A stretch of DNA of 64,000 bases from Dethiosulfovibrio peptidovorans DSM 11002 (GTDB lineage: Bacteria; Synergistota; Synergistia; Synergistales; Dethiosulfovibrionaceae): contig NZ_ABTR02000001.1 of assembly GCF_000172975.1 (NCBI RefSeq), positions 1,526,501 to 1,590,500 on the forward strand, given 5' to 3'. This document shows positions 1 through 64,000 of this stretch, one piece after another (position 1 is the stretch's first letter; every line of letters begins with the position of its first letter). The position numbers were made by a program, and so were the translations under genes. The notes beneath the pieces are model-generated. The model was not told the DNA's origin. It ran no database searches and saw nothing but the letters and a program-made list of their open reading frames with translations.

Positions 1-260
1 CAGGGCGCAGCGATTTCCCCAACCAGATCAACAACTGTCTCGGTTTTCCCGGCATATTCAGAGGGGCTTTGGACGTGAGGGCCAGCGATATTGACGAGTC
101 GATGAAGTTGGCCGCGGCCTATGCACTGGCCGGACTGGTTTCGGACGATGAGCTTTCCTCCGAGAGGATAATTCCCGAGGCCTTGGACGAGAGGGTCGTC
201 CCGACGGTCGCCAAAGCGGTGGCGGAGGCGGCTAGAAAGGCCGGGATAGCCAGAGCGTAA
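1..260 (+). CDS. malic enzyme family protein, C-terminal end (partial)
   Basis: Only the last 85 residues are inside the window, with the frame open to the left edge. The visible stretch [11 protein letters not shown] followed by [12 protein letters not shown] is the conserved late segment of bacterial malic enzymes. The family decarboxylates malate to pyruvate; members inside citrate-fermentation operons, such as CitM of lactic acid bacteria, act as soluble oxaloacetate decarboxylases. A 2-hydroxycarboxylate carrier follows after 28 bp and citrate lyase genes after that, so I infer that this enzyme takes the oxaloacetate or malate product of citrate cleavage to pyruvate. The tail alone cannot show substrate preference or full length. 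Confidence 0.85.
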
Positions 261-288
261 TACAACGACAGCAGAGGAGACGATCTAT

Positions 289-1569
289 ATGACCGTGCAG
301 ACGGATAGAAAAAGTTTCACCATCTGGGGGCTTTCCCCCGTTCTTTTCGCGGTATGTATGGGGCTCGTGATCCTGGCGATATATATAGGAAAACTGCCCA
401 AGGGAATGATAGGAGCCCTGGCTGCCATGATGACCATGGGCGCTATCATGGACAAGATCGGGGACAAAACCCCCGTGATCAACGAATATCTCGGAGGGGC
501 TCCTCTGGTCTGTATATTCGGAACGGCAGCCCTGGTATATTTCGGAGTCATGCCCGATTCCACCGTCAAGATAATCACCGACTTCATGAAGGGCGGAGGT
601 TTTCTCAACTTCTACATAGCGGCACTGATATGCGGAAGCATACTCGGTATAAGCTCGGATCTGCTCATAAAGGCAGGAGCTAGATACGCCGCTCCTTTGT
701 TGGCGGCGGTGCTGGTTTCCTGCGGTCTGGCCGCTCTGGTGGCAGGCATGATAGGCTACGGATGGCAGCAGGGTATAATGCACATAGCCATGCCCATAAT
801 GGGAGGCGGCATGGGAGCGGGTGCGGTGCCGATGTCTCAGATATTCAGCACCATAACCAAGATGGATACCAAGGATATACTGTCCATACTTATTCCGGCC
901 CTGGCCCTGGGTAACGTTATGTCCATCGTGGCGGCCGGATTGTTGGACAAACTGGGCAAGGCCCGTCCTGCCCTGACCGGCAACGGACATCTTATGAAGG
1001 ACTTCAAGGTGGAGAAAGAAGAGGAGATACCCCCGAACATAGAGATGATGGGGGTAGGAGTAATGGTTTCCTGCGTTTTCTTCATCCTGGGGCTTCTTTT
1101 GAACAAAGTGGTGCCTATGATCCACTCCTATGCCCTTATGATAATAGCGGTAGCCATGTGCAAGATATTCAACCTCGTTCCCGAGTCGGTCCAGAAGAGC
1201 TGTAATATGTGGTATAAGTTCGTGGCAAAGAACTTTACAGCCGCGCTTCTCGTGGGTATAGGGGTTGCCTATACCGACCTCGGAGCGGTCATAAACGCCG
1301 TGTCTATTCAGTACATAGTTTTGGTGGCCGTCGTAGTATTCGGAGCTGTCGTCGGGGCGGGGTTCGCCGGGATGGCAGTGGGCTTCAACTTCGTCGAGTC
1401 GGCCATAACCGCCGGTCTCTGTATGGCCAACATGGGCGGAACCGGGGACGTCGCGGTCCTGTCCGCGGCCAAGAGGATGGAGCTGATGCCATTCGCTCAG
1501 ATATCCTCCCGTCTCGGAGGTGCTCTGATTTTGATATTGGTAAGCCTGTTGCTTCCCGTGTTGGGATAG
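289..1569 (+). CDS. 2-hydroxycarboxylate transporter (CitS/MaeN family)
   Basis: A 426-residue membrane protein with about eleven hydrophobic segments. It has the two glycine-rich re-entrant loop motifs of the 2-hydroxycarboxylate transporter family: MGGGMGAGAVPMSQ mid-protein and NMGGTGDVAVL near the C-terminus. The latter is followed by the family's arginine region AAKRMELMPFAQISSRLGG. These carriers move citrate, malate or lactate with sodium or protons, or by exchange. GAGGAG lies nine bases before the ATG. Location between a malic-enzyme-type gene and citDEFX makes citrate or malate import the likely role; the sequence does not distinguish symport from citrate/product exchange. Confidence 0.9.
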   Translation: MTVQTDRKSFTIWGLSPVLFAVCMGLVILAIYIGKLPKGMIGALAAMMTMGAIMDKIGDKTPVINEYLGGAPLVCIFGTAALVYFGVMPDSTVKIITDFMKGGGFLNFYIAALICGSILGISSDLLIKAGARYAAPLLAAVLVSCGLAALVAGMIGYGWQQGIMHIAMPIMGGGMGAGAVPMSQIFSTITKMDTKDILSILIPALALGNVMSIVAAGLLDKLGKARPALTGNGHLMKDFKVEKEEEIPPNIEMMGVGVMVSCVFFILGLLLNKVVPMIHSYALMIIAVAMCKIFNLVPESVQKSCNMWYKFVAKNFTAALLVGIGVAYTDLGAVINAVSIQYIVLVAVVVFGAVVGAGFAGMAVGFNFVESAITAGLCMANMGGTGDVAVLSAAKRMELMPFAQISSRLGGALILILVSLLLPVLG

Positions 1570-1636
1570 TTCCGGCTTTTACGGCGTCGGAGGCTTTATG
1601 GCTTCCGGCGCCATTTTCGTTTGGGAGGTGTTCTCA

Positions 1637-1906
1637 GTGAAGATCCTGAAGATGGCCGTCGCCGGTTCAATGGAATCCAACGATGCAATGGTGACGGTAG
1701 AGCCCTCGAACAAGCTCTCCGTCGAGGTAGAGAGCGTGGTGGAGGCTCAGTTCGGGGAAGCTATAGAAAGATCGATCATGGAGGTTTTGAAAGATCTCTC
1801 AGTGGATAGCTGTACCCTATCCGTCAAGGACAGAGGAGCTCTAGACTGTACATTAAGGGCCAGGGTGGAGACCGCGCTGTTGCGGGGATCCGAGGGTGTC
1901 AGATGA
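1637..1906 (+). CDS. citD: citrate lyase acyl carrier protein, gamma subunit
   Basis: An 89-residue protein beginning VKILKMAVAGSMESNDA, which aligns without gaps with the Klebsiella CitD N-terminus. Ser14 falls at the known attachment site of the phosphoribosyl-dephospho-CoA prosthetic group. The C-terminal DRGALDCTLRARVE is also a family signature. I chose the GTG at 1637, seven bases after GGGAGG, because an upstream in-frame ATG at 1598 would add thirteen residues foreign to the family. The stop overlaps the citE start (ATGA), so translation is probably coupled. The protein carries the acetyl/citryl thioester in the citrate lyase complex. Confidence 0.93.
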   Translation: MKILKMAVAGSMESNDAMVTVEPSNKLSVEVESVVEAQFGEAIERSIMEVLKDLSVDSCTLSVKDRGALDCTLRARVETALLRGSEGVR

Positions 1907-2763
1907 GAAGAAGACGGAGTCTACTGTTCGTGCCTGGCAACAATCCGGGAATGGTAGCCAACGCCGGGGTCTTCGGGGCCGACGGAATCATCTTTGATCT
2001 TGAGGACGCCGTCGCCCAGGACCAGAAGGATGGTGCTAGGATACTCGTCAGAAACGCTCTTGCGGCTCTTCCCATGAAGGGGTGCGAGAGGATCGTCAGG
2101 ATAAACTCCATGGACCGTCCCATATGGTTGGAGGATCTGGAGGCGGTGGTAGCCGGAGGAGCGGACTCGATCATGCTTCCCAAGGCCCAGAGTCGAGCCG
2201 AGATGGAGGAGCTTGATCGAACCCTCTCCGACGCGGAGAAAAAGGTCGGCAGAGAGAATGGGACCCTGGACGTGATTGCGTTGGTCGAGACTCCTACAGG
2301 GATTGAGAACTCGGGAGACATAGCGACGGCTTGTAGGGTGTCAGGGATGTTGCTGGGTGCGGAGGATCTCACCGCGGCCCTAGGCGTTTCCAGAACCGTT
2401 GAAGGAGAGGAGATCTCCTACGCCAGGGGACGTATGGTTATGGCTGCCAAGGCTGCGGGGATCGACGCCATCGACACACCCTTCACCGATACCGACGATA
2501 TGGAGGGGTTGGTGAAGGACGTTCTTTTCGCCCGGTCCATCGGATTCGACGGCAAGGCTTTGATATCTCCCAGGCACGTGGAGGCGGTAAACCGGGCCTT
2601 CACCCCCACAGACGAGGAAATGGAGTGGGCCAGGGCGGTCGTTCGTGCTCTCGAGGAAGGAGAGAGGGCAGGAAAGGGAGCCGTATCGGTAGGAGGTAAG
2701 ATGGTGGACGCCCCGGTGGCGGCAAGGGCCAGAAAGACCTTGGCCATGAGAGGGGAGGCGTAG
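1903..2763 (+). CDS. citE: citrate lyase beta subunit (citryl-ACP lyase)
   Basis: A 286-residue HpcH/HpaI-type aldolase-fold protein. The opening RRSLLFVPGNNPGMVANA and the metal-site region DGIIFDLEDAVAQDQK are typical of CitE, as are VALVETPTGIENS and the internal LLGAEDLTAALG. It splits citryl-ACP into oxaloacetate and acetyl-ACP. The start codon overlaps the citD stop and citF follows after three bases, so the three subunits are made from one message. Length matches the family. No anomalies were seen. Confidence 0.95.
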   Translation: MRRRRSLLFVPGNNPGMVANAGVFGADGIIFDLEDAVAQDQKDGARILVRNALAALPMKGCERIVRINSMDRPIWLEDLEAVVAGGADSIMLPKAQSRAEMEELDRTLSDAEKKVGRENGTLDVIALVETPTGIENSGDIATACRVSGMLLGAEDLTAALGVSRTVEGEEISYARGRMVMAAKAAGIDAIDTPFTDTDDMEGLVKDVLFARSIGFDGKALISPRHVEAVNRAFTPTDEEMEWARAVVRALEEGERAGKGAVSVGGKMVDAPVAARARKTLAMRGEA

Positions 2764-2766
2764 TCC

Positions 2767-4170
2767 TTGAGAGATAAGATGATCGGGAGCCTGAAAGAGG
2801 CCCTTAAGGCCATGGGATTGGCCGACGGAATGACACTGTCCTTCCATCATCACCTCAGAAACGGCGATGCGGTGCTGAACGGGGCGTTGGATGCGGCTTC
2901 CTCGCTTGGAATATCGGGGTTGACCGTCGCGGCCAGCTCTATCTTTCCGGTGCATGCGCCGTTGGTGGAACATATCCGCAGGGGGACAGTGTCCCGTCTC
3001 GAGGTCAACTACATGAGCGGTCCCGTGGCCGATTTCGTCTCTCAAGGGGGCATGGCGGAGCCAGTGATCTTCAGAACCCATGGAGGAAGACCCAGGGCGA
3101 TAGAATCGGGCGAGCTGCCAATAGATATAGCCGTTGTGGCTGCTCCTTCCGCCGATGGAAGAGGAAACCTCACCGGGACGAAGGGGCCTTCCGCCTGCGG
3201 CTCTCTCGGTTACGCCATGGCCGATGCTCGCTGTGCCAAGAGGGTCTTGGCCGTAACGGACAATCCTATGGACCGTGTGGCTCCGGCGTCGATAGATCAG
3301 AGCCTCGTAGATGCGGTTGTGACGGTGGACTCCATCGGCGATCCCGCCGGGATAGTCTCTGGTACCACCAGGATGCCCAGAGATCCAGTCGCGTTGGTGA
3401 TGGCCCGATGTGCCGCCATAGCGATAAAGGCGTCGGGGCTGTTGGTCGAAGGCGTTTCCTTTCAGACCGGAGCTGGCGGAGCTTCCTTGGCTGCCGCCTC
3501 ATATCTGGGGGATATGATGAAGGACCTCGGAATCGTCGGGAGCTTCGGAATGGGAGGCATAACCTCTCACATGGTGAGGTTTCTTCGGGAAGGTCTGGTC
3601 CAACGGCTTTACGACGTCCAGTGCTTCGACCTGGAGGCAGTAAAGTCGATAGCCGAGGACGAGAGACACGTGGAGGTTTCCGCCTCTCTATACGCCAGCC
3701 CCGGAACCAAGGGACCTCTGGTGGACGATCTGGACGTGGTGATACTGGGGGCGACCGAGATAGACCTGGATTTCAACGTAAACGTCCATACCGACTCTTC
3801 CGGACGGATAATTGGAGGGTCCGGAGGTCACAGCGATACAGCCGCCGGAGCGAATTTGGCGGTGGTCGTGGCCCCTTTGGTGAGGTCCAGATTGCCGATA
3901 GTAGTCGACAGAGTGACCACTGTGAGCACTCCTGGTGATACGGTAGATCTTCTGGTAACGGAGAGAGGCATGGCGGTGAACCCAGCTCGGCCGGAACTGA
4001 GGGAAGCTCTCGACCGAGCTGGGCTTCCGGTCATGTCGATCCGAGAGCTCAGGGAGGTCGCCCTCTCCATAACCGGAGTTCCCCGGTCCTCTAGGTCTAA
4101 GGGGCGAACGGTGGGAATAGTGGAGTATCGTGACGGTAGTTTAATCGACCGGATATCGGAGGTATCCTGA
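2767..4170 (+). CDS. citF: citrate lyase alpha subunit (citrate:acetyl-ACP transferase)
   Basis: A 467-residue CoA-transferase-fold protein. GMTLSFHHHLRNGDAVLN is the conserved CitF opening of the catalytic domain, and GTKGPSACGSLGYAM, HTDSSGRIIGGSGGHSD and the C-terminal GMAVNPARPEL region also match. It exchanges acetyl-ACP for citryl-ACP. The TTG start lies nine bases after GGGGAGG. The protein begins almost directly at the catalytic domain, so it is about 40 residues shorter at the N-terminus than the roughly 510-residue enterobacterial CitF. No upstream in-frame start with a better ribosome site was found, so the short form looks genuine. Confidence 0.93.
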   Translation: MRDKMIGSLKEALKAMGLADGMTLSFHHHLRNGDAVLNGALDAASSLGISGLTVAASSIFPVHAPLVEHIRRGTVSRLEVNYMSGPVADFVSQGGMAEPVIFRTHGGRPRAIESGELPIDIAVVAAPSADGRGNLTGTKGPSACGSLGYAMADARCAKRVLAVTDNPMDRVAPASIDQSLVDAVVTVDSIGDPAGIVSGTTRMPRDPVALVMARCAAIAIKASGLLVEGVSFQTGAGGASLAAASYLGDMMKDLGIVGSFGMGGITSHMVRFLREGLVQRLYDVQCFDLEAVKSIAEDERHVEVSASLYASPGTKGPLVDDLDVVILGATEIDLDFNVNVHTDSSGRIIGGSGGHSDTAAGANLAVVVAPLVRSRLPIVVDRVTTVSTPGDTVDLLVTERGMAVNPARPELREALDRAGLPVMSIRELREVALSITGVPRSSRSKGRTVGIVEYRDGSLIDRISEVS

Positions 4171-4171
4171 G

Positions 4172-4681
4172 TTGGGGTACGAATCTATGGACCTTATACT
4201 GGCGGCCAGGGAGGCCCGGTGGAACCTGAGAAAACAACTGTCCCGTACCTACGGGAAGCCGGTGTTGTCTCTCTCCATGACGGTTCCCGGTCCGGATAAA
4301 AGCGCTCCCGGGATCTTTTGGGCCCTTAGAGTCATCTCCGATGAGGTAGAGAAGACCTTGGGTTACGTTTTATCCCGGCGAAGCGACCTGGACGGTTCCG
4401 ACGGGCCTTCCGTCCACTGGGTGGTCGATCTTTCCGGGAGGGAGCTTAAAAAAAAGGCCCTGGCGATCGAAGAGAGCCACGGTTTGGGCCGGATCGCCGA
4501 TCTGGACGTTCTGGACGAGAACGGAGCTCCTCTGGGGAGGAGCGATCTTGGCTTTCCTCCCAGAAGATGTCTCATATGCGATCGTCCGGCCAAGGAGTGC
4601 TCCTATTGTAGGAGACACGGTCTATCGGAGCTGTTGGAAGCTATCGAAGGGATTCTGGAAAAGTCGGGATGGAGAGAGTAA
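4172..4681 (+). CDS. citX: holo-citrate lyase synthase (apo-CitD transferase)
   Basis: A 169-residue protein with the CitX pattern: an N-terminal LILAAREARWNLRKQL, the SMTVPGPDKSAP segment, and a C-terminal RRCLICDRPAKECSYCRRHGLSELLEAI. The C-terminal cysteine/arginine-rich sequence is diagnostic. CitX transfers the phosphoribosyl-dephospho-CoA arm to the CitD serine. TTG at 4172 is preferred because GGAGG lies ten bases upstream; the first ATG at 4187 would be 25 bases away. It starts one base after citF stops. CitG, which makes the precursor, and CitC, the acetate:ligase, are not in the window and may lie upstream. Confidence 0.9.
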   Translation: MGYESMDLILAAREARWNLRKQLSRTYGKPVLSLSMTVPGPDKSAPGIFWALRVISDEVEKTLGYVLSRRSDLDGSDGPSVHWVVDLSGRELKKKALAIEESHGLGRIADLDVLDENGAPLGRSDLGFPPRRCLICDRPAKECSYCRRHGLSELLEAIEGILEKSGWRE

Positions 4682-4714
4682 AATCCCGGAGCCCATCAAT
4701 GGGCTCCGGGATTT
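4681..4714. terminator. bidirectional terminator between citX and glsA
   Basis: A perfect 15-bp inverted repeat, AAATCCCGGAGCCCA against TGGGCTCCGGGATTT with a TCAA loop, sits between two convergent genes. Short T tracts on both strands make it a plausible shared intrinsic terminator. Confidence 0.75.
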
Positions 4715-4724
4715 CATCATCTCG

Positions 4725-5651
4725 TCATAGCACCCGACACCTGAGTTTTTCCGATATATCCTTCATCGCCGCTAGGCCGGCTACGGAGTTTCCCTTCTCG
4801 TCCAGAGGGGGACTCACCACGCCGATGCCCATCCTCCCGGGAACCGTGCCTAGGATCCCTCCTCCTACGCCACTTTTGGCGGGTATGCCCACCTTTACGG
4901 CGAACTCTCCAGAGCCGTCGTACATTCCGCAGGTCGTCATTATTGCCCTGACCGTTCTGGCCGTGGAGGGAGATATTATCTGTTTTCCCGATATGGGGTT
5001 TAGACCGTCGCAGGCGAAGGTCGCTCCCATGATAGATAGATCTTTGGCGCAGGTCTTTATGCTGCACTGCCTGAAATACACGTCCAGGATATCCTCGACA
5101 TCTCCGTTCAAGCTGCCTACGCTCCTGAGAAAATAGGCGAGCGATCTGTTTCTGTCGCTGGTGTTCTTCTCCGATCGGTAGACCCTGTCGTCGATGTCTA
5201 TCGAGTCGTTGGCCATCAGTTTTCGACAGAGATCCATGATGGCGTCGACTTTTCTCTCTCTGCCTTCCTCGGGAAGAAGGGACACCACCACTATGGCGCC
5301 GGAGTTTATCAGAGGGTTGTTCGGTCTGTGGGGAGCGTCCATCTCCAGTCTCATTATGGAATTGAATGGGTCCGCGGTGGGGCTGCTCCCGACGGATGAG
5401 AAGACCCTCTCCGGTCCTCGTTCCTCCAGCGCCAGGGCCAGAGTCACTATTTTGGATATAGACTGTAATGTAAAGGGGTGATCCCAGTTTCCCGACAGAT
5501 ACTGACTTCCGTCGCATTCCGTCACGGCTAATCCGAAAGCCTCCGGATCGGCCTTCGCCAACTCAGGTATGTAGGAAGCAACCGTCCCCTCCGTCGCCTT
5601 GAGCCGACTCCTTCTGGAGATCTCTTCGAGGATATCCTTCATGGGAATCAT
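4725..5651 (-). CDS. glsA: glutaminase
   Basis: A 308-residue serine-dependent beta-lactamase-fold glutaminase. The nucleophile and general base form the motif S64-I-S-K67 (FTLQSISK). PHRPNNPLINSGAI, CAKDLSIMGATFACDGLNP and the C-terminal KSGVGGGILGTVPGRMGIGV are further family motifs. It deaminates glutamine to glutamate and ammonia in the cytoplasm and fits an amino-acid-fermenting lifestyle. Two in-frame ATGs (5651 and 5642) share one AGGA site, so the protein may start three residues later. It is monocistronic, between a terminator and its own promoter near 5718-5746. Confidence 0.95.
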   Translation of the reverse strand: MIPMKDILEEISRRSRLKATEGTVASYIPELAKADPEAFGLAVTECDGSQYLSGNWDHPFTLQSISKIVTLALALEERGPERVFSSVGSSPTADPFNSIMRLEMDAPHRPNNPLINSGAIVVVSLLPEEGRERKVDAIMDLCRKLMANDSIDIDDRVYRSEKNTSDRNRSLAYFLRSVGSLNGDVEDILDVYFRQCSIKTCAKDLSIMGATFACDGLNPISGKQIISPSTARTVRAIMTTCGMYDGSGEFAVKVGIPAKSGVGGGILGTVPGRMGIGVVSPPLDEKGNSVAGLAAMKDISEKLRCRVL

Positions 5652-5672
5652 CGTCCTATCTGTTGTAGTATG

Positions 5673-5687
5673 AGGAGAACTTCTCCT
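5673..5687. repeat. palindrome in the glsA leader
   Basis: AGGAGAA-C-TTCTCCT is a perfect 7-1-7 palindrome between the predicted glsA promoter and its start codon. It could be an operator or a small leader hairpin; nothing identifies a partner protein. Confidence 0.4.
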
Positions 5688-5717
5688 TGTCTATCACGGG
5701 ATCGTCTATTCCAAGGT

Positions 5718-5746
5718 ATCATACGCAATAGTGGTTCAAAATACAA
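5718..5746 (-). promoter_or_regulatory. sigma-70-type promoter of glsA
   Basis: On the minus strand TTGTAT (5746-5741), a 17-bp spacer and TATGAT (5723-5718) give an apparently complete promoter about 70 bp before glsA. The rest of the 316-bp gap 5652-5967 holds only this promoter, the palindrome, AT-rich sequence and the mcp terminator; no gene is seen. Confidence 0.65.
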
Positions 5747-5910
5747 CTGTGCATACAGCAAAGCATGGTTGATAAATGATTTTATGTTTTTTTTCGTGGC
5801 ATATCGGGCTTAGAGCCTGCTTTTATATTGAGTTCAAGCTGTATCTATAGAGGTGTTTTTCAGTAAAAACGGAGGAGTGCTGTCGTTAGAGTTTAATTTT
5901 TTTGGCAGGT

Positions 5911-5950
5911 AGAAAAAGAGGCGGGATGCCTCTATCCGGCACCCCGCCTC
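5911..5950 (-). terminator. terminator of the chemoreceptor gene
   Basis: GAGGCGGG-A-TGCC pairs with GGCA-C-CCCGCCTC around a TCTATCC loop, one mismatch. On the minus strand the stem is followed by CTTTTTCT, a normal intrinsic terminator 18 bp after the stop codon. Confidence 0.8.
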
Positions 5951-5967
5951 TTTCCCTTCTCCTGATG

Positions 5968-8010
5968 CTACTTTTGGACCAATTCTTTGGAACTCTCCGT
6001 CTTGAACTTGCTTAACCGTCTCTCTATGTTGTCCACCAGGGAGGACATGGCCTCAGCTTCCTTGGCTACGTTACTCGAGACCAAAGAGGTCTCCTCCGCG
6101 GCTTTTTTGATGGTTCCTACCTTATGGGCCATGTCGACGGTGGATCTCGAAGCCTGGTCGACGGCGTTGGCCATCTCGTTAGCCGAAGCGGCCTGTTCCT
6201 CTGAGGTCGCCGCTATGTTCTGCATAGAGTCGTTGACCACGGCGATCTGTTGCAAGGTCTCGTCCAGTCCTTTTCTGGCCTCGTCGGCCTTGACCACCGT
6301 CTGTTTCATGAGATCCCCGGCTTGTTGGGTTATCGCTACCGAGTCTCTGGTCTGGGACTGGAGTTCCTCTATGAGGTTTTCTATCTTGCCTGCGGCGTTG
6401 CCCGACTCTTCCGCCAGCTTTCTTACCTCTTCCGCCACGACCGCGAAGCCTCGTCCGGCGTCTCCCGCTCGGGCCGCCTCTATAGCTGCGTTGAGGGCCA
6501 GAAGGTTCGTCTGGTCCGCTATGGAGTTGATCGTGGCTATAAAACCGGTTATCTCCTGGACCGACGTGCTGAGGGCGGTCATAGCCTCTAAGCTTTTCCC
6601 CGCCTTGGCTCCTACCTCTTTGACGTTGCCTATTATATCCGCCACTATGGATACGGCCTTACTGGAGGTCTGGGAGGCCCTTTCCGTCGCCTCCGTTCCC
6701 TTAGTGGCCGACTCCGCCGCCATAGAGGCGCTGGACGATACTTCTTCGACTCCGGCGTTGGTCTCCTCCAATGCGGCGGCGTTGTTCTCCGCCAGTGTGG
6801 ATACCTCCTCGACAGAGTGACGGACTTCCTCCATGGAGGCACTGCTCTGCTCGCTGAGTGCGGCCAGTCCGGTAGAGCTGTCAGCTATCTTTTTGCTTTC
6901 CTCGACTATCCCCAGCATGGTCTCCCTAAGACCTTCCACCATGACGGAAAGTGCGTCTATCATGGTGCCGAGAGGGTCTTTGGCCCTGTAATTTATGGAT
7001 CTGGGGTCTACAGTGAGATCGCCGTCCTTGACCTCGCCTGCCATGTTAGCGACTTTCCTGAGAGGAAGGACTATGCTTCTGAAGGTGACCAGCACGGCCA
7101 GTCCGACAGCCAGGAGAGCCACTATCGCTACGGCTATCTGTATGGAGGTGGTCCCCCTTACCAGGGCGTCTATGGCCTTCACAGGGTATAGAATTGCCAG
7201 GGAGAGTCCCTGGGCGGTGTTGCCGTAGAAGGCCTCGAACCTCTCTCCCTCCCAGTTTATTATGGAGGAGCCCGATTTTCCGGAGACCATCTCCCTGCCC
7301 ATCGTCTTGGCCGATTCGTCTTTTTCGTCGCTTTCGGAGAGATTGACCTTCATGATGTCCTTTTCAACCGGTCCGGCTATAATCATGCCTGCCTTGCTGA
7401 GAAGAAGTCCATGCCCCTCTCCCAGCAGCTTCAGCTTTCCAACGAAATCGACCAGGGCGTTCATGCTGATATCCACCCCCACCACTCCGAGGGTCTTGCC
7501 TTTGCCGTCTTTTACCGTCATGGCTGCCGATATGACGGCTTTATTTGTTATCAGGTCGATGTAGGGTTCGGTAACTATCATGTCGGATCCTTTTTTTATC
7601 GCGTCTATGTACCACGATCTCTTCCTGGCATCGTAGTCCTCGGCCATCTTGGCTCGAGAACCGATGGGCAGTTTTCCGTTTTTCTCCAGGCCGAAGTAGA
7701 TGTCCTGAACTCCGAACTCTCCGTTTTGGGCCAGCAACGAGGCCATGAGATCCTCCAGGGTCTCCGCCTCCTGTAGACCCTCTTCATCCCAGGCTCTCTG
7801 TATGGCCACAGAGGCGTTTTTGAGTATGGCTAACAGTTTCCCGAAGTTCTCCTCCACAGTGAGCACCGCTGTCTTGACGGTCTCCTCTCCGGTCTTGATT
7901 ACCTGGTTTTCCAGGATACTCTGGCTCCTGAAGTAGGTGATCCCTGTCATTGCGACTATTATGACCAGTACGGCCGCTACCATAGATACGAATTTCCCTT
8001 TGATGGACAT
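5968..8010 (-). CDS. methyl-accepting chemotaxis protein with dCache sensor
   Basis: A 680-residue transmembrane chemoreceptor. The N-terminus is a signal-anchor helix (about residues 8-28). A periplasmic double-Cache domain follows, with the [11 protein letters not shown] and [15 protein letters not shown] segments typical of amino-acid or organic-acid sensing. A second membrane helix lies near 285-305 and is followed by a HAMP linker and a long signalling coiled coil. The coil contains the kinase-contact tip [20 protein letters not shown]. It relays ligand binding to CheA/CheW, which are not in the window. The ligand is unknown; no CheR-tethering pentapeptide is seen at the end (ELVQK). GGAGGGG precedes the ATG. 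Confidence 0.93.
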
Positions 8011-8051
8011 GTGATCCCCTCCAATCGTCTATGTGTTTCTACCCCAAATAT

Positions 8052-8081
8052 ATTATATCAATATTCTTTATATACAGTCTA
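8052..8081 (-). promoter_or_regulatory. promoter of the chemoreceptor gene
   Basis: On the minus strand TAGACT (8081-8076), an 18-bp spacer and a perfect TATAAT (8057-8052) lie about 45 bp before the mcp start. The region is strongly AT-rich. Confidence 0.55.
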
Positions 8082-8122
8082 GTTTTTCAATTATGCTATC
8101 CTCGCCGTCCCGGCGTTGCCGG

Positions 8123-8128
8123 TATAAT
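8123..8128 (+). promoter_or_regulatory. -10 element of the M23 peptidase gene
   Basis: TATAAT lies 29 bp before the GTG start. No convincing -35 hexamer is seen at 16-18 bp, so this is a weak or activator-dependent promoter at most. It is back to back with the mcp promoter. Confidence 0.4.
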
Positions 8129-8156
8129 GGAGTGATTCTAGGAAGGAGTTGGTTTC

Positions 8157-9104
8157 GTGTCGCTTTCAACTGGGTTCGGGCGGATGAGGACGGGACTGAA
8201 GTTTTCTCTGTCCGTTTTGCTCTCTCTATGGGCTATATCCAGCGCTTCGGCATTGGAAGTCTCTTTCGACGCTCCCGATAAGGTTTTTTTGGGAGAGCCT
8301 TTCGTGGTTTCTCTGACTGTCAGTGGGGACGTGGAGAAAAGTACTTTGTCCTGGAGGGGCAGGAATTATCCCATGTTCCTGTCCGTTGCGGAGGGGGGAG
8401 TCTCGAAGGGTGTCGGTCTTTTGGGGACAGATGCGGCCAGCTCTCCTGCCGAGGGAGAGGTGGTTAAGATATGGGTGAGGTCGAAAGGGGTCAACTACAT
8501 GTCTCGGTGGAAGATAGACGTTATTTCCAAATCATATCCTGCCGAGAGGCTTTCGGTTCCCCCCGCCATGGTGAATCCTCCCGGCTCGGAGCGCGACAGG
8601 ATAGCCAGAGAGAAAAAGGCCGTCAGGAAGGTATTGAGAGCCCATTCTCCCGAGTTGTACTGGTCCTTGCCGATGGTTCGTCCCGTTGAGGGAATCGTCA
8701 CCAGCGTATATGGAAAAAAACGGATCTACAACGGTATCCCTAGGAGTCGTCACGGAGGGGTGGATTATCGCGCTTCGGTGGGAACTCCTGTAAAATCCGC
8801 GTCGTCTGGACGGGTCATCCTCACCGGAGATCACTATTACGCAGGCAAGTCGGTCTATGTCGATCATGGAGGTTCAGTGGTGTCGATGTATTTTCATCTG
8901 TCCGAGATCAATGTGAGGGAGGGGCAGTTCGTTCGATCCGGCGAGGTGATAGGTAAGACCGGTCGATCCGGAAGGGTGACCGGTCCTCATCTTCATTTCG
9001 GTGTATCGGTCGGCGGTCGCATGGTCGACCCCTCGATCTTGGTGGAGGAGGATCTGGAACGACTGACCGAGTCCAATCTGTCCGGCAGGATGGTCTTCCC
9101 CTAG
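8157..9104 (+). CDS. exported M23 (LytM) peptidase
   Basis: A 315-residue protein starting at GTG, eight bases after GGAAGGAG. An N-terminal signal peptide ends near residues 31-33 (SSASALEV), followed by a beta-rich region of about 120 residues. The C-terminal M23 metallopeptidase domain has both zinc motifs, SRHGGVDYRASVGTPV and GPHLHFGVSVGG. These enzymes cut peptidoglycan cross-bridges, or activate amidases if degenerate; the ligands here are intact. It probably acts in the periplasm or cell wall. The gene overlaps the convergent regulator gene by four bases. Confidence 0.9.
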   Translation: MSLSTGFGRMRTGLKFSLSVLLSLWAISSASALEVSFDAPDKVFLGEPFVVSLTVSGDVEKSTLSWRGRNYPMFLSVAEGGVSKGVGLLGTDAASSPAEGEVVKIWVRSKGVNYMSRWKIDVISKSYPAERLSVPPAMVNPPGSERDRIAREKKAVRKVLRAHSPELYWSLPMVRPVEGIVTSVYGKKRIYNGIPRSRHGGVDYRASVGTPVKSASSGRVILTGDHYYAGKSVYVDHGGSVVSMYFHLSEINVREGQFVRSGEVIGKTGRSGRVTGPHLHFGVSVGGRMVDPSILVEEDLERLTESNLSGRMVFP

Positions 9105-9793
9105 TGGGGGGATACCTGCAGGCCTCTTCTCCTGATGGTGTTGTGGATGTGGTCCTCCATCAGCTCTCTCGCAAGGGAGGAGTCGCCGGAGTCTACCGCG
9201 TCTATTATTTTTCTGTGCTCTCTATATGTGCGGTGTCCTTTATCGGAAAAGGACTGTTCAAAGGCCATCATGTCGGTGTTGTAAAAGAGCCCGAAGTGGA
9301 AGGTGTACAGCGAAGAACGCCAGTATGCCTGGCGGAAGTAGCGGGATATATATCCGTTTCTGGACATGTCTACGATCTTCGAGTGGAAGAGTTCGTTTAT
9401 CTCTGCGTACTCTTCCTTTCTCTGGCCCAGATGGTAGAGGGATCGCTCTCTTTCGTTGAGTTCTCTGAGGTACGAGAGGTCCTCAGAGGACCTCCTTTGG
9501 GCTGCAAGGTAGGCTGCCTTGCCCTCAAGGCAGGATCTGACGTCGAATACGTCCTCCATATCCTGTTGGGTCAGTATCGGCAGGGTGTAGCCTCTTTTTC
9601 CCCTGGTCTTCTCGAGGACGCCCTCGGCCACGAGACGGCTGAGGGCGTGCCTTACCGGGGTCCTGCTGAGTTGAAGCCCTTCCGCCAGGTCCGGTTCGTA
9701 GATCTTGTCTCCCGGGCGTATTCTGTGGGCGATGATCCTGTCGATGACCATGTGGAACGCTTTTTCGTCCGCTTTCAGTTTTTTTCTCTCCAT
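9101..9793 (-). CDS. GntR-family regulator, FadR/FCD subfamily
   Basis: A winged-helix regulator of 230 residues. The N-terminal GntR fold contains the recognition region LAEGLQLSRTPVRHALSRLVAEGVLEK. The all-helical FCD effector domain carries the metal/acid-binding histidines of RNELFHSKIVDMSRN-like sequence (here INELFHSKIV) and the late EHRKIIDAVDSGD. FCD regulators usually respond to small carboxylates. I prefer the second ATG (9793), six bases after GGGGAG; an ATG at 9814 would add seven residues but has no properly spaced ribosome site. It lies 28 bp after the unknown membrane-protein gene and may be co-transcribed with it. Confidence 0.88.
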   Translation of the reverse strand: MERKKLKADEKAFHMVIDRIIAHRIRPGDKIYEPDLAEGLQLSRTPVRHALSRLVAEGVLEKTRGKRGYTLPILTQQDMEDVFDVRSCLEGKAAYLAAQRRSSEDLSYLRELNERERSLYHLGQRKEEYAEINELFHSKIVDMSRNGYISRYFRQAYWRSSLYTFHFGLFYNTDMMAFEQSFSDKGHRTYREHRKIIDAVDSGDSSLARELMEDHIHNTIRRRGLQVSPH

Positions 9794-9821
9794 CTTCTTC
9801 TCCCCGTCTCCCATCCTGATG

Positions 9822-10865
9822 TCAGTCGATGATCAGGCGCACCGCTATTATCATCAGCAGTCCCGCCATCGTCAGAGCGAACAGCATCTGATAAAACGAC
9901 AACCCGATTATCCTCGGTGAGCTGTCCTCCCTTAATACCGATATTTTGTAGCTTTCCCCCGCCAGAGCCTTGCCGTATATTCCGTCCGACAGCTCGACTG
10001 TGAGCTCTACGTTGCCTGTCTCTGTCGTCTCAGTCGAGAGAAGTGTTACAGGAATCTTGTCGATGTTCCCCTTCGTCATAACCTGTCTCAGGGCATGAGC
10101 TATGGCAGAGCCGTCCTTTATGTTGACGTATATAGTGTCGCCCGGTCGAAGAGTCGAGACCGGCTCACCTCTGACCGGGTCCACCACTATGCCGCACAGC
10201 AGTGTCAGGTGGTCTATCTCGGCGGAGTCCGCTCTGGATTTTTCCTCTTTTTTCTCTCTCTTTTCCTCTCTGCTCTCTATGAATTTGCCGAGATCCTCCC
10301 CGGTGACCTTCTCGACTCCTAGCTTCATCTCGAGACTCAGCCCTAGCTCCCGTTCCAGTTCGTGCTGGAGGTCCTCCTTGACCTGTCTTTGCCTGTCCTC
10401 ACCGTCGGTTGCCATACGGTTGACCGCAGGAGGGGACAGCTGTTTTTTTAATGTCTCCATGGTCTTTTCGTGGAGTAGCTTGTCCTGAGGGGCCTCGAGC
10501 CTCTCCATGAGGATGGCCAGGGCCTGCCATGAAGCGTCTATATCCACCTCTCCCAGTTCGCCTCCGTAGCCTGTCCAGAGACATAGAAGCTCCGGTTCTC
10601 CCAAGGTCTCGTCGGCGAGGAATACGATCAGCCCGGTGGCTCCTCCGGAGGACCTAGTCCTATAGGCGCACTTTACGACCACGTATTTTCTGCCGATTTC
10701 CTGATCTCCCTCGGGCCATATCTCCACTGTCGATATCTCCGGCATCTTGGGAGAGCGGTTCGCCAGCTTTTCAAGGGTAGCGGTGAGCTGAGACCGGCGC
10801 ATCTCCTCGACGGATTTCTTTATTTTTTCCTTTGTCTCGTGAAAGCTTTCCGAGGGTTGGGGCAT
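9822..10865 (-). CDS. unrecognised tail-anchored protein
   Basis: I do not recognise this 347-residue protein. It has no signal peptide. The first half is charged and mostly helical. A middle segment of mixed E/K/R repeats (EEKREKKEEKSR) precedes a small domain starting IDHLTLLCGIVVDPVRGEPV. The last 25 residues form one membrane helix ending in VRLIID, so it is probably anchored by its C-terminus with the rest in the cytoplasm. The ATG at 10865 has an ideal AAGGAGG seven bases upstream; a longer frame reaching 11009 runs through the promoter and is rejected. A GntR regulator follows in the same direction. Confidence 0.7.
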   Translation of the reverse strand: MPQPSESFHETKEKIKKSVEEMRRSQLTATLEKLANRSPKMPEISTVEIWPEGDQEIGRKYVVVKCAYRTRSSGGATGLIVFLADETLGEPELLCLWTGYGGELGEVDIDASWQALAILMERLEAPQDKLLHEKTMETLKKQLSPPAVNRMATDGEDRQRQVKEDLQHELERELGLSLEMKLGVEKVTGEDLGKFIESREEKREKKEEKSRADSAEIDHLTLLCGIVVDPVRGEPVSTLRPGDTIYVNIKDGSAIAHALRQVMTKGNIDKIPVTLLSTETTETGNVELTVELSDGIYGKALAGESYKISVLREDSSPRIIGLSFYQMLFALTMAGLLMIIAVRLIID

Positions 10866-10903
10866 CTCAGTGCCTCCTTGGGCGATGGCTGTCTTTTCAG
10901 ACC

Positions 10904-10933
10904 ATATTACAGGATTATGCCATTTAGGTGCAA
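10904..10933 (-). promoter_or_regulatory. promoter of the tail-anchored protein gene
   Basis: On the minus strand TTGCAC (10933-10928), an 18-bp spacer and TAATAT (10909-10904) lie about 40 bp before the start codon at 10865. Confidence 0.5.
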
Positions 10934-10939
10934 ATAGTT

Positions 10940-12058
10940 CTAGCGACCCAGGACTTCCAGACCTCTTAGGAGAATATTCTGCTTCAGTCTTATGGCGTTG
11001 GCGGGACACATCTCATGGCAGCAGTAGCATCTTATGCACTTTTCATAGTCGAAGACCAGGCGGCGGTCTCTCATGGTTATGGCGTCGGCGGGGCATATCT
11101 CGACGCATCTACCGCATAGGATACAGCGTTTTCGGTTCTGCTCCGGCCTGGCCGCCAGGAGCTCTCTTCCGAAACGGTCCATCCAGGAGGGCAGAAGCCT
11201 CAGTGAGTCGGGTGGAGGAAGTTCGACCCTCTCGAAAGTCGTCTCTGGTATGGTATCTCCTTTTATCCGTATATTTTTCGGGACCATCCCGGCCGTCTCG
11301 GCCGCTTTTCTCAGGGGGAAAGCCGATCGATTCAAGGACATTAGGTCCGCCGTTGTCAGATCCATGGCCAGAGCATCGTCCGTGGCCACCACAGTGCCGA
11401 ACCGTCTCGGAGATCCGTTGGACGGACCTCTGCCCTCCATGCCTACGACTCCGTCCATTACGGTCAAACAGGGACGCAATGTCATCCATATCTCCAACAG
11501 CAGTCGGGCGAAGTCCTCTCTGTCAAGTCCGACTCTATAGTGCCAGGCCGCCTTTCTCTGGGCCACCACCGTTCCGAACAGGTTTTTTACCCCCATGGTC
11601 AAGGTCATCTGACAGTGGGTCTTTAGCTTAGGAAGGTTTATTATTTTGTCCGATTCCAATGCCAGGGCGGAGATTTCAAGTCCCCTGAAACGATCGTCTC
11701 TTTTGCCCGGAACAGGCCGGGATTCGTCTAGAGGGACGACGGGAACCCCTAATATCCTGCCCACCTGGGCTATTCCGGTTTTCTCCGCTACCTTGGAGAA
11801 CTTCTCTATGCCGGGGCTGTCGGCTATGGTCGGCTTGCCTCCGCAGTCAAGAGTCATTTCCGTCACAGCTCGTACCATGGCCGGATGTGTGGTTACGGCC
11901 CTGTCCGGCGAGTAGGCTCCCAGCATATTTGGCTTTATAAGCACCGAGTCGCCGGAGGAGACGAATCGCTCCATCCCCCCCAGATCGTCTATCGTTCGAG
12001 CTATTACGTCCTTTACGCCTTCGTAGGAACTGCATTTTCTGAAAGATACGATGGTCAT
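10940..12058 (-). CDS. DUF362 protein with two 4Fe-4S clusters
   Basis: A 372-residue protein. Residues 1 to about 290 form a DUF362 domain (VLIKPNMLGAYSPDRAVTTHPAMV, KTHCQMTLTMGVKNLFG). The C-terminus is a bacterial ferredoxin module with two canonical motifs, CILCGRCVEICP and CIRCYCCHEMCP. The family is common in strict anaerobes and presumed to do electron transfer or cluster-dependent chemistry, but its substrate is not established. ATG at 12058 follows GGGAGAGGG. The gene points away from the folK fusion with a 70-bp intergenic region. Confidence 0.88.
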   Translation of the reverse strand: MTIVSFRKCSSYEGVKDVIARTIDDLGGMERFVSSGDSVLIKPNMLGAYSPDRAVTTHPAMVRAVTEMTLDCGGKPTIADSPGIEKFSKVAEKTGIAQVGRILGVPVVPLDESRPVPGKRDDRFRGLEISALALESDKIINLPKLKTHCQMTLTMGVKNLFGTVVAQRKAAWHYRVGLDREDFARLLLEIWMTLRPCLTVMDGVVGMEGRGPSNGSPRRFGTVVATDDALAMDLTTADLMSLNRSAFPLRKAAETAGMVPKNIRIKGDTIPETTFERVELPPPDSLRLLPSWMDRFGRELLAARPEQNRKRCILCGRCVEICPADAITMRDRRLVFDYEKCIRCYCCHEMCPANAIRLKQNILLRGLEVLGR

Positions 12059-12074
12059 CAGTCCCTCTCCCTTC

Positions 12075-12083
12075 TGTTACAAT
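12075..12083 (+). promoter_or_regulatory. extended -10 promoter of folK-folE2
   Basis: TG-T-TACAAT lies 45 bp before the folK-folE2 start without a good -35, as expected for an extended -10 promoter. An overlapping GATAAT on the opposite strand may serve the divergent DUF362 gene. Confidence 0.4.
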
Positions 12084-12128
12084 TATCTCCAACGTAAGTA
12101 TCAGCGATTACGACTAGGAGGTCCAAAG

Positions 12129-13586
12129 ATGAATCGCAAACACAGGGTTTTTCTGGCCCTGGGAGCCAATCTGGGCGACCGTCAGGGCAATATACTACAG
12201 GCACTTCAATATCTTCAGGGCAAGGTGGAGGTCGTGGCGGTTTCGTCGTTCTACGAGACCGAGCCGGTCGGATATGAGGATCAACCTCTCTTTCTTAACT
12301 GTGCCTGCGAGATTCTAACGGACCTGTCTCCGATGGAGGTCCTTCATCTGGCAAAATGGATCGAACAGAGGATGGGCAGGACCGTCAATTTCAGGAACGG
12401 CCCGAGACCTATAGACGTCGACCTGATAATGTACGACGACCTGGTCCTGGGAGATGACAAGCTGACCGTCCCCCATCCCAGGATGCAGGAGAGGGCCTTC
12501 GTGCTGGTTCCTCTCGCCGAGATAGCCCCTGGGCTGGTCCATCCTGTCTTAGGGCAGACCGTCTCCGATCTAAGGGATTTGGTGGACGCCAAAGGGGTCG
12601 CCAAGGTGGAGAGATCCCTTCGATTTTCCCTCGATAGAGATGTGCAGAAAGGCGTCCCCGAGGTTCCTCTGTTTTTGGGGCGGGTCGGTGTGACCGGCCT
12701 GGAGAGGATAATACGCCTCGAGACGGAGGGCAAGATTTCCCTTTTCTACGCGACCATGGATCTGTTTGTGGATCTCGACGGTGCCAGGGCAGGCGTCCAT
12801 ATGTCTCGTTTCAACGAGATATTGGAGCAGGCAGCGGAGGACGCCGCCGGTTCCGTCGCTCCCGACATAGAGACAATGGCCGAGCGTCTGGCCTCGTCTG
12901 TGATGGAGCGGCAGGAGGCTCTTAGATCGGAGGTCCGGATAAAGGCCCATTTCCCCCTGAAAAAGCACGCTCCCATATCGGGGAAGACGACCCAGGAGAT
13001 CTACAATTTTATAGGGATATCCGCCTGCGACGGGAACGTATGTCGAACGATATCAGGGGTGGAGGTGGACGGTTTGACCGTCTGTCCCTGTGCCCAGGAC
13101 ATGGTCCGCGCCCATTCCAAGGGATTGTTGATATCCCAGGGATACGGCGAGGAAGAGGCGGAGCGTATCGTAGACGTATTGCCCCTGGCGTCCCACAACC
13201 AGAGGGGACGGGCCACGTTAATGATCGGCGGTGCGGGTACCATAAGGGCGGAGAACCTGGTTCACCTGGCCGAGGCTTCCATGAGTTCCGAGATATACGA
13301 GCTTCTCAAAAGACCGGACGAGTTTTTCGTGGTCAACAAGGCTCACAGCAATCCTCGATTCGTTGAGGACGTCGTGAGGGAGGTGCTACGAAACGTGGTG
13401 GAGGTCTCTCCCGACCTTCCCGACGGGGTTTTCGTCCTCGCCAGGCAGGAGAATTTCGAGAGCATCCACCGACACAACGCCTTCGCGGAGAGAGCCGCCC
13501 TCCTTGGCGACCTGAGAAGGGAGATGGAGGGGCTTCGTCCCGGCAGGCCGATCACCTTGGAGGGCTGGCTCTTCGGAGATATCTGA
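12129..13586 (+). CDS. folK-folE2: fusion of HPPK (FolK) and GTP cyclohydrolase IB (FolE2)
   Basis: A 485-residue two-domain folate enzyme. Residues 1 to about 165 are 6-hydroxymethyl-dihydropterin pyrophosphokinase, with the start LALGANLGDRQGN and the magnesium motif GPRPIDVDLIMY (D96, D98). Residues 175-485 are GTP cyclohydrolase IB: the catalytic region LTVCPCAQDMVRAHS (C319) and LPLASHNQRGRATL (H356) are intact. The fusion joins the first step (GTP to dihydroneopterin triphosphate) with the pyrophosphorylation of hydroxymethylpterin. ATG at 12129 follows AGGAGG; an apparent longer frame from 12051 has no ribosome site. It is convergent with folP and the PTPS gene. Confidence 0.93.
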   Translation: MNRKHRVFLALGANLGDRQGNILQALQYLQGKVEVVAVSSFYETEPVGYEDQPLFLNCACEILTDLSPMEVLHLAKWIEQRMGRTVNFRNGPRPIDVDLIMYDDLVLGDDKLTVPHPRMQERAFVLVPLAEIAPGLVHPVLGQTVSDLRDLVDAKGVAKVERSLRFSLDRDVQKGVPEVPLFLGRVGVTGLERIIRLETEGKISLFYATMDLFVDLDGARAGVHMSRFNEILEQAAEDAAGSVAPDIETMAERLASSVMERQEALRSEVRIKAHFPLKKHAPISGKTTQEIYNFIGISACDGNVCRTISGVEVDGLTVCPCAQDMVRAHSKGLLISQGYGEEEAERIVDVLPLASHNQRGRATLMIGGAGTIRAENLVHLAEASMSSEIYELLKRPDEFFVVNKAHSNPRFVEDVVREVLRNVVEVSPDLPDGVFVLARQENFESIHRHNAFAERAALLGDLRREMEGLRPGRPITLEGWLFGDI

Positions 13587-14807
13587 TCAGTCGACCCTAT
13601 CTGGGTCGTTCAGAGCGGCTATCGTGTCCAGCACACGACGGTTGGCCTTGACATCGTGTACCCTGATGATCTCCACTCCCTGCCAAGCGCAGAGGGCTGT
13701 CCCGGCCAGAGTGGCTTCCAGTCTCTCTTCCGTGGGAGCCCCCTTGAGGACAGCTCCGAATACGCTTTTTCGGGAATGGCCTATGAGAATCGGAGATCCC
13801 ATCGATCGAAAGAACTCGTTGTGGGAGAGCAGAGCGAGGTTATGGGATGCCGTCTTTCCGAAGCCTATTCCGGGGTCCAGGATTATCTGCCCCTCTGGAA
13901 CTCCGGCTTTAGTAGCCAGCTTCGTCCTCTCTCGAAAGTAATCGCATATCTCCTTCTGGAGACAGCCGTAATGGGGTTCCCGCTGCATTGTCCTGGGGAC
14001 CCCTTTCATGTGCATTATTACCAGCGGAGCCCCGGAGTTCGCCGCCACGGAAGCCAGCTCCGGGTCGAATCCCAGTCCAGATATGTCGTTCAGTATGTCC
14101 GCTCCTGCATCGACGCAGGCCCGGGCTACCTCTGACTTGGTGGTATCTATCGATATGGGAATATGGGGAAATTCCTCCCTGATGGATTCCACAGCAGGGA
14201 CCAGTCGAATTATCTCCGTTTCGGCCTCCGCAGGCAGCGATCCCGGCCTGGTGGACTCGGCTCCTAGATCCAGCATGTCCGCCCCGTCCTCTATCATGGT
14301 CTCCACCCTTTTCAGACATTCCGAGGTCGAACCGGCCCTGCTCTTGGAGAAAAATGAGTCCTCCGTGAGGTTCACTATGGCCATGAGCTTAGTCCTGTCG
14401 CCGAGCTGGAGTACTCTATCTCCCGGCAGGGTCAGAAGATGCCTTCTCTTCCTCTTTCCCGCCATGGCATCCAGTATCTCTTTTCGGACCTGATCCAGTC
14501 CCCAGTAAGGCATGACGGCCAGCTTTTCCGCAAGATGGGCTATCTGTTTATCCGTCCCGAACAGGAGGCAATCGCAGCGTTCTACTCCTCTGTCTATGGC
14601 GTGACGATGGACCGCCACGTCTCCACCACGGGAGAGCATCTCCTGTTTGAGTGCGTTGGCCGCTCTGGTGTCTACGTCGGATATCCTGAGGGCCGTCAGA
14701 TCTCTCCTGTCGTTGAAATAGGGTAGTGCCCCCGGATCGCAGCCTATCTCCTCCAGGGTTTTCTTCAGTTCCGCCGTCGACCTGAAACGGTGAAACCAGG
14801 TCGTCAT
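13587..14807 (-). CDS. folP: dihydropteroate synthase with N-terminal extension
   Basis: A 406-residue protein. The C-terminal 270 residues are a normal DHPS barrel: KLMAIVNLTEDSFF, DLGAESTRPGS, SIDTTKSEVARACVDAGADILNDISG and GIGFGKT. It joins hydroxymethyl-dihydropterin pyrophosphate to p-aminobenzoate. The first ~130 residues precede the barrel and are not part of the minimal enzyme; such extended FolPs occur in several anaerobes. I start at ATG 14807, where GGAG lies seven bases upstream and the preceding gene ends two bases before; a longer frame would overlap that gene by 120 bp. The stop abuts the convergent folK-folE2 stop. Confidence 0.92.
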   Translation of the reverse strand: MTTWFHRFRSTAELKKTLEEIGCDPGALPYFNDRRDLTALRISDVDTRAANALKQEMLSRGGDVAVHRHAIDRGVERCDCLLFGTDKQIAHLAEKLAVMPYWGLDQVRKEILDAMAGKRKRRHLLTLPGDRVLQLGDRTKLMAIVNLTEDSFFSKSRAGSTSECLKRVETMIEDGADMLDLGAESTRPGSLPAEAETEIIRLVPAVESIREEFPHIPISIDTTKSEVARACVDAGADILNDISGLGFDPELASVAANSGAPLVIMHMKGVPRTMQREPHYGCLQKEICDYFRERTKLATKAGVPEGQIILDPGIGFGKTASHNLALLSHNEFFRSMGSPILIGHSRKSVFGAVLKGAPTEERLEATLAGTALCAWQGVEIIRVHDVKANRRVLDTIAALNDPDRVD

Positions 14808-14809
14808 GG

Positions 14810-15175
14810 TTACTCCACGTCCTCTCTGAAAACTATCACGGAGCTTGTCGCGGTCTCCCAGATCTGCACGGAGTGTAGCTCGCAGTTCGGTCTTTTGACC
14901 GATTCGTCCAGTTTTCTCCATACCCATAGGGCTATGTTCTCCGCCGTCGGCTGATCCATAACATCGTTTAAATAGGCGTGGTCCAGCTCGGTCAGGATCT
15001 TTTCCGAAACGATCCTTTTCAGCTCGGTGAAGTCGAAAACCATGTCCTCGTCGTCGCTACGTCCGTTCAGTGTGACGGCTAATCTATAGGTGTGGCCGTG
15101 AAGGGCCTCGCATTTTCCCCTGTATCTTTCGAGCCTGTGGGCGGCGTCGAATGTGAATTCCTTTCTTAGCAGCAT
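14810..15175 (-). CDS. 6-pyruvoyltetrahydropterin synthase homolog with dual CExxHGH motif (QueD / PTPS-III type)
   Basis: A 121-residue COG0720 protein. Zinc ligands are H13 (FDAAHRL), H26 and H28. The active-site motif reads C22-E23-A-L-H26-G-H28, which satisfies both the QueD pattern CxxxHGH (queuosine pathway) and the PTPS-III pattern ExxHGH (dihydroneopterin aldolase bypass in folate synthesis). Published work on the family describes CExxHGH members as able to serve both pathways. Position directly before folP and opposite folK-folE2, with no folB visible, supports a folate role. ATG at 15175 is preceded by GGAGGAG. Confidence 0.88.
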   Translation of the reverse strand: MLLRKEFTFDAAHRLERYRGKCEALHGHTYRLAVTLNGRSDDEDMVFDFTELKRIVSEKILTELDHAYLNDVMDQPTAENIALWVWRKLDESVKRPNCELHSVQIWETATSSVIVFREDVE

Positions 15176-15235
15176 GAGATCTCCTCCGTTATCCTTCTTC
15201 TCGTCGGCATGTGCCGATGGAGATTCCATTCTACC

Positions 15236-15273
15236 AAAGAAGGCGCCGCCTCTCGAGAGGCGGCGCCTTCTTT
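15236..15273 (-). terminator. terminator after the alcohol dehydrogenase gene
   Basis: A perfect 38-base palindrome beginning AAAGAAGGCGCCGCC, centred on TCTCGAGA, lies 18 bp after the alcohol dehydrogenase stop and ends in TTT on either strand. It insulates the PTPS-folP pair. Confidence 0.8.
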
Positions 15274-15290
15274 GGGGGTCGCTTGACCCC

Positions 15291-16454
15291 TTAAAGGGCC
15301 TGGATGTACAGCTCCCTTATCTCCTGTAGGACCCCCTTGCGGGGGTTATTGATACCTATGGCCTCCTTCGAGGCGGCTAAGGACAGATCGTCTATGGAAT
15401 TCTCGGTAACTCCTAGGGAGGATAGTCCGTCGGTTATACCTATCTCCTTCGCCAGATCGGCCATAGCCTCAACTACCTTTTCCGCCTTTTCCGCGGTACG
15501 AAAACCAGAGTGGTCTATGCCGTATCTATCGTAGGTGGCTTCGTCTATCACCGATCCCATTGTGGCCATCTTGGTGGCAGCTGCCGGTAGATTGTATCTC
15601 TCCACCACCGGAAGCAATATGGCGTTTACCAGTCCGTGAGGAGCTCCGTACATGGCGCTTATCGGGTGGGAAAGGGCATGGACGTAGCCCAGGCCAGCGT
15701 TGTTGAAGGCCACACCTGCCATGAAAGCGGCGTTGCACATGGCTTCTCTCGCCTCAATGCTGTCTCCGTAGCGTACCGCCATGGGAAGCCAGCGGAAGAT
15801 TGTCCTTATGGCTTGAAGGGCTATCCCGTCGGAGAAAAGCGACGCCTCCGTGGAAACGTAGGCCTCTACGGCGTGGGAGAGGGCGTCCATCCCTGTGGCA
15901 GCTGTAAGGCCCGGGGGCATGGACAACATCAGATCCGGATCGTTGATCGATACGTCCGGCATGAGGGTCCAGTCCTGTACGGTTATTTTACGGTGATTTG
16001 CGCTGTCCGTTATTACCGCAAAACTGGTGGCCTCGCTGCCGGTTCCGGCGGTGGTGTTGATGGCGATGAAAGGCGGTCTGTCTTTCCGGCCTTCCCCTTT
16101 TTGGGATTTTTCGTCTATCCTTCCGATGGAGACCGATGCTGCTTTTGTACAGTCCATGGCGCTTCCGCCTCCGACGGCGATTAGACAGTCGCATTTTTGT
16201 CCGAAATATCTGCCTACCGCTTCTTCCACCATCACGTCAGTGGGGTTTGGCCCAGCACCAGGGAAGACATCGCCTTCCAGGCCATGAACTTTCAGTACCT
16301 CTAGGACCATGGAGCCCTGGAGGTCTCCGTATTCCCCTATCGATGCGACTATGAGAGCTTTTCTGCCGCCAAGCTTTTCCATCCAGGAACCGGTCTTCTG
16401 AAGGCTCCCTCTGCCCATGAGGTTTACCGGTGGCATTAGATAGTATCCAGCCAT
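15291..16454 (-). CDS. iron-containing (group III) alcohol dehydrogenase
   Basis: A 387-residue enzyme of the Fe-ADH family. The nucleotide motif GGGSAMD is at residues 95-101 and AGTGSEAT follows. The metal ligands D190, H194, H259 and H273 all match the FucO spacing (GMDALSHAVEAY, YVHALSHP, APHG). It interconverts an alcohol and an aldehyde or ketone with NAD(P)H; the substrate cannot be told. ATG at 16454 follows GGGAAG; a frame reaching 16496 adds 14 residues without support. It stands alone between a terminator and the divergent MFS gene. Confidence 0.92.
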   Translation of the reverse strand: MAGYYLMPPVNLMGRGSLQKTGSWMEKLGGRKALIVASIGEYGDLQGSMVLEVLKVHGLEGDVFPGAGPNPTDVMVEEAVGRYFGQKCDCLIAVGGGSAMDCTKAASVSIGRIDEKSQKGEGRKDRPPFIAINTTAGTGSEATSFAVITDSANHRKITVQDWTLMPDVSINDPDLMLSMPPGLTAATGMDALSHAVEAYVSTEASLFSDGIALQAIRTIFRWLPMAVRYGDSIEAREAMCNAAFMAGVAFNNAGLGYVHALSHPISAMYGAPHGLVNAILLPVVERYNLPAAATKMATMGSVIDEATYDRYGIDHSGFRTAEKAEKVVEAMADLAKEIGITDGLSSLGVTENSIDDLSLAASKEAIGINNPRKGVLQEIRELYIQAL

Positions 16455-16630
16455 ACGATCACTTCCCAACCTGAGGATCTGGAAAAATCCTATCATCCGG
16501 AAGGGGATAGGTCATGCAGGGGATCATCTGCTTTTTTGTCCTGTTGCGGTACTCTCTCCTTTCGTCGAATATATGGATCCCTTTTATGCTATCATGTCCT
16601 GGCTTGATAATCGAGATTGGGGGAGTCTTG

Positions 16631-17884
16631 ATGTCTTTTGTAAAGATAAGGGCGTTTTCTGCCCTTGGATCGAGGAATTACAGGCTTTTTTTCACAGGGC
16701 AGGGCATATCCTTGACGGGCTTTTGGATTCAAAGGGTCGCTATGGGTTGGTTGGTATATCGTCTGACCGACTCGGCTTTTCTGTTAGGAGCCGTGGATTT
16801 CGCCAGTCAGATCCCGTTGCTATTCCTTTCAACCTTTGCGGGGGTCTTGATGGAACGCTGGGATCTGAGGCGCCTGATGGTGATCTGCCAGACTTTATGC
16901 ATGGTTCACGCCGGGGTTCTTGCCGGACTGACCCTTACCGGAGCCGTCAATTACATACATGTTTTGGCGTTAGGGGTTTTGTTGGGAGTAGTGAACGCTT
17001 TCGAGCTCCCGGCCCGTCAGACCTTCATCATTCAGCTCGTGGATCGGCCTGAGGACCTGGGAAACGCCGTGGCGCTGAACTCCTCTCTGTTCAACGTAGC
17101 CCGACTGATAGGTCCATCGGTAGCGGGGTTTTGCATAGCCGCCTTCGGCGAGGGGATATGTTTCGGTATAAACAGCGCCTGTTATCTGGCCACCTTGGCG
17201 GCTTTGATGGCTCTTCGGTTGCGTCCTCGGGAAGACTCTCGTGAGCGGGAACCCTTTTGGGAGGGGTTCTTGTCAGGCATCAGTTACGTCCGTTCCTTTC
17301 TTCCCATAAGGGACGTTCTGATATCCCTGGCTCTACTGAGCTTCGCCGGTTTGCCCTATCTGGTGCTCTTGCCGATATTCGCCAAGGAGATCCTGCACGG
17401 TGGTCCAACTCTACTCGGTCTGTTGACCGGTGCGTCAGGTCTCGGTGCCCTTGCCGGATCGATAAGGCTGGCTGTTAGGAAGACCCCGGTGGGCCTCATG
17501 AGGGTTATGGCCATCTCTCTCTCCTTTTTCGGAGTCTCCTTGGCCGCTTTCTCCCTCTCTCTATGGACTCCTATGTCGATATTGCTCATAGTCGCAGTGG
17601 GGTACGGCATGGTGTCGGTCTTGGTTGCGGGCAACACGGTGATACAGACCTTGGTGGACGAGGACAAAAGGAGCCGGGTGATGTCCCTCTACGTGGTTTC
17701 CCTGACGGGAACCGCCCCTATAGGCAGTCTAGTGGCAGGGACGGTGGCCTCTTTTATCGGAGCCAGGGCAACCTTGGCCATCGGAGGGGGGGGCTGTCTC
17801 CTGATAGGGTTGGTCCTGCTCAAGAGGGGCGACCTCTTATGGAGCCTGGCCGAGCCGATATACAGGAAAAAGGGGCTGATTTGA
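16631..17884 (+). CDS. MFS transporter (DHA3/EntS-like exporter)
   Basis: A 417-residue twelve-helix transporter. SRNYRLFFTGQGISLTG at the start and RLIGPSVAGFCIAAFG mid-protein, together with MERWDLRRLM (loop 2-3 motif A variant), are typical of the DHA3 drug or siderophore exporters. ATG at 16631 has GGGGGAG five bases upstream; an ORF extension to 16514 adds a hydrophobic but unsupported 39 residues. Substrate unknown. The gene ends ten bases before the promoter of the trp leader. Confidence 0.85.
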   Translation: MSFVKIRAFSALGSRNYRLFFTGQGISLTGFWIQRVAMGWLVYRLTDSAFLLGAVDFASQIPLLFLSTFAGVLMERWDLRRLMVICQTLCMVHAGVLAGLTLTGAVNYIHVLALGVLLGVVNAFELPARQTFIIQLVDRPEDLGNAVALNSSLFNVARLIGPSVAGFCIAAFGEGICFGINSACYLATLAALMALRLRPREDSREREPFWEGFLSGISYVRSFLPIRDVLISLALLSFAGLPYLVLLPIFAKEILHGGPTLLGLLTGASGLGALAGSIRLAVRKTPVGLMRVMAISLSFFGVSLAAFSLSLWTPMSILLIVAVGYGMVSVLVAGNTVIQTLVDEDKRSRVMSLYVVSLTGTAPIGSLVAGTVASFIGARATLAIGGGGCLLIGLVLLKRGDLLWSLAEPIYRKKGLI

Positions 17885-17894
17885 CTTTCTGCCG

Positions 17895-17923
17895 TTGACT
17901 GGAGGCCTGAAGAGGTGTATTAT
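17895..17923 (+). promoter_or_regulatory. strong promoter of the trpB leader
   Basis: TTGACT, a 17-bp spacer and TATTAT form a near-consensus promoter. Transcription would start near 17930, 27 bp before the leader peptide ATG and about 225 bp before trpB. Confidence 0.8.
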
Positions 17924-17956
17924 GCTTCAAAATTCATCGAGAGGCCGTGGAAGGCT

Positions 17957-18013
17957 ATGTACTCTAAACCCATGACTGACAATTCGATGCTTTGCTGGTG
18001 GTGGTGGACCTAG
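17957..18013 (+). CDS. trpL: trp leader peptide with four tandem Trp codons
   Basis: An 18-residue peptide reading MYSKPMTDNSMLCWWWWT, then TAG. Four consecutive TGG codons (17996-18007) lie directly before the first arm of an attenuator. Translation may begin at 17957 (GGAAGG just upstream) or at in-frame ATGs 17972 or 17987. Known trp leaders use the same design: a ribosome stalled for lack of charged tRNA-Trp selects the antiterminated structure. Too short for routine gene calling, but codon content, promoter and downstream pairings all agree. Confidence 0.88.
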   Translation: MYSKPMTDNSMLCWWWWT

Positions 18014-18112
18014 GTCCACCGCGTCTCAGGCTGTGCTTTCAGCCGCGGTGGCAGATGCTGCCGCGGCTTTTCATTTAAGGGCCGCGCCCCTCTGATAGGG
18101 GGAGCGGCCCTT
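18003..18112 (+). promoter_or_regulatory. six-segment trp attenuator with two consecutive terminators
   Basis: Segments read from the sequence: 1 GGTGGACC (18003-18010) pairs with GGTCCACC (18013-18020). Segment 2 CCACCGCG (18016-18023) pairs perfectly with segment 3 CGCGGTGG (18044-18051). AGCCGCGG (18041-18048) pairs with segment 4 CCGCGGCT (18061-18068), followed by TTT. Segment 5 (18077-18090) pairs with segment 6 (18098-18112), followed by TCTTTATT. Segment 4 with its T tract (18062-18071) can instead pair with 18077-18086, ten pairs including two G-U. So 2:3 plus 4:5 is the read-through state and 1:2, 3:4, 5:6 the terminated one. Confidence 0.8.
18041..18076 (+). terminator. first trp attenuator terminator (3:4)
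   Basis: AGCCGCGG and CCGCGGCT form an eight-bp GC-rich stem around a 12-base loop that can itself fold (CAG/CTG). TTTTCATTT follows. It competes with the 2:3 pairing. Confidence 0.75.
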
Positions 18113-18120
18113 TCTTTATT
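18077..18120 (+). terminator. second trp leader terminator (5:6)
   Basis: AAGGGCCGC pairs with GCGGCCCTT, the stem extends through CCCC/GGGG, and TTTCTTTATT follows. It lies 43 bp before trpB and would block expression unless segment 5 is captured by segment 4. Confidence 0.78.
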
Positions 18121-18155
18121 CGGGTCCAAATTTTAGAGATGTGGAGGAGATTTAA

Positions 18156-19349
18156 ATGACCGTCACGACCGTCGATAACGCTGCAAAAAAAGGATACTAT
18201 GGAGCTTTTGGTGGAAGATTTGTCCCGGAATCGTTGGAGAGGCCCTTGGAGGAGCTTTCCGAGGCTTTCCTCGAAGCCGCGTCGGACCCGGAGTTCGAGA
18301 GGGAATATATGCGTCTCATGAGAGAGTACGTAGGGCGTCCCTCCGCGATTACCGAGTGCCTTAATCTCGGAGATAAACTTGGAGGAGGCCGTCTATTCCT
18401 GAAAAGGGAGGACCTGAATCATACCGGAGCCCACAAGATAAACAACGCCATAGGACAGGCTCTGTTGGCCAAAAGGATGGGGAAGACCCGCCTCATAGCC
18501 GAGACCGGTGCGGGTATGCACGGAACCGCCTCCGCCACTGTGGCGGCCCTGATGGGGATGGAATGCGTGGTCTATATGGGAGCGGTGGACGTGGCACGCC
18601 AGGCTCCCAACGTCAGCAGAATGAAGCTTCTAGGGGCTAAGGTGGTGTCGGTGGCCCAGGGACAGGGAGTCCTGAAAGACGCGGTGGACGCCGCCCTTAA
18701 CGCCTACGTCGAGGATCCCGAGACTTTCTACCTTCTCGGATCGGCGGTGGGGCCCGCTCCCTATCCTTCCATGGTCCGTCACTTTCAGAGCATCATAGGC
18801 AAAGAGGCCCGACAGCAGATACTGGACAGAGAGGATCGTCTACCCGACGAGATAGTGGCCTGTGTCGGAGGGGGCAGCAACGCCATCGGTCTTTTTTCCG
18901 GTTTTATCGACGATGCCTCTGTGGCTATAACAGGAGTGGAGCCAGCCGGTAAAGGTCTGGAGACGGGAGAGCACGCAGCCACCCTCGTAGTAGGATCTCC
19001 GGGCATGATACACGGTTTCAAGAGCTACGTCCTCACCGACGAAAACGGAGATCCCGCTCCGGTGTATTCTATCTCCGCCGGATTGGACTACCCCGGAGTG
19101 GGGCCGGAGCACTCCTACCTCAAGGACAGCGGCAGGGCCACCTATGTGGCAGTCACAGATGAGGAGGCACTCGATGCCTTCCATCTTCTCTGTCGAACCG
19201 AGGGGATAATACCGGCTCTCGAAAGCTCCCACGCCCTGGCGTATGCGGTAAAGAGGCTACCCCGGATGGGTTCCGACGAGATCCTCCTGGTCAACCTGTC
19301 CGGCCGGGGAGATAAGGACATGGACCAGATCATGGCTCTCGAAAAATAG
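18156..19349 (+). CDS. trpB: tryptophan synthase beta subunit
   Basis: A 397-residue TrpB1-type PLP enzyme. The Schiff-base lysine is K94 in [25 protein letters not shown] and the phosphate-binding [10 protein letters not shown] are present, and the N-terminal [13 protein letters not shown] is of the TrpA-interacting class. It condenses indole with serine to give tryptophan. GGAGGAG precedes the ATG. No trpA or other trp gene is adjacent: nudC follows on the opposite strand after one base. The gene sits alone behind the Trp-codon attenuator, so it may serve indole salvage or act with a distant trpA. Confidence 0.95.
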
Positions 19350-19350
19350 A

Positions 19351-20082
19351 TCAGGAGTTTCTCTTGATAAAATCGTCTATCAATCTTCGTGATACGCTGA
19401 CGCTTCCGGGGATCTCGGGAAGATCCTCGGAAGCGAACCAGTCAGCGCTGTCTATCTCCTTGCCGTCGACCTCTATCTCGCCGGAGGCCCATCGGGCCTG
19501 AAATGCCACCATGAGAGACCGGGGAAACGGCCAGGATTGGCTGTCGAAATAACGGATGTCCGATATCTCTATTCCGACCTCCTCCCGGATCTCTCTCCTC
19601 AAAGCCTCCTCAAGGCTTTCTCCCAGGTCCACGAAGCCCGCCAGAACGCTGTACCTGCCGGATGGAAAGGCCGAATTATGGGCCAAGAGGATGCGGTTTT
19701 CTCTCTCTACCGCCACTATCACGGCAGGAGAGATTATAGGGTATATCCTGTAACCGCATTTCGGACAGGCCCGGCCGTTGTCCTCTCCGTCCTCCATGGG
19801 GGTACCGCATCTGCCGCAGAACCGGCTGTTTTTACGCCAATCCATCTCTGCGTAGAGACGGTTGGCCTTTGCGAAGGAGATTTCCCCTGTTAGCTCCCAC
19901 AGGGCCCTTCTAGGTACGGCCCTCCACCCTTTCAAGTCGGCATCTTCGGGGAGCTCTCTCCACGTGCCCACGCCATCGACCTCTCCCGTCGATATATAAT
20001 CAAGTTCCCTAGGTAACTCAATCCCGTCCATCTCCGGGATAAGCACCTCTTCGCCTCGAAATACGAAACTGTTCTCCTTCAA
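19351..20082 (-). CDS. nudC: NAD-capped RNA / NADH pyrophosphatase
   Basis: A 243-residue Nudix hydrolase. A zinc ribbon (FCGRCGTPM and ACPKCGYRIYP) precedes the Nudix box GFVDLGESLEEALRREIREEVG, and SQSWPFPRSLM is the NudC-specific motif downstream. It cleaves NADH and the NAD cap of RNAs. The start is TTG (20082), preceded by a purine-rich GGGGATGG. Monocistronic, convergent with trpB. Confidence 0.93.
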   Translation of the reverse strand: MKENSFVFRGEEVLIPEMDGIELPRELDYISTGEVDGVGTWRELPEDADLKGWRAVPRRALWELTGEISFAKANRLYAEMDWRKNSRFCGRCGTPMEDGEDNGRACPKCGYRIYPIISPAVIVAVERENRILLAHNSAFPSGRYSVLAGFVDLGESLEEALRREIREEVGIEISDIRYFDSQSWPFPRSLMVAFQARWASGEIEVDGKEIDSADWFASEDLPEIPGSVSVSRRLIDDFIKRNS

Positions 20083-20170
20083 TTTAGTCCATCCCCTTAG
20101 CGTCGTAGTGTTTTCTCTTAAAAGTCTATCGTCGATTTCGTCTTTTTGGTACTACAAGATCCCTGTTTCG

Positions 20171-20179
20171 TGCTATCAT
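20171..20179 (+). promoter_or_regulatory. extended -10 promoter of the ABC importer operon
   Basis: TGC-TATCAT lies about 38 bp before the first gene. No clear -35 is seen, as is usual for TGn-extended promoters. Confidence 0.4.
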
Positions 20180-20216
20180 TGTAGGCTGATATATATTTCG
20201 AAGGGAGATGTACCGC

Positions 20217-21305
20217 TTGAGAAGAACTGTAGCCTTTTTCATTGCCTTGTTTTCCATCCTTTGGGCTGTAACCTCTTACGCTGCCACTGTGACGGACGGG
20301 TTGGGTAGAGATGTGGAGGTCCCCGACGAGGTAGACAGGATAATCTGTTCCGGATCGGGATGTCTCAGACTGGCCACATATCTTCGACTGGAGGACAAAG
20401 TCGTTGCGGTTGACAGCATAGAGAGGAGAACTGAGACTTTCGATGCCAGGGCCTACGCCATTGCCAGACCGGAGTACAAGAGCCTGCCGTTGTTCGGCGA
20501 GTTCAGAGGCAACGATAGTCCGGAGCTGATTCTCTCTCTGGATCCCGCCCCTCAGGTGATATTCAAGACCGGCTGCACCGGCGACGAAGCCGAAAGTCTC
20601 CAGTCCAAGACCGGTATTCCCGTCGTCGCCCTGGACTACGGAAATCTGGCAGGAAAAAGGAGTAGACTGTACGAGTCAATCTCCATAATGGGGCAGGTGA
20701 CCGATGTCTCCGACAGGGCGAAGGAAGTGGTGAATTTCTTCGAAGCCGCCATAGAAGACCTTAAAACAAGGACCGCCGATGCCTCCATAGAGGGTTCCGC
20801 CTACGTGGGAGGGATAGCCTTCAGAGGTCCTCACGGACTGTTGTCCACAGAGCCTAATTATCCTCCCTTCCTGTTTTCCGGAGTGGCGAACGTGGCGGCA
20901 GAGGGAAAGGGGGCCAAGGCTAGACATGCGGTGGTCTCCAAGGAGGCCCTGTTGAAATGGGATCCGAAATTCATCTTCGTCGACCTGTCCACCATAACGG
21001 CGGTCGGAGGGGGAGCTTTGAAGGAGCTGGCCGACGATCCTCTGTGGAGAGGTCTCTCCGCCGTGGAGGAAGGCAATATCTACGGGGTATTACCCTATAA
21101 CTGGTACACCCAAAACTTTGGCAATATTTTGGCGAATGCGTATTTCGTGGGTTCGTTGCTCTTTCCCGATCGATTCGAGGACGTGGATCCCGGAGATAAG
21201 GCCGACGAGATATACGCTTTTCTCGTAGGGAAACCCGTCTTTTCCAAGTTAAACGATTGCTTTAAAGGCAAGGTATTCCGTAAGCTTGTGCCGGGAGAGA
21301 TCTAG
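20217..21305 (+). CDS. ABC transporter substrate-binding protein, iron-complex/corrinoid type
   Basis: A 362-residue exported protein. The signal peptide (RRTVAFFIALFSILWAVTSYA) is followed by VTDGLGRDVEVPDEVDRII, the usual opening of the BtuF/FhuD (PF01497) fold. No lipobox is seen, so it is probably free in the periplasm. TTG at 20217 is chosen because AAGGGAG lies nine bases upstream; the ATG at 20208 directly abuts that site. Permease and ATPase genes follow at once. The cargo (ferric chelate, haem or cobalamin) is not decided by sequence. Confidence 0.87.
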   Translation: MRRTVAFFIALFSILWAVTSYAATVTDGLGRDVEVPDEVDRIICSGSGCLRLATYLRLEDKVVAVDSIERRTETFDARAYAIARPEYKSLPLFGEFRGNDSPELILSLDPAPQVIFKTGCTGDEAESLQSKTGIPVVALDYGNLAGKRSRLYESISIMGQVTDVSDRAKEVVNFFEAAIEDLKTRTADASIEGSAYVGGIAFRGPHGLLSTEPNYPPFLFSGVANVAAEGKGAKARHAVVSKEALLKWDPKFIFVDLSTITAVGGGALKELADDPLWRGLSAVEEGNIYGVLPYNWYTQNFGNILANAYFVGSLLFPDRFEDVDPGDKADEIYAFLVGKPVFSKLNDCFKGKVFRKLVPGEI

Positions 21306-21310
21306 CCGCC

Positions 21311-22369
21311 ATGCATCTGGACGGAGTCGAGGTCTCCCTCTCCTATAAAAAATATGCCGGGAAAAAACGGCTTTTTCTTCTGGCTCTGGTCGCTTTGACT
21401 CTATCGGCCTTTATGTTGTCTCTCTCCGTGGGAGTCTCCGGGATGACTGTGACCCAGGTTATCAGGGGACTTCTGAGGTTGTCGGAGGGCAGGGAATCCC
21501 TGATACTGTGGAACATTCGACTTCCTCAGGCCATAGCAGCTGTCGTCGCCGGAGCGGGATTGTCTCTGTCGGGCGTGGCCATGCAGGCTATCCTCAGAAA
21601 TCCACTGGGCTCTCCCTTTACCCTGGGGTTTTCCCATGCCGGAGCTTTCGGTGCCGCCTTGACGGTCATGTTGATAGGAAATCTATCTCAGAGAGCGCCT
21701 TACTGGCTTCTGTCCTTCGGTCCCGGCATCGTGGCGATCGGGGCATTTTGTTTCTGTATGGTAGCCACTGCGGTTATCCTGGCGATATCCGCGACGAGAG
21801 GAGCTGCTCCTGAGACCATGGTTCTATGCGGCGTGGCCCTGGGGTCTTTGTTCACCGCTGGTACCATGTTCCTTCAGTACTTCGCCGACGATGTGCAGTT
21901 GGCCGCCATCGTTTTCTGGACATTCGGGGACCTGGCTAGGGCCGACTGGAAGGATCTGGCTGTGATGACCGCCGTTCTGCTTCCTGCTGGAGGCTATTTC
22001 TTCCTTCGACGTTGGGACTTCAACGCAATAGAGGCGGGAGACGAGACCGCTCGGGGATTGGGGGTCGACGTTCCCCGGTTGAGACTCAGGGGATTGGTGA
22101 TCTCCGCCTTGATCGTTTCTGTCACTGTGTCCTATCTGGGGGTCATCGGTTTCGTAGGCTTGGTCTGCCCCCACGCTATAAGAAGGATGATAGGGGACGA
22201 TTATCGCTATCTTGTTCCCGCCAGCGCCGTCGCCGGGGCGTTACTCCTGCTCCTGGCCGATATTGCCGCCAGGCAGATCCTATCTCCCCATGTATTGCCT
22301 GTGGCGGTGCTGACCTCTTTTCTGGGAGCCCCCGCATTTCTGTGGCTGTTGTTGAGAGGAGGAAAATGA
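21311..22369 (+). CDS. ABC transporter permease, FecCD family
   Basis: A 352-residue ten-helix permease. SLSGVAMQAILRNPLGSPFTLGFSHAGAFGA is, in its central part, the family signature, and LGVIGFVGLVCPHAIRRMIGDDYR is the ATPase-coupling segment near the C-terminus. It forms the membrane channel for the metal-chelate importer. It starts five bases after the binding protein ends and overlaps the ATPase start by one base. Confidence 0.92.
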   Translation: MHLDGVEVSLSYKKYAGKKRLFLLALVALTLSAFMLSLSVGVSGMTVTQVIRGLLRLSEGRESLILWNIRLPQAIAAVVAGAGLSLSGVAMQAILRNPLGSPFTLGFSHAGAFGAALTVMLIGNLSQRAPYWLLSFGPGIVAIGAFCFCMVATAVILAISATRGAAPETMVLCGVALGSLFTAGTMFLQYFADDVQLAAIVFWTFGDLARADWKDLAVMTAVLLPAGGYFFLRRWDFNAIEAGDETARGLGVDVPRLRLRGLVISALIVSVTVSYLGVIGFVGLVCPHAIRRMIGDDYRYLVPASAVAGALLLLLADIAARQILSPHVLPVAVLTSFLGAPAFLWLLLRGGK

Positions 22370-23133
22370 TGTTGCTAAAGGTCGAAAAACTCGGTTTCCG
22401 TTGGGGTAAGGACTGGGTTTTCAGGGACGTCTCCTTTTCCCTGTCTTCCGGCGAGATGCTCGCCGTCATGGGGCCTAACGGGGTAGGAAAGACCACCTTG
22501 CTCCGATGCCTGAACGGTATACTGAAACCTCACGAGGGGGTTGTCTCGATCGACGGAGTGGAGGTATCGTCCATGTCCAGGGAGGATATCGCCAGGGCCA
22601 TGGGCTATGTCCCTCAGTTCACCCAGCCTCAGAGGATGACGGTGTTCGACTCGGTCCTCCTGGGCAGAAGGCCCCATCTCGGCTGGTCCGTCACCGATAA
22701 GGACCTGAACGTGGTGGAGAGCGTCCTGTCCCTTCTGGATCTGGGCTCCTTCAGACTTCGTTATCTGGATAGGCTTAGCGGAGGGGAGAGACAGAAGGTC
22801 GCTGTGGCCAGGGCTCTGGTCCAGGATCCGTCGGTTCTTCTACTGGACGAGCCTACCGCTAGCCTAGACATGAAGAACCGCCTCGAGCTCATGGATATAG
22901 TGGCCCATGTGGTCCATGGCCACGGCCTGGCGGCTGTGACGACAATACACGACGTGAACGGAGCCATGAGATATGCCGACAGATGTCTCTTCCTTAAAGG
23001 AGGAAGGGTGGAGCGATGCTGCGCTCCACTGGAAGTGTCGGTCTCGACCATAAGGGAAGTGTACGACGTGGAGGTTGACATTTTGGACCATCGCGGGGTT
23101 CCAGTAGTCGTCCCTGGAGGTGTCGGAAGATGA
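22369..23133 (+). CDS. ABC transporter ATPase, iron-complex/corrinoid type
   Basis: A 254-residue FecE/BtuD-like ATPase. Walker A is GPNGVGKTT, the Q-loop VPQFTQP, the signature RLSGGERQK, Walker B VLLLDEPTASLD, and the switch histidine is in TTIHDVNGA. GGAGG lies six bases before ATG 22369; the ATG three bases earlier is spaced too closely. The stop overlaps the trmO start (ATGA). Confidence 0.93.
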   Translation: MLLKVEKLGFRWGKDWVFRDVSFSLSSGEMLAVMGPNGVGKTTLLRCLNGILKPHEGVVSIDGVEVSSMSREDIARAMGYVPQFTQPQRMTVFDSVLLGRRPHLGWSVTDKDLNVVESVLSLLDLGSFRLRYLDRLSGGERQKVAVARALVQDPSVLLLDEPTASLDMKNRLELMDIVAHVVHGHGLAAVTTIHDVNGAMRYADRCLFLKGGRVERCCAPLEVSVSTIREVYDVEVDILDHRGVPVVVPGGVGR

Positions 23134-23543
23134 GGAAAAAACACGAGATAGAGCCTTTGGGGGTGATAAAGTCCCCCTATAAGACCAAGGAGGAAATACC
23201 CCGTCAGGGACATTTCAAGCCGGAAGTGGAGGCTGTGGCCGTCCTCGATGAAAAGTGGAGAGAAGGAATGAAGGGACTCGAGCTTTGCGATAGGCTGGTA
23301 TTCCTCTTCCTCTTCGATCGTTCCGAGGGTGCGAAGCTGACCGCCAACGCTCACTGGCTGGACGGCGAGAAGGGAGTATTTGCCACCAGGAGCCCGAACC
23401 GGCCTAACGGCATAGGCATGACAGAAGTAGAGGTGATCTCGGTAGAAGGACTGGAGATCCGTTTTAGAGGCCCCGACATGCTGGACGGAACCCCACTGGT
23501 GGACATAAAGCCGGTGGTGGATACCGGTAGGTCCAACGGTTAG
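23130..23543 (+). CDS. trmO: TrmO-like tRNA (t6A37) N6-methyltransferase
   Basis: A 137-residue TsaA/UPF0066 beta-barrel protein. IEPLGVIKSPYKTKEEIPRQG, the SAM-site ATRSPNRPNGIGMTEVEV and the closing DGTPLVDIKPV are the conserved blocks. E. coli TrmO methylates N6-threonylcarbamoyladenosine at tRNA position 37; this short single-domain form lacks the C-terminal domain of the E. coli protein. It is translationally coupled to a metal-chelate ABC importer, an arrangement seen in other anaerobes whose meaning is unclear, so a role linked to the transported ligand remains possible. Confidence 0.85.
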   Translation: MRKKHEIEPLGVIKSPYKTKEEIPRQGHFKPEVEAVAVLDEKWREGMKGLELCDRLVFLFLFDRSEGAKLTANAHWLDGEKGVFATRSPNRPNGIGMTEVEVISVEGLEIRFRGPDMLDGTPLVDIKPVVDTGRSNG

Positions 23544-23551
23544 ATAAAAAG

Positions 23552-23576
23552 AGGAGGTCCTTGGCGGACCTCCTTT
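23552..23576. terminator. bidirectional terminator after trmO
   Basis: AGGAGGTCC-TTGGC-GGACCTCCT is flanked by TTTCTCTTT on the plus strand and by CTTTTTATC on the minus strand, serving both convergent genes. Confidence 0.85.
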
Positions 23577-23586
23577 CTCTTTCCCT

Positions 23587-24972
23587 TTATCCCATGGCTT
23601 TTATCGCCGATCGGGCCGCTACGACGCCGCTGGAGGCGGCCTGTATGATCCCTCTGCTTACCCCCGCTCCGTCTCCTGCCATGAACAAATTTTTAACGGA
23701 CGGAACCTCCAGAGAGTCATTTAGCTGTATCCGCAATGAGTAGAGCTTTATCTCCACTCCGTACAGGAGAGTATCGTTTTGGTTGACTCCCGGCATTATG
23801 ACGTTCAGTGCGTCCAGGAACTCCACTATGTCGGTCATGTGCCTGTGGGGGAGCACCAGGCTCAGATCTCCCGGCTCGGCAGAGCCGGTCTGTTCGATCA
23901 TGCCTCTCTCGATTCTGGACGTGGTGGACCTCCTGCCGTCCTTCAGGTCTCCCAGTCTCTGAACCAATATGCCCCCTCCTGCCAACATGTTAGCCAGCCT
24001 GGCTATATGGGTGGCGTAGCCTATGGGATCCTGGAACGGATGGGTGAAGTTCTTCGTCACCAGGATGGAGAAGTTGGTGTTGTTCGACTTGGTGTTTTTC
24101 AGACTGTGTCCGTTCACCGTTACTAGGTCGTGTCCCTTGTTGTACTCCGATACCACGTATCCCGACGGATTCATGCAGAATGTGCGGCAACGATCGTCAA
24201 AGGTAGGAGTGTTGTAGAGGCACTTCACTTCGTAGAAATGCTCGGTCAGGTCCTGACACACGCTGTCGGGGACCTCCACCCTCACACCTATGTCCACAGG
24301 CATGGACGCTATAGGAAGCTCCAACCTGCGAACAACCTTCTCCAGCCAGGAGGCTCCGTCCCGCCCGGGAGTGGCTATGACTGTGTCGGACTCGTATCTC
24401 GTGCCGTCTTTCAAGATCACTCCCTTCGCCTCTCCGTTCTCCACGACGATGTCTTCCACGAAGGTGTTCATCATTATGTTGCATCGATCCTTGAGGGTCC
24501 TGTACATGTTGTCCAGAACCTCTCTGGACGCGTCCGTGCCTATATGTCGGATTTTCGCGGGAAGCACCTTTATGCCTACGCTGGCGGCTCTTTTGATGGT
24601 GTCCTTGACCATGTCGCCCTTAGGCTCGTAGTAGTTGGGATCGGCGCCGTGTTCCACGAAGGTGGAGTCCACCGACTCTATTAGCTCTATAAGGGTGGAT
24701 TCGCCGATGTATTCCTCCAGGTTTCCTCCGAATCCGGTGGTTATGGTAAGCTTGCCGTCCGATGCGGAACCGGCTCCCCCCCAGCCGGAGACGACGCTAC
24801 AGCTGGGGCAGTTTATGCAGGAGGTGGCCTTGCCAGATATGACCGGGCAGATTCTCTCCTTTATGAGCTTCCCCTTGTCCAGAATGAGGACCTTTTTGTC
24901 GGTCTTCACCAGCTCCAGGGCCGCGAATATCCCGGCGGGACCGGATCCGACGATGATGGCGTCGTATCTCAT
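23587..24972 (-). CDS. FAD-dependent dehydrogenase (COG2509 type)
   Basis: A 461-residue flavoprotein. The dinucleotide-binding motif GSGPAGIFAALE is at the N-terminus and the FAD-closing segment NLFMAGDGAGVSRGIIQAA is at the C-terminus. An unusual cysteine cluster, CINCPSC, lies near residue 55 before GWGGAGSASDGKL. This family is widespread in anaerobes with no firmly assigned reaction; the C-x-x-C-x-x-C group could bind a metal or take part in redox. It is monocistronic, followed by a bidirectional terminator. Confidence 0.85.
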   Translation of the reverse strand: MRYDAIIVGSGPAGIFAALELVKTDKKVLILDKGKLIKERICPVISGKATSCINCPSCSVVSGWGGAGSASDGKLTITTGFGGNLEEYIGESTLIELIESVDSTFVEHGADPNYYEPKGDMVKDTIKRAASVGIKVLPAKIRHIGTDASREVLDNMYRTLKDRCNIMMNTFVEDIVVENGEAKGVILKDGTRYESDTVIATPGRDGASWLEKVVRRLELPIASMPVDIGVRVEVPDSVCQDLTEHFYEVKCLYNTPTFDDRCRTFCMNPSGYVVSEYNKGHDLVTVNGHSLKNTKSNNTNFSILVTKNFTHPFQDPIGYATHIARLANMLAGGGILVQRLGDLKDGRRSTTSRIERGMIEQTGSAEPGDLSLVLPHRHMTDIVEFLDALNVIMPGVNQNDTLLYGVEIKLYSLRIQLNDSLEVPSVKNLFMAGDGAGVSRGIIQAASSGVVAARSAIKAMG

Positions 24973-25029
24973 AATGTCTTTCTCTCCTCTTCTTGTTAAT
25001 ATAGCTTTTCGAGGCCCATTATATCCCTT

Positions 25030-26025
25030 TTATACATTCGTTTCGACCATAGCGCCGTAGATCTTTTCCGTCCTGGATATTACTTGAGATGTGGGGACCC
25101 CGAGTCTCTCGGCGTACCAGACGGCGCCTCCCGCCCCCGCTCCTTCCTTGACGTATCCTTTTTCGTAGTCGCTCAATCCCGTCCAGGGCGAACCGGAGAA
25201 ATCCAGAGGTGCCGACCATGTATTCACTCCTATCTCCTCGGCCAGGCCGTTGAAGTCCGCGCTGACGTCTCTGGCCACGTAGCAGGTGGTGGCCACAGTG
25301 ATAGGTCTTGATATCCCCATGTGTCTTATCGCCGCCGCGACGGCCAACATCTGGGTTCCTCCGGCAAGTACGATTTCCTTATCCTTAGGGGCTCCCGATA
25401 CCAATCCTGCCACTATGGGTTGCATAGGGTCTCCCAATTCCTTCAAGGCTATAAGTCCTCTCTTCGCCAGTCCTCCCTGTTTTATTCCCAGTCGCAAAAA
25501 GGCTTCGTCTCTCAGTCGGCGTTTGAGATTGGTAGGGTTTTCAGGGCTAGCGGAGGAGACCATTCCCCTGTATCCCAGGGCCTCCAGAACCAGTGAAGCC
25601 GTCGTGGTTCCCCCAGGGACCGATTCGCCTATCACCAGGGGGTCGTCGTCGGAGGATAGGGAATGGGCCAACTCTTGCCCCATTTGAAACAGCTCCTCTC
25701 CGTCCGGCAGTGACGTGGTCTCGGCGGGGTTCAACCCCGGAATTGCGCCGGTCTCCACGTAAGGGGCCTTGGGAGCCACCGAGGTGCCAGCCTTCACCAA
25801 CGTCACCGGAAAATCGCTCTCGATCCTGGCGGCGCGGGTGATTATGGCCGGAGTCGGATGTCCCTGAGGGTCCAGAGGTACCCAGTCCACCACCCTTGGT
25901 CTTCCCCACCAGAGCATGTCGGCGTCGGCCGGGGCGGTGTAGGGAAGTACATCCAGATTCGCTCCCGCTGCGGAGATTCCCGGTATTTTGCTTATATCCG
26001 TTGATCCTACGACTAGGATGAACAT
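25030..26025 (-). CDS. CobT-like phosphoribosyltransferase family protein (TIGR00303 type)
   Basis: A 331-residue protein resembling the archaeal/cyanobacterial-type nicotinate-nucleotide phosphoribosyltransferase family. It has the glycine-rich GESVPGGTTTASLVLEALGY, the LAGGTQMLAVAAAIRHMG segment and LDFSGSPWTGLSDYEKGYVKEGAGAGG. CobT activates the lower-ligand base for cobalamin. No other cobalamin gene is adjacent, though a corrinoid/iron-type ABC importer lies 2 kb away. ATG at 26025 follows AGAGGAG; a frame to 26094 adds 23 unsupported residues. The family assignment is from memory of its motifs, so treat the exact reaction as tentative. Confidence 0.75.
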   Translation of the reverse strand: MFILVVGSTDISKIPGISAAGANLDVLPYTAPADADMLWWGRPRVVDWVPLDPQGHPTPAIITRAARIESDFPVTLVKAGTSVAPKAPYVETGAIPGLNPAETTSLPDGEELFQMGQELAHSLSSDDDPLVIGESVPGGTTTASLVLEALGYRGMVSSASPENPTNLKRRLRDEAFLRLGIKQGGLAKRGLIALKELGDPMQPIVAGLVSGAPKDKEIVLAGGTQMLAVAAAIRHMGISRPITVATTCYVARDVSADFNGLAEEIGVNTWSAPLDFSGSPWTGLSDYEKGYVKEGAGAGGAVWYAERLGVPTSQVISRTEKIYGAMVETNV

Positions 26026-26123
26026 GGCAGAACTCCTCTCTCTGTGGTATCGTTCCATAGGTCTGGGAACTGACCTTGAGATGTTATCATACATGGAGAC
26101 GGGACGTTAGGAGTTGAGCTTTT

Positions 26124-27578
26124 GTGAGAAAATCGATGCTTTGGATCGGGGTTGTCCTTTCCCTGTCGGTCGGATCGGCTTTCTTCTTTTTAGCCGAGCC
26201 TGCTCTCGATCCCGGTGTTTTTTTGTGCACCGAAGAAGAGGACTTCATCGAGCTTCACGTAGAGAGATTCGACGTGGCAGCCGCCTGGCTCTCCGAGTTC
26301 GATTTCGCCACGGGAGGCTCGGGGTTCGAGTCTCTTTTAAAAGATCACGAGGGGGTTTTGGGAAGAGGGGCTTTTCGAATCGGGGTCTCTGGAACGGGAA
26401 TAGATCGTAGCTACTTTCACGGAGCGGTCGAAATAAGCGACCCCTCCAGGGTCGAATCGGCTCTTTCCTCCTTGACGTCCTGGGCCGAGGGCAGGGGAAT
26501 AACTGTCAAGTCCCTCGACGTACCTCTTTCGAAAAGCCTTGATCCTCTCTTCTCTCTGGAGGGGCAGTTCGGAAGTATATCTCTCGCTCTATGGCGGGAG
26601 GGGACGGATGTGGCCGTACTGATTGCCGAAGATCCCGATATGTTGGCGACGATGGCCTCGGATAGGGGAGAGCCCCCGAACAGAAAGACCGATGGAGACG
26701 ATTGGCTCAGGGGGCAGATCCCGACGAGTCTGATGGTCCTCTCTGGGAAGGTGCCGTCGGACGAACGAGTCTCTTTGGAGTGGGGGCTCTCCGTGGACGA
26801 CGAAAAAGCGACCCTCTCCTGTTGGAGCGACTGGGCGGACGTTCTGTTGTCCCAAAAGAGGCGAGACGAGCTGTCGGCCATGGATCCGGTCCCTCTTTAT
26901 GGAGAGGGGAAGATGGTAGGTCTCATGTCCTGGACCGGTTCGTTCGGAGACATGACGTCAAAACTGGGAGGAGAGGTCCGCGAGGAGCTGGGGCCGGTGT
27001 TGGGCGACGCCATGTCAATAGGACTCGACGAGAACGACCTGTTGGACATATTGGACGGCCGTGTCTCTTTGTCCATAGGAGTCGCCGCCGGTGGATTTCT
27101 GGGCGATTTTCCCGGATTCTGTCTTATCCTGGAGGGAGTCTCTAACGGACTTGGGAAAAGACTGGTGGATATGGTGCGATTTCTTCCTCTGCCTTTCGGG
27201 GTCAGGAAGCTTGATCTTCCGGGATGGAAGGATGGACTGGCACTGGATATACCCCTCACGGCGGTGATGGCATATGGCGACGACGGCCTTGCGATGGGGC
27301 TCATGCGCCCCGAAAGCCTGAACGATAACCCGGATATCCCGGAATCTCTGGCAGAGGCGGCAGGCAAAGCATCGCCTCACGTTCTCGCATTGGATCTTCG
27401 GGCTCTCTCGAATACGGTGGAGATATATCGGGATCTAGCCAGGCTCTCCGGCATGGTACCGGTTCGGGAGATAATGCAGGACGTCGGATCTCTTATAGCC
27501 CCATGGGAAAAGTTGGTTATGGAGCCCGACGGTCTCGATAGGGCTACTTTCTTTCTGTTTCGCCGTACGCATAGATAA
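26124..27578 (+). CDS. exported protein of unknown function
   Basis: I do not recognise this 484-residue protein. It begins with a signal peptide or signal anchor (KSMLWIGVVLSLSVGSAFFFLAE). The rest is soluble, with alternating strands and helices and two regions rich in Leu, Gly and Asp (for example NDLLDILDGRVSLSIGVAAG). It has one or two isolated cysteines and no obvious catalytic motif. Its layout resembles periplasmic proteins that compare two similar halves, but no clear repeat is seen. GTG start, ten bases after AGGAG. The zinc-finger gene follows by 13 bp, suggesting an operon. Confidence 0.65.
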   Translation: MRKSMLWIGVVLSLSVGSAFFFLAEPALDPGVFLCTEEEDFIELHVERFDVAAAWLSEFDFATGGSGFESLLKDHEGVLGRGAFRIGVSGTGIDRSYFHGAVEISDPSRVESALSSLTSWAEGRGITVKSLDVPLSKSLDPLFSLEGQFGSISLALWREGTDVAVLIAEDPDMLATMASDRGEPPNRKTDGDDWLRGQIPTSLMVLSGKVPSDERVSLEWGLSVDDEKATLSCWSDWADVLLSQKRRDELSAMDPVPLYGEGKMVGLMSWTGSFGDMTSKLGGEVREELGPVLGDAMSIGLDENDLLDILDGRVSLSIGVAAGGFLGDFPGFCLILEGVSNGLGKRLVDMVRFLPLPFGVRKLDLPGWKDGLALDIPLTAVMAYGDDGLAMGLMRPESLNDNPDIPESLAEAAGKASPHVLALDLRALSNTVEIYRDLARLSGMVPVREIMQDVGSLIAPWEKLVMEPDGLDRATFFLFRRTHR

Positions 27579-27591
27579 GGAGTAGATAAAG

Positions 27592-27948
27592 ATGAAGTAC
27601 GATCCGGAGACCATGAAGGTCAAGCTGTGCAAGAAATGCAAAGGACTCGGTTTCGCCATAGGGAAAAGCGGAGAGAAGTTCGGCTGTCCCGAGTGCAGCG
27701 GATCCGGCCGAATTGTGATGAAGGTGCTTAAAGATGAATTTGCCCTGGATGAATTAAACGAAAACCTGACGTTCGACAAAGAAACTATGAAAGTCCGGGT
27801 GTGTAAAAGCTGTGCCGGTCTGGGAGCCTTTATATACGGTCCCGACGATAGCCGTCCCTGTCAGGATTGCGGTGGAACCGGGCGGATAGTGGTCCAGCAG
27901 ATATCCACAGAGTATCAGCTTCATCATCTTGATGAATTCGAGGAGTGA
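27592..27948 (+). CDS. tandem DnaJ-type zinc-finger protein
   Basis: A 118-residue protein built of two homologous halves. Each begins with DPETMKV or DKETMKV and contains a paired CxxCxGxG zinc unit: CKKCKGLG with CPECSGSG, then CKSCAGLG with CQDCGGTG. Each half ends in GRIV and an acidic tail. The CxxCxGxG elements are those of the DnaJ zinc-binding domain, but no J-domain is present, so it may act as a small thiol/zinc chaperone or regulatory adaptor. It is placed between the exported unknown and an acidic protein, both close enough to be co-transcribed. Confidence 0.75.
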   Translation: MKYDPETMKVKLCKKCKGLGFAIGKSGEKFGCPECSGSGRIVMKVLKDEFALDELNENLTFDKETMKVRVCKSCAGLGAFIYGPDDSRPCQDCGGTGRIVVQQISTEYQLHHLDEFEE

Positions 27949-27955
27949 TGTAGTC

Positions 27956-28423
27956 GTGTCTTTTGAGCATGCCGAGATACACGGAGTTCAGATAAGGGAC
28001 ATGGTATCGGTGACGGGAGAGGGCGATCCTGTCTACAGAGGTGATCTCTACCTTGATGGAGCCAATGTTGGGAGTTTCGAGGAGGATCCCGACGGAGGTC
28101 CTACCGGAATCTTCGTGGACGATGATATGACGGAGAAACTGCGGGAACGGATGGACCGTTACTTTCAGGGCGAGGGGCTCTCCGTGCAGGACGACGACGA
28201 TTATGACCTGTTCTTCATCCGCTTGATAGAGATGGAAGAGCTGTTGTCCCTCTTCAGGGATCTGAATGGGCGGGGAGGATTCTGCTTAGTCGCCGACTAC
28301 ACCGACGACGAGATGGTGGTGTACGAGGTAGCCGAGGAGGAAGGGTTGGACCAGCTCATATTGGAGGAGAAGCTGGAGGACTACGACGTATACCGTGATT
28401 TCGAGGACTTCGTCATAGCTTAG
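27956..28423 (+). CDS. small acidic protein of unknown function
   Basis: A 155-residue, strongly acidic protein (VDDDMTEKL, QDDDDYDLFF, YTDDEMVVYEVAEEEG). It has no signal peptide, membrane helix or cysteine cluster. I do not recognise a family. The GTG at 27956 lies ten bases after AGGAG; an earlier in-frame ATG pair at 27929 and 27932 lies upstream of that site within the previous gene. It is the last of three closely spaced genes and ends just before the homoserine-operon promoter. Confidence 0.6.
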   Translation: MSFEHAEIHGVQIRDMVSVTGEGDPVYRGDLYLDGANVGSFEEDPDGGPTGIFVDDDMTEKLRERMDRYFQGEGLSVQDDDDYDLFFIRLIEMEELLSLFRDLNGRGGFCLVADYTDDEMVVYEVAEEEGLDQLILEEKLEDYDVYRDFEDFVIA

Positions 28424-28435
28424 TTCCCATGGGGG

Positions 28436-28464
28436 TTGACATTACAGGATAGCTGATGTATTAT
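28436..28464 (+). promoter_or_regulatory. consensus promoter of the homoserine operon
   Basis: TTGACA, a 17-bp spacer and TATTAT, with TG just before the -10. Transcription would begin near 28471, about 47 bp before the leader peptide. The -10 region is nearly the same as in the trp leader promoter. Confidence 0.85.
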
Positions 28465-28517
28465 CCTCGTCAACATCCGTATTAAGCGGAAATTCTTCTT
28501 TTGGGAGGTAACTCGTC

Positions 28518-28601
28518 GTGAACTTCAAGTTCTTTGTTTTTGGAACCACTATGATGTGCACTACTAAGTTCGGCGACCCTTCCAGAGGAGTCGGCGCGTA
28601 G
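28518..28601 (+). CDS. Thr/Met/Cys-codon leader peptide of the homoserine operon
   Basis: A 27-residue peptide starting at GTG, nine bases after GGGAGG. Its centre reads G-T-T-M-M-C-T-T-K (28542-28568): two Thr, two Met, one Cys, two Thr codons in a row. These are end products of the aspartate/homoserine pathway encoded downstream. A strong terminator follows the stop by 31 bp. The design matches thr and ilv leaders of enterobacteria. I infer that stalling on uncharged tRNA-Thr or tRNA-Met relieves termination. Confidence 0.85.
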   Translation: MNFKFFVFGTTMMCTTKFGDPSRGVGA

Positions 28602-28631
28602 CTGCACGTACGCACCAGAAAGCTCATTCTG

Positions 28632-28668
28632 ACCGGGTCTGCCTAGAATAGGTGGACTCGGTTTTTTT
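28632..28668 (+). terminator. attenuator terminator of the homoserine operon
   Basis: A 14-bp stem (ACCGGGTCTGCCTA with TAGGTGGACTCGGT, three G-U pairs, GAA loop) is followed by seven T. A competing partner exists: GGCGACCC (28572-28579) inside the leader can pair with GGGTCTGCC (28635-28643) with one bulged base. Confidence 0.85.
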
Positions 28669-28707
28669 GTATCCTCATCCAACGAGAAAGTCAGGAGTGT
28701 GATTTCA

Positions 28708-29949
28708 TTGAGAGAACGTCTCTGTTTCGATAACGACGGAGCCCTGCACTATCTGTCCGATCCCTCCAACCCCGTGGCGTCCAGGCTCATGGATGTGATG
28801 TCTTCCTACGGAACTCCGGAGGAAATCAACGAAAAGGCAGAAGAGGCGGGAAAACTGGATAATCTGATGAAACGTCTCGAGGAAGAGGACTCCCCCTATC
28901 TGAAAGACGTCAGATGGTTAGAGGAAAGACGAAACTCTGGAGACTTCGTCTCGGTTAGAGACTACCGTAACTCGATCTTGGAGGGTAAAGATGTCTCCTT
29001 CGATTCCAGTCGCGCCGTTACGCTCGAGATAAGCGCGCTCCAGTTCTTTCCATGGCTCATAGCAGAGGCCGAAAGGGCCATATCCCGAAAGGAACTCATG
29101 CCGGGCAGGTTCATCAGGGTCAGGAACATGGCCGAGCAGGTAGAAGACGACGGCGATCTATTGGCCGTGGCCGCTTCAATGAAGATCATGGGTGCCAGCC
29201 TCGTCGAGTCTCTGGATACCAGAGGGACCGACGGATCCAACGTACATCTCGGCGGCCCCGAAACCATAACGGGGTATTTCGGCGGAATAGGTCAGCCGAA
29301 CGACCACTGTTATCGATGGATAGACGAGTTTCTGCATTACTACACCGAATACGGGGTGAAACAGGTGCTCAACGTAAACCCCGGAACAGTCCTCCTGGGA
29401 TGCCTTCTTCATCGCCTGGGAGTCGATATAGAGTTCAAGATATCCGTGTTCATGGGCAACGACAACCCCGCTTCCGTCCTATGGACCCTCATGATGGCCA
29501 GGCTCCTCTCCAGAGAGGACGGTTCGACCCCCCTGGTAGGATTGAACCTCTCCAATTCATGCGATGTCGAGACCGTCAAGGCGGTGGCCGAAATCCGAAA
29601 GGCCTTGGGGCTCGAGGAAGCTGTTAGGATAGAACACCACATAACCGAGCCTTGGAGACATATAGTGAGACAGCCCTACTGCCGAAGGGACGATCTTCTG
29701 GAACTGGCCGAGTCGATCCCCAACATATCGGCCAAGCACGAAGGCGGCGATCCCGAGGTAGAGGGTAAACTGTCCGATCCCTCCTCGATAACCGATTATT
29801 TCATATCCAAAGCAGAGATTCTCGAAAAGGGGCTGATGGACAAGCTGGAGAGGGATTATCTCTCGAAGCACGATGCCGTTAACCATACTGCCAGGGCCCT
29901 GACGGAACGGGGGCTAGCCTTCATAGCGGCTCCTTTGCTGCACGATTAG
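28708..29949 (+). CDS. unrecognised protein heading the homoserine operon
   Basis: I do not recognise this 413-residue soluble protein. The start is TTG, ten bases after AGGAG; a GTG at 28699 almost touches that site. Notable features: a polar helical first third, then HLGGPETITGYFGGIGQPNDHCYRW, a glycine/asparagine-rich central block (NVNPGTVLLGCLLH, VFMGNDNPASVLW), an aromatic/histidine-rich VRIEHHITEPWRH, and AKHEGGDPEVEG. The conserved-looking His, Cys, Asp and Gly residues suggest an enzyme. It is the first gene behind a Thr/Met/Cys attenuator and 14 bp before lysC, so a role in aspartate-family amino acid metabolism is likely. Confidence 0.75.
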   Translation: MRERLCFDNDGALHYLSDPSNPVASRLMDVMSSYGTPEEINEKAEEAGKLDNLMKRLEEEDSPYLKDVRWLEERRNSGDFVSVRDYRNSILEGKDVSFDSSRAVTLEISALQFFPWLIAEAERAISRKELMPGRFIRVRNMAEQVEDDGDLLAVAASMKIMGASLVESLDTRGTDGSNVHLGGPETITGYFGGIGQPNDHCYRWIDEFLHYYTEYGVKQVLNVNPGTVLLGCLLHRLGVDIEFKISVFMGNDNPASVLWTLMMARLLSREDGSTPLVGLNLSNSCDVETVKAVAEIRKALGLEEAVRIEHHITEPWRHIVRQPYCRRDDLLELAESIPNISAKHEGGDPEVEGKLSDPSSITDYFISKAEILEKGLMDKLERDYLSKHDAVNHTARALTERGLAFIAAPLLHD

Positions 29950-29963
29950 GACGGGAACTAGTC

Positions 29964-31166
29964 ATGGAAAGGGATGGCCAACGGGTCGTACTGAAATTCG
30001 GAGGAAGTTCCGTCTGTTCGGCGGAGAAGATAAGGGCCGTTTCGGAGAGGATTTCGGGATTTCTGGAAAGAGGTTGCAAGGTCGCGGTAGTCGTGTCGGC
30101 TATGGGAGATACCACCGACAGGTTGCTCGAGCTCGCTCGTTCCGTCGCTCCCGACGGGCCCTGTCCAAGGGAGCTGGATCAGCTTCTGGCTACCGGGGAA
30201 CAGCAGTCCATAGCCCTGTTGAGCATGGCCTTGAGGAACCTTGGTATAGAGAACAGATCCTTCTCCGGATCGCAGGCCGGTTTTATGGCCTTCGGCCGCC
30301 ATGGCGAGGGTCGTATCAAAGCCGTGGATCCTCGCAGGGTCGTCTCCTGTCTGGACCGGAACATGGTTGCGGTGGTGGCTGGATTCCAGGGAATAGACGA
30401 AGACGGAGACGTCATAACCCTGGGACGGGGAGGGTCGGATCTCTCCGCCATAGCCCTCGCGGCGGCACTGAATGCCGAAAATTGTTACATATTCACCGAC
30501 GTGGACGGAATATACACGGCCGATCCCAGGGTCGTGGAAAAAGCTTACAAACTGGACAACCTCTCCTGGGACGAATGTCTGGAGATGACCGTGGCTGGAG
30601 CCAAGGTACTTCAGGCGAGAAGCGTGGAGATGGCTATAAGGAGCGGCATAAACGTGTGTGTCGCCTCCAGTTTCGACGAGGGAAAGGAAGGGACCTGGAT
30701 CATGAGGGATTGCATAGAGGAAAAAGCCGCAGTGAGAGCCGTATCTCAGGACGACGACGCAGCTAGGGTCGCTTTCGACGGTTGTTGTGATCCGTGTAAC
30801 GTTGCCCGCAGACTCTCCGAAAGAGGTATAGTGGCTCAGCTGGTCGTTCAGGATGGCAGGGCTATCTTCCTTTTAAGGCGGAGCAGGCTTGAGGAAACCC
30901 TAAGGATCTGCGGTGAACTGAACGTCTCGGGGCTGCGTTGGGAGGATGGGCTTTCCAGAGTTTCCATAATCGGTGCCGGGCTTTCCAACCATCCGGAGGT
31001 GTCCTCTCAGATATTGTCGGTTCTGGAAGAAATTGGGGTCGAGGTGGAGATGCTTCTGCCCTCGGCCATGTCGGTTACCTGCGTCGTAAAGGCTTCCGAT
31101 GGAAAAGAGACGGTCCGTGCGCTTCACGGACGATTTTTAGAGGGAGGGTTCGTACTATGCGCGTAG
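29964..31166 (+). CDS. lysC: aspartokinase
   Basis: A 400-residue monofunctional aspartate kinase. KFGGSS is at residues 11-16, followed by SAMGDTTDRLLELA, TLGRGGSDLSAIALAAAL and TDVDGIYTADPR. A C-terminal pair of ACT-like regions (RVSIIGAGLSNHPEVSSQILSVL-type segment) suggests feedback control by lysine or threonine. It phosphorylates aspartate at the head of the Lys/Thr/Met pathway. It overlaps asd by ten bases. Location between the unknown gene, asd and hom supports a threonine/methionine branch. Confidence 0.92.
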   Translation: MERDGQRVVLKFGGSSVCSAEKIRAVSERISGFLERGCKVAVVVSAMGDTTDRLLELARSVAPDGPCPRELDQLLATGEQQSIALLSMALRNLGIENRSFSGSQAGFMAFGRHGEGRIKAVDPRRVVSCLDRNMVAVVAGFQGIDEDGDVITLGRGGSDLSAIALAAALNAENCYIFTDVDGIYTADPRVVEKAYKLDNLSWDECLEMTVAGAKVLQARSVEMAIRSGINVCVASSFDEGKEGTWIMRDCIEEKAAVRAVSQDDDAARVAFDGCCDPCNVARRLSERGIVAQLVVQDGRAIFLLRRSRLEETLRICGELNVSGLRWEDGLSRVSIIGAGLSNHPEVSSQILSVLEEIGVEVEMLLPSAMSVTCVVKASDGKETVRALHGRFLEGGFVLCA

Positions 31167-32161
31167 CTGTTTTGGGAGCGACTGGACTGGTCGGCAAGGA
31201 GATGATCGCCACCTTGGAGGCCCGATGCTTCCCGGTGGATGACTTCAGACCGCTCTCTTCCCCTAGGTCGGCCGGAACAAAGGTGAGATTTGACGGTCGG
31301 GATTGGGAAGTGCAGGCGGTATCACCCGAGGGATTCGACGGGGTAGACGTGGCCATTTTCTCCGCCGGAGGAGACGCTTCGAGAAAATGGGCTCCTGTAG
31401 CAGCTGAGAGGGGCGCGGTCGTCGTGGACAACAGCTCCGCCTGGCGCATGGATCCCCAGGTTCCCTTGGTCGTCCCGGAAATAAACAAAAAGGCCGTGGA
31501 GGACCGTCCCAAGGGCATAATCGCCAATCCGAACTGTTCTACCATACACGGGGTGATGGCCCTATACCCGCTCCATAAAGAGGCCGGATTAAGCAGGATG
31601 ATAGTCACGACGTTGCAGTCGGTGTCTGGATCGGGATGGAAGGCCCTGGTGGAGCTGGAGGACGAGAGCAGGATGGTGCTCGACGGGAACGTCGAGGGGG
31701 CGAACGAAAGGGCCTCCGTCTACCCCCACAGGATAGCTTTCGGCGCAGTTCCTCAGGTAGGAAGCTTCGACGATCAGGGATACACCGACGAAGAATGGAA
31801 GATGGTCAACGAATCCAGGAAGATAATGGGGGCTCCGGAACTTAAGGTCGACTGCACCTGCACCAGGGTCCCGGTGATGAGAGGCCATTCTCTTTCCATA
31901 ACGGCCCAGTTCGAGAGAAAAATCTCTCCCTCCGAGGCTCGAGCGATACTGGCCGATGCCCCGGGAGTAGTTTTGAAGGACGATCCGTCCTCCTCGATCT
32001 ACCCTCTGGCCACCGATGCAGCCGGAACCGATCCGGTCTATGTGGGCAGGATAAGGGAGAGCCTCTCTCTGGAGAACGGACTGGATCTTTGGGTCGCTTC
32101 GGACAACATACGAAAGGGAGCGGCGTTGAACGCCGTTCAGATCGCCGAACTTTTGGCGTAG
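31157..32161 (+). CDS. asd: aspartate-semialdehyde dehydrogenase
   Basis: A 334-residue enzyme with the NADP-binding VAVLGATGLVGKEM, the catalytic C127 in IANPNCSTI, and substrate residues in CTCTRVPVMRGHS. It reduces aspartyl phosphate to the semialdehyde. Length and motifs are normal. The ATG overlaps the end of lysC and hom follows after 14 bp. Confidence 0.95.
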   Translation: MRVAVLGATGLVGKEMIATLEARCFPVDDFRPLSSPRSAGTKVRFDGRDWEVQAVSPEGFDGVDVAIFSAGGDASRKWAPVAAERGAVVVDNSSAWRMDPQVPLVVPEINKKAVEDRPKGIIANPNCSTIHGVMALYPLHKEAGLSRMIVTTLQSVSGSGWKALVELEDESRMVLDGNVEGANERASVYPHRIAFGAVPQVGSFDDQGYTDEEWKMVNESRKIMGAPELKVDCTCTRVPVMRGHSLSITAQFERKISPSEARAILADAPGVVLKDDPSSSIYPLATDAAGTDPVYVGRIRESLSLENGLDLWVASDNIRKGAALNAVQIAELLA

Positions 32162-32175
32162 AAAGGAGGATTAGC

Positions 32176-33225
32176 ATGGAGTTGGGAATAGCTTTGGTCG
32201 GTTTTGGAAACGTAGCCCAGGGGCTCGCCAGGATATTGATCAGAAAGAGGGATCTCCTGACCACCAGATACGGCATAATCCCGGTCGTAAAGGCCGTGGT
32301 AACCGGATCGAAGGGAACCCTGTGGGATCCCTCCGGACTGGATCTGGAGGCCGTTCTCGATTCCATGGCTGACCTGGAAAACCTGTCCGGGGTATCCGCC
32401 CTTCCCGCCACTATCGACGAGATCCTCAAAGGCGACGAGATATCGGTGGTGGTGGATACCACTCCTACCGATCTAGTTACGGGGGAGCCGGGGCTCTCCA
32501 TAATAAAAAGGGCTATAGAATCGGGGAAACATGTGGTCAGCTCCAGCAAGGGGCCGGTATCGGTTGCTCTACCTGAGTTGACCGATCTTGCCACCAGACA
32601 TGGAGTGGCTTACCGTTTCGAGGGAGCCCTTCTCAGCGGAACCCCGTCCATCAACCTGGCGATGGAGGCCATGGCCGGTTGCGACGTCGTGAAGGTTCAG
32701 GGTATAGTGAACGGTACGACCAACTACATCCTGACCAGGATGGAGGAGGGCATGGGATACGAGGATGCCCTCGCGGAAGCTCAGGATAGGGGATATGCCG
32801 AGACCGATCCGTCCGGCGACGTCGACGGATGGGATGCGGCGGTAAAAGCCCAGATAATAGCGTCGGTCATAATGGGAGAGCCCATATCCTTGGACCAGGT
32901 CGAAAGGCGTGGAATATCGGAGATATCCCGATCCGACGTGCTTGCCGCCCTGGATAGAGGAAATCGGATAAAGCTTATAGCGCAGGTCGAACGAAGAGGG
33001 CGGGATGTGGTAGCCTCGGTGTCTCCTATGGAGCTCCCGTTGGATCACCCCCTGGCCGGAGTTATGGGAGCCACCAACGCCATCACCTACGAGACCGACA
33101 ACCTGAAGGACGTCACTATAGTTGGTCCGGGGGCTGGAAGAGAGGAGACCGGTCAGGCGCTTCTGGCCGATCTGCTTGCCATATTCAGGGAAAGGGGCGG
33201 TTTGGTTGTCCGCAGATCTGCATGA
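32176..33225 (+). CDS. hom: homoserine dehydrogenase, short form without ACT domain
   Basis: A 349-residue enzyme. It has the N-terminal GFGNVAQGLARIL, SSSKGPVSVAL, the family signature IVNGTTNYILTRMEEG and the catalytic lysine region DVDGWDAAVKAQI. It reduces aspartate semialdehyde to homoserine. The roughly 80-residue C-terminal ACT regulatory domain found in the 430-residue forms is absent, so threonine control probably rests on aspartokinase and the leader attenuator. AGGAGG precedes the ATG. The last 20 bases overlap the next gene. Confidence 0.94.
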   Translation: MELGIALVGFGNVAQGLARILIRKRDLLTTRYGIIPVVKAVVTGSKGTLWDPSGLDLEAVLDSMADLENLSGVSALPATIDEILKGDEISVVVDTTPTDLVTGEPGLSIIKRAIESGKHVVSSSKGPVSVALPELTDLATRHGVAYRFEGALLSGTPSINLAMEAMAGCDVVKVQGIVNGTTNYILTRMEEGMGYEDALAEAQDRGYAETDPSGDVDGWDAAVKAQIIASVIMGEPISLDQVERRGISEISRSDVLAALDRGNRIKLIAQVERRGRDVVASVSPMELPLDHPLAGVMGATNAITYETDNLKDVTIVGPGAGREETGQALLADLLAIFRERGGLVVRRSA

Positions 33226-34123
33226 TGCCGTATCGAAAGGTCTTAAGATAGGGCTGGCTTTGGGAGGCGGGGCCGCCAGAGGCTGCGCTCACATAGGGGT
33301 ACTGCGCGCTCTGGAGGAGAATTCCATTCCCGTGGGATGTATCGCCGGTACCAGTATAGGGGCCATGGTAGGGGCCGTCTACGCTTCCGGAGGAATGGAC
33401 CATCTGGAGGAGTTGCTTCTCAAGATGGACCTGTTGCAGTTGCTGTCTTATTTCGACGTGGTCTTTCCCCACTCAGGCTTGGTCGACGGCAGAAAGGTTA
33501 CGGAACTCCTAAGAGGGATCTTGGGCGACAGATCCTTCGATGATCTGTCCGTTCCCTTCGCGGCGGTGGCCACCGACCTCGGGGACGGAAGCGAGGTCGT
33601 CCTTTCGTCCGGGGACGTCATCGACGCGGTAAGGGCAAGCATAGCCGTCCCGGGAGTGTTCACGCCGTTTGTCACCGACGAGGCCCTGTTGGTGGACGGA
33701 GGTCTGGTGGACCCGGTCCCGGTAAACGTGGTTAGATCCCTGGGGGCCGAGTTCGTAATAGCCGTCGATCTCAACCGTTATGTGGTGGGAAGCAAACAGG
33801 AAGACAGAACGGGCGGTGGCCTTCGAAGAAAAAGGGTCAGGAAAGGCGATGGTCCCTCTCTGGTGGACTCTCTGATAGACGAGATCAGCTCTATCATGAG
33901 CGACGAGGAGAAGAAGAAAAAATCCAAGGGACCGGGTTTGATAGACGTTATGGTTACCTCCATAAACATCATGGAGAGCTCCATAACGGAGAACAAGCTT
34001 AAGGTGGACTCTCCGGAGCTGCTGATCGCTCCGAGGCTCGGTCATATTCGTTTCATGGAGTTTTTCCGGGCGGAGGAGGCCATGGAGGTCGGTTACAGGG
34101 CCGCCATGGACCTCCTGTCCTGA
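33206..34123 (+). CDS. patatin-like phospholipase
   Basis: A 305-residue serine acyl-hydrolase. It has the oxyanion loop LGGGAARGCAHIGVL, the nucleophile motif GTSIG and the catalytic aspartate in VDGGLVDPVPV, so the Ser-Asp dyad is complete. After the catalytic domain comes a basic, lysine-rich stretch (DEEKKKKSKG) that may touch membranes or nucleic acid. The TTG at 33206 follows AGGGG and overlaps hom by 20 bases. It is the last gene of the homoserine operon; I see no functional link to amino acid synthesis. Confidence 0.85.
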   Translation: MSADLHDAVSKGLKIGLALGGGAARGCAHIGVLRALEENSIPVGCIAGTSIGAMVGAVYASGGMDHLEELLLKMDLLQLLSYFDVVFPHSGLVDGRKVTELLRGILGDRSFDDLSVPFAAVATDLGDGSEVVLSSGDVIDAVRASIAVPGVFTPFVTDEALLVDGGLVDPVPVNVVRSLGAEFVIAVDLNRYVVGSKQEDRTGGGLRRKRVRKGDGPSLVDSLIDEISSIMSDEEKKKKSKGPGLIDVMVTSINIMESSITENKLKVDSPELLIAPRLGHIRFMEFFRAEEAMEVGYRAAMDLLS

Positions 34124-34125
34124 GG

Positions 34126-35010
34126 TTAAAGGTCCCTTCTGTCCCTTCTGGCCCTCTGGGCCATATGAACCCCCATAAGTATGAGACATCCACCGGTTAT
34201 AGTCTTGAGCCCCAGGGGCTCGCCGAACAAGAACAACGCCATCACCGACGAACAGACCGGTTCGCCCAGCAACACCACAGATACTACCGAAGGACTCACC
34301 CACCTGAGAGCCCAGTTATAGGCGGAGTGACCTAACAGCTGGGGGATGATGGCCATCCCCCAGAATGCCCACCACGTGCCGGAGGAAAACCCCCAGGCTC
34401 TATAGGGCCCTATCAAAACAACGACCCACAGAAGGACCGCTGCCGTTCCGTAGCATACTGATACGTAGGAGAGCAGGGATACCTTCTCCCGGACCCTTCT
34501 TCCTAGCAGGAGGTAGATGGCCATGGTTATCGCTCCAAGTACGGCTAGAAGATCTCCCTTCCATCCCTCCGAGCCGGAGGAGAAATCCCCCCAGCCTATG
34601 ATCACGGCCCCGGATATAGCCACGGCTATAGCGGTGGCAGTCTTTCCGTTTATCCTTTCACCGGTCAGAAAAGGTGCCATTATCGCCACCCATAGAGGTG
34701 CCGTGTTGACCAGAACCACGCAGCTGGCCACCGAGATGAAACTCAGAGACGATATCCACGAGGCGAAATGAATCGCCAGTGCCGTTCCGGATAGAACTGT
34801 ATCCTTCCAGTCCCTGGAGGACAGGGATCTTATCTCGTCTCTTCGGAACAGCAAGGCCGTCGGTACCAACACTAGGGAGGCCAATCCGACCCTGTATGCG
34901 GCCACTGTCAAGGACGGAGCGTTTGCCGCTTTGGCGAAGATGGATCCCGTAGACGTGGCGAGCACCGCCAGGAACATGACTAAGTCGGCGCTTCGCTCCC
35001 TTAACCTCAC
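34126..35010 (-). CDS. EamA/DMT-family transporter
   Basis: A 294-residue ten-helix membrane protein with two homologous EamA halves. The first half ends near TATAIAVAISGAVIIGWG and the second near LGLKTITGGCLILMGVHM. YNWALRWVSPSVVSVVLLGEPV is a typical helix 8-9 motif. DMT carriers of this kind often export amino acids or metabolites. GTG start. It begins four bases after the aminotransferase gene ends, so the pair is an operon. Confidence 0.88.
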   Translation of the reverse strand: MRLRERSADLVMFLAVLATSTGSIFAKAANAPSLTVAAYRVGLASLVLVPTALLFRRDEIRSLSSRDWKDTVLSGTALAIHFASWISSLSFISVASCVVLVNTAPLWVAIMAPFLTGERINGKTATAIAVAISGAVIIGWGDFSSGSEGWKGDLLAVLGAITMAIYLLLGRRVREKVSLLSYVSVCYGTAAVLLWVVVLIGPYRAWGFSSGTWWAFWGMAIIPQLLGHSAYNWALRWVSPSVVSVVLLGEPVCSSVMALFLFGEPLGLKTITGGCLILMGVHMAQRARRDRRDL

Positions 35011-35014
35011 GACA

Positions 35015-36127
35015 TCACCTGGGAAGGGACGAGACCATGTCTCTCCATCTCGTCCTGAAATCTTCGAATTGCTCTTCCGGGGGAACCCTCAATCTTACGG
35101 AATTGTCTCCTATCCCTAGAAAACCCGATCCGGGAGCGGTCTTTATCCCATGTTCCATCAGCATATCGTAGAGATTTGCGTCCCTGTCGTCGTAGGTCAC
35201 CATCATGATGGATACCGACGGATGGGTCTTAGCCACGGAGAACCGGGGAGACTCGGTTATCGTGTCCACGGTCTTTCTCTTCAGCCTGGCGACCTCTCGT
35301 CTCATGGACGGTAGAAACTCACCGGCTTCGTCCAGTGCCATAGGTATGGCTGCGAAAGCCAGTGCGTCCACGGTGAAGGGAGGGCTGACCCTCAGATAGA
35401 GATCCCTTGCAAAGGGAGATCGAAATACCCCGTATCCTCCCCTTATGCCGGCCATTCCCCATCCCTTTGAAAAGCTGCGAAGACAGAGGATGTTGTCCTG
35501 TTTCAGGTTCAGACAGGACGTGGATTCGTCGACGAAATCTCCATAAGCCTCGTCCACTATCACCAGGGCATCCCTTTTATCCGCGGCCATCACTATCCTC
35601 TCCAGATCGTCCAAGGACATAAGTTGCCCCGTCGGGTTGTGTGGACGATCTATGTAGACCAGCGATATCGAATCGTCCAGAGCCTCCAGTAGCCGGTATG
35701 TATCTATCTCGTAGGAGGGACCCTTCAGATTCACCGCTTTGAAGTCGCATCCGGAAAGCTGAAAATGGACCGGGGCGTCGGTGAACTGTGGAGCCATGCC
35801 CAAGATTCGTCCTCCCGGGGAGCCCAGAGCCTTGGCCAGCACCACCAGGATGGTGTCCGTCCCGTTGGCGAAGACCAGCTCCTCCGGAGACACCAGACCT
35901 TTCCAGAAACGGCAGATCGGCTCGGTCAACCTCTCTGACGGAGGAACGTAAGACGAAAGATCCTCTCCAAAAGTCTTTCCGAAGGCGGACACGACTCCGC
36001 AGGGAGCCCCTATAGGGCTAGATCCCAGGGCGCAGTCTACGGAGAAACTTCTCTTTTCGACTGTGTTGACGTAAAGCTCGGTGGTGGTGTCTTTCAATCC
36101 CTGCGGGATCGTCTTTCTCCAGTCCAA
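35015..36127 (-). CDS. class I/II PLP aminotransferase, HisC-like
   Basis: A 370-residue aminotransferase. Substrate/cofactor motifs include FANGTDTILVVLAKAL, DRPHNPTGQ, VDEAYGDFVD and the PLP lysine region LRSFSKGWGMAGIRGGYG; the C-terminal arginine is in SVRLRVPPEEQ. It is closest in style to histidinol-phosphate or aromatic aminotransferases, but no his genes are near, so substrate is open. I choose the TTG at 36127, nine bases after AAAGGAG; the ATG at 36136 directly abuts that site. Confidence 0.85.
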   Translation of the reverse strand: MDWRKTIPQGLKDTTTELYVNTVEKRSFSVDCALGSSPIGAPCGVVSAFGKTFGEDLSSYVPPSERLTEPICRFWKGLVSPEELVFANGTDTILVVLAKALGSPGGRILGMAPQFTDAPVHFQLSGCDFKAVNLKGPSYEIDTYRLLEALDDSISLVYIDRPHNPTGQLMSLDDLERIVMAADKRDALVIVDEAYGDFVDESTSCLNLKQDNILCLRSFSKGWGMAGIRGGYGVFRSPFARDLYLRVSPPFTVDALAFAAIPMALDEAGEFLPSMRREVARLKRKTVDTITESPRFSVAKTHPSVSIMMVTYDDRDANLYDMLMEHGIKTAPGSGFLGIGDNSVRLRVPPEEQFEDFRTRWRDMVSSLPR

Positions 36128-36193
36128 CGGCGCCATCTCCTTTTGACGTTTGATCTCTCATTTATACCAGCGAAAGACCGGGGGTTCAACGTG

Positions 36194-36224
36194 AAAAAGA
36201 GAGGATCCTCTTAGGGACCCTCTC
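36194..36224 (-). terminator. terminator of the peroxiredoxin gene
   Basis: GAGAGGATCC and GGACCCTCTC (one G-U on the minus strand) form a 10-bp stem; five A on the plus strand give a U tract on the minus-strand transcript. Confidence 0.8.
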
Positions 36225-36250
36225 CCGATTTCCGTTTTTTCGAGACGATC

Positions 36251-36895
36251 TTAATCGAGTTTCTTGTGGCAGAACCACCAGTCGAAGTTATCGTACTCGG
36301 TCAGCCTCTTCTTCGCGTTTTCAACGTCGCTCGCCGGAGGAACGATCACAGAATCCCCGATAATCTCGTTTTCCGGCCAGTTCGCGGGCATGGCAACACC
36401 GTTCTTCTCGCTTATCTGAAGGGCCTTTACCATGCGCAGCACCTCGTCCATGTTCCTGCCGAGCTCCTGAGGGTAGTAGAGGATCGCCCTTATTATGCCG
36501 TTTGGGTCGACTATGAATACGGCCCTGACGGTATTGGACCCCTTGCCGGGGTGTATCATGCCGAGCTGTTTACCGACCGTGCCGTCGTCGGCGATTATGG
36601 GAAACTGGATCTCGACATCCAGATTCTCCTCGATCCACTGTTCCCACTTGATGTGAGCGAAGACCTGGTCGATGCTCATTCCGATGAGTTCGCAGTTTAA
36701 CTCCTTGAATTTATCGTATCTCTTCTGGAAAGCAACGAATTCGGTAGTGCAGACCGGGGTGAAGTCCGCCGGGTGGCTGAAGAGCACGAACCACTGCCCT
36801 GCGTAATCGTTGGGGATGGTCTTCTCCCCTCTGGTTGTTACCACTTTAAGCTCCGGCATAGCCTCTCCTATCAAGGGAATCCTGTTTTCCATCAT
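36251..36895 (-). CDS. peroxiredoxin, Prx6/archaeal AhpC type
   Basis: A 214-residue thiol peroxidase. The peroxidatic cysteine is C49 in [12 protein letters not shown]. The extended C-terminal domain and [22 protein letters not shown]-type segment place it in the Prx6 subfamily. One additional cysteine, C209 in WWFCHKK, may resolve the disulphide as in archaeal enzymes. It protects an anaerobe from peroxide. GGAAGG precedes ATG 36895. It is transcribed from its own extended -10 promoter, adjacent to the Feo operon. Confidence 0.93.
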
Positions 36896-36945
36896 AAAGC
36901 ACCTTCCTTCCTTTGCGATGTTTTTTAGTTCTGGTTCTTGTTATC

Positions 36946-36954
36946 AGTATAGCA
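36946..36954 (-). promoter_or_regulatory. extended -10 promoter of the peroxiredoxin gene
   Basis: On the minus strand TGC-TATACT lies about 50 bp before the start codon. No strong -35 is evident. Confidence 0.45.
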
Positions 36955-36969
36955 TGTATCTCTCGGTGC

Positions 36970-37161
36970 CTATTCCTGTGGCTTTTCTCTGTCGTCTTCT
37001 TCCGGTTCAATTCGGATATCGCAGCCGTTGCAGCTGGAGGACGTTCCGCAGCCGGAACACCCGGAACATCCGCAGTCTCCTCCTTTTATCAACGATCTGA
37101 ATCGCCTGAATAGGATCCATCCGGCGAAGGCCACTATGACGGCTACTACGAGTTTTTCCAT
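36970..37161 (-). CDS. FeoB-associated Cys-rich membrane protein
   Basis: A 63-residue peptide: one N-terminal membrane helix (VVAVIVAFAGWILF), then a cluster of six cysteines in CGCSGCSGCGTSSSCNGC and an acidic tail. This is the pattern of the small FeoB-linked proteins sometimes called FeoC-like, which may bind or pass ferrous iron. AGGAGGG precedes the ATG, and the feoB stop lies within four bases, so it is part of the operon. Confidence 0.85.
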   Translation of the reverse strand: MEKLVVAVIVAFAGWILFRRFRSLIKGGDCGCSGCSGCGTSSSCNGCDIRIEPEEDDREKPQE

Positions 37162-37164
37162 AAT

Positions 37165-39321
37165 CTACCCTCCTATGGACTGTATAAACGTCCCTCCCTG
37201 ATAGACCGCCACCGCCAACAGATAGGCCAAAAGTGTGTTGAATATCATGGAGAAGGCCGCCCATTTCCACGAGCCTGCCTCCCTGGCGATGCAGACCACA
37301 GTGACGAAGCATGGGGCGTAGAACATGGTGAATATTATCAGCGCCAATGCCTTGAGAGGCGACCAGTCGGGAGACTTCTCTATTATGGATGCCAAGCCGC
37401 CGCTTTCTTCCGGATCGACCTCGCCTAGGGAATAAGCCGTCCCAAGTGTCGACACCACGACCTCCTTGGCGGCGAAACCTCCGACAAGGGCGATATTGTC
37501 CCTCCAGTCGAATCCGGCCAAAGAGGTTACTTTCTCCAAAGCGGTCCCGATTCGCCCGGCGTAAGAACGCCGCAGTGTCTCCTGGGCCTCCATTCCGTCT
37601 ATCTCTGCCAGTATCTCGGTCCGTTTTTCCTGAGAAAGTTCGTCCGAGACCCTCTCCCTCATGTCATCGAACTTCACGGCAGCCCTTTCGTCCAGTCCGG
37701 GATAGGTCATCATCGCCCATAGAAGTATCGATATCCCCAAGATGACGGTGCCAGCTTTCTTTATATATTGCCACGTTCTCTCCCATGTGTGTATCAGAAG
37801 CCCTTGAAAGGTGGGGAAACGGTAGGTCGGCAACTCCATGACGAAGGGGGTCGTCTCTCCTCGAAGGATCGTCGAACGGAGAAGCCTGGCGGCCAACATG
37901 GCTCCTATCCACGATATCGCCGTTATCAGCAGCATCATTCGGGTTTCCCCTTCAGGGAAGAAGACTCCTATCAACAGGGCGAACACCGGTAGCTTCGCCC
38001 CGCAGTTCATGAAAGGGGCCGTCAGCAGAGTAGCCAACCTCTCCTTCGGAGATTTTATCGTTCTGGCCGCCATGACTCCCGGAACGGCGCATCCTCCGGC
38101 GATGCCTCCTGAGATTATGAAAGGCATCACAGAGCTGCCGTGAAGGCCGAAAATCCTGAAGACCCTGTCCAGCATGAAGGCCACCCTCGCCAGATATCCG
38201 GTGTCCTCCAGGAAGGATATCCCGAGAAACATCAGGAATATGAGGGGAACGAATCCCATAACACCTCCGACCCCGTCTATCACTCCCGACATTATCATCG
38301 ATTTCAACGGTCCTTCAGACATATAGTCTTCCGCCAGAGATCCTATCCATCCGAAAAATCTCTCGAACCACCCTACCGGAATCTCGCTGTAGGAGAAGGT
38401 TACATGGTATAGGGTGGCCAGCACGGCGAGCATCACTATAGGGCCAACGAAACGGTGGGTCACTACGGCGTCTATCCTGTCGGACACGCTCTTGGCCTCT
38501 CTGTCTTTTCTGTATGTCAGAACGCCTTGCTGGAGGATCGATTTTATATATCCGTAACGATGGTCCGCTATTAGGGCCTCCGCGTAGGTGTCCAGAGTGG
38601 ATCTCAGATGGGAATCCAAGGCCTTCGCCATGTCGTTAAGCTTTGCCTCCAGCTCCGGAGCTCTCTTTGCTATGGAGTTCTTTATCGTTTCGTCTCCTTC
38701 GAGATACTTCAGAGCTGACCATCTCGGCCTTATCGCCTCGTCCAATACAGGGTCCTGGTCTATAGCCCTGGCCATCTCGTCCAGAATCGGGTCGATATCG
38801 GGACCATAGGAGATCTTAAACGGTCCCGGGTCCTTCCCCGCTATCTCCAGGGCTCGATTCATCATCTCGTGGATTCCCTCGGATTTTCTGGCGACTATGG
38901 GGACCACCGGTGTCCTCATAAGGAAAGAGAGCTTTTCCGTGTCTATCTCCATTCCTCTCGACTCTGCCACGTCCATCATGTTCAATGCCAGGCATACCGG
39001 GAGGCCCATCTCCTTCAGCTGGACCGATAGGTACAGGTTCCTCTCTAGATTGGAGGAGTCGACTATGTCGATCACCACGTCCGGCGTCTGTCGGATAAGG
39101 AAATCCCTGGCTACCTCCTCCTCGGCGGAGTAGGCGGAGAGAGAGTATATCCCCGGAAGGTCCTCGACCTCCACCGATATACCGTCGTGATTGTAGGTCC
39201 CCCTTTTATGTTCCACCGTCACTCCCGGATAGTTGCCGACGTGTTGTCTGGCTCCGGTCAGACCGTTGAAGAGGGTCGTCTTTCCCGAGTTCGGATTTCC
39301 CGCCAGGGCTACGGTGGTCAT
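37165..39321 (-). CDS. feoB: ferrous iron transporter B (first copy)
   Basis: A 718-residue protein. The N-terminal G domain has GNPNSGKTT (8-16), YPGVTVEHKRG (switch I), DLPGIYSL (G3) and NMMD (G4). A helical linker follows. The membrane part contains the two Gate domains, including SGGIAGGCAVPGVMAARTI and PFMNCGAKLPVFALL, whose cysteines are conserved. It imports Fe2+ driven by or gated by GTP. The start overlaps the feoA stop (ATGA). The soluble insert before the last Gate is short, about 55 residues, unlike the other FeoB in this window. Confidence 0.96.
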   Translation of the reverse strand: MTTVALAGNPNSGKTTLFNGLTGARQHVGNYPGVTVEHKRGTYNHDGISVEVEDLPGIYSLSAYSAEEEVARDFLIRQTPDVVIDIVDSSNLERNLYLSVQLKEMGLPVCLALNMMDVAESRGMEIDTEKLSFLMRTPVVPIVARKSEGIHEMMNRALEIAGKDPGPFKISYGPDIDPILDEMARAIDQDPVLDEAIRPRWSALKYLEGDETIKNSIAKRAPELEAKLNDMAKALDSHLRSTLDTYAEALIADHRYGYIKSILQQGVLTYRKDREAKSVSDRIDAVVTHRFVGPIVMLAVLATLYHVTFSYSEIPVGWFERFFGWIGSLAEDYMSEGPLKSMIMSGVIDGVGGVMGFVPLIFLMFLGISFLEDTGYLARVAFMLDRVFRIFGLHGSSVMPFIISGGIAGGCAVPGVMAARTIKSPKERLATLLTAPFMNCGAKLPVFALLIGVFFPEGETRMMLLITAISWIGAMLAARLLRSTILRGETTPFVMELPTYRFPTFQGLLIHTWERTWQYIKKAGTVILGISILLWAMMTYPGLDERAAVKFDDMRERVSDELSQEKRTEILAEIDGMEAQETLRRSYAGRIGTALEKVTSLAGFDWRDNIALVGGFAAKEVVVSTLGTAYSLGEVDPEESGGLASIIEKSPDWSPLKALALIIFTMFYAPCFVTVVCIAREAGSWKWAAFSMIFNTLLAYLLAVAVYQGGTFIQSIGG

Positions 39322-39557
39322 CTTTCCTCCACCTCCACGTCTATGTAGTCCGCCTCGCTGTCTCTAAGGGTCAAGGTAAAGTCGCCAACCCTTATGGCCA
39401 CTGGGTCGTAGAGAGGAGCCCTTCCCATTATTCTAATAGTCGTTCCCGGAGTAAGCCCCATATCCCTTATACGTCGGCCAAGCTCCCCCTCGGCCCTTAC
39501 CTTGGCGATGGTCCCGGTCTGGTTATCCTCCATCTGTCTCATGGCTATCTTGACCAC
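39318..39557 (-). CDS. feoA: FeoA-domain protein (first operon)
   Basis: A 79-residue SH3-like protein: ELGRRIRDMGLTPGTTIRIMGRAPLYDPVAI is in its core the FeoA signature. The GTG at 39557, seven bases after GAGGGGG, is preferred; an ATG at 39608 would start inside the predicted promoter. FeoA binds FeoB and modulates Fe2+ uptake. Translation is coupled to feoB by a four-base overlap. Confidence 0.9.
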   Translation of the reverse strand: MVKIAMRQMEDNQTGTIAKVRAEGELGRRIRDMGLTPGTTIRIMGRAPLYDPVAIRVGDFTLTLRDSEADYIDVEVEER

Positions 39558-39598
39558 GTTATTTCCCCCTCTGCGAGCTATGCGTACTTTGTTTGGCG

Positions 39599-39627
39599 AT
39601 AATACCATACCGTTTCGGTAGGATCAA
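39599..39627 (-). promoter_or_regulatory. promoter of feoAB (first operon) with palindrome in the spacer
   Basis: On the minus strand TTGATC (39627-39622), a 17-bp spacer and TATTAT (39604-39599). The spacer holds TACCG-TTT-CGGTA (39608-39620), a perfect 5-3-5 inverted repeat suited to a repressor; it resembles neither a Fur box nor a DtxR box. Confidence 0.65.
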
Positions 39628-39685
39628 GAGATCGGCCTCACCGAAACAGCTGATCCCAGTTTAAATCTATTTGCCGGAGTATGCG

Positions 39686-39722
39686 AAAAAAAACAGGGAG
39701 GAGCCTTGGCTCCTCTCTGTTT
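39686..39722 (-). terminator. terminator of the flavodoxin gene
   Basis: AAACAGGGAGGAGCC pairs with GGCTCCTCTCTGTTT (one G-U) around a TT loop; the minus-strand transcript then reads a run of eight U. Confidence 0.88.
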
Positions 39723-39754
39723 CGATTTTATCGTTACTTGTTATTTTGCCTTAG

Positions 39755-40249
39755 CTATCTCATTTCCGTTCGAAGTTGGTCTAGCCAGGAGACGATCCTT
39801 CCTTCTGTAAGCTCCGGCTGATTCGTCTCGTCTATTGCCAGTCCGAGGAACTCTCCGTCTCTTATTGCCAGCTCCCCTCCCGAATAGCCATCGGTAGAGC
39901 GCTTACCTATGACCTGGATGCCTTTGTCCGCGATGGCATCGTGGAGAAGCCCCAGGGCATCCACGAATGTATCGCCGAAACCCTCCTGATCTCCCGTTCC
40001 GAAGAAAGCTACCTTTTTGCCGGACAGATCGGCCTGTTCCAGCTTGGGAAGATAGTCGTTCCAATCGTCCTGTAGTTCTCCCATCCCCCAGGTGGAGGAT
40101 CCTAGAATTATAACGTCATATCCGGTGAAGGCCTCATCACCGGCGGACGCGACGTCGAAAAGGTCCGCCCCCAGATCCTTGGCTATCTTCTCCGCGACCG
40201 CTTTCGTCGCTCCGGTGGTGCTACCGTACAGTACACTTATAGTGGCCAT
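39755..40249 (-). CDS. flavodoxin
   Basis: A 164-residue long-chain flavodoxin. The FMN phosphate loop is GSTTGAT near the N-terminus, the two isoalloxazine loops are GSSTWGMGELQDDW and GTGDQEGFGDTFVDAL, and the STDGYSGGELAIRDGEFLGLAID segment is the long-chain insertion region. It replaces ferredoxin under iron limitation in many bacteria. AAGGAGG precedes the ATG. Its upstream region carries an inverted repeat related to one before the second Feo operon, fitting iron control. Confidence 0.93.
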   Translation of the reverse strand: MATISVLYGSTTGATKAVAEKIAKDLGADLFDVASAGDEAFTGYDVIILGSSTWGMGELQDDWNDYLPKLEQADLSGKKVAFFGTGDQEGFGDTFVDALGLLHDAIADKGIQVIGKRSTDGYSGGELAIRDGEFLGLAIDETNQPELTEGRIVSWLDQLRTEMR

Positions 40250-40273
40250 CTATAAAGCGCCTCCTTCTTGTAG

Positions 40274-40294
40274 TTTGTTTATGCTAACAAAGCT
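40274..40294. promoter_or_regulatory. candidate metal-regulator site before flavodoxin
   Basis: TTTGTT-TATGCT-AACAAA (40274-40291) is an inverted repeat, and GCTAACAAAGC (40283-40293) recurs with one mismatch as GCTAACAGAGC before the second feo operon. It overlaps a minus-strand TTAGAC-N17-CATAAA promoter for flavodoxin. Confidence 0.45.
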
Positions 40295-40384
40295 TATCAT
40301 GTCTAAGACGGCTAGACAAGGTGTCAGTCTTCTTTTCTTGGCGAAAGAGGACTTGACCTTTATAAGATAGGGTGATAAAGTCTC

Positions 40385-40405
40385 GTTAGTTAAGGCTAAC
40401 AGAGC
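40385..40405. promoter_or_regulatory. candidate metal-regulator site before the second feo operon
   Basis: GTTAG-TTAAGG-CTAAC (40385-40400) is an inverted repeat with DtxR/IdeR-like half-sites. Its right side, GCTAACAGAGC, matches the site before flavodoxin. It lies 90 bp before the first FeoA-type gene. Confidence 0.45.
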
Positions 40406-40492
40406 CTTTTCGCCTGAAATTCATCCTCCGGGGGGAGGTCTTTCGACTTCCCCTTCCCCCAATTTTTTGTCGCCTTTGGGAGGTGTCGTAAG

Positions 40493-40717
40493 ATGCAGAA
40501 CTCTCGATCCATGTCGATCTGCCCTTCCGGAACGAAGGGGCTGGTGTTGGTGATCGACGGCGGTAACTGCATGAGAAATCGGTTGGCCGATATGGGAGTC
40601 TTTCCAGGGGCCCTGGTGGAAGTGCTAAGAAACGAGGGTGGCCCGGTTTTGCTCAAGGTCGGCAGCGGTCGACTGGCATTAGGGAGGCAGATGGCAGAGA
40701 GGATAATGATCGCTTAA
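40493..40717 (+). CDS. FeoA-domain protein (second operon, first copy)
   Basis: A 74-residue FeoA-type SH3 protein; NRLADMGVFPGALVEVLRNEGGPVLLKVG is in its core the family pattern. It has a Cys just before the domain (GGNCMRN). GGGAGGTG precedes the ATG. A terminator follows directly, so it can be expressed apart from the feoA-feoB pair downstream, hinting at a regulatory rather than structural role. Confidence 0.85.
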   Translation: MQNSRSMSICPSGTKGLVLVIDGGNCMRNRLADMGVFPGALVEVLRNEGGPVLLKVGSGRLALGRQMAERIMIA

Positions 40718-40727
40718 ACCCGAAACT

Positions 40728-40750
40728 ACCGGCGGAGTCGCCGGTTTTTT
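40728..40750 (+). terminator. terminator between the two FeoA genes
   Basis: ACCGGCG-GAGT-CGCCGGT followed by TTTTTT, ten bases after the stop codon. Confidence 0.85.
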
Positions 40751-40767
40751 CGGTCGTTCTTTTGAGT

Positions 40768-40783
40768 TAGATTATAATAACTT
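40768..40783 (+). promoter_or_regulatory. -10 element before the second feoA-feoB pair
   Basis: TATAAT at 40773-40778 lies 27 bp before the GTG start. It is embedded in GTTA-N8-TAAC (40767-40782), another GTTA/TAAC inverted repeat. No good -35 is seen, so read-through from upstream or activation is possible. Confidence 0.4.
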
Positions 40784-40804
40784 TGTTGGAACGGGGGTAG
40801 CGCT

Positions 40805-41029
40805 GTGACTTTGGACGAGGTGAAGCCAGGAAGCATCGTTCGTCTGGTCCGTAACGGGGCCAGGGGTGTGGTGGGCCAAAGGCTCATGGATATGGGGTTT
40901 TTTAAAGGAGTAACGATTAAGGTAGTCCGGAACGCACCGCTTGTAGATCCGGTGGAGTTTCTTCTGGGAAGTCAGCACGTTACCGTAAGACACGCCGAGG
41001 CGGCCAACATAGAGGTTGAGCCGATATGA
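40805..41029 (+). CDS. feoA: FeoA-domain protein (second operon, second copy)
   Basis: A 74-residue FeoA protein (GQRLMDMGFFKGVTIKVVRNAPLVDPVEF in its core matches the family; LVDP is the FeoB-contact loop). It closely resembles the FeoA of the leftward operon. GTG start after a GGGGG tract. It overlaps the feoB start by four bases (ATGA). Confidence 0.9.
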   Translation: MTLDEVKPGSIVRLVRNGARGVVGQRLMDMGFFKGVTIKVVRNAPLVDPVEFLLGSQHVTVRHAEAANIEVEPI

Positions 41030-43509
41030 CGATCTCAAACACTGTAGTTGCTCTGGCCGGTCAGCCCAACTGCGGTAAGTCGACCATCTTCAATATGTTG
41101 ACAGGGGCTCGGCAGCACGTGGCCAACTATCCCGGAGTGACCGTGGACATAAAGAGAGGGAAGTATCGATATCAGGATCGTTCCTTCGACGTGGTGGACC
41201 TTCCCGGAACCTACAGCCTAACGTCCTATTCCTCCGAGGAGATGGTCGCCCGGGACTTCATCCTGGGAGGTGAGGCCGACGTCGTGGTGGGGGTCGTGGA
41301 CGGTTCCAACCTTCGCAGAGGGCTTTACCTTATGTTTCAGCTTCTGGAGATGGGAGCTCCTCTGGTGGTGGCTCTGAATATGGCTGATGTCGCCAGGTCG
41401 AAAGGAACTCCCGTCGATGTGGATGTCCTCTCGAGGGAGCTGGGCGTTCCCGTCTTGGAGACCGTCGGCAACAGAGGGATAGGCTGCAAGGAGCTTAAGA
41501 AGCAGCTTTTCTCGTCCCTATCAAAAGAGGGTAGGTCTCCCTTTATCGTGGATTATGGGCCTTTGGAGCCTTTGATATCGGATCTTTCCGACGAGATGAA
41601 GTCTATCCCAGAGATGTCTTTCCCGGCTAGGTGGTCGATCATAAAGCTTTTAGAGGGAGATTCCTCAGTCATGGAACGGGTGGGAGCCTCTGGAGATAGC
41701 GGAAGAGTCCTTTTAGAAAAGGTCTCTCGTTTGGCCGCCTCCTTCGAGGATGAGCATGGTGACGATCCCAGGTCCCACATAGGTCTCTGTCGTCACCTGA
41801 GAGCGGAGGAGATAGAGTCTCGATGTGTGAACGATAGCTCCGCCGGCAAGGTGTCCTGGACGGACAGAATAGACTCTGTGGTGGTTCACAGGTTCGGCGG
41901 TCCCCTGATACTTCTGGCCGTGGTCTACTGGCTTTACGAGTTGGCGATAGTCCAGGGCTATAAGGCCACCGAGTATCTGGTGCCTTGGCTCAGCCGTTTC
42001 GAGGCTTTGGTGTCCGGATGGTTACCTCCCGCCGGAGTGCTGGAGGAGCCTCTGATCCGCTCACTGGTGTTGAGTGTTGTGGCGGCGATCAACTCTGTCC
42101 TTATATATGTGCCTATATTCCTCATACTCTTCGCGTCGATAGCCATTCTGGAGGACGTAGGGTATATGCCGAGGATGGCCTTCATTCTCGACCGTCTCTT
42201 CAGGAAGTTCGGACTTCACGGTCAGTCGACCCTGCCTCTGATACTTGGAGGGGTCTTCGTCGGGGGGTGTGCCGTTCCGGGCGTCATGGCGACCAGGGTC
42301 ATAGCGGACGAGAAGGCTCGTTTGGCTACCATACTGGTGGTCCCTCTGATGAACTGCATGGCCAAGATACCTCTCTACACTCTGTTGATAAGCGTCTTCT
42401 TCGCCGATCGCGGGGGGGCTATGATGGCCTTCATCTCCACCATAACCATAATCTTCGGTCTGGCCGTGGCGAAGGTGCTGTCTTTAACGGTCCTGAAGGG
42501 AAAAGAGAGCTCGCCCTTCGTCATGGAGCTCCCGTCCTATCACAGACCTACCGTGAGAGGGGTGGTCACCAGATCGGTCGAGAGGACCTGGCTTTTTCTG
42601 AAAAAAGTTGGAACGGTTGTCGTCGCGGTAGCTATTTTGGTCTACTTCCTGATCAATTATCCCTCTCTACCCCAGGAGCGTTATTCCTCTTTTACCGAAA
42701 GGGCAAGCGAGCTCGTGGCTGGTTTCCAGGCTAAGGTAGAGGGGACGTCTTACGGAAAAATACTGGACAGTGAGAGTGGAATTATTCGTCTCATCGACTA
42801 TATGGGAAGGTTTAAAAGTGCCAGGATGTCCGGACAGGACATTGAAAGCTTGAACGCGAAGTTCAAGGCTATGGATCCCGAACTTTTTCCTTTGATAGAT
42901 CGTTCTAACAGATCGGACAAGGACGCGAAGAAGGTCAACAGGGCCTATAAGCTTTTCAGGAGAGACAGGGCCTTCCTCATGAAGGAGATGTCCGACGAGA
43001 GGACCAACGATAGTTGGCTTGGGCGTGCAGGAAAAGCCCTGGAACCAGTGACCCATTATGCCGGGTTCGACTGGAAGGTGAACGTGGCTCTGCTTAGCTC
43101 TCTGGCCGCCAAGGAAAGCAGTGTGGCTACCTTGGGGATGATATATCGTCCTGTCGACTCCGATCAGGACTCCCTGGAGGAAGGCATAAAGAAAGAGGGA
43201 GGAATGACACCTCTTCACGCCTTGGCACTGATGGTCTTTATGGCTCTCTATCCTCCCTGTGTGGCGACTTTGATTATGGTCAAGGTCGAGTCGGGGAGCT
43301 GGAAATGGGCCTTCTTTTCCTTGGGGTATCCGATAGTTTTAGGGCTTATCTGTGCGTCACTGATATTTACAGTAGGCAGTAACTTGGGTCTGTCCGGGTT
43401 TACCGCAACCTGGGTTTTCTACGGCTGTGCCCTTTTAACGACATTTGCCCTCGGTCTTATCAATCCATCGAATCGAGAGGCATCCATAGAGAAAGGGAAG
43501 GAGGTGTAA
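41026..43509 (+). CDS. feoB: ferrous iron transporter B (second copy, enlarged)
   Basis: An 827-residue FeoB. G domain motifs: GQPNCGKST (12-20), YPGVTVDIKRG, DLPGTYSL and NMAD. The Gate domains contain GGVFVGGCAVPGVMATRVI and PLMNCMAKIPLYTLL. It differs from the leftward copy by a soluble insert of about 70 extra residues before the last Gate (after INYPSLPQE), rich in charged residues. Gln replaces Asn in the P-loop (GQPN). Two exported proteins follow in the same operon. Confidence 0.95.
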   Translation: MTISNTVVALAGQPNCGKSTIFNMLTGARQHVANYPGVTVDIKRGKYRYQDRSFDVVDLPGTYSLTSYSSEEMVARDFILGGEADVVVGVVDGSNLRRGLYLMFQLLEMGAPLVVALNMADVARSKGTPVDVDVLSRELGVPVLETVGNRGIGCKELKKQLFSSLSKEGRSPFIVDYGPLEPLISDLSDEMKSIPEMSFPARWSIIKLLEGDSSVMERVGASGDSGRVLLEKVSRLAASFEDEHGDDPRSHIGLCRHLRAEEIESRCVNDSSAGKVSWTDRIDSVVVHRFGGPLILLAVVYWLYELAIVQGYKATEYLVPWLSRFEALVSGWLPPAGVLEEPLIRSLVLSVVAAINSVLIYVPIFLILFASIAILEDVGYMPRMAFILDRLFRKFGLHGQSTLPLILGGVFVGGCAVPGVMATRVIADEKARLATILVVPLMNCMAKIPLYTLLISVFFADRGGAMMAFISTITIIFGLAVAKVLSLTVLKGKESSPFVMELPSYHRPTVRGVVTRSVERTWLFLKKVGTVVVAVAILVYFLINYPSLPQERYSSFTERASELVAGFQAKVEGTSYGKILDSESGIIRLIDYMGRFKSARMSGQDIESLNAKFKAMDPELFPLIDRSNRSDKDAKKVNRAYKLFRRDRAFLMKEMSDERTNDSWLGRAGKALEPVTHYAGFDWKVNVALLSSLAAKESSVATLGMIYRPVDSDQDSLEEGIKKEGGMTPLHALALMVFMALYPPCVATLIMVKVESGSWKWAFFSLGYPIVLGLICASLIFTVGSNLGLSGFTATWVFYGCALLTTFALGLINPSNREASIEKGKEV

Positions 43510-43512
43510 TAC

Positions 43513-43830
43513 ATGAAGAGGAGAGTTATATTCGCTTTAGGAATGGCCCTGTGTCTGGCCTGGACCGTGGTCGCTTACGCCCATACCCCCATCTGCGCCT
43601 GTTACCTCAACGGTGACGGTACCGTTACCTGCGAGGGTGGTTTCTCCGACGGATCTTCCGCCGCCGGTGTCAAGATGACGGTACGTACTCCCGATGGCAC
43701 TGTCATCCAGGAGGGAAAAATGGACGATCTCGGCGAGTTCACCTTCGACATTCCCGAAGGGGATTACGAGGTTGAGTTCAACGCCGGACCGGGTCACGCG
43801 GTCTTGATAAAAGGTGAGGAAATACAGTAA
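43513..43830 (+). CDS. small exported protein linked to FeoB, His/Cys-rich start
   Basis: A 105-residue protein. The signal peptide should be cut after AYA, leaving a mature N-terminus HTPICACYLNGDGTVTC: a terminal histidine with three cysteines close by. The rest is a small beta-sandwich-like domain (GVKMTVRTPDGTVIQEGKM, FTFDIPEGDYEVEF) ending near HAVLIKG. I infer a periplasmic metal-binding or delivery protein. It starts three bases after feoB stops, with its ribosome site inside feoB, so it is part of the iron operon. Confidence 0.75.
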   Translation: MKRRVIFALGMALCLAWTVVAYAHTPICACYLNGDGTVTCEGGFSDGSSAAGVKMTVRTPDGTVIQEGKMDDLGEFTFDIPEGDYEVEFNAGPGHAVLIKGEEIQ

Positions 43831-43890
43831 GCCATAGACCCCGGAGTGCCTTGTCAGGTGCCCCGGTTATCTCGAGAGGAGTGACTTTAT

Positions 43891-44691
43891 ATGAAGCGTA
43901 GCGGTGTTTTGGGGCTAGCCTGTGCCCTTATCTGTTCCCTCAGCGTTCCGGCTTTCGCCCATTTTCAGATGGTATATACCCCTGAAAGCGCTCTGACCAA
44001 ACCGGAGACCTTGAATCTCAAGCTCGTTTTTACCCATCCCTTCGAGGCAGGACACACCATGGACATGGACGGTGTGGACAGTTTCGTTATGGTCCATAAG
44101 GGCAAGAAGACCGATCTTACCAAGTCGGTCAAGCCCATAATGTGGACCAGTCTCACCAACTCAGGAAAGGGATACGAGGCCGAGGTTCCCCTGAGAGGCA
44201 TGGGAGACTTTGTCTTCGGTCTGGTCCCCATGCCCTACTTCGAGGCATCCGAGGGGATCTGGATGCAGCAGTGCACCAAGATGATAGTCAACGTCGCGGG
44301 GCTTCCCACCGACTGGAACGAGGAGATCGGCCTGCCTGCCGAGATAGTTCCTCTGGACAAGCCCTACGGTCTCTGGACCGGTAACGTCTTCCGCGGTGTG
44401 GTCAAGGCCAACGGAGAGCCCGTTCCCTTCGCCGAGATCGAGGTGGAGTATCTGAACCACCTTCCTATGTTGGAGGGTAATTCCTTCGCCGCCGAAGCAG
44501 CCGTGGAGGCCCCCCAGGACTGTTTCGTCACCCAGACCATCGTTGCCGACGCCAACGGAACCTTCGTCTACGCTATTCCCAAGGCCGGTTGGTGGGGATT
44601 CGCCGCTCTCGGAGTTATAACAGAGGAGTACAAGGGAGCCGAGCTCGGGAAGGATGCCGTCATCTGGGTCCAGGCCCGGGATATGAATTAG
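43891..44691 (+). CDS. exported DUF4198 protein (nickel/cobalt-transport-associated family)
   Basis: A 266-residue protein. The signal peptide ends AFA, giving a mature start HFQMVYTPE, again an N-terminal histidine. Further conserved-looking residues are FTHPFEAGHTMDMD and a closing beta domain GWWGFAALGVITEEYKG. DUF4198 proteins accompany metal uptake systems and are thought to bind metal in the periplasm; the exact metal is not fixed by sequence. AGAGGAG precedes the ATG. A terminator follows, so this closes the second Feo operon. Confidence 0.8.
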   Translation: MKRSGVLGLACALICSLSVPAFAHFQMVYTPESALTKPETLNLKLVFTHPFEAGHTMDMDGVDSFVMVHKGKKTDLTKSVKPIMWTSLTNSGKGYEAEVPLRGMGDFVFGLVPMPYFEASEGIWMQQCTKMIVNVAGLPTDWNEEIGLPAEIVPLDKPYGLWTGNVFRGVVKANGEPVPFAEIEVEYLNHLPMLEGNSFAAEAAVEAPQDCFVTQTIVADANGTFVYAIPKAGWWGFAALGVITEEYKGAELGKDAVIWVQARDMN

Positions 44692-44708
44692 ACTCTGAGA
44701 TCTCTGAT

Positions 44709-44746
44709 AAAAAAGGCCGTCCCGTTATTCTTAGGGGCGGCTTTTT
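44709..44746 (+). terminator. terminator of the second Feo operon
   Basis: GCCGTCCC and GGGGCGGC (one G-U) around a ten-base loop, flanked by AAAAAAG and CTTTTTATTTTT. Confidence 0.82.
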
Positions 44747-44793
44747 ATTTTTGTACTTCTTTCTCCGCCGAGGCGATAAATCCTCCCAGGCTT

Positions 44794-45609
44794 ATGCTTA
44801 AAGAGGGGAACAGGACCTTTCTTGGATTGGACGGCTCTCAAATCCGAAAAGCGTCGATCTGTCTATCCCCTTTGGTTGGAGGTGTCTTTTTATGGATATT
44901 TACCTTGAGACGGAAGGTAGCCAGTCAGACCGAGGCCCTTACGGCCCAGTTGGACAGGAGCGAAAGGGCGGAGAGGGAGGTAATACGTCTCAACTCCGAG
45001 CTCCGAAGAACCCAGAGGGAGATCGCCTTCACCCTGGGCGAGGTGATAGAGAACAGGTCTAAGGAAACGGCCAATCACGTTCGCAGGGTAGCTGCCATGA
45101 CCGAATCCCTAGCTTTTATGAGAGGTCTTACCGTGGACGAATCCAGAAGGATCGCCTTGGCTTCCTCCATGCACGATATAGGAAAGATAGGCATTCCCGA
45201 TAGGATTTTATCGAAACCTGGTCCCCTTTCGGAAGAGGAATTCGAGCTTATGAAGGAGCATACAGTGCTGGGGTACGAGATACTTTCTCGAACAGGAGGT
45301 CCCCTTTTCGGTATAGCGGCCCGGATAGCCCACGAGCATCACGAGAGATGGGACGGAAAGGGCTACCCAAGGGGAATCGCGGGAGAGGATATTTCGATCG
45401 AGGCCAGGATCGTGGCGATAGTGGACGTTTTCGACGCTCTATCCCATAAAAGAGTTTATAAGGAAGCTTGGCCGGCGCAGAGGATTCTGGATCTGATATC
45501 GGAGGAGAGGAGTTCTCATTTCGACCCGTCCTTGACGGATCTTTTTCTAGCGAATTTCTCCGTGTTCTCCGAGATATGCGAGTCCATGCCGGATAAGACA
45601 CGAACATAA
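44794..45609 (+). CDS. HD-GYP phosphodiesterase, N-terminally shortened
   Basis: A 271-residue protein. One membrane helix (residues ~24-38, SPLVGGVFLWIFTLRRKV) leads into a coiled coil, then an HD-GYP domain with the HD pair in SSMHDIGKIGIPDRIL and HERWDGKGYPRG. All metal-binding residues seen are normal, so c-di-GMP hydrolysis is plausible. The helix/coil junction is the kind found at the end of a periplasmic sensor, yet only ~23 residues precede it and no proper ribosome site stands before ATG 44794. It may be a truncated sensor protein. Confidence 0.75.
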   Translation: MLKEGNRTFLGLDGSQIRKASICLSPLVGGVFLWIFTLRRKVASQTEALTAQLDRSERAEREVIRLNSELRRTQREIAFTLGEVIENRSKETANHVRRVAAMTESLAFMRGLTVDESRRIALASSMHDIGKIGIPDRILSKPGPLSEEEFELMKEHTVLGYEILSRTGGPLFGIAARIAHEHHERWDGKGYPRGIAGEDISIEARIVAIVDVFDALSHKRVYKEAWPAQRILDLISEERSSHFDPSLTDLFLANFSVFSEICESMPDKTRT

Positions 45610-45615
45610 CGGAAT

Positions 45616-45653
45616 AAAAGGGCAGCCCGGTCATAGTGCCGAGCTGCCCTTTT
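45616..45653. terminator. bidirectional terminator between HD-GYP and DUF2023 genes
   Basis: AAAAGGGCAGC pairs with GCTGCCCTTTT, with an inner CGG/CCG extension. T tracts on both strands; convergent genes on each side. Confidence 0.85.
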
Positions 45654-45987
45654 AGCCTATAAGTTCCTCTCTGTCAGGCCTCTTTTTGAGGTATCTGGCA
45701 CATTGTTTCATCCTGTCGTATCCCAGCATTATTCCGAGGATAAAATCCTGTTCGTCCGTAAGCTTGGATAGGTCTGTTGTGCCGAAACGACTGACCACAG
45801 CTATGCAGTCGGGGTGTCCGAAAAACACGTTTATCCTTCCGTTGCCTATGGGATGTATGACATAGGGTATTCTGTGATGTCTTAGTTTGTGCTCGATCTG
45901 TCCCTGTTCGGAAACCGGAGCGGTGTGAAGTATCAGGTTTCTGAGTCCCTTCCAGTATTCGTAAACGTGATGACAGAAGATCTCCAT
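45652..45987 (-). CDS. DUF2023 protein
   Basis: A 111-residue protein starting MEIFCHHVYEYWKGLRNLILHTA, the typical DUF2023 opening; FFGHPDCIAVVSRFG and DEQDFILGIMLGYDR are further conserved blocks. Function is unknown; relatives often lie beside flavodoxin genes, and here a flavodoxin lies 5.5 kb away. ATG 45987 has GGAGG eight bases upstream; longer frames to 46044 run through a leader hairpin. It has a separate promoter and an unusually long 5' leader. Confidence 0.82.
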   Translation of the reverse strand: MEIFCHHVYEYWKGLRNLILHTAPVSEQGQIEHKLRHHRIPYVIHPIGNGRINVFFGHPDCIAVVSRFGTTDLSKLTDEQDFILGIMLGYDRMKQCARYLKKRPDREELIG

Positions 45988-46015
45988 ATAAAACGCCTCC
46001 ATGGTATAAATAGGA

Positions 46016-46113
46016 GGAGCCCGGGGGGAACCGGGCTCCAGCATTGAGAGGGGGAATTTGACATCATGTCAGGAAAGAACGGAAGGGGAGTTCGTTCTTT
46101 CTAACTTCCTGAC
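46016..46113 (-). promoter_or_regulatory. structured 5' leader of the DUF2023 gene
   Basis: Starting almost at the predicted transcription start, the leader holds two hairpins. First, GTCAGGA/TCCTGAC with an inner AAGAACG/CGTTCTT (46068-46113). Second, GGAGCCCGG/CCGGGCTCC with a six-base loop (46016-46039), followed in the transcript by UCCUAUUUAU, a weak terminator-like tail. The leader is about 127 nt, long for this genome. It matches no riboswitch I know. Confidence 0.55.
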
Positions 46114-46120
46114 AGGTCAT

Positions 46121-46149
46121 AGGATACATCCGTTTGTTCGTCTTGTCAA
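46121..46149 (-). promoter_or_regulatory. promoter of the DUF2023 gene
   Basis: On the minus strand TTGACA (46149-46144), a 17-bp spacer and TATCCT (46126-46121). Start point near 46114. Confidence 0.7.
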
Positions 46150-46173
46150 ACACTTTTTCTCGTTTTCGGCACT

Positions 46174-46206
46174 AAAAAAGGGGACCCGAAAAAACGGGCT
46201 CCCTTT
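46174..46206 (-). terminator. terminator of the coiled-coil protein gene
   Basis: GGGGACCCG and CGGGCTCCC (one mismatch) flanked by AAAAAA on the plus strand, i.e. a U tract on the minus-strand transcript, 13 bp after the stop codon. Confidence 0.78.
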
Positions 46207-46219
46207 ATCGGTATTTTTC

Positions 46220-46546
46220 CTATGGGGTGGTCGAGGTCATCCTTTTCCACTTGGATTCCCTTTCCATTCGCCTCTCCGCAAAGAACTTCTGTCTCTGCCG
46301 CTTTATCTCCAGGTCCTCTTCCGCCAGTTCTTTCCTCTTCTCCCTGGCTTTGTCCGATTTCTTCTTGAGGTCTTTCATCTCGTAGAAGGCCTTGCGCCTT
46401 TCCTGTCCCTCCTTGACCGTCTTGTGGTGTATGTCGATCATGTCGATACTGGCTTTATAAACGTTCTTTTTAGCTTTTTTCAATTCCTCGAGAAGCTCTT
46501 CATCGGTCTGTGGAACTTTTACGGGTGGATGTTGGTCTATTCGCAT
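46220..46546 (-). CDS. small charged coiled-coil protein
   Basis: A 108-residue protein, almost wholly helical and charged (LLEELKKAKKN, KDLKKKSDKAREKRKELAEEDLEIKRQRQKF in part). It has no signal peptide, membrane helix or cysteine. I do not recognise a family. GGAGGGAGGG precedes the ATG, and a terminator follows the stop. It lies 60 bp downstream of the metal-permease gene and might be co-transcribed with it. Confidence 0.65.
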   Translation of the reverse strand: MRIDQHPPVKVPQTDEELLEELKKAKKNVYKASIDMIDIHHKTVKEGQERRKAFYEMKDLKKKSDKAREKRKELAEEDLEIKRQRQKFFAERRMERESKWKRMTSTTP

Positions 46547-46606
46547 GGCCCTCCCTCCTCAAAAACTCGTCTATATATATGTTATCGGTTTTTTCCCCTT
46601 TGTCCA

Positions 46607-47701
46607 TCAGCCTCTTTTCGGAAAAAAACGAAATAACCGCGGAATCCTTCTTGATCTCCTGGAAATGATCCACAGGGTTATCAAGAGGACGGAGGATCCC
46701 CAGCTTATCCACGGAGAGAGAATTTCCTCGGTCTGCCCTACGGTGGCCTGGGCTGAGGTACCTAAAAATTCATACAGGCTGTCGAGAGCCAGACCGGAGG
46801 CCACGGATACTACCGCTATCGACCCCAGATATATGAGGAGTCTTTTCGTTCCCAAGACCCTATGTAGTACCGGGATGGCCGATACGTTGGTTGCCGGTCC
46901 CGCCATGAGAAAGACGAGTGCGGCTCCGGGAGACACCCCCTTGAGTATCAAGGCCGCTGCCAGAGGGGTCGAAGATGTAGCGCAGATATACATCGGTATG
47001 CCCGCTACCAGCATGATGAGCATGGATCCTATGCCGCCTCCCAGGGCTCCCTCGAGGAAGGTCTGAGGCACGGCGACGGCTATGATTCCCGATAGGACTA
47101 TCCCCAGGAAAAAGGCGCTGGCCAGATCTCCCCATATGTCGAAAACGGCGAATCTCAGACCGTCTCTGATCTTATCGCGGATCGAACGGCGCCCACCGTC
47201 TCGAATATGTCCGTGATTGTGTTCATGGTGGTCGTGACATGAGCTACAGGTGACGTCCGGCCTCTCTTCCGTGTTTTTGTCCTCCTCTTTCCCCCCGAAA
47301 AAGACGGATAGAACTCCTGCGGTAAAAGCCGATATGAACGCCACTATCGGGCGGGCTACCGTCATTATGGGATCCAGAAGGGCATAGCTCATCGCTATGG
47401 AGTCTACCCCGGATTCCGGTGTTGAGATCAGAAAGGCGGTGGTCGCACTCGCCGATGCTCCCTGTTTTCTTAGTCCCGCCGCCGCCGGGATCACCCCGCA
47501 GGAACACAGGGGTAGGGGAATTCCCGCCAGTGAGGCTCTCACCACGGGGGCTACCCCACGTCCTCCCAAAAAACGGTTGACCCAGCCGGGATCTATGAAT
47601 GCTTTCAGAAATCCACTGAGCATGATCCCGATCAACATATAGGGGGCTGCATCGAGAAACATATGTCCCGCTTCTTTGACGATTTCCACCGCAAAATTCA
47701 T
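46607..47701 (-). CDS. permease of the DUF318/ArsP family
   Basis: A 364-residue membrane protein with about eight helices. SLAGIPLPLCSCGVIPAA holds the conserved cysteine pair of the family, and TSSTPLAAALILKGVSPGAALVFLMAGPATN is the second family block. Between the two membrane halves is a loop with CSSCHDHHEHNHGH, a cluster likely to bind a metal ion. Relatives export organoarsenicals or other metal compounds. The start overlaps the ArsR gene stop by four bases, so the two form one operon. Confidence 0.85.
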   Translation of the reverse strand: MNFAVEIVKEAGHMFLDAAPYMLIGIMLSGFLKAFIDPGWVNRFLGGRGVAPVVRASLAGIPLPLCSCGVIPAAAGLRKQGASASATTAFLISTPESGVDSIAMSYALLDPIMTVARPIVAFISAFTAGVLSVFFGGKEEDKNTEERPDVTCSSCHDHHEHNHGHIRDGGRRSIRDKIRDGLRFAVFDIWGDLASAFFLGIVLSGIIAVAVPQTFLEGALGGGIGSMLIMLVAGIPMYICATSSTPLAAALILKGVSPGAALVFLMAGPATNVSAIPVLHRVLGTKRLLIYLGSIAVVSVASGLALDSLYEFLGTSAQATVGQTEEILSPWISWGSSVLLITLWIISRRSRRIPRLFRFFPKRG

Positions 47702-48006
47702 CTTTCCTCTTCCCTTCCTCTATGTTCCTGGTGCTCCAGGCCTATGGTCAATATCAGATATACGTGATGATCGTCGAGAGAGTAGAATAGCTTCTGACCC
47801 TCCCGTCTTCTCTTGACTAGCTTGAGCTGTCTAAGGCTTCTGAGGTGATGGGACGTCGACGAATCGCTTATGCTCAAAGAGGAGGATATCTCGGAGACGC
47901 ATTTCTCCGTCTCCATAAGTTCGAGCACTATCCCCAGTCTCGTAGGATCTCCCAGAGCCTTGAACATGGCTGACAATTCCTCCAAAAAAGGTCTATCCTT
48001 TCCCAA
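47698..48006 (-). CDS. ArsR/SmtB-family metal-sensing repressor
   Basis: A 102-residue winged-helix protein. FKALGDPTRLGIVLEL, the sensor-type KCVSEISSSL, the recognition helix SDSSTSHHLRSLRQL and KRRREGQKLFYSL are all typical. C48-like cysteine in the CVSE motif and C-terminal histidines (DDHHVYLILTIGLEHQEH) may bind metal. I choose the TTG at 48006, ten bases after GAAGGGAG. An upstream TTG at 48045 lies inside the predicted promoter and operator, and would be transcribed only from elsewhere. Confidence 0.85.
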   Translation of the reverse strand: MGKDRPFLEELSAMFKALGDPTRLGIVLELMETEKCVSEISSSLSISDSSTSHHLRSLRQLKLVKRRREGQKLFYSLDDHHVYLILTIGLEHQEHRGREEER

Positions 48007-48025
48007 GTCGAATCCACTCCCTTCG

Positions 48026-48061
48026 ATATATGAGCATATATTCAAATATTCCTTTAGTCAA
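48026..48061 (-). promoter_or_regulatory. promoter and operator of the arsR-permease operon
   Basis: On the minus strand TTGACT (48061-48056), a 17-bp spacer and TATGCT (48038-48033). The perfect inverted repeat ATATATG-AG-CATATAT (48026-48041) covers the -10, as expected for autorepression by ArsR. Confidence 0.7.
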
Positions 48062-48068
48062 GTGTCCC

Positions 48069-48097
48069 TTGCGGTTTCAGGCGGAAACTGATATACA
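48069..48097 (+). promoter_or_regulatory. promoter of the YibE/F gene
   Basis: TTGCGG, a 17-bp spacer and TATACA lie 35 bp before the start codon. It is divergent from the arsR promoter, only eight bp away, so one operator could affect both. Confidence 0.55.
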
Positions 48098-48131
48098 AAC
48101 ACCCGTGGTTCGAAGAAGGGAGAGGAAAAAT

Positions 48132-49271
48132 ATGTCCCGAAAAAAAGCTTTTAGGATGACTTTAATAACCGTTTGCATAGCCATAGGATCCTGGTTTTTC
48201 GGCTTGGCGGCGGGAAAGGTCGTGGTGGATTCCTGGGATCTGGAGGATTGTTGGATAGTGGAGATAGAGACGTTCCGGCAGGTTCAGGAGGATCCGTCGG
48301 AAAAAATGAGTGAGGACGATGAATGGAAAAGCCTTCGTTTCGACGTCTTGGCTACATTTCTCACAGGAGATATGGAAGGAAGAAGCGGCAAGGTCACGGT
48401 GGAACAGCTGGAGGGTAGCTATCTGAAGATGGTTCCCGGAAGGAAGTATATCCTTATGGCAGACCGTTTTCCCGATGGGGTGGTCCAATATTCCGTCAGC
48501 GACAGGTTTAGGCTACCCTGGGTGGTGTCCTTTATCGTCTTCTCCGTTTCGTCCGTATGTTTTTTTGCAGGGTGGGCCGGGGTTAGGGCCCTGATAGGTT
48601 TGGGGATTTCTCTGGCGGTTTTGTTGAAGGGTTTCGTCCCTGCCGTACTTTCCGGTTTCGATCCGGTTTTTTCCGCCATAGTCGCGGTGGCGTCAGTTTC
48701 GGTTGTCACCGTATTTCTTGTGGTCCGTAGACCGACCTACAGACCGGTAGCTTTTTTAGGCGCCATAGGAGGAGCCTGTGCGGCCTGGGCTCTCGGGGCC
48801 TCGGCGAACTGGCTCTGGCAGATAACAGGCCTCGGAGGCGAGGGGGCGGCTCTTTTCGCCAGTTCCTTTCCCGGATACGATATGAGAGGCATCTTTCTGG
48901 CCTCGGTGATAATAGGGGCCATTGGGGCTGTTTTGGACGTGTCCATATCTGTTACGTCCTCCATGGCGGAGCTTGTGGATTACGATCCGGCAATCCCGAT
49001 GCCGAGACTCTGGCTTTCCGGAATAAGCGTGGGGCGAGAGATATTGGGAAGCATGATCAACACCTTGATCCTGGCCTATTTCGGCAGTTCTATGATAATG
49101 ACCCTCCTGATGGTGACGTCCGAGATAGACCTAAATTTTCTTCTTAACGATCCTATGGTTGCTCAGGAACTGATCCAGAGTTTGGCCGGAACCATGGGAC
49201 TTCTGTTGACGGTTCCTCTTACCGCCACCGTAGCTGTTTGGTGGCTGTCGTTGAGAAGAGGTGTGTGGTAG
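48132..49271 (+). CDS. YibE/F-family membrane protein
   Basis: A 379-residue protein. It has one N-terminal signal/anchor helix, a ~110-residue extracytoplasmic domain (DVLATFLTGDMEGRSGKVTVEQLEGSYL) and about eight membrane helices. The C-terminal half shows the YibE/F blocks IIGAIGAVLDVSISVTSSMAEL and GREILGSMINTLILAYFG. Function is not established; family members are proposed permeases. ATG 48132 follows GGGAGAGG; a frame from 48030 crosses the promoter. Confidence 0.85.
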   Translation: MSRKKAFRMTLITVCIAIGSWFFGLAAGKVVVDSWDLEDCWIVEIETFRQVQEDPSEKMSEDDEWKSLRFDVLATFLTGDMEGRSGKVTVEQLEGSYLKMVPGRKYILMADRFPDGVVQYSVSDRFRLPWVVSFIVFSVSSVCFFAGWAGVRALIGLGISLAVLLKGFVPAVLSGFDPVFSAIVAVASVSVVTVFLVVRRPTYRPVAFLGAIGGACAAWALGASANWLWQITGLGGEGAALFASSFPGYDMRGIFLASVIIGAIGAVLDVSISVTSSMAELVDYDPAIPMPRLWLSGISVGREILGSMINTLILAYFGSSMIMTLLMVTSEIDLNFLLNDPMVAQELIQSLAGTMGLLLTVPLTATVAVWWLSLRRGVW

Positions 49272-49279
49272 AGGCGTCT

Positions 49280-50314
49280 CTACCGACGACCAGTGATCTC
49301 CTCTATCTCTTTTTTTATCGTATCGTATATTCTTCGGGCCAGCTTCTTATCGTTGGAGTTCTCCACGTAAAGCCTTGATCCGCAGTTTCCGAATGCTCTG
49401 CGGAGAACATCTCGCTGTTCTTTAGATAGAGAGACGTAACGTTGCCCCTTTTCCATGGAACCCACTATTTTATCCAGCTTTTTTCTGTTCTGCTCCCTCT
49501 GGATCTTCAGGGCTAACGGACGCAGTTCTTCTATGGAATCCAAAACGATCTCCCTGACCTCATGTGGAAGGTTTTTCCACATTTTCAGATTGACCATGGT
49601 CTGCATAACGTAGATTTTGTGCTTGGACCTTATGTAATGGCTTTGAAAGTCCATAAAACCCATCTCCTCCACGATGTAGGGAGCGTTTTCCTGTGCCTCT
49701 ACGTGGCCGAGGTGGAGAGAGGTGTAGACCTCCATGAACGGAACTATCCTGGGGTTAGCTCCCAATGTCTCGTAGCATCTGCCTATTATACCCGATGGCA
49801 TCGTCCTTATTTTCAGGCCTTTGAAGTCTTCCGGAGAGGTCAAGTTCCTGTTGGAGGTCCAGTCCATGGCTCCCTCGCTCCAGTAGGCCAGAACCGTGAC
49901 CCCCTGTCTTTCATAGGCCGACGTCAGATATTCGTTCAAAGCCACGCTTTTGGAGAGGATCCTCTCGTTTTCGTCGTCGTCGTCGCTGAAAAAAAAGGGT
50001 ATGGAGAAGATCTGGTTTTCAGGAACTCTCGCTCCCACCTGTCCAGCTCCGTCCAGAAGGAAGTCGACCGATCCCTGACGGCAGAGGTCGTAGATTTCCT
50101 GTGGGGTTCCGAGAGTTCCCAGCGGGAATATGGAAAGCTCTATCGTCCCTCCGGATTTTTCTTTCAAAAGTCTGGCGAACTCCCTGGCGTAGAGGTCGCA
50201 GACGCTGCCCTCCACCTCCTCCTCGGCGAGTCGCCAGCGGTATCTTTCGATTCCCTCTGACGAGTCGGCAACGAAAAGGTATAGAAGCACTATCAAAATC
50301 GATCTTCCGATCAT
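49280..50314 (-). CDS. TRAP transporter solute-binding protein (DctP family), orphan
   Basis: A 344-residue exported DctP protein. The signal peptide (IGRSILIVLLYLFVADSSEG) precedes RYRWRLAEEEVEGSVCDLYAREFARLL. The carboxylate-binding arginine region is GLKIRTMPSGIIG. It is clearly paralogous to the DctP at 53856-54905 (RLAEEE, LGTLG, DGAGQVG, YWSEGAMDWT shared), but no membrane subunits are adjacent; it may share DctQM of that system. ATG 50314 follows AAGGAGG. It lies just beyond the terminator of the first formate-THF ligase gene. Confidence 0.88.
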   Translation of the reverse strand: MIGRSILIVLLYLFVADSSEGIERYRWRLAEEEVEGSVCDLYAREFARLLKEKSGGTIELSIFPLGTLGTPQEIYDLCRQGSVDFLLDGAGQVGARVPENQIFSIPFFFSDDDDENERILSKSVALNEYLTSAYERQGVTVLAYWSEGAMDWTSNRNLTSPEDFKGLKIRTMPSGIIGRCYETLGANPRIVPFMEVYTSLHLGHVEAQENAPYIVEEMGFMDFQSHYIRSKHKIYVMQTMVNLKMWKNLPHEVREIVLDSIEELRPLALKIQREQNRKKLDKIVGSMEKGQRYVSLSKEQRDVLRRAFGNCGSRLYVENSNDKKLARRIYDTIKKEIEEITGRR

Positions 50315-50360
50315 GTAGAATCCCTCCTTTGCTTTCTTATCCACCTCGACTATACGATGA

Positions 50361-50393
50361 AAAGGGCGAAGGTCGCAAGACCTTCGCCCTTTT
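50361..50393. terminator. terminator after the first formate-THF ligase gene
   Basis: AAAGGGCGAAGGTC-GCAA-GACCTTCGCCCTTT, a perfect 14-bp stem with T tracts on both strands, 26 bp after the ligase stop codon. Confidence 0.85.
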
Positions 50394-50418
50394 CATATGG
50401 TGATGAACCGTGACTTCG

Positions 50419-52092
50419 TTAGAACAATCCGGAGATTCTTCCGTTTTCGTCGACGTCTATTGCCAGAGCGGCTGGTTTCTTGGGCAGTCCCGGCATGGTC
50501 ATTATAGAGCCGGTTATGGCCACTATGAATCCGGCTCCGGCGGAGGCCCTTACCTCCCTGACCGTTACGGTGAAGCCGGTGGGTCGGCCCTTCTTTGCCG
50601 GGTCGTCGGAGATGGAGGCCTGGGTCTTGGCCATGCAGATCAGAAGATCGTCCAGACCGAGATCGTGAATAGCCTTTAGGTCCTTCTCCGCCTTGTCGGT
50701 GAAGCTGACTCCGTCGGCTCCGTAGATCTCCGTGGCTATCTTGGTGATCTTCTCCTTGGGACTCAACTTCTCGTCGTAGAGGAAGTGGAAATCGTTCTTC
50801 TCGTCACAGGCGGCTATGACCTTCTCGGCCAGGTCGATTCCTCCCTCGCCTCCCTTTGCCCATATTTCTGACAGGGCCACCGGGGCGCCGAGGGCTGCGC
50901 ATTTCTCCTCGACCAGCTTGAGCTCCTCGGGAGTGTCGGTGGGGAAGGCGTTGATCGCCACCACCACGGGAAGCCCGAAGTTCTTCATGTTCTCTATGTG
51001 TTTCTCCAGGTTGGGAATGCCGGCGGCGAGAGCGTCCATATTAACCTCGCCCAGCTTGTCCTTGGAAACTCCCCCGTGCATCTTGAGGGCCCTCACCGTG
51101 GCCACTATCACCACCGCGTTCGGCTTCAGACCGGCCAGACGGCACTTGATGTCCAGGAACTTCTCCGCGCCCAGGTCGGCGGCGAAGCCCGCCTCGGTCA
51201 CGAAATAATCCGCCAGTTTTAGGCCGTACTTAGTGGCCATGACGCTGTTGCAGCCGTGGGCTATGTTGGCGAAGGGACCGCCGTGTATGAAGGCCGGAAC
51301 GTGCTCCAATGTCTGCACCAGGTTGGGTTTGAGGGCGTCTTTCAGCAGCATCGCCATGGCTCCCTGGGCCCTCAGGTCACCTGCCGTCACAGCCTTGCCT
51401 TCGTAGTCGTAGGCGACGATGATCTTGGCGAGCCTCTCCTTGAGATCCGAGATCCCCGAGGCGAGACAGAGAATGGCCATCACCTCCGAAGCCACCGTTA
51501 TGTCGAAGCCGTCCTCTCTGGGCATGCCGTGGGGCTTGCCTCCTAGGCCTATGACTGTATGTCTCAGGGCCCTGTCGTTCATGTCCAGAACCCTCTTCAA
51601 GACGATCCTGCGGGGATCGATGTTCAGCTCGTTGCCCTGCTGTATCGAGTTGTCCAGCATCGCGGCGAGGAGGTTGTGGGCCGAGGTTATGGCGTGGAGG
51701 TCTCCGGTGAAGTGGATGTTGATGTCCTCCATAGGCACGACCTGGCTGTAACCACCTCCGGCGGCTCCGCCCTTGACTCCGAAAACCGGGCCAAGAGATG
51801 GCTCTCTGAGGGCCAGGGTGGTCTTCTTTCCCAGCTTGGCCAGGGCCTGGGCTAGACCTACCGACGTGGTGGTCTTTCCCTCTCCCGCCGGGGTGGGGGT
51901 AATGGCCGTCACCAGGATAAGCTTACCGTCCTCGTCATCCTTGATGCGGTTCCACAGATCGTAGGACACCTTGGCCTTGTATTTGCCGTAGTGTTCCAGG
52001 TCGTCCTCCTCTATGCCGAGTTGGGCCGCCACCTCCGTTATGGGTTTCATCTTAGCCTGCTGGGCTATCTCGATGTCCGAGAGAAATGCCAT
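50419..52092 (-). CDS. fhs: formate-tetrahydrofolate ligase (copy 1)
   Basis: A 557-residue enzyme of normal length. The P-loop [11 protein letters not shown] is at residues 66-76; [32 protein letters not shown] is the conserved folate/formyl-phosphate region. It interconverts formate, ATP and THF with 10-formyl-THF. Downstream of formiminoglutamate catabolism it can run toward ATP formation. It lies 99 bp after the cyclodeaminase gene. The protein is identical to copy 2 (59404-61077), and the two coding sequences look identical at DNA level except for the stop codon (TAA here). Confidence 0.97.
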
Positions 52093-52107
52093 GTAAGAAC
52101 TCCTCCT
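50420..52107 (-). repeat. 1.69-kb direct repeat, copy 1 (fhs)
   Basis: Identity with 59405-61092 at a constant offset of 8985 bases, with no indel. It ends inside the stop codon on one side and just 5' of AGGAGGAGTTCTTAC (the ribosome site) on the other. Flanks are unrelated, and no target-site duplication is visible. Confidence 0.9.
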
Positions 52108-52117
52108 TCTCTCTCTT

Positions 52118-52164
52118 ATCGCGATATCCCTCCGAATCTGAGTTTTTCGGAGGGATATCGCGAT
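52118..52164. other. 19-bp perfect inverted repeat between fchA and fhs copy 1
   Basis: ATCGCGATATCCCTCCGAA and its exact complement (52146-52164) flank a nine-base loop. No U tract follows on the minus-strand transcript (it reads AAGAGAG), so it is not a standard terminator. It may be an RNA processing or stability element, or an operator. It lies ten bp outside the duplicated block. Confidence 0.7.
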
Positions 52165-52191
52165 TATAGTCTCAAAATACAGATAGTGATA

Positions 52192-52821
52192 CTAGGCTTG
52201 ACCGCCTTTTTTGACGTATTCACGGATTCTTGCTGCCAAAACGGCTCCTCTGTTTTCCAGTGAGGAGATCTTCTTCGTCGTATCCGATGCGAAGGTCTCG
52301 TCTTTTATGGAGGGGAGGTTTATCTCTACGTTCATCACCGCCCCCTTAAGTCCCGAGTAGGCCATATCGGCCCCGACCCCCAGGTCGCTTAAGGCGTTGG
52401 AGTTCCCTTTGCCGAGCATGCCATCGGCGAGCTCCATTATCTCCAGACAGGCTTCGGCTATGGTCAGAGGAGATCGTATAGCCGCCTTGTAGCCCTCCTG
52501 TATGGCGGCACTTCTGGCTTTTTTTTGCTCGTCCGTTTCCTTGGGCATCTTGAAGGCCGCCATTACTTCGTTGAACGCATTCGTATCGACATCTATATAG
52601 CCTATAAGATCTTGTCCCAATGAGCCGCTTCTCGCCATCGTTTTTTCGGCGTTTTCACTAACGTTCTCGTAGCCTTTCTTGCCCATGGTGAGATTGCATA
52701 CCATAGAGACTAGCCCGGCTCCCATAGCCCCGGAAAGGGCGGCTACACTTCCTCCTCCAGGAGCGGGGGAGTCGGATGATAGCACTTGGTAAAATTCTTT
52801 AAGGCTCATGTCCACCAGCAT
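52192..52821 (-). CDS. fchA: formimidotetrahydrofolate cyclodeaminase
   Basis: A 209-residue all-helical enzyme. The start SLKEFYQVLSSDSPAPGGGSVAALSGAMGAGLVSMV is, in its SPAPGGGS part, the family's active-site loop. It converts 5-formimino-THF to 5,10-methenyl-THF and ammonia. The first ATG (52821) has AGAGGA nine bases upstream. It starts four bases after the transferase gene stops; in mammals these two activities are fused as FTCD, here they are separate coupled genes. Confidence 0.93.
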   Translation of the reverse strand: MLVDMSLKEFYQVLSSDSPAPGGGSVAALSGAMGAGLVSMVCNLTMGKKGYENVSENAEKTMARSGSLGQDLIGYIDVDTNAFNEVMAAFKMPKETDEQKKARSAAIQEGYKAAIRSPLTIAEACLEIMELADGMLGKGNSNALSDLGVGADMAYSGLKGAVMNVEINLPSIKDETFASDTTKKISSLENRGAVLAARIREYVKKGGQA

Positions 52822-52825
52822 CGAT

Positions 52826-53749
52826 CTATTCCTCTCCCACCAGCGCGAGTATGTTGTTTTCCACTATCTGATTGTAGTCGAAATCGACTAAGCGGAGGAA
52901 GTACTCGGCACAGTTGATGAGAGCCTTCTGTCTCAATGTGCCACAGACCTGGGTGCCTATGATGCTCAGTCCGTATCTCTTGGCCTCGTTCTCTATTACC
53001 TGGAAAGCCCTGTAGATGGGGGTCTGATCGATATCGAACATATTCATGGATACCGCTACGTTATCGTATCCGTCCGGCTTGAAGGCGACGGATCGGATGG
53101 TGCTGAAGCCTCCGCTAGGGCCTCTCATCATCTTGGCTATTCTCTTGCCTATCTCTATATCGATGGTGCTTAGAAGAACGTTTATCGCCACCAGATTGCT
53201 AGTGGCGGCACTGACGATGGTCGCTCCCGCTGAGGGATGTAGCTTGGCAGGTCCTAGATCTGGAGCCCTTTCAGGCAGATGGACGACCTCTTTCAATCCT
53301 TCATACTGTCCTTTCCTGATGTATCCCAGCTCCCTGCGTTCCGGAGTTCTGGCGTTTTCGCCGCTGAAATATACGGGAACCTGGAATCTCTCGAAAAGGG
53401 CGGTCCCTACCTTTTCCGCGAACTCGGCGCATTCTTCGAGAGTTACGTTCATGAGAGGGAATACCGGTATGGTGTCCTGCGCTCCGATTCTGGGATGAGA
53501 TCCTTTCTGTTTTTCCATGTCTATGAGCTCGTAAGCCTTTTCTGCCATGTTCAAGAGAGCTTCCATGAGAGGCTCCGGCTCGCCTATACACTCGATGACG
53601 GTACGGTTGAAGTCGGCGTCGGGAAAGAAGTCGATTAGTTTAACCCCTTTTACGTTCTTGATTTCGCCCACTATGGCTTCGATCACCTCTGTACGACGTC
53701 CTTCGCTGAAGTTGGGAACTGCGTGGATGTATTTCTTTTTCTGATCCAT
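52826..53749 (-). CDS. ftcD: glutamate formimidoyltransferase
   Basis: A 307-residue enzyme. VPNFSEGRRTEVIEAIV begins the N-subdomain and the catalytic histidine is H85 in KGSHPRIGAQDTIPVFP. It moves the formimino group from formiminoglutamate, the end product of histidine breakdown, to THF. It corresponds to the N-terminal half of mammalian FTCD. GGAGG precedes the ATG. The histidine-degradation genes themselves (hutH, hutU, hutI) are not in the window. Confidence 0.95.
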   Translation of the reverse strand: MDQKKKYIHAVPNFSEGRRTEVIEAIVGEIKNVKGVKLIDFFPDADFNRTVIECIGEPEPLMEALLNMAEKAYELIDMEKQKGSHPRIGAQDTIPVFPLMNVTLEECAEFAEKVGTALFERFQVPVYFSGENARTPERRELGYIRKGQYEGLKEVVHLPERAPDLGPAKLHPSAGATIVSAATSNLVAINVLLSTIDIEIGKRIAKMMRGPSGGFSTIRSVAFKPDGYDNVAVSMNMFDIDQTPIYRAFQVIENEAKRYGLSIIGTQVCGTLRQKALINCAEYFLRLVDFDYNQIVENNILALVGEE

Positions 53750-53804
53750 TAATATCGCCTCCGTGATATACTACTCGCGTAGATGAAGTTTTTTGTTTTT
53801 TCGA

Positions 53805-53836
53805 GGGATGAGCGGATTGTGGGATCCGCTCATCCC
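53805..53836. other. 13-bp hairpin between dctP and ftcD
   Basis: GGGATGAGCGGAT-TGTGGG-ATCCGCTCATCCC is perfect. TTTTTT follows on the plus strand, but both neighbouring genes run on the minus strand, where only A-rich sequence follows. It may protect the 3' end of the dctP message rather than terminate it. Confidence 0.6.
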
Positions 53837-53855
53837 TTTTTTGTCTCTTATTGGA

Positions 53856-54905
53856 TTAGTTTCCTGACGCCTCTTTTTCCGCCTCGGCGATTTCTTCCCT
53901 CAAAGTGGCGAGAATGTCCTCGGCTAGTTCGGGGTTGCCGGATATCTTTATGTAAGTACTATCGGTCTTCTTGGATAATTCCTGGAATTTTGCTCTGGCC
54001 TCGGGGGTTATGGCTACCACCTTCTGGCTTGATTTCATCTTGGCCTTGATCATGTCCATCCTCTTATCGTTAAGCTCCTTCTGGATTTTATATCCAAACG
54101 GACGGAGCTCGTCGACCGCTTCGAGAACGATTTTCTGGATGTCCTCGGGCAGTTTCTCGAAGAATCTCTTGTTCACCATGGTCTGCATGATGTAGATCTT
54201 GTGGGCCGACTCGATGTAATAGTCCTGGACCTCCATGAACTTCATCTCCTGGACTATATAGGGGGCGTTTTCCTGACCGTCGATCATGTTGAGCTGAAGA
54301 CCGCTGTAGACCTCCATGAAGGGGACCGGAGTCGGATTGGCACCGTACACCTTATAGGATTCCACTATCATTGGAGACGGCATGGTCCGCATTTTGAATC
54401 CCTTGAAATCCTCGGGAGTAAGAAGGGGCTTGTTGGCGGTCCAGTCCATGGCTCCCTCGCTCCAGTAGGCCAGTACCTTGACTCCCTGTCTCTCGTAGGC
54501 GCTGGAGAGCATCTCGTTAAGTGCCTTGCTAGTAGCGAGGACTTTCTCGTTGACCTCCTGGTTGTCGGAGAAAAGAAATTGCATCGAGAAGATCTGGTTT
54601 TCCGGAACGATGCTTCCTACCTGACCGGCTCCGTCGAGTACGAATTCGATGGCCCCGTTCTGACAGAGTTCGAATATCTCCTTAGGAGACCCCAGAGTTC
54701 CTAGGGGATAGATGTCCAGCTGTATCTCTCCGTCGGATTTTTCCTTGAGAAGACGGGCGAACTCGTTGGCGTAGACGTCGCAGACACTACCGGTGATTTC
54801 CTCTTCCGCCAGTCTCCACTGGTACTTTGGAGCTCCGAAGGCGGTGGTAGCGACCGTCAAGGCGAAGGTTGCGGCTAAAATAGCCATTATCGTGTGTTTG
54901 CTCAT
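53856..54905 (-). CDS. dctP: TRAP transporter solute-binding protein
   Basis: A 349-residue exported protein. The signal peptide ends ATTAFG-APKYQWRLAEEE. KMRTMPSPMI contains the conserved carboxylate-binding arginine. It belongs to a complete TRAP system with dctM and dctQ upstream in the same operon. Such proteins bind organic or amino acids such as C4-dicarboxylates, sialic acid or glutamate. The cargo is unknown, but the neighbouring M20 protein and PucR-type regulator suggest an amino-acid derivative. Confidence 0.92.
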   Translation of the reverse strand: MSKHTIMAILAATFALTVATTAFGAPKYQWRLAEEEITGSVCDVYANEFARLLKEKSDGEIQLDIYPLGTLGSPKEIFELCQNGAIEFVLDGAGQVGSIVPENQIFSMQFLFSDNQEVNEKVLATSKALNEMLSSAYERQGVKVLAYWSEGAMDWTANKPLLTPEDFKGFKMRTMPSPMIVESYKVYGANPTPVPFMEVYSGLQLNMIDGQENAPYIVQEMKFMEVQDYYIESAHKIYIMQTMVNKRFFEKLPEDIQKIVLEAVDELRPFGYKIQKELNDKRMDMIKAKMKSSQKVVAITPEARAKFQELSKKTDSTYIKISGNPELAEDILATLREEIAEAEKEASGN

Positions 54906-54971
54906 CTTTGTTTCCTCCTTTATGTATGTGCTGCTTTTGTGCCGCAGGGATCTCGTCCCTGAGATGCCGAT

Positions 54972-56249
54972 TTACCTCGATATCGCCAGGTCCCTAAGGA
55001 AGAGGGCAATCTGCGGGAACATGACGAGAAGTGCCGAGATTATGACCATCATTATTATGAAGGGAGGAACTCCCTTCACCACGTCCAGATATTTCTGACG
55101 GAATATCGGAATCGCTGTGAATATGTTGCACCCGAACGGTGGTGTAGAAGATCCGATCGCGGCCTGAAGGGTCACTATCGTTCCCACTAGGACGTTGTCT
55201 AGCCCGGAAGCCGCTACAGGTCCTCTGAATATGGGGGTCAGGATCATTATTACCACCACCGGATCCACGAACATGCATCCCAGGAAGTAGGCGATGGATA
55301 AAACCGTAAGGATGCGAAGCTGAGTTGGATCGACCCCGAGCAGGGCCGGAAGAATTATATTCGGTATCCTGGCGAAAGAGATCGTCCAGGAAAAGGCCTG
55401 TCCCACGGCTATCAAAATGAATACAATTGCTGTGACCACCCCGGTTCGGAGAGCTAGTTTGGGAATGTCCTTAAATGTTATGGATTTATACACGAATCGC
55501 TCCAGAAGGAAAGCGTATAGAACCGAGACGGCTGCCGCCTCCGTAGGGCTGAATACTCCCGAGTAGATTCCTCCGAATATTATGAGAGGGAAGGTGAAGC
55601 TCAAAAGCGCCTCTTTCAGCGCGGTCATCCGTTCTTTCCACGTCGCCTTGGTCGCGATATTGTGGGGATCCGATACGAACCAGCAGTAGAGGGAAAAGAA
55701 CAGGAAGATCAAAAGTCCGGGACCGACTCCGGCGATGAACAGTTCTCCAACCGAGGCTCCGCCGACGACGCCGTAGACGATCATATATATGCTTGGCGGT
55801 ATCAGCAGTGCGATCTCGGCGGAGTTGATTATCAGTGCCGTGGAGAAAGAGGATGAGTATCCCGCGTCCATCAGCATCGGCCTCATCGGGCCTCCTATGG
55901 CGACCACCGTGGCCTGGGTGGAGCCCGATACCGCTCCGAACAGGGTGCAGGCGCCAGCTGTGGCTATGGGAAGTCCTCCTCTTTTATGACCTATGAACCT
56001 GACGACGAAGTGAAGCAATCTGTCCGCTACCTCGCCGGCGGTCATTATATCTGCGGCGAAGATGAACATAGGTACAGCTATAAGCGACATGGACTGTATC
56101 CCCCCGACGACCTGTTGCATCAGCATGGTAGGATCGAGGTTGGGAAAGTAGAAGATCAAAGTCACTAAGGCCCCCGCCATGAGAGGAACCATCATCGGGA
56201 ATCCGAGAAGCAGCAAAGCCGTCATGACGCCTACAAGGGTTATCAACAT
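54972..56249 (-). CDS. dctM: TRAP transporter large membrane subunit
   Basis: A 425-residue protein with about twelve hydrophobic segments and the DctM blocks AGACTLFGAVSGSTQATVVAIGGPM-type (GAVSGS core), FTPTEAAAVSVLYAFLLE-like PTEAAAV, and the C-terminal GSSTPPFGCNIFTAI. It forms the ion-coupled channel of the transporter. It starts 12 bp after dctQ and is followed by dctP after 66 bp. Confidence 0.95.
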   Translation of the reverse strand: MLITLVGVMTALLLLGFPMMVPLMAGALVTLIFYFPNLDPTMLMQQVVGGIQSMSLIAVPMFIFAADIMTAGEVADRLLHFVVRFIGHKRGGLPIATAGACTLFGAVSGSTQATVVAIGGPMRPMLMDAGYSSSFSTALIINSAEIALLIPPSIYMIVYGVVGGASVGELFIAGVGPGLLIFLFFSLYCWFVSDPHNIATKATWKERMTALKEALLSFTFPLIIFGGIYSGVFSPTEAAAVSVLYAFLLERFVYKSITFKDIPKLALRTGVVTAIVFILIAVGQAFSWTISFARIPNIILPALLGVDPTQLRILTVLSIAYFLGCMFVDPVVVIMILTPIFRGPVAASGLDNVLVGTIVTLQAAIGSSTPPFGCNIFTAIPIFRQKYLDVVKGVPPFIIMMVIISALLVMFPQIALFLRDLAISR

Positions 56250-56261
56250 CTGCCAGTCCCC

Positions 56262-56801
56262 CTAAACCATAAACTCGTCGGTTTCGCTCTCTCCGTCGAC
56301 GACGTTAGGAGCGACGTAAATCTCGGAATTCCGTAGATTTTTGATGAACGTGAGCGCATATTGAAGTCCGGTCATGAAAAAACCAAGAGGGACCCACATG
56401 ATTACTAGGTAGAGAGGGAATCTAAGAGCCGGAGACATCCGGCCGGATATAAAAAGTTTCATGGTATAACAGGAGGAATAGTAGCAAAGGACGAACATCA
56501 AAAAAGCGGTTCCGGCGGTCATTATGAGCATCATTATCTTTCTCATGGTTTCGGGCATCACGTCGTATATGGCGGACATCCTGATATGGACGCCTTTTCT
56601 CGCCGCGTAACTGGCACCTATGAACGTTACCCAGATTATGGTGAACTGACTTACCTCCTCCGCATAGGTCCAACTATGTTGAAACAGATTGCGACTTATA
56701 ACGTTGCCTATGCTGACCAGCGCCATTACGATGATGCTATAGGCGACGACGTTTCTCTCGAAAATCTCGAAGAAACGGTTGATCTTTGCTAGTAGATTCA
56801 T
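56262..56801 (-). CDS. dctQ: TRAP transporter small membrane subunit
   Basis: A 179-residue four-helix membrane protein. NRFFEIFERNVVAYSIIVMALVSIGNVISRN begins the first helix pair and WTYAEEVSQFTIIWVTFIGASYAARKGVHIRM contains the DctQ-typical EE and GA..A.R..H motifs. ATG 56801 follows TTTGGAGGG; a longer frame to 56849 would overlap the M20 gene. It sits 19 bp after that gene. Confidence 0.92.
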   Translation of the reverse strand: MNLLAKINRFFEIFERNVVAYSIIVMALVSIGNVISRNLFQHSWTYAEEVSQFTIIWVTFIGASYAARKGVHIRMSAIYDVMPETMRKIMMLIMTAGTAFLMFVLCYYSSCYTMKLFISGRMSPALRFPLYLVIMWVPLGFFMTGLQYALTFIKNLRNSEIYVAPNVVDGESETDEFMV

Positions 56802-56820
56802 GAAAAACCCTCCAAAGTTT

Positions 56821-57990
56821 TTAAGACTTTCCGTTGTTTCCCATGGCATATCTTAGAAGTACTTCCGCAGCAGTACAGACCTCCTCGACCGAGATCCACT
56901 CGTCGACCGTATAGCTTCTGTTGTGGTCTCCAGGACCGAATATGACGAAGGGTATGCCCAGAGTCGGTACCAGTCTGGAGGCGTCGGTAAAGGGATGTAT
57001 TCCGATCTCTTCCGATGGTAGATTAAGCGAAGTGCATATGTTCTTGAAATTAACCACCATTGGAGCACTGTGATGCATTCCCACCGGAGGCTGTGAGTTG
57101 ACTTCTCTCATCTCGATTTTGAGTGAATCGGTCTGAGATTCCATCTCGTCCGCTATTTCTCTCGCTTTTTTCGCTATATCTTCCGAATCGATCGAGGGCA
57201 GAAGCCTTATATCCAGAACCCCTCTGGCTTTGCCTGGGACCACGTTGAGATTAGAGCCTCCTTCGATCTTGGTGACGGTGCAGCTGTTTCTTCCCAGAAG
57301 TCTGTGAGATGGCTCTTTGATCAGACTCTGGTTTAGACTGGATGCGAGTTTCATGAAGTTCGTGACGGCGTTCACTCCTTTTTCCGGTGTGGCACTGTGA
57401 CATTCTTTCCCCTCTACCGATATCTCTAGCCAAAGGGCTCCTTTTTCGGCCAACGCTATAGACATAGATGTAGGTTCGACCACCACGAGTTCGTCCATCT
57501 CATCCATAAGTCCGCTTTTAAGAAGAGCGCCAGCTCCTATGCCGTTCAGCTCCTCGTCGGCGGATAGGCAAAGGTGGACGGGATAGGGCGGATTGATGCC
57601 GGACCTTACCATTGCCAGACCTGCGGCTATGATCGATGCCAATCCACCTTTGGCGTTGATGGTTCCCTTTCCGTAAATCTTTCCGTCTTCGTGTTCGGCC
57701 CCGAAGGGTGATCTGGTCCAGGAGTCGGGATTGTCCACGTCGATGGTGTCCATGTGTCCCACGAAGGCCAGGTTCTTCTCCTCTGAATCTCCCGGTATGG
57801 AGATCTTCAAAGAAGCCCTATTGCCCCCGTGTTCCAGTAGTTTTATTTTGACTCTATCCTCGGGAAACAGGGAGGCAATATAATTTGCGCAGTCCCTCTC
57901 GTCTCCTCTGGGAAGGGTGGTCCTTATCCTGACGAGATTTTGCAGTATTTGAACGATTTCTTTATCCGGAACTAGTTCGTGTCTTTTCAC
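56821..57990 (-). CDS. M20-family peptidase/deacylase homolog with altered metal site
   Basis: A 389-residue ArgE/DapE/carboxypeptidase-G2 homolog. The first metal pair H79, D81 (VGHMDTID), the acidic pair E146-E147 and E172 (VVEPTS) are present. However, the bridging aspartate of the GxGxxDxKGG motif is N112 (GKGTINAKGG), and the C-terminal histidine ligand is Y360 (GPGDHNRSYTVDE). Two of the usual five ligands are thus changed. It could be a divergent hydrolase or a non-catalytic binding protein. GTG start. It leads the TRAP operon, which suggests handling of the imported compound. Confidence 0.85.
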   Translation of the reverse strand: MKRHELVPDKEIVQILQNLVRIRTTLPRGDERDCANYIASLFPEDRVKIKLLEHGGNRASLKISIPGDSEEKNLAFVGHMDTIDVDNPDSWTRSPFGAEHEDGKIYGKGTINAKGGLASIIAAGLAMVRSGINPPYPVHLCLSADEELNGIGAGALLKSGLMDEMDELVVVEPTSMSIALAEKGALWLEISVEGKECHSATPEKGVNAVTNFMKLASSLNQSLIKEPSHRLLGRNSCTVTKIEGGSNLNVVPGKARGVLDIRLLPSIDSEDIAKKAREIADEMESQTDSLKIEMREVNSQPPVGMHHSAPMVVNFKNICTSLNLPSEEIGIHPFTDASRLVPTLGIPFVIFGPGDHNRSYTVDEWISVEEVCTAAEVLLRYAMGNNGKS

Positions 57991-58032
57991 GGTTATCCCT
58001 CTTTCTGACTAAAGTATATAGCATGATTTTAG

Positions 58033-58065
58033 AAAAAGCCTTGTCCAACATGGACAAGGCTTTTT
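58033..58065. terminator. terminator after the PucR-type regulator
   Basis: AAAAAGCCTTGTCC-AACAT-GGACAAGGCTTTTT, a perfect 14-bp stem with T tracts on both strands, separating the regulator from the M20-TRAP operon. Confidence 0.85.
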
Positions 58066-58091
58066 GGAGAAGTTGTCTTGTGAAGACAAAA

Positions 58092-59261
58092 TCAGCTTGA
58101 TGTAGATGGTCCAGATTGGCCCTTGAAACTATCGTGTATGAGAAAGATCCTCAGGGATAGACTGACGGCGAAACGCTGTTCGTTGTCGTCCAAATCTAGC
58201 GATAGCACCTCGCAGATCCTCTTGAAACGGTATTTTACCGTGTTGTAGTGAACGTACAGACTGTCCGCCGCTGTCCTGAGGTTCCAGTTCCCCCTGTCTA
58301 TCGCCAGCAGGGTCGCCATCAGTTCCGTGTTGTTCGTTTTGTCATATTCTACAAGCGGACTTAGCTTTTGTCTCATGAAGTCTACACCGTCGCTCTTCTG
58401 TGCCAAGGTGGACAGGAGTTTATAGGCCCCGAGCTCGTTCCATCTGGCGATGGCCCAGTCTTTGAGAAAACGATCCATTATCTCTATAGCCTGACATGCT
58501 TCCCTGTAACTTTCTCCAGCGTCTATGAAGGAAGATCGAGGATCTCCTATTCCTAGTCTCACCTTTAGAGGAGTTATCTCGTCTCTTACGTAGCGACAAG
58601 TCTCGAATATCTCCTTGGAGCCGTTGGTCGACGAGGGAATCAGAAGTGCCAGATGGTGTCCCACGTTGGCGAAGATAAGCTTAGGGTAGAATGACCTCAG
58701 TCGATGACATATGGTCTGTCTTATCCTGTCTTCCGGGTCGGTATCCACTGCCATTGCGACCACCGCCGTCACAGATCCAGAAAGGTCCCATCCGAATAGA
58801 GAAGCTCTGTTCTCCAGTTCGTCTGGGTGCCTTATCCTGGAGAAAAGAAGGTCCTGAACGCAGTGGTCTCTGTATCTCTGTTCCACCTTGAGCTCGCTGT
58901 GTTTTCTATTGAGCAGTAGCCTAAGAGCCAGAGTTGCATTTTCCAATAAATCGGTAGTCGAAGAAGGATCTTCTCGCGGACGGTTAAGTATCAGAGTCCC
59001 CACTACGCTATTGTCCTGACTGACGGTCGTGTGATGGAATATCCGGAGTAGTTCTCGATGAGGATAGGTCTTTATCTGCTCGAAGAACTCGGTATTTCTG
59101 GAGAAAACGTGTAGTTTCCCGCTATTGAGCTTAAAGGCGCAGTCGAATCCGGATAGTTCGTGAATGGTTCGGAGAATGTCCTCCAGTCCTCCACTTTTTA
59201 GGAGGGTCTCGGCGAAAGGCGCAAAAGAGCGGTCTTTGACGGCGGGTGGAGTTTTTTTCAA
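58092..59261 (-). CDS. PucR/CdaR-type transcriptional regulator
   Basis: A 389-residue regulator. The C-terminal ~60 residues (RGNWNLRTAADSLYVHYNTVKYRFKRI) are the PucR-type helix-turn-helix. The central part is the GGDEF-like domain of this class, and the N-terminal ~150 residues may bind an effector. Relatives activate catabolic operons for sugar acids, purines or amino acids. TTG start, with AGAGGAG upstream. It reads in the same direction as the M20-TRAP genes, the probable targets, with a terminator in between. Confidence 0.85.
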   Translation of the reverse strand: MKKTPPAVKDRSFAPFAETLLKSGGLEDILRTIHELSGFDCAFKLNSGKLHVFSRNTEFFEQIKTYPHRELLRIFHHTTVSQDNSVVGTLILNRPREDPSSTTDLLENATLALRLLLNRKHSELKVEQRYRDHCVQDLLFSRIRHPDELENRASLFGWDLSGSVTAVVAMAVDTDPEDRIRQTICHRLRSFYPKLIFANVGHHLALLIPSSTNGSKEIFETCRYVRDEITPLKVRLGIGDPRSSFIDAGESYREACQAIEIMDRFLKDWAIARWNELGAYKLLSTLAQKSDGVDFMRQKLSPLVEYDKTNNTELMATLLAIDRGNWNLRTAADSLYVHYNTVKYRFKRICEVLSLDLDDNEQRFAVSLSLRIFLIHDSFKGQSGPSTSS

Positions 59262-59339
59262 GACGAGGTCTCCTCTAAAGGATTAGGGTCGGTATCCATA
59301 CTTTCCAACGATCAGGAGTCCCTGTCAAGGGAGATTGCA

Positions 59340-59373
59340 AAACGGGCGAAAGTAGAAAAACCTTCGCCCGTTT
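59340..59373 (-). terminator. terminator after fhs copy 2
   Basis: AAACGGGCGAA and TTCGCCCGTTT form an 11-bp stem with a 12-base loop; the minus-strand transcript continues with a short U tract. Same GGGCGAA/TTCGCCC core as the terminator of copy 1, but otherwise different. Confidence 0.72.
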
Positions 59374-59403
59374 CGTTTTATCATAAGCTGATTGGTGGAG
59401 TTA

Positions 59404-61077
59404 CTAGAACAATCCGGAGATTCTTCCGTTTTCGTCGACGTCTATTGCCAGAGCGGCTGGTTTCTTGGGCAGTCCCGGCATGGTCATTATAGAGCCGGTT
59501 ATGGCCACTATGAATCCGGCTCCGGCGGAGGCCCTTACCTCCCTGACCGTTACGGTGAAGCCGGTGGGTCGGCCCTTCTTTGCCGGGTCGTCGGAGATGG
59601 AGGCCTGGGTCTTGGCCATGCAGATCAGAAGATCGTCCAGACCGAGATCGTGAATAGCCTTTAGGTCCTTCTCCGCCTTGTCGGTGAAGCTGACTCCGTC
59701 GGCTCCGTAGATCTCCGTGGCTATCTTGGTGATCTTCTCCTTGGGACTCAACTTCTCGTCGTAGAGGAAGTGGAAATCGTTCTTCTCGTCACAGGCGGCT
59801 ATGACCTTCTCGGCCAGGTCGATTCCTCCCTCGCCTCCCTTTGCCCATATTTCTGACAGGGCCACCGGGGCGCCGAGGGCTGCGCATTTCTCCTCGACCA
59901 GCTTGAGCTCCTCGGGAGTGTCGGTGGGGAAGGCGTTGATCGCCACCACCACGGGAAGCCCGAAGTTCTTCATGTTCTCTATGTGTTTCTCCAGGTTGGG
60001 AATGCCGGCGGCGAGAGCGTCCATATTAACCTCGCCCAGCTTGTCCTTGGAAACTCCCCCGTGCATCTTGAGGGCCCTCACCGTGGCCACTATCACCACC
60101 GCGTTCGGCTTCAGACCGGCCAGACGGCACTTGATGTCCAGGAACTTCTCCGCGCCCAGGTCGGCGGCGAAGCCCGCCTCGGTCACGAAATAATCCGCCA
60201 GTTTTAGGCCGTACTTAGTGGCCATGACGCTGTTGCAGCCGTGGGCTATGTTGGCGAAGGGACCGCCGTGTATGAAGGCCGGAACGTGCTCCAATGTCTG
60301 CACCAGGTTGGGTTTGAGGGCGTCTTTCAGCAGCATCGCCATGGCTCCCTGGGCCCTCAGGTCACCTGCCGTCACAGCCTTGCCTTCGTAGTCGTAGGCG
60401 ACGATGATCTTGGCGAGCCTCTCCTTGAGATCCGAGATCCCCGAGGCGAGACAGAGAATGGCCATCACCTCCGAAGCCACCGTTATGTCGAAGCCGTCCT
60501 CTCTGGGCATGCCGTGGGGCTTGCCTCCTAGGCCTATGACTGTATGTCTCAGGGCCCTGTCGTTCATGTCCAGAACCCTCTTCAAGACGATCCTGCGGGG
60601 ATCGATGTTCAGCTCGTTGCCCTGCTGTATCGAGTTGTCCAGCATCGCGGCGAGGAGGTTGTGGGCCGAGGTTATGGCGTGGAGGTCTCCGGTGAAGTGG
60701 ATGTTGATGTCCTCCATAGGCACGACCTGGCTGTAACCACCTCCGGCGGCTCCGCCCTTGACTCCGAAAACCGGGCCAAGAGATGGCTCTCTGAGGGCCA
60801 GGGTGGTCTTCTTTCCCAGCTTGGCCAGGGCCTGGGCTAGACCTACCGACGTGGTGGTCTTTCCCTCTCCCGCCGGGGTGGGGGTAATGGCCGTCACCAG
60901 GATAAGCTTACCGTCCTCGTCATCCTTGATGCGGTTCCACAGATCGTAGGACACCTTGGCCTTGTATTTGCCGTAGTGTTCCAGGTCGTCCTCCTCTATG
61001 CCGAGTTGGGCCGCCACCTCCGTTATGGGTTTCATCTTAGCCTGCTGGGCTATCTCGATGTCCGAGAGAAATGCCAT
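59404..61077 (-). CDS. fhs: formate-tetrahydrofolate ligase (copy 2)
   Basis: A 557-residue protein identical to copy 1 (50419-52092), with the same ribosome site AGGAGGAG. The stop codon is TAG instead of TAA, so identity ends within that codon. It lies 90 bp after D-serine dehydratase and is probably read with the glyA-like and dsdA genes, which supply one-carbon units and pyruvate from serine. A six-residue in-frame extension to 61095 upstream of the shared start is not supported. Confidence 0.97.
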
Positions 61078-61092
61078 GTAAGAACTCCTCCT
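59405..61092 (-). repeat. 1.69-kb direct repeat, copy 2 (fhs)
   Basis: Counterpart of 50420-52107 at a constant offset of 8985. On one side the next base differs inside the stop codon; on the other, identity ends just beyond the ribosome site. Confidence 0.9.
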
Positions 61093-61167
61093 CACTCTTT
61101 TGTCTCGTTTTTGGGACGCACTGTCCCTCTTTTGCTCTTCGAAGATCTTACCTCACATCTCGATCGA

Positions 61168-62460
61168 TCACAAGTCCGTATCATCCGGCAAAACGGGGGC
61201 CTTCAAGAGTCTCCGTCCTTTTTTTAACATGTCCTCGTATATTTCGTCTGGCAGAAAGCTTCCTCCTGTAAGCCAGGATATAGCCGTCTCGCCGGGAAGC
61301 GGAGAGAGCAGTAACGGACCCTGCAATCCTGCCGCCGCCGAGGGTTCTGCCTTGACCGACTCGGAACGGTCCACCAGATATTGAAGCTCGTAAAGGCGGT
61401 TGTCCTCCACGGTCATAACCCCGTCTATAAGATTGCGGCAGATGGACCATATCAGTTTCGACGGGGCTCCTACGGCAAGGCCGTCCGCCTCGGTTATTCC
61501 GTCTATGCCGTAATCCGAGACGGTGAGATCCGGGGTGTCCTGGACCATGGCCAGGGCCATGCAGGGAGCGTGGGTTGGCTCTACGAACCAGCATTTGACC
61601 GAGTCTCCGTACAGCTGTTTGAGTCCGAAGGCGATTCCTCCGGGAGCTCCTCCTACTCCACACGGTAGATATACCCTGAGTGGGTGTTTTTCGTCGACGA
61701 TGACCTTCATTTCCTTGAGTTGATTTCTGAGCCTGAGAGCGGCCACTGCGTATCCCACGAACAGGAGTCGGGAGTTCTCGTCGTCCACGAAGTGACAGGT
61801 TTTGTCCTCACGGCAAATCCTTCGGCCTTCCGATACGGCTGCGCTGTAATCGTCGTCGTGTTCTACCACCTTTACGCCCTTGGATCTCAAAAGTCCCTTT
61901 TTCCAGTCCTTGGCGTCTCGGGACATATGGACCGTCACGTTAAAGCCCAGCTCGGCGGACATCACCCCTATGCTGATTCCCAGGTTTCCCGTGGATCCTA
62001 CCGCTACCGAGTGACGGGAAAAGAGTTCCTTGAACTCCGGTTCTTCAAGAATCCTATAGTCTCGGTCTATCTCGAGTTTTCCCGATCTCAGAGCGATGGC
62101 CTCCGCGAGGGCGAGTATCTCGTGGATTCCGCCTCTGGCCTTTATGGAGCCTGCCACAGGCAGGTCGTTGTCTTTCTTCAGCAGCAGTCTCGGGAGGGTG
62201 GTCCCGTAGGATTTTTCCAAGGTTTTTTTCAGTTTTCCCGCCTCGGATAGAGGCGATTCGATGATCCCGTCCGCCGTTTCTGGAAAACGGGAGGCCAGAT
62301 AGGGTGCGAAGCGATGAAGTCTTCCGTCGGCGTCGGCTACGTCCGACATGGTCAAAGGGAGCTCTCTCAATACGTCCTCGGCGGGAGATTTTCTGTCGTT
62401 TTCCCAGAACATGGGCTTTTTGTCTTTCAACAATCTAAGAGCATCGTCTTTCTTAACCAT
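61168..62460 (-). CDS. dsdA: D-serine dehydratase (ammonia-lyase)
   Basis: A 430-residue PLP enzyme. The cofactor lysine is K107 in VAGSIKARGGIHE, the phosphate loop is GSTGNLGISIG, and LPCGVGGAPGGIAFGLKQ is the DsdA-specific block. It turns D-serine into pyruvate and ammonia. GGGAGG precedes the ATG. Located 28 bp after the glyA-like gene and 90 bp before fhs copy 2; no dsdC regulator is adjacent. Confidence 0.95.
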   Translation of the reverse strand: MVKKDDALRLLKDKKPMFWENDRKSPAEDVLRELPLTMSDVADADGRLHRFAPYLASRFPETADGIIESPLSEAGKLKKTLEKSYGTTLPRLLLKKDNDLPVAGSIKARGGIHEILALAEAIALRSGKLEIDRDYRILEEPEFKELFSRHSVAVGSTGNLGISIGVMSAELGFNVTVHMSRDAKDWKKGLLRSKGVKVVEHDDDYSAAVSEGRRICREDKTCHFVDDENSRLLFVGYAVAALRLRNQLKEMKVIVDEKHPLRVYLPCGVGGAPGGIAFGLKQLYGDSVKCWFVEPTHAPCMALAMVQDTPDLTVSDYGIDGITEADGLAVGAPSKLIWSICRNLIDGVMTVEDNRLYELQYLVDRSESVKAEPSAAAGLQGPLLLSPLPGETAISWLTGGSFLPDEIYEDMLKKGRRLLKAPVLPDDTDL

Positions 62461-62488
62461 AAAATCGACCTCCCTGAGTGCTATAGTT

Positions 62489-63706
62489 TCACAGAACGGA
62501 GGAGGGGAATCGGCGACATAATTCGGCGGTCTCCTCCGATACGTTTTCTCCCGAGAGGGCCCTGGATATGAGGGCGGCGACGGTCTCCATCTCCGATGGA
62601 CCCATCCCCCTCATGGCAGCTACCGTGGTGCCTATCCTTACACCGCTGGCTATCCAGGGCTGGAGGGGGTCGAAGGGGATCCCATTTCTGTTGACCGTGA
62701 TTCCCGAACTCTCCAGAAGCCCTTCGCCCTCCTTGCCGGTGATGTTAAGGTTCCTCAGGTCCAACAGGACTATGTGACTGTCGGTTCCTCCTGTCACTGT
62801 CCGGAGCCCCCGTCTCGTCAGCCCCGAGGCCAGGGCCCTCGCGTCGTCCACGATGCGTCCGGCCAATACCTTGAATTCCTTGGTCGCAGCTATGGCGAAG
62901 CAGGCCGCCTTTGCCGCTACCAGAGAGGTTATCATCGATCCCTGATGGCCCGGGAATATGGCCAGGTCGATCTCCTTGGCGTATTTTTCACGGCAGAGGA
63001 TGCAGCCACCTCTGGGACCCGGCAGAGTTTTGTAGAGAGAGAAGGTCACGAAGTCGCAAAAAGGAACGGGGTTTACGTGAATTCCCGCGGCGATCAGGCC
63101 TGCCGTATGGGCAACGTCGGCCAGTAGCATCGCCCCCGATTCGTCCGCTATTTCCCTGAAGGCTTTCCAGTCGATCTCTCTGGGATAGCTGCTGCCTCCC
63201 CCCACTATCAGTTTGGGCCTATGTATCATAGCCATATCTCGGAGCTGTTCCATGTCTATGAGCTCGTCGTCCTTTCTCACCCCGTAATGCACGAATCGGT
63301 AAAGTCTGCTGGCGATGTTTCTTTTGTGACCGTGAGATAGATGTCCTCCCGACGACATGTCCATGGATAGCACAGTGTCCCCTGGTTCCAGCACCGCCTG
63401 ATACACCGCCAGGTTGGTGTTTGTACCGCAATGAGGTTGGACGTTTACGTGTTCCGCTCCGAACAGGGCTTTCGCCCTCTCTATAGCCAAGGTCTCTATC
63501 TCGTCCAGATAGATTCCCCCGGCGTAGTACCTCCTGCCGGGATATCCCTCTATGGTCCGGTTGGAGAGACAGCTGCCCGAGACTTCCAGGATGGCCCGAG
63601 GGGCTATACTCTGAGATGCGACCATGTCGAGGTGGTCTCTCTGTCTGTTCTCTTCAGCCTCTATGAGCTCTGCCAGCCGTTTGTCGTCTTTTAAGTTGAA
63701 TGCCAT
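62489..63706 (-). CDS. divergent serine hydroxymethyltransferase-like protein
   Basis: A 405-residue fold-type I PLP enzyme aligning along its length with GlyA: EGYPGRRYYAGG, GAEHVNVQPHCG, LLADVAHTAGL, the lysine K226 in YKTLPGPRGG and ASGVRIGT. Two active-site positions differ. The Tyr of the YAEGYPG motif is T51 (NRTIEGYPG), and the His just before the PLP lysine is Y225. These residues help bind and position the substrate in GlyA. I therefore call it a SHMT-like aldolase/transferase of uncertain substrate. ATG 63706 follows GGGAGGG. It is followed by dsdA. Confidence 0.85.
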   Translation of the reverse strand: MAFNLKDDKRLAELIEAEENRQRDHLDMVASQSIAPRAILEVSGSCLSNRTIEGYPGRRYYAGGIYLDEIETLAIERAKALFGAEHVNVQPHCGTNTNLAVYQAVLEPGDTVLSMDMSSGGHLSHGHKRNIASRLYRFVHYGVRKDDELIDMEQLRDMAMIHRPKLIVGGGSSYPREIDWKAFREIADESGAMLLADVAHTAGLIAAGIHVNPVPFCDFVTFSLYKTLPGPRGGCILCREKYAKEIDLAIFPGHQGSMITSLVAAKAACFAIAATKEFKVLAGRIVDDARALASGLTRRGLRTVTGGTDSHIVLLDLRNLNITGKEGEGLLESSGITVNRNGIPFDPLQPWIASGVRIGTTVAAMRGMGPSEMETVAALISRALSGENVSEETAELCRRFPSSVL

Positions 63707-63759
63707 TGTGACTATCCCTCCCGAAGTCGTTTTGTTTAGACTAGAGGGAAAAACACAAA

Positions 63760-63809
63760 AAGGCAATCGGTATTTTCCCGATCTTTTTACGGGAAATTCC
63801 GATCGCCTT
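63760..63809 (-). terminator. terminator of the FmdE-type gene
   Basis: A 50-base imperfect palindrome: AAGGC/GCCTT and ATCGG/CCGAT outer arms, TTTCCCG/CGGGAAA inner arms. The minus-strand transcript continues UUUUUGUGUUUUU, 15 bp after the stop codon. Confidence 0.78.
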
Positions 63810-63823
63810 CCCAGATTTCTAAG

Positions 63824-64000
63824 TCATCTTTCTCCGTGTCTCTCTCTGTAGCAGGGAAGGCAATAGACCTCTCCATCCATGTTTCTGGTCATGGATTCCA
63901 TGGTTCCCTCGCCGCATCCGGCACAGATAAGGGTGTTCTCTCTGAAGGCCTTTGGGGGAAGTTCCTCCCTCGGTGCCCCTAATTCAAAGAGTTCTTCCAA
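63824..64000 (-). CDS. FmdE-type protein, C-terminal zinc ribbon (partial)
   Basis: The last 58 codons of a gene entering from the right edge. The visible part has the zinc-ribbon CAGCGEGTMES followed by VYCLPCYRERHG, two CxxC pairs about 20 residues apart, as in the C-terminus of FmdE/FwdE proteins (named after formylmethanofuran dehydrogenase subunit E, but common in bacteria without that enzyme). Its job here is unknown. It ends before its own terminator, ahead of the SHMT-like gene. Confidence 0.65.
   Translation of the reverse strand: MEELFELGAPREELPPKAFRENTLICAGCGEGTMESMTRNMDGEVYCLPCYRERHGER

Follow-up and report, generated by a model that had tools for sequence, protein, structure and literature searches.

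The leader region upstream of a stand-alone trpB gene in Dethiosulfovibrio peptidovorans DSM 11002 is probably a ribosome-mediated trp attenuator in which two serial intrinsic terminators (termed T1 and T2) are coupled by a relay helix, 4:5, formed between the 3′ arm of T1 and the 5′ arm of T2. What is new here is a tandem trp attenuator present phylum-wide in Synergistota, with the relay as its probable mode of action; an attenuator having two terminators under one ribosome is already known (ermK, see below). The window, i.e. the whole stretch of DNA that was analyzed, is 64,000 nt in length (G000:C1:1526501-1590500) and belongs to a genome of three contigs with 2,576,359 bases in total. Features of the leader region, all on the + strand, are as follows.

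17895–17923, +: sigma-70-type promoter, TTGACT, 17 nt, TATTAT (10 of 12 consensus positions)
17957–18013, +: leader peptide open reading frame of 18 codons, MYSKPMTDNSMLCWWWWT followed by a stop codon; Trp-rich leaders are kept in relatives
17996–18007, +: four tandem Trp codons (the putative sensor), read from the leader open reading frame
18001–18009, +: arm 1, pairs with 18014–18022 (no-ribosome fold)
18014–18033, +: arm 2, with 18016–18022 paired to 18045–18051 and 18029–18033 to 18040–18044 (folding)
18040–18052, +: arm 3, forms the 2:3 antiterminator or alternatively the T1 5′ arm (folding)
18041–18068, +: T1 hairpin (3:4), −23.4 kcal/mol; tail TTTCATTTA (hairpin followed by TTTCATTT)
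18062–18071, +: arm 4 with U tract, CGCGGCTTTT, 5′ partner in the proposed relay helix 4:5 (10 contiguous pairs)
18077–18086, +: arm 5, AAGGGCCGCG, 3′ partner in 4:5 and base of the T2 5′ arm
18077–18112, +: T2 hairpin (5:6), −28.5 kcal/mol; tail TCTTTATTC
18156–19349, +: stand-alone trpB, the regulated gene (TIGR00263, 583.9 bits vs a cut-off of 392)

The anatomy is that of a ribosome-mediated trp attenuator: an open reading frame with Trp codons, mutually exclusive 2:3 and 3:4 pairings, and a position ahead of trpB. The leader stop codon lies in the loop, CTAG, of the arm 1:arm 2 hairpin in the no-ribosome fold. T2 begins 8 nt from the end of the T1 hairpin. Pairing of arm 4 with arm 5 extends over 10 of 10 positions, two of them G-U. 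The promoter, the 18-residue leader with its four Trp codons, the classical arrangement followed by a second terminator before trpB, and the ten-position pairing had all been pointed out in the first-pass annotation and are confirmed. The elements and their mutual exclusivity are evident from sequence and conservation, and 4:5 would be expected to open T2 in the cell.

Scanning of both strands shows 17895–17923 to be the sole consensus promoter within 17000–20500, and hence there is no promoter-like site between T1 and T2 on either strand of that segment; a transcription start at this point had been named beforehand as incompatible with joint control. The region between T1 and T2 in the window also displays no second leader open reading frame and no RNA of an Rfam family. 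Rfam scans of the window and of related loci gave no family match, and the window leader gave no Rfam T-box match that would indicate a T-box core. The upstream neighbor of the stand-alone trpB is an MFS-type transporter gene that ends at 17884, and a Nudix-type gene is found downstream on the opposite strand (both named by eye).

There are 53 hairpin-plus-T candidates in the 64-kb window, and T1 and T2 are the only pair less than 54 nt apart. The 4:5 energy is −15.6 kcal/mol; since 9.6% of the unrelated terminator pairs from the window reach this value, a single sequence is no proof of a relay. The ten pairs do not settle the matter by themselves, and the case for the relay rests on phylum-wide conservation.

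In the proposed mechanism, with ample charged tRNA-Trp a ribosome at the leader stop codon would cover arm 2, so that 3:4 would form and most polymerases would halt at T1. For polymerases that escape T1, arm 4 would be held in 3:4, which would leave arm 5 free to form 5:6, and a halt at T2 would follow. With Trp scarce, the ribosome would stall at the Trp codons, 2:3 would form and arm 4 would be released. The released arm and its U tract may then capture arm 5 as it emerges, ahead of arm 6. Formation of 4:5 would disable T2 too, and trpB would be transcribed. It appears moderately likely that such a relay operates in Synergistota on both the trp operon and the stand-alone trpB, with one stalling event and five mutually exclusive helices that switch both terminators, repression being multiplied and the starvation response left open.

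Computed folds are consistent with this scheme. When the ribosome is stalled on the Trp codons (RNA before 18013 covered), the minimum-energy fold at 3′ ends 18092 and 18100, where arm 6 has yet to emerge, consists of exactly 2:3 together with 4:5; a ribosome positioned on the stop codon, or no ribosome at all, makes 3:4 dominant. Once arm 6 has emerged, equilibrium favors 3:4 plus 5:6, and therefore both steps would be kinetic, as in classical attenuators. At that stage, the energies computed for the window differ little between the 4:5 state (−27.6 kcal/mol) and 5:6 (−28.7 kcal/mol). The computed barriers, which are heuristic direct-path values that vary with the start state, are 13.9 kcal/mol for 4:5 to 5:6 and 11.9 kcal/mol for the classical 2:3 to 3:4 transition in the window, with group means of 10.8 and 12.6 (trpB) and 14.2 and 13.3 (trpE). 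Barriers from a start state that lacks the upper T2 hairpin (3.0 kcal/mol) were replaced by those from a fairer start state.

DNA upstream of trpB relatives was examined in 188 Synergistota genomes. Of 49 trpB-class leaders, 44 combine Trp codons with T1 and T2; they represent 28 genus-level groups. At least one hairpin had to be positioned by hand in three of these leaders (G018, G025 and G047). The remaining five of the 49 (G052, G056, G146, G155 and G179) display T1 only. The trpE leaders with Trp codons have two terminators in 33 of 33 readable cases, a set that spans 18 groups and two orders, includes the source genome, and has several hairpin ends positioned by hand. In another order (family f11), the trpE leaders of three genomes show 10–12 pairs in 4:5. 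The spacing of T1 to T2 in tandem trp leaders is 7–45 nt, and all 77 tandem leaders have a 2:3 pairing of 8–18 pairs. In the source genome, trpE has its own Trp leader, MKRILSGQNWWWQTY followed by a stop codon, tandem terminators, and a 4:5 helix of GCCUCUC/GAGAGGC (L103, about 1166–1365; near G000:C1 1070900). An exact-pattern scan of genome contigs gave matches only in Acetomicrobium and one Phycisphaerae. Because T2 recurs in trpB and trpE leaders phylum-wide, the second terminator is, as judged by this recurrence, part of the attenuator, and it has probably been so since early in Synergistota.

The five T1-only trpB loci (L082 in G052, L078 in G056, L076 in G146, L080 in G155, and L075 in G179) come from three genera and retain the Trp leader; they are natural single-terminator controls. 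Nine trpE genes of other lineages have T-box-like leaders without Trp codons (L104–L107 and L110–L114). L104, the sole one of these tested, matches RF00230 with E = 1.9e-17, which is under the gathering score, and it is therefore missed at the Rfam default threshold. An uneven internal loop, GGAGGCGGATCC...GGATTCNCTTC, is strongly conserved in the T1 hairpins of trpE leaders (e.g. L116, L126); the 2:3 pairing accounts for part of this conservation, but not for the inner GATCC/GGATT. In the source genome, the pheA-like gene has no leader directly upstream, and hisG sits within an operon.

T2 might instead be a constitutive fail-safe, with T1 alone regulated, T2 cutting leakage by a fixed factor in every state, and the likeness of the arms reflecting general terminator composition; this is rather unlikely. 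Generic C-rich and G-rich arms do pair in any case. At least four 4:5 pairs are found in 90% of trpB swaps, and the pair counts of native arms are no different from those of swapped arms. These counts are uninformative, because any C-rich 3′ arm partly pairs with any G-rich 5′ arm, and were dropped as evidence. In addition, when each helix is taken by itself, 5:6 is the stronger of the two in 27 of 28 trpB groups and in 18 of 18 trpE groups. Pairing energy, however, distinguishes native from swapped arms. When arms 4 and 5 of trpB leaders were exchanged between genera (5000 permutations), the mean 4:5 energy was −13.3 ± 0.5 kcal/mol vs −15.7 kcal/mol for native arms, a value that none of the 5000 permutations reached. 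After removal of composition and length as row and column effects in an additive model, the trpB residual is negative in 23 of 28 groups, and with 8-nt flanks the remaining 4:5 excess amounts to −2.4 kcal/mol (p about 2e-5; this and the following p values are approximate, as the groups are genera and not phylogenetically independent contrasts). Some genera (g9, g25, g28, g29 and g33) show no 4:5 excess in the trpB residual test, and the excess over swaps is weaker in trpE (p = 0.05 and 0.03). Furthermore, if T2 were strong and unregulated, most transcription would be stopped even in starvation, yet T2 has been retained throughout the phylum on both trp units. After arm 6 has emerged, the 4:5 state also lies near the energy of 5:6, and the barrier between them resembles that of the classical switch.

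A quite improbable origin of the likeness is that T2 is a copy of T1, or that recombination maintains the resemblance between the hairpins, 4:5 being a functionless by-product. The 3:6 pairing, of equal composition, serves as a control, since copying predicts that its complementarity equals that of 4:5. In 35 of 46 groups (trpB and trpE combined, approximate p = 0.0018), 4:5 is the stronger of the two. The 3:6 pairing is likewise above its own between-genus swaps, as would result from transitivity or from homogenized hairpins, and a GGCCC core is often common to T1 and T2. When arms are exchanged between trpB and trpE within a genome, 4:5 becomes weaker in 11 of 12 groups, and 3:6 behaves in the same way. 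A fit of arm 5 to arm 4 and not to arm 3, seen in some genomes, argues against copying: the G027 trpE leader has GGTC in arm 4 and GACC in arm 5, with GGCC still present in arm 3. Pairing of 4:5 is also found with divergent letters, i.e. CCCTTTTTCTTTA/TAAAGAAAAAGGG (G072), CTCTTTTGTTTT/AAAACGAAAGAG (G151) and GCGGCCCTTTT/AAAAGGGCCGC (G062 trpE). Compensatory conservation of arms 4 and 5, which the first-pass annotation looked for in relatives, holds in part: pairing energy is above both swaps and 3:6, but base-pair covariation is no better than in 3:6 (among sister pairs, 4:5 is kept in 41% of changed cells in trpB and 48% in trpE, vs 43% and 46% for 3:6). Lastly, T2 may obey another signal (a protein, an RNA or pausing), the leader integrating two inputs in the manner of the mgtCBR or metE leaders. 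Tandem regulated sites with differing signals are known, but this is highly improbable here, as the region between T1 and T2 shows no second leader open reading frame, promoter or known RNA family. Occurrence of the same tandem ahead of both trp units also suggests a single signal.

Helix 4:5 is thus exclusive with both terminators and is conserved beyond composition by pairing energy. The relay is supported as the best reading of the tandem leader because the tandem is found on two trp units, 4:5 exceeds both swaps and 3:6, the stalled fold contains 4:5, and there is no internal promoter. The suggestion that one stalling event could control two serial terminators is accordingly retained.

The Synergistota leaders resemble enterobacterial trpL in having a Trp-codon leader whose stop codon lies next to arm 2, mutually exclusive 1:2, 2:3 and 3:4 pairings, and an intrinsic terminator ahead of a trp gene. 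They differ from trpL in the addition of a second terminator 7–45 nt further on, whose arm 5 is complementary to arm 4, and in having no Rfam family match. For ermK of Bacillus licheniformis (erm(D) class), the original 1991 paper reportedly describes two exclusive conformations. The ermK leader contains two adjacent Rho-independent terminators, according to a later account (PMC4335068). ermK is like the Synergistota leaders in having one ribosome stalled on a leader peptide and two adjacent terminators; it differs in that stalling is by a macrolide and the gene encodes a methylase, whereas in Synergistota the signal would be amino acid starvation and the tandem is found phylum-wide on two biosynthetic units. 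The Salmonella mgtCBR leader has two attenuation steps, but these involve two open reading frames, two signals sensed independently, and stem-loops unlike intrinsic terminators (PMC3641672). Tandem terminators, one with a possible antiterminator, are present in the rimP leader of some Gammaproteobacteria; unlike the trp relay, this leader concerns another gene and another signal, and no leader peptide is described in the passage cited (PMC2965389). No description of tandem terminators in trp leaders, or of regulation or attenuation of trp genes in Synergistota, was found in the open-licence literature. The earlier statement that no such case had been described is therefore too broad in view of the two adjacent terminators of ermK under one stalled ribosome.

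To our knowledge, the trp attenuator, a textbook RNA switch, is invariably drawn with a single terminator. If the relay reading is true, a deep-branching phylum has equipped two trp units with a version containing two terminators, which would mean that attenuators can be cascaded: leakage past the first stop would be intercepted by another stop under the same decision. The 77 natural variants and the five single-terminator leaders form a set for studying the on/off ratio of serial terminators, and the tandem trp leader may provide a design for low-leak synthetic switches.

A second trpB is located at G000:C1:1075547-1076695, about 4.3 kb past the trpE match, and has 58% identity to the stand-alone trpB. 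The source genome thus has two trpB copies, one alone with its own attenuator and the other within the trp operon. Many Synergistota carry the stand-alone class, which may have a role in indole salvage. Elsewhere in the window, positions 12051–13586 contain one open reading frame that resembles (by eye) a fusion between an HPPK (FolK)-like sequence and a FolE2-type GTP cyclohydrolase-like sequence.
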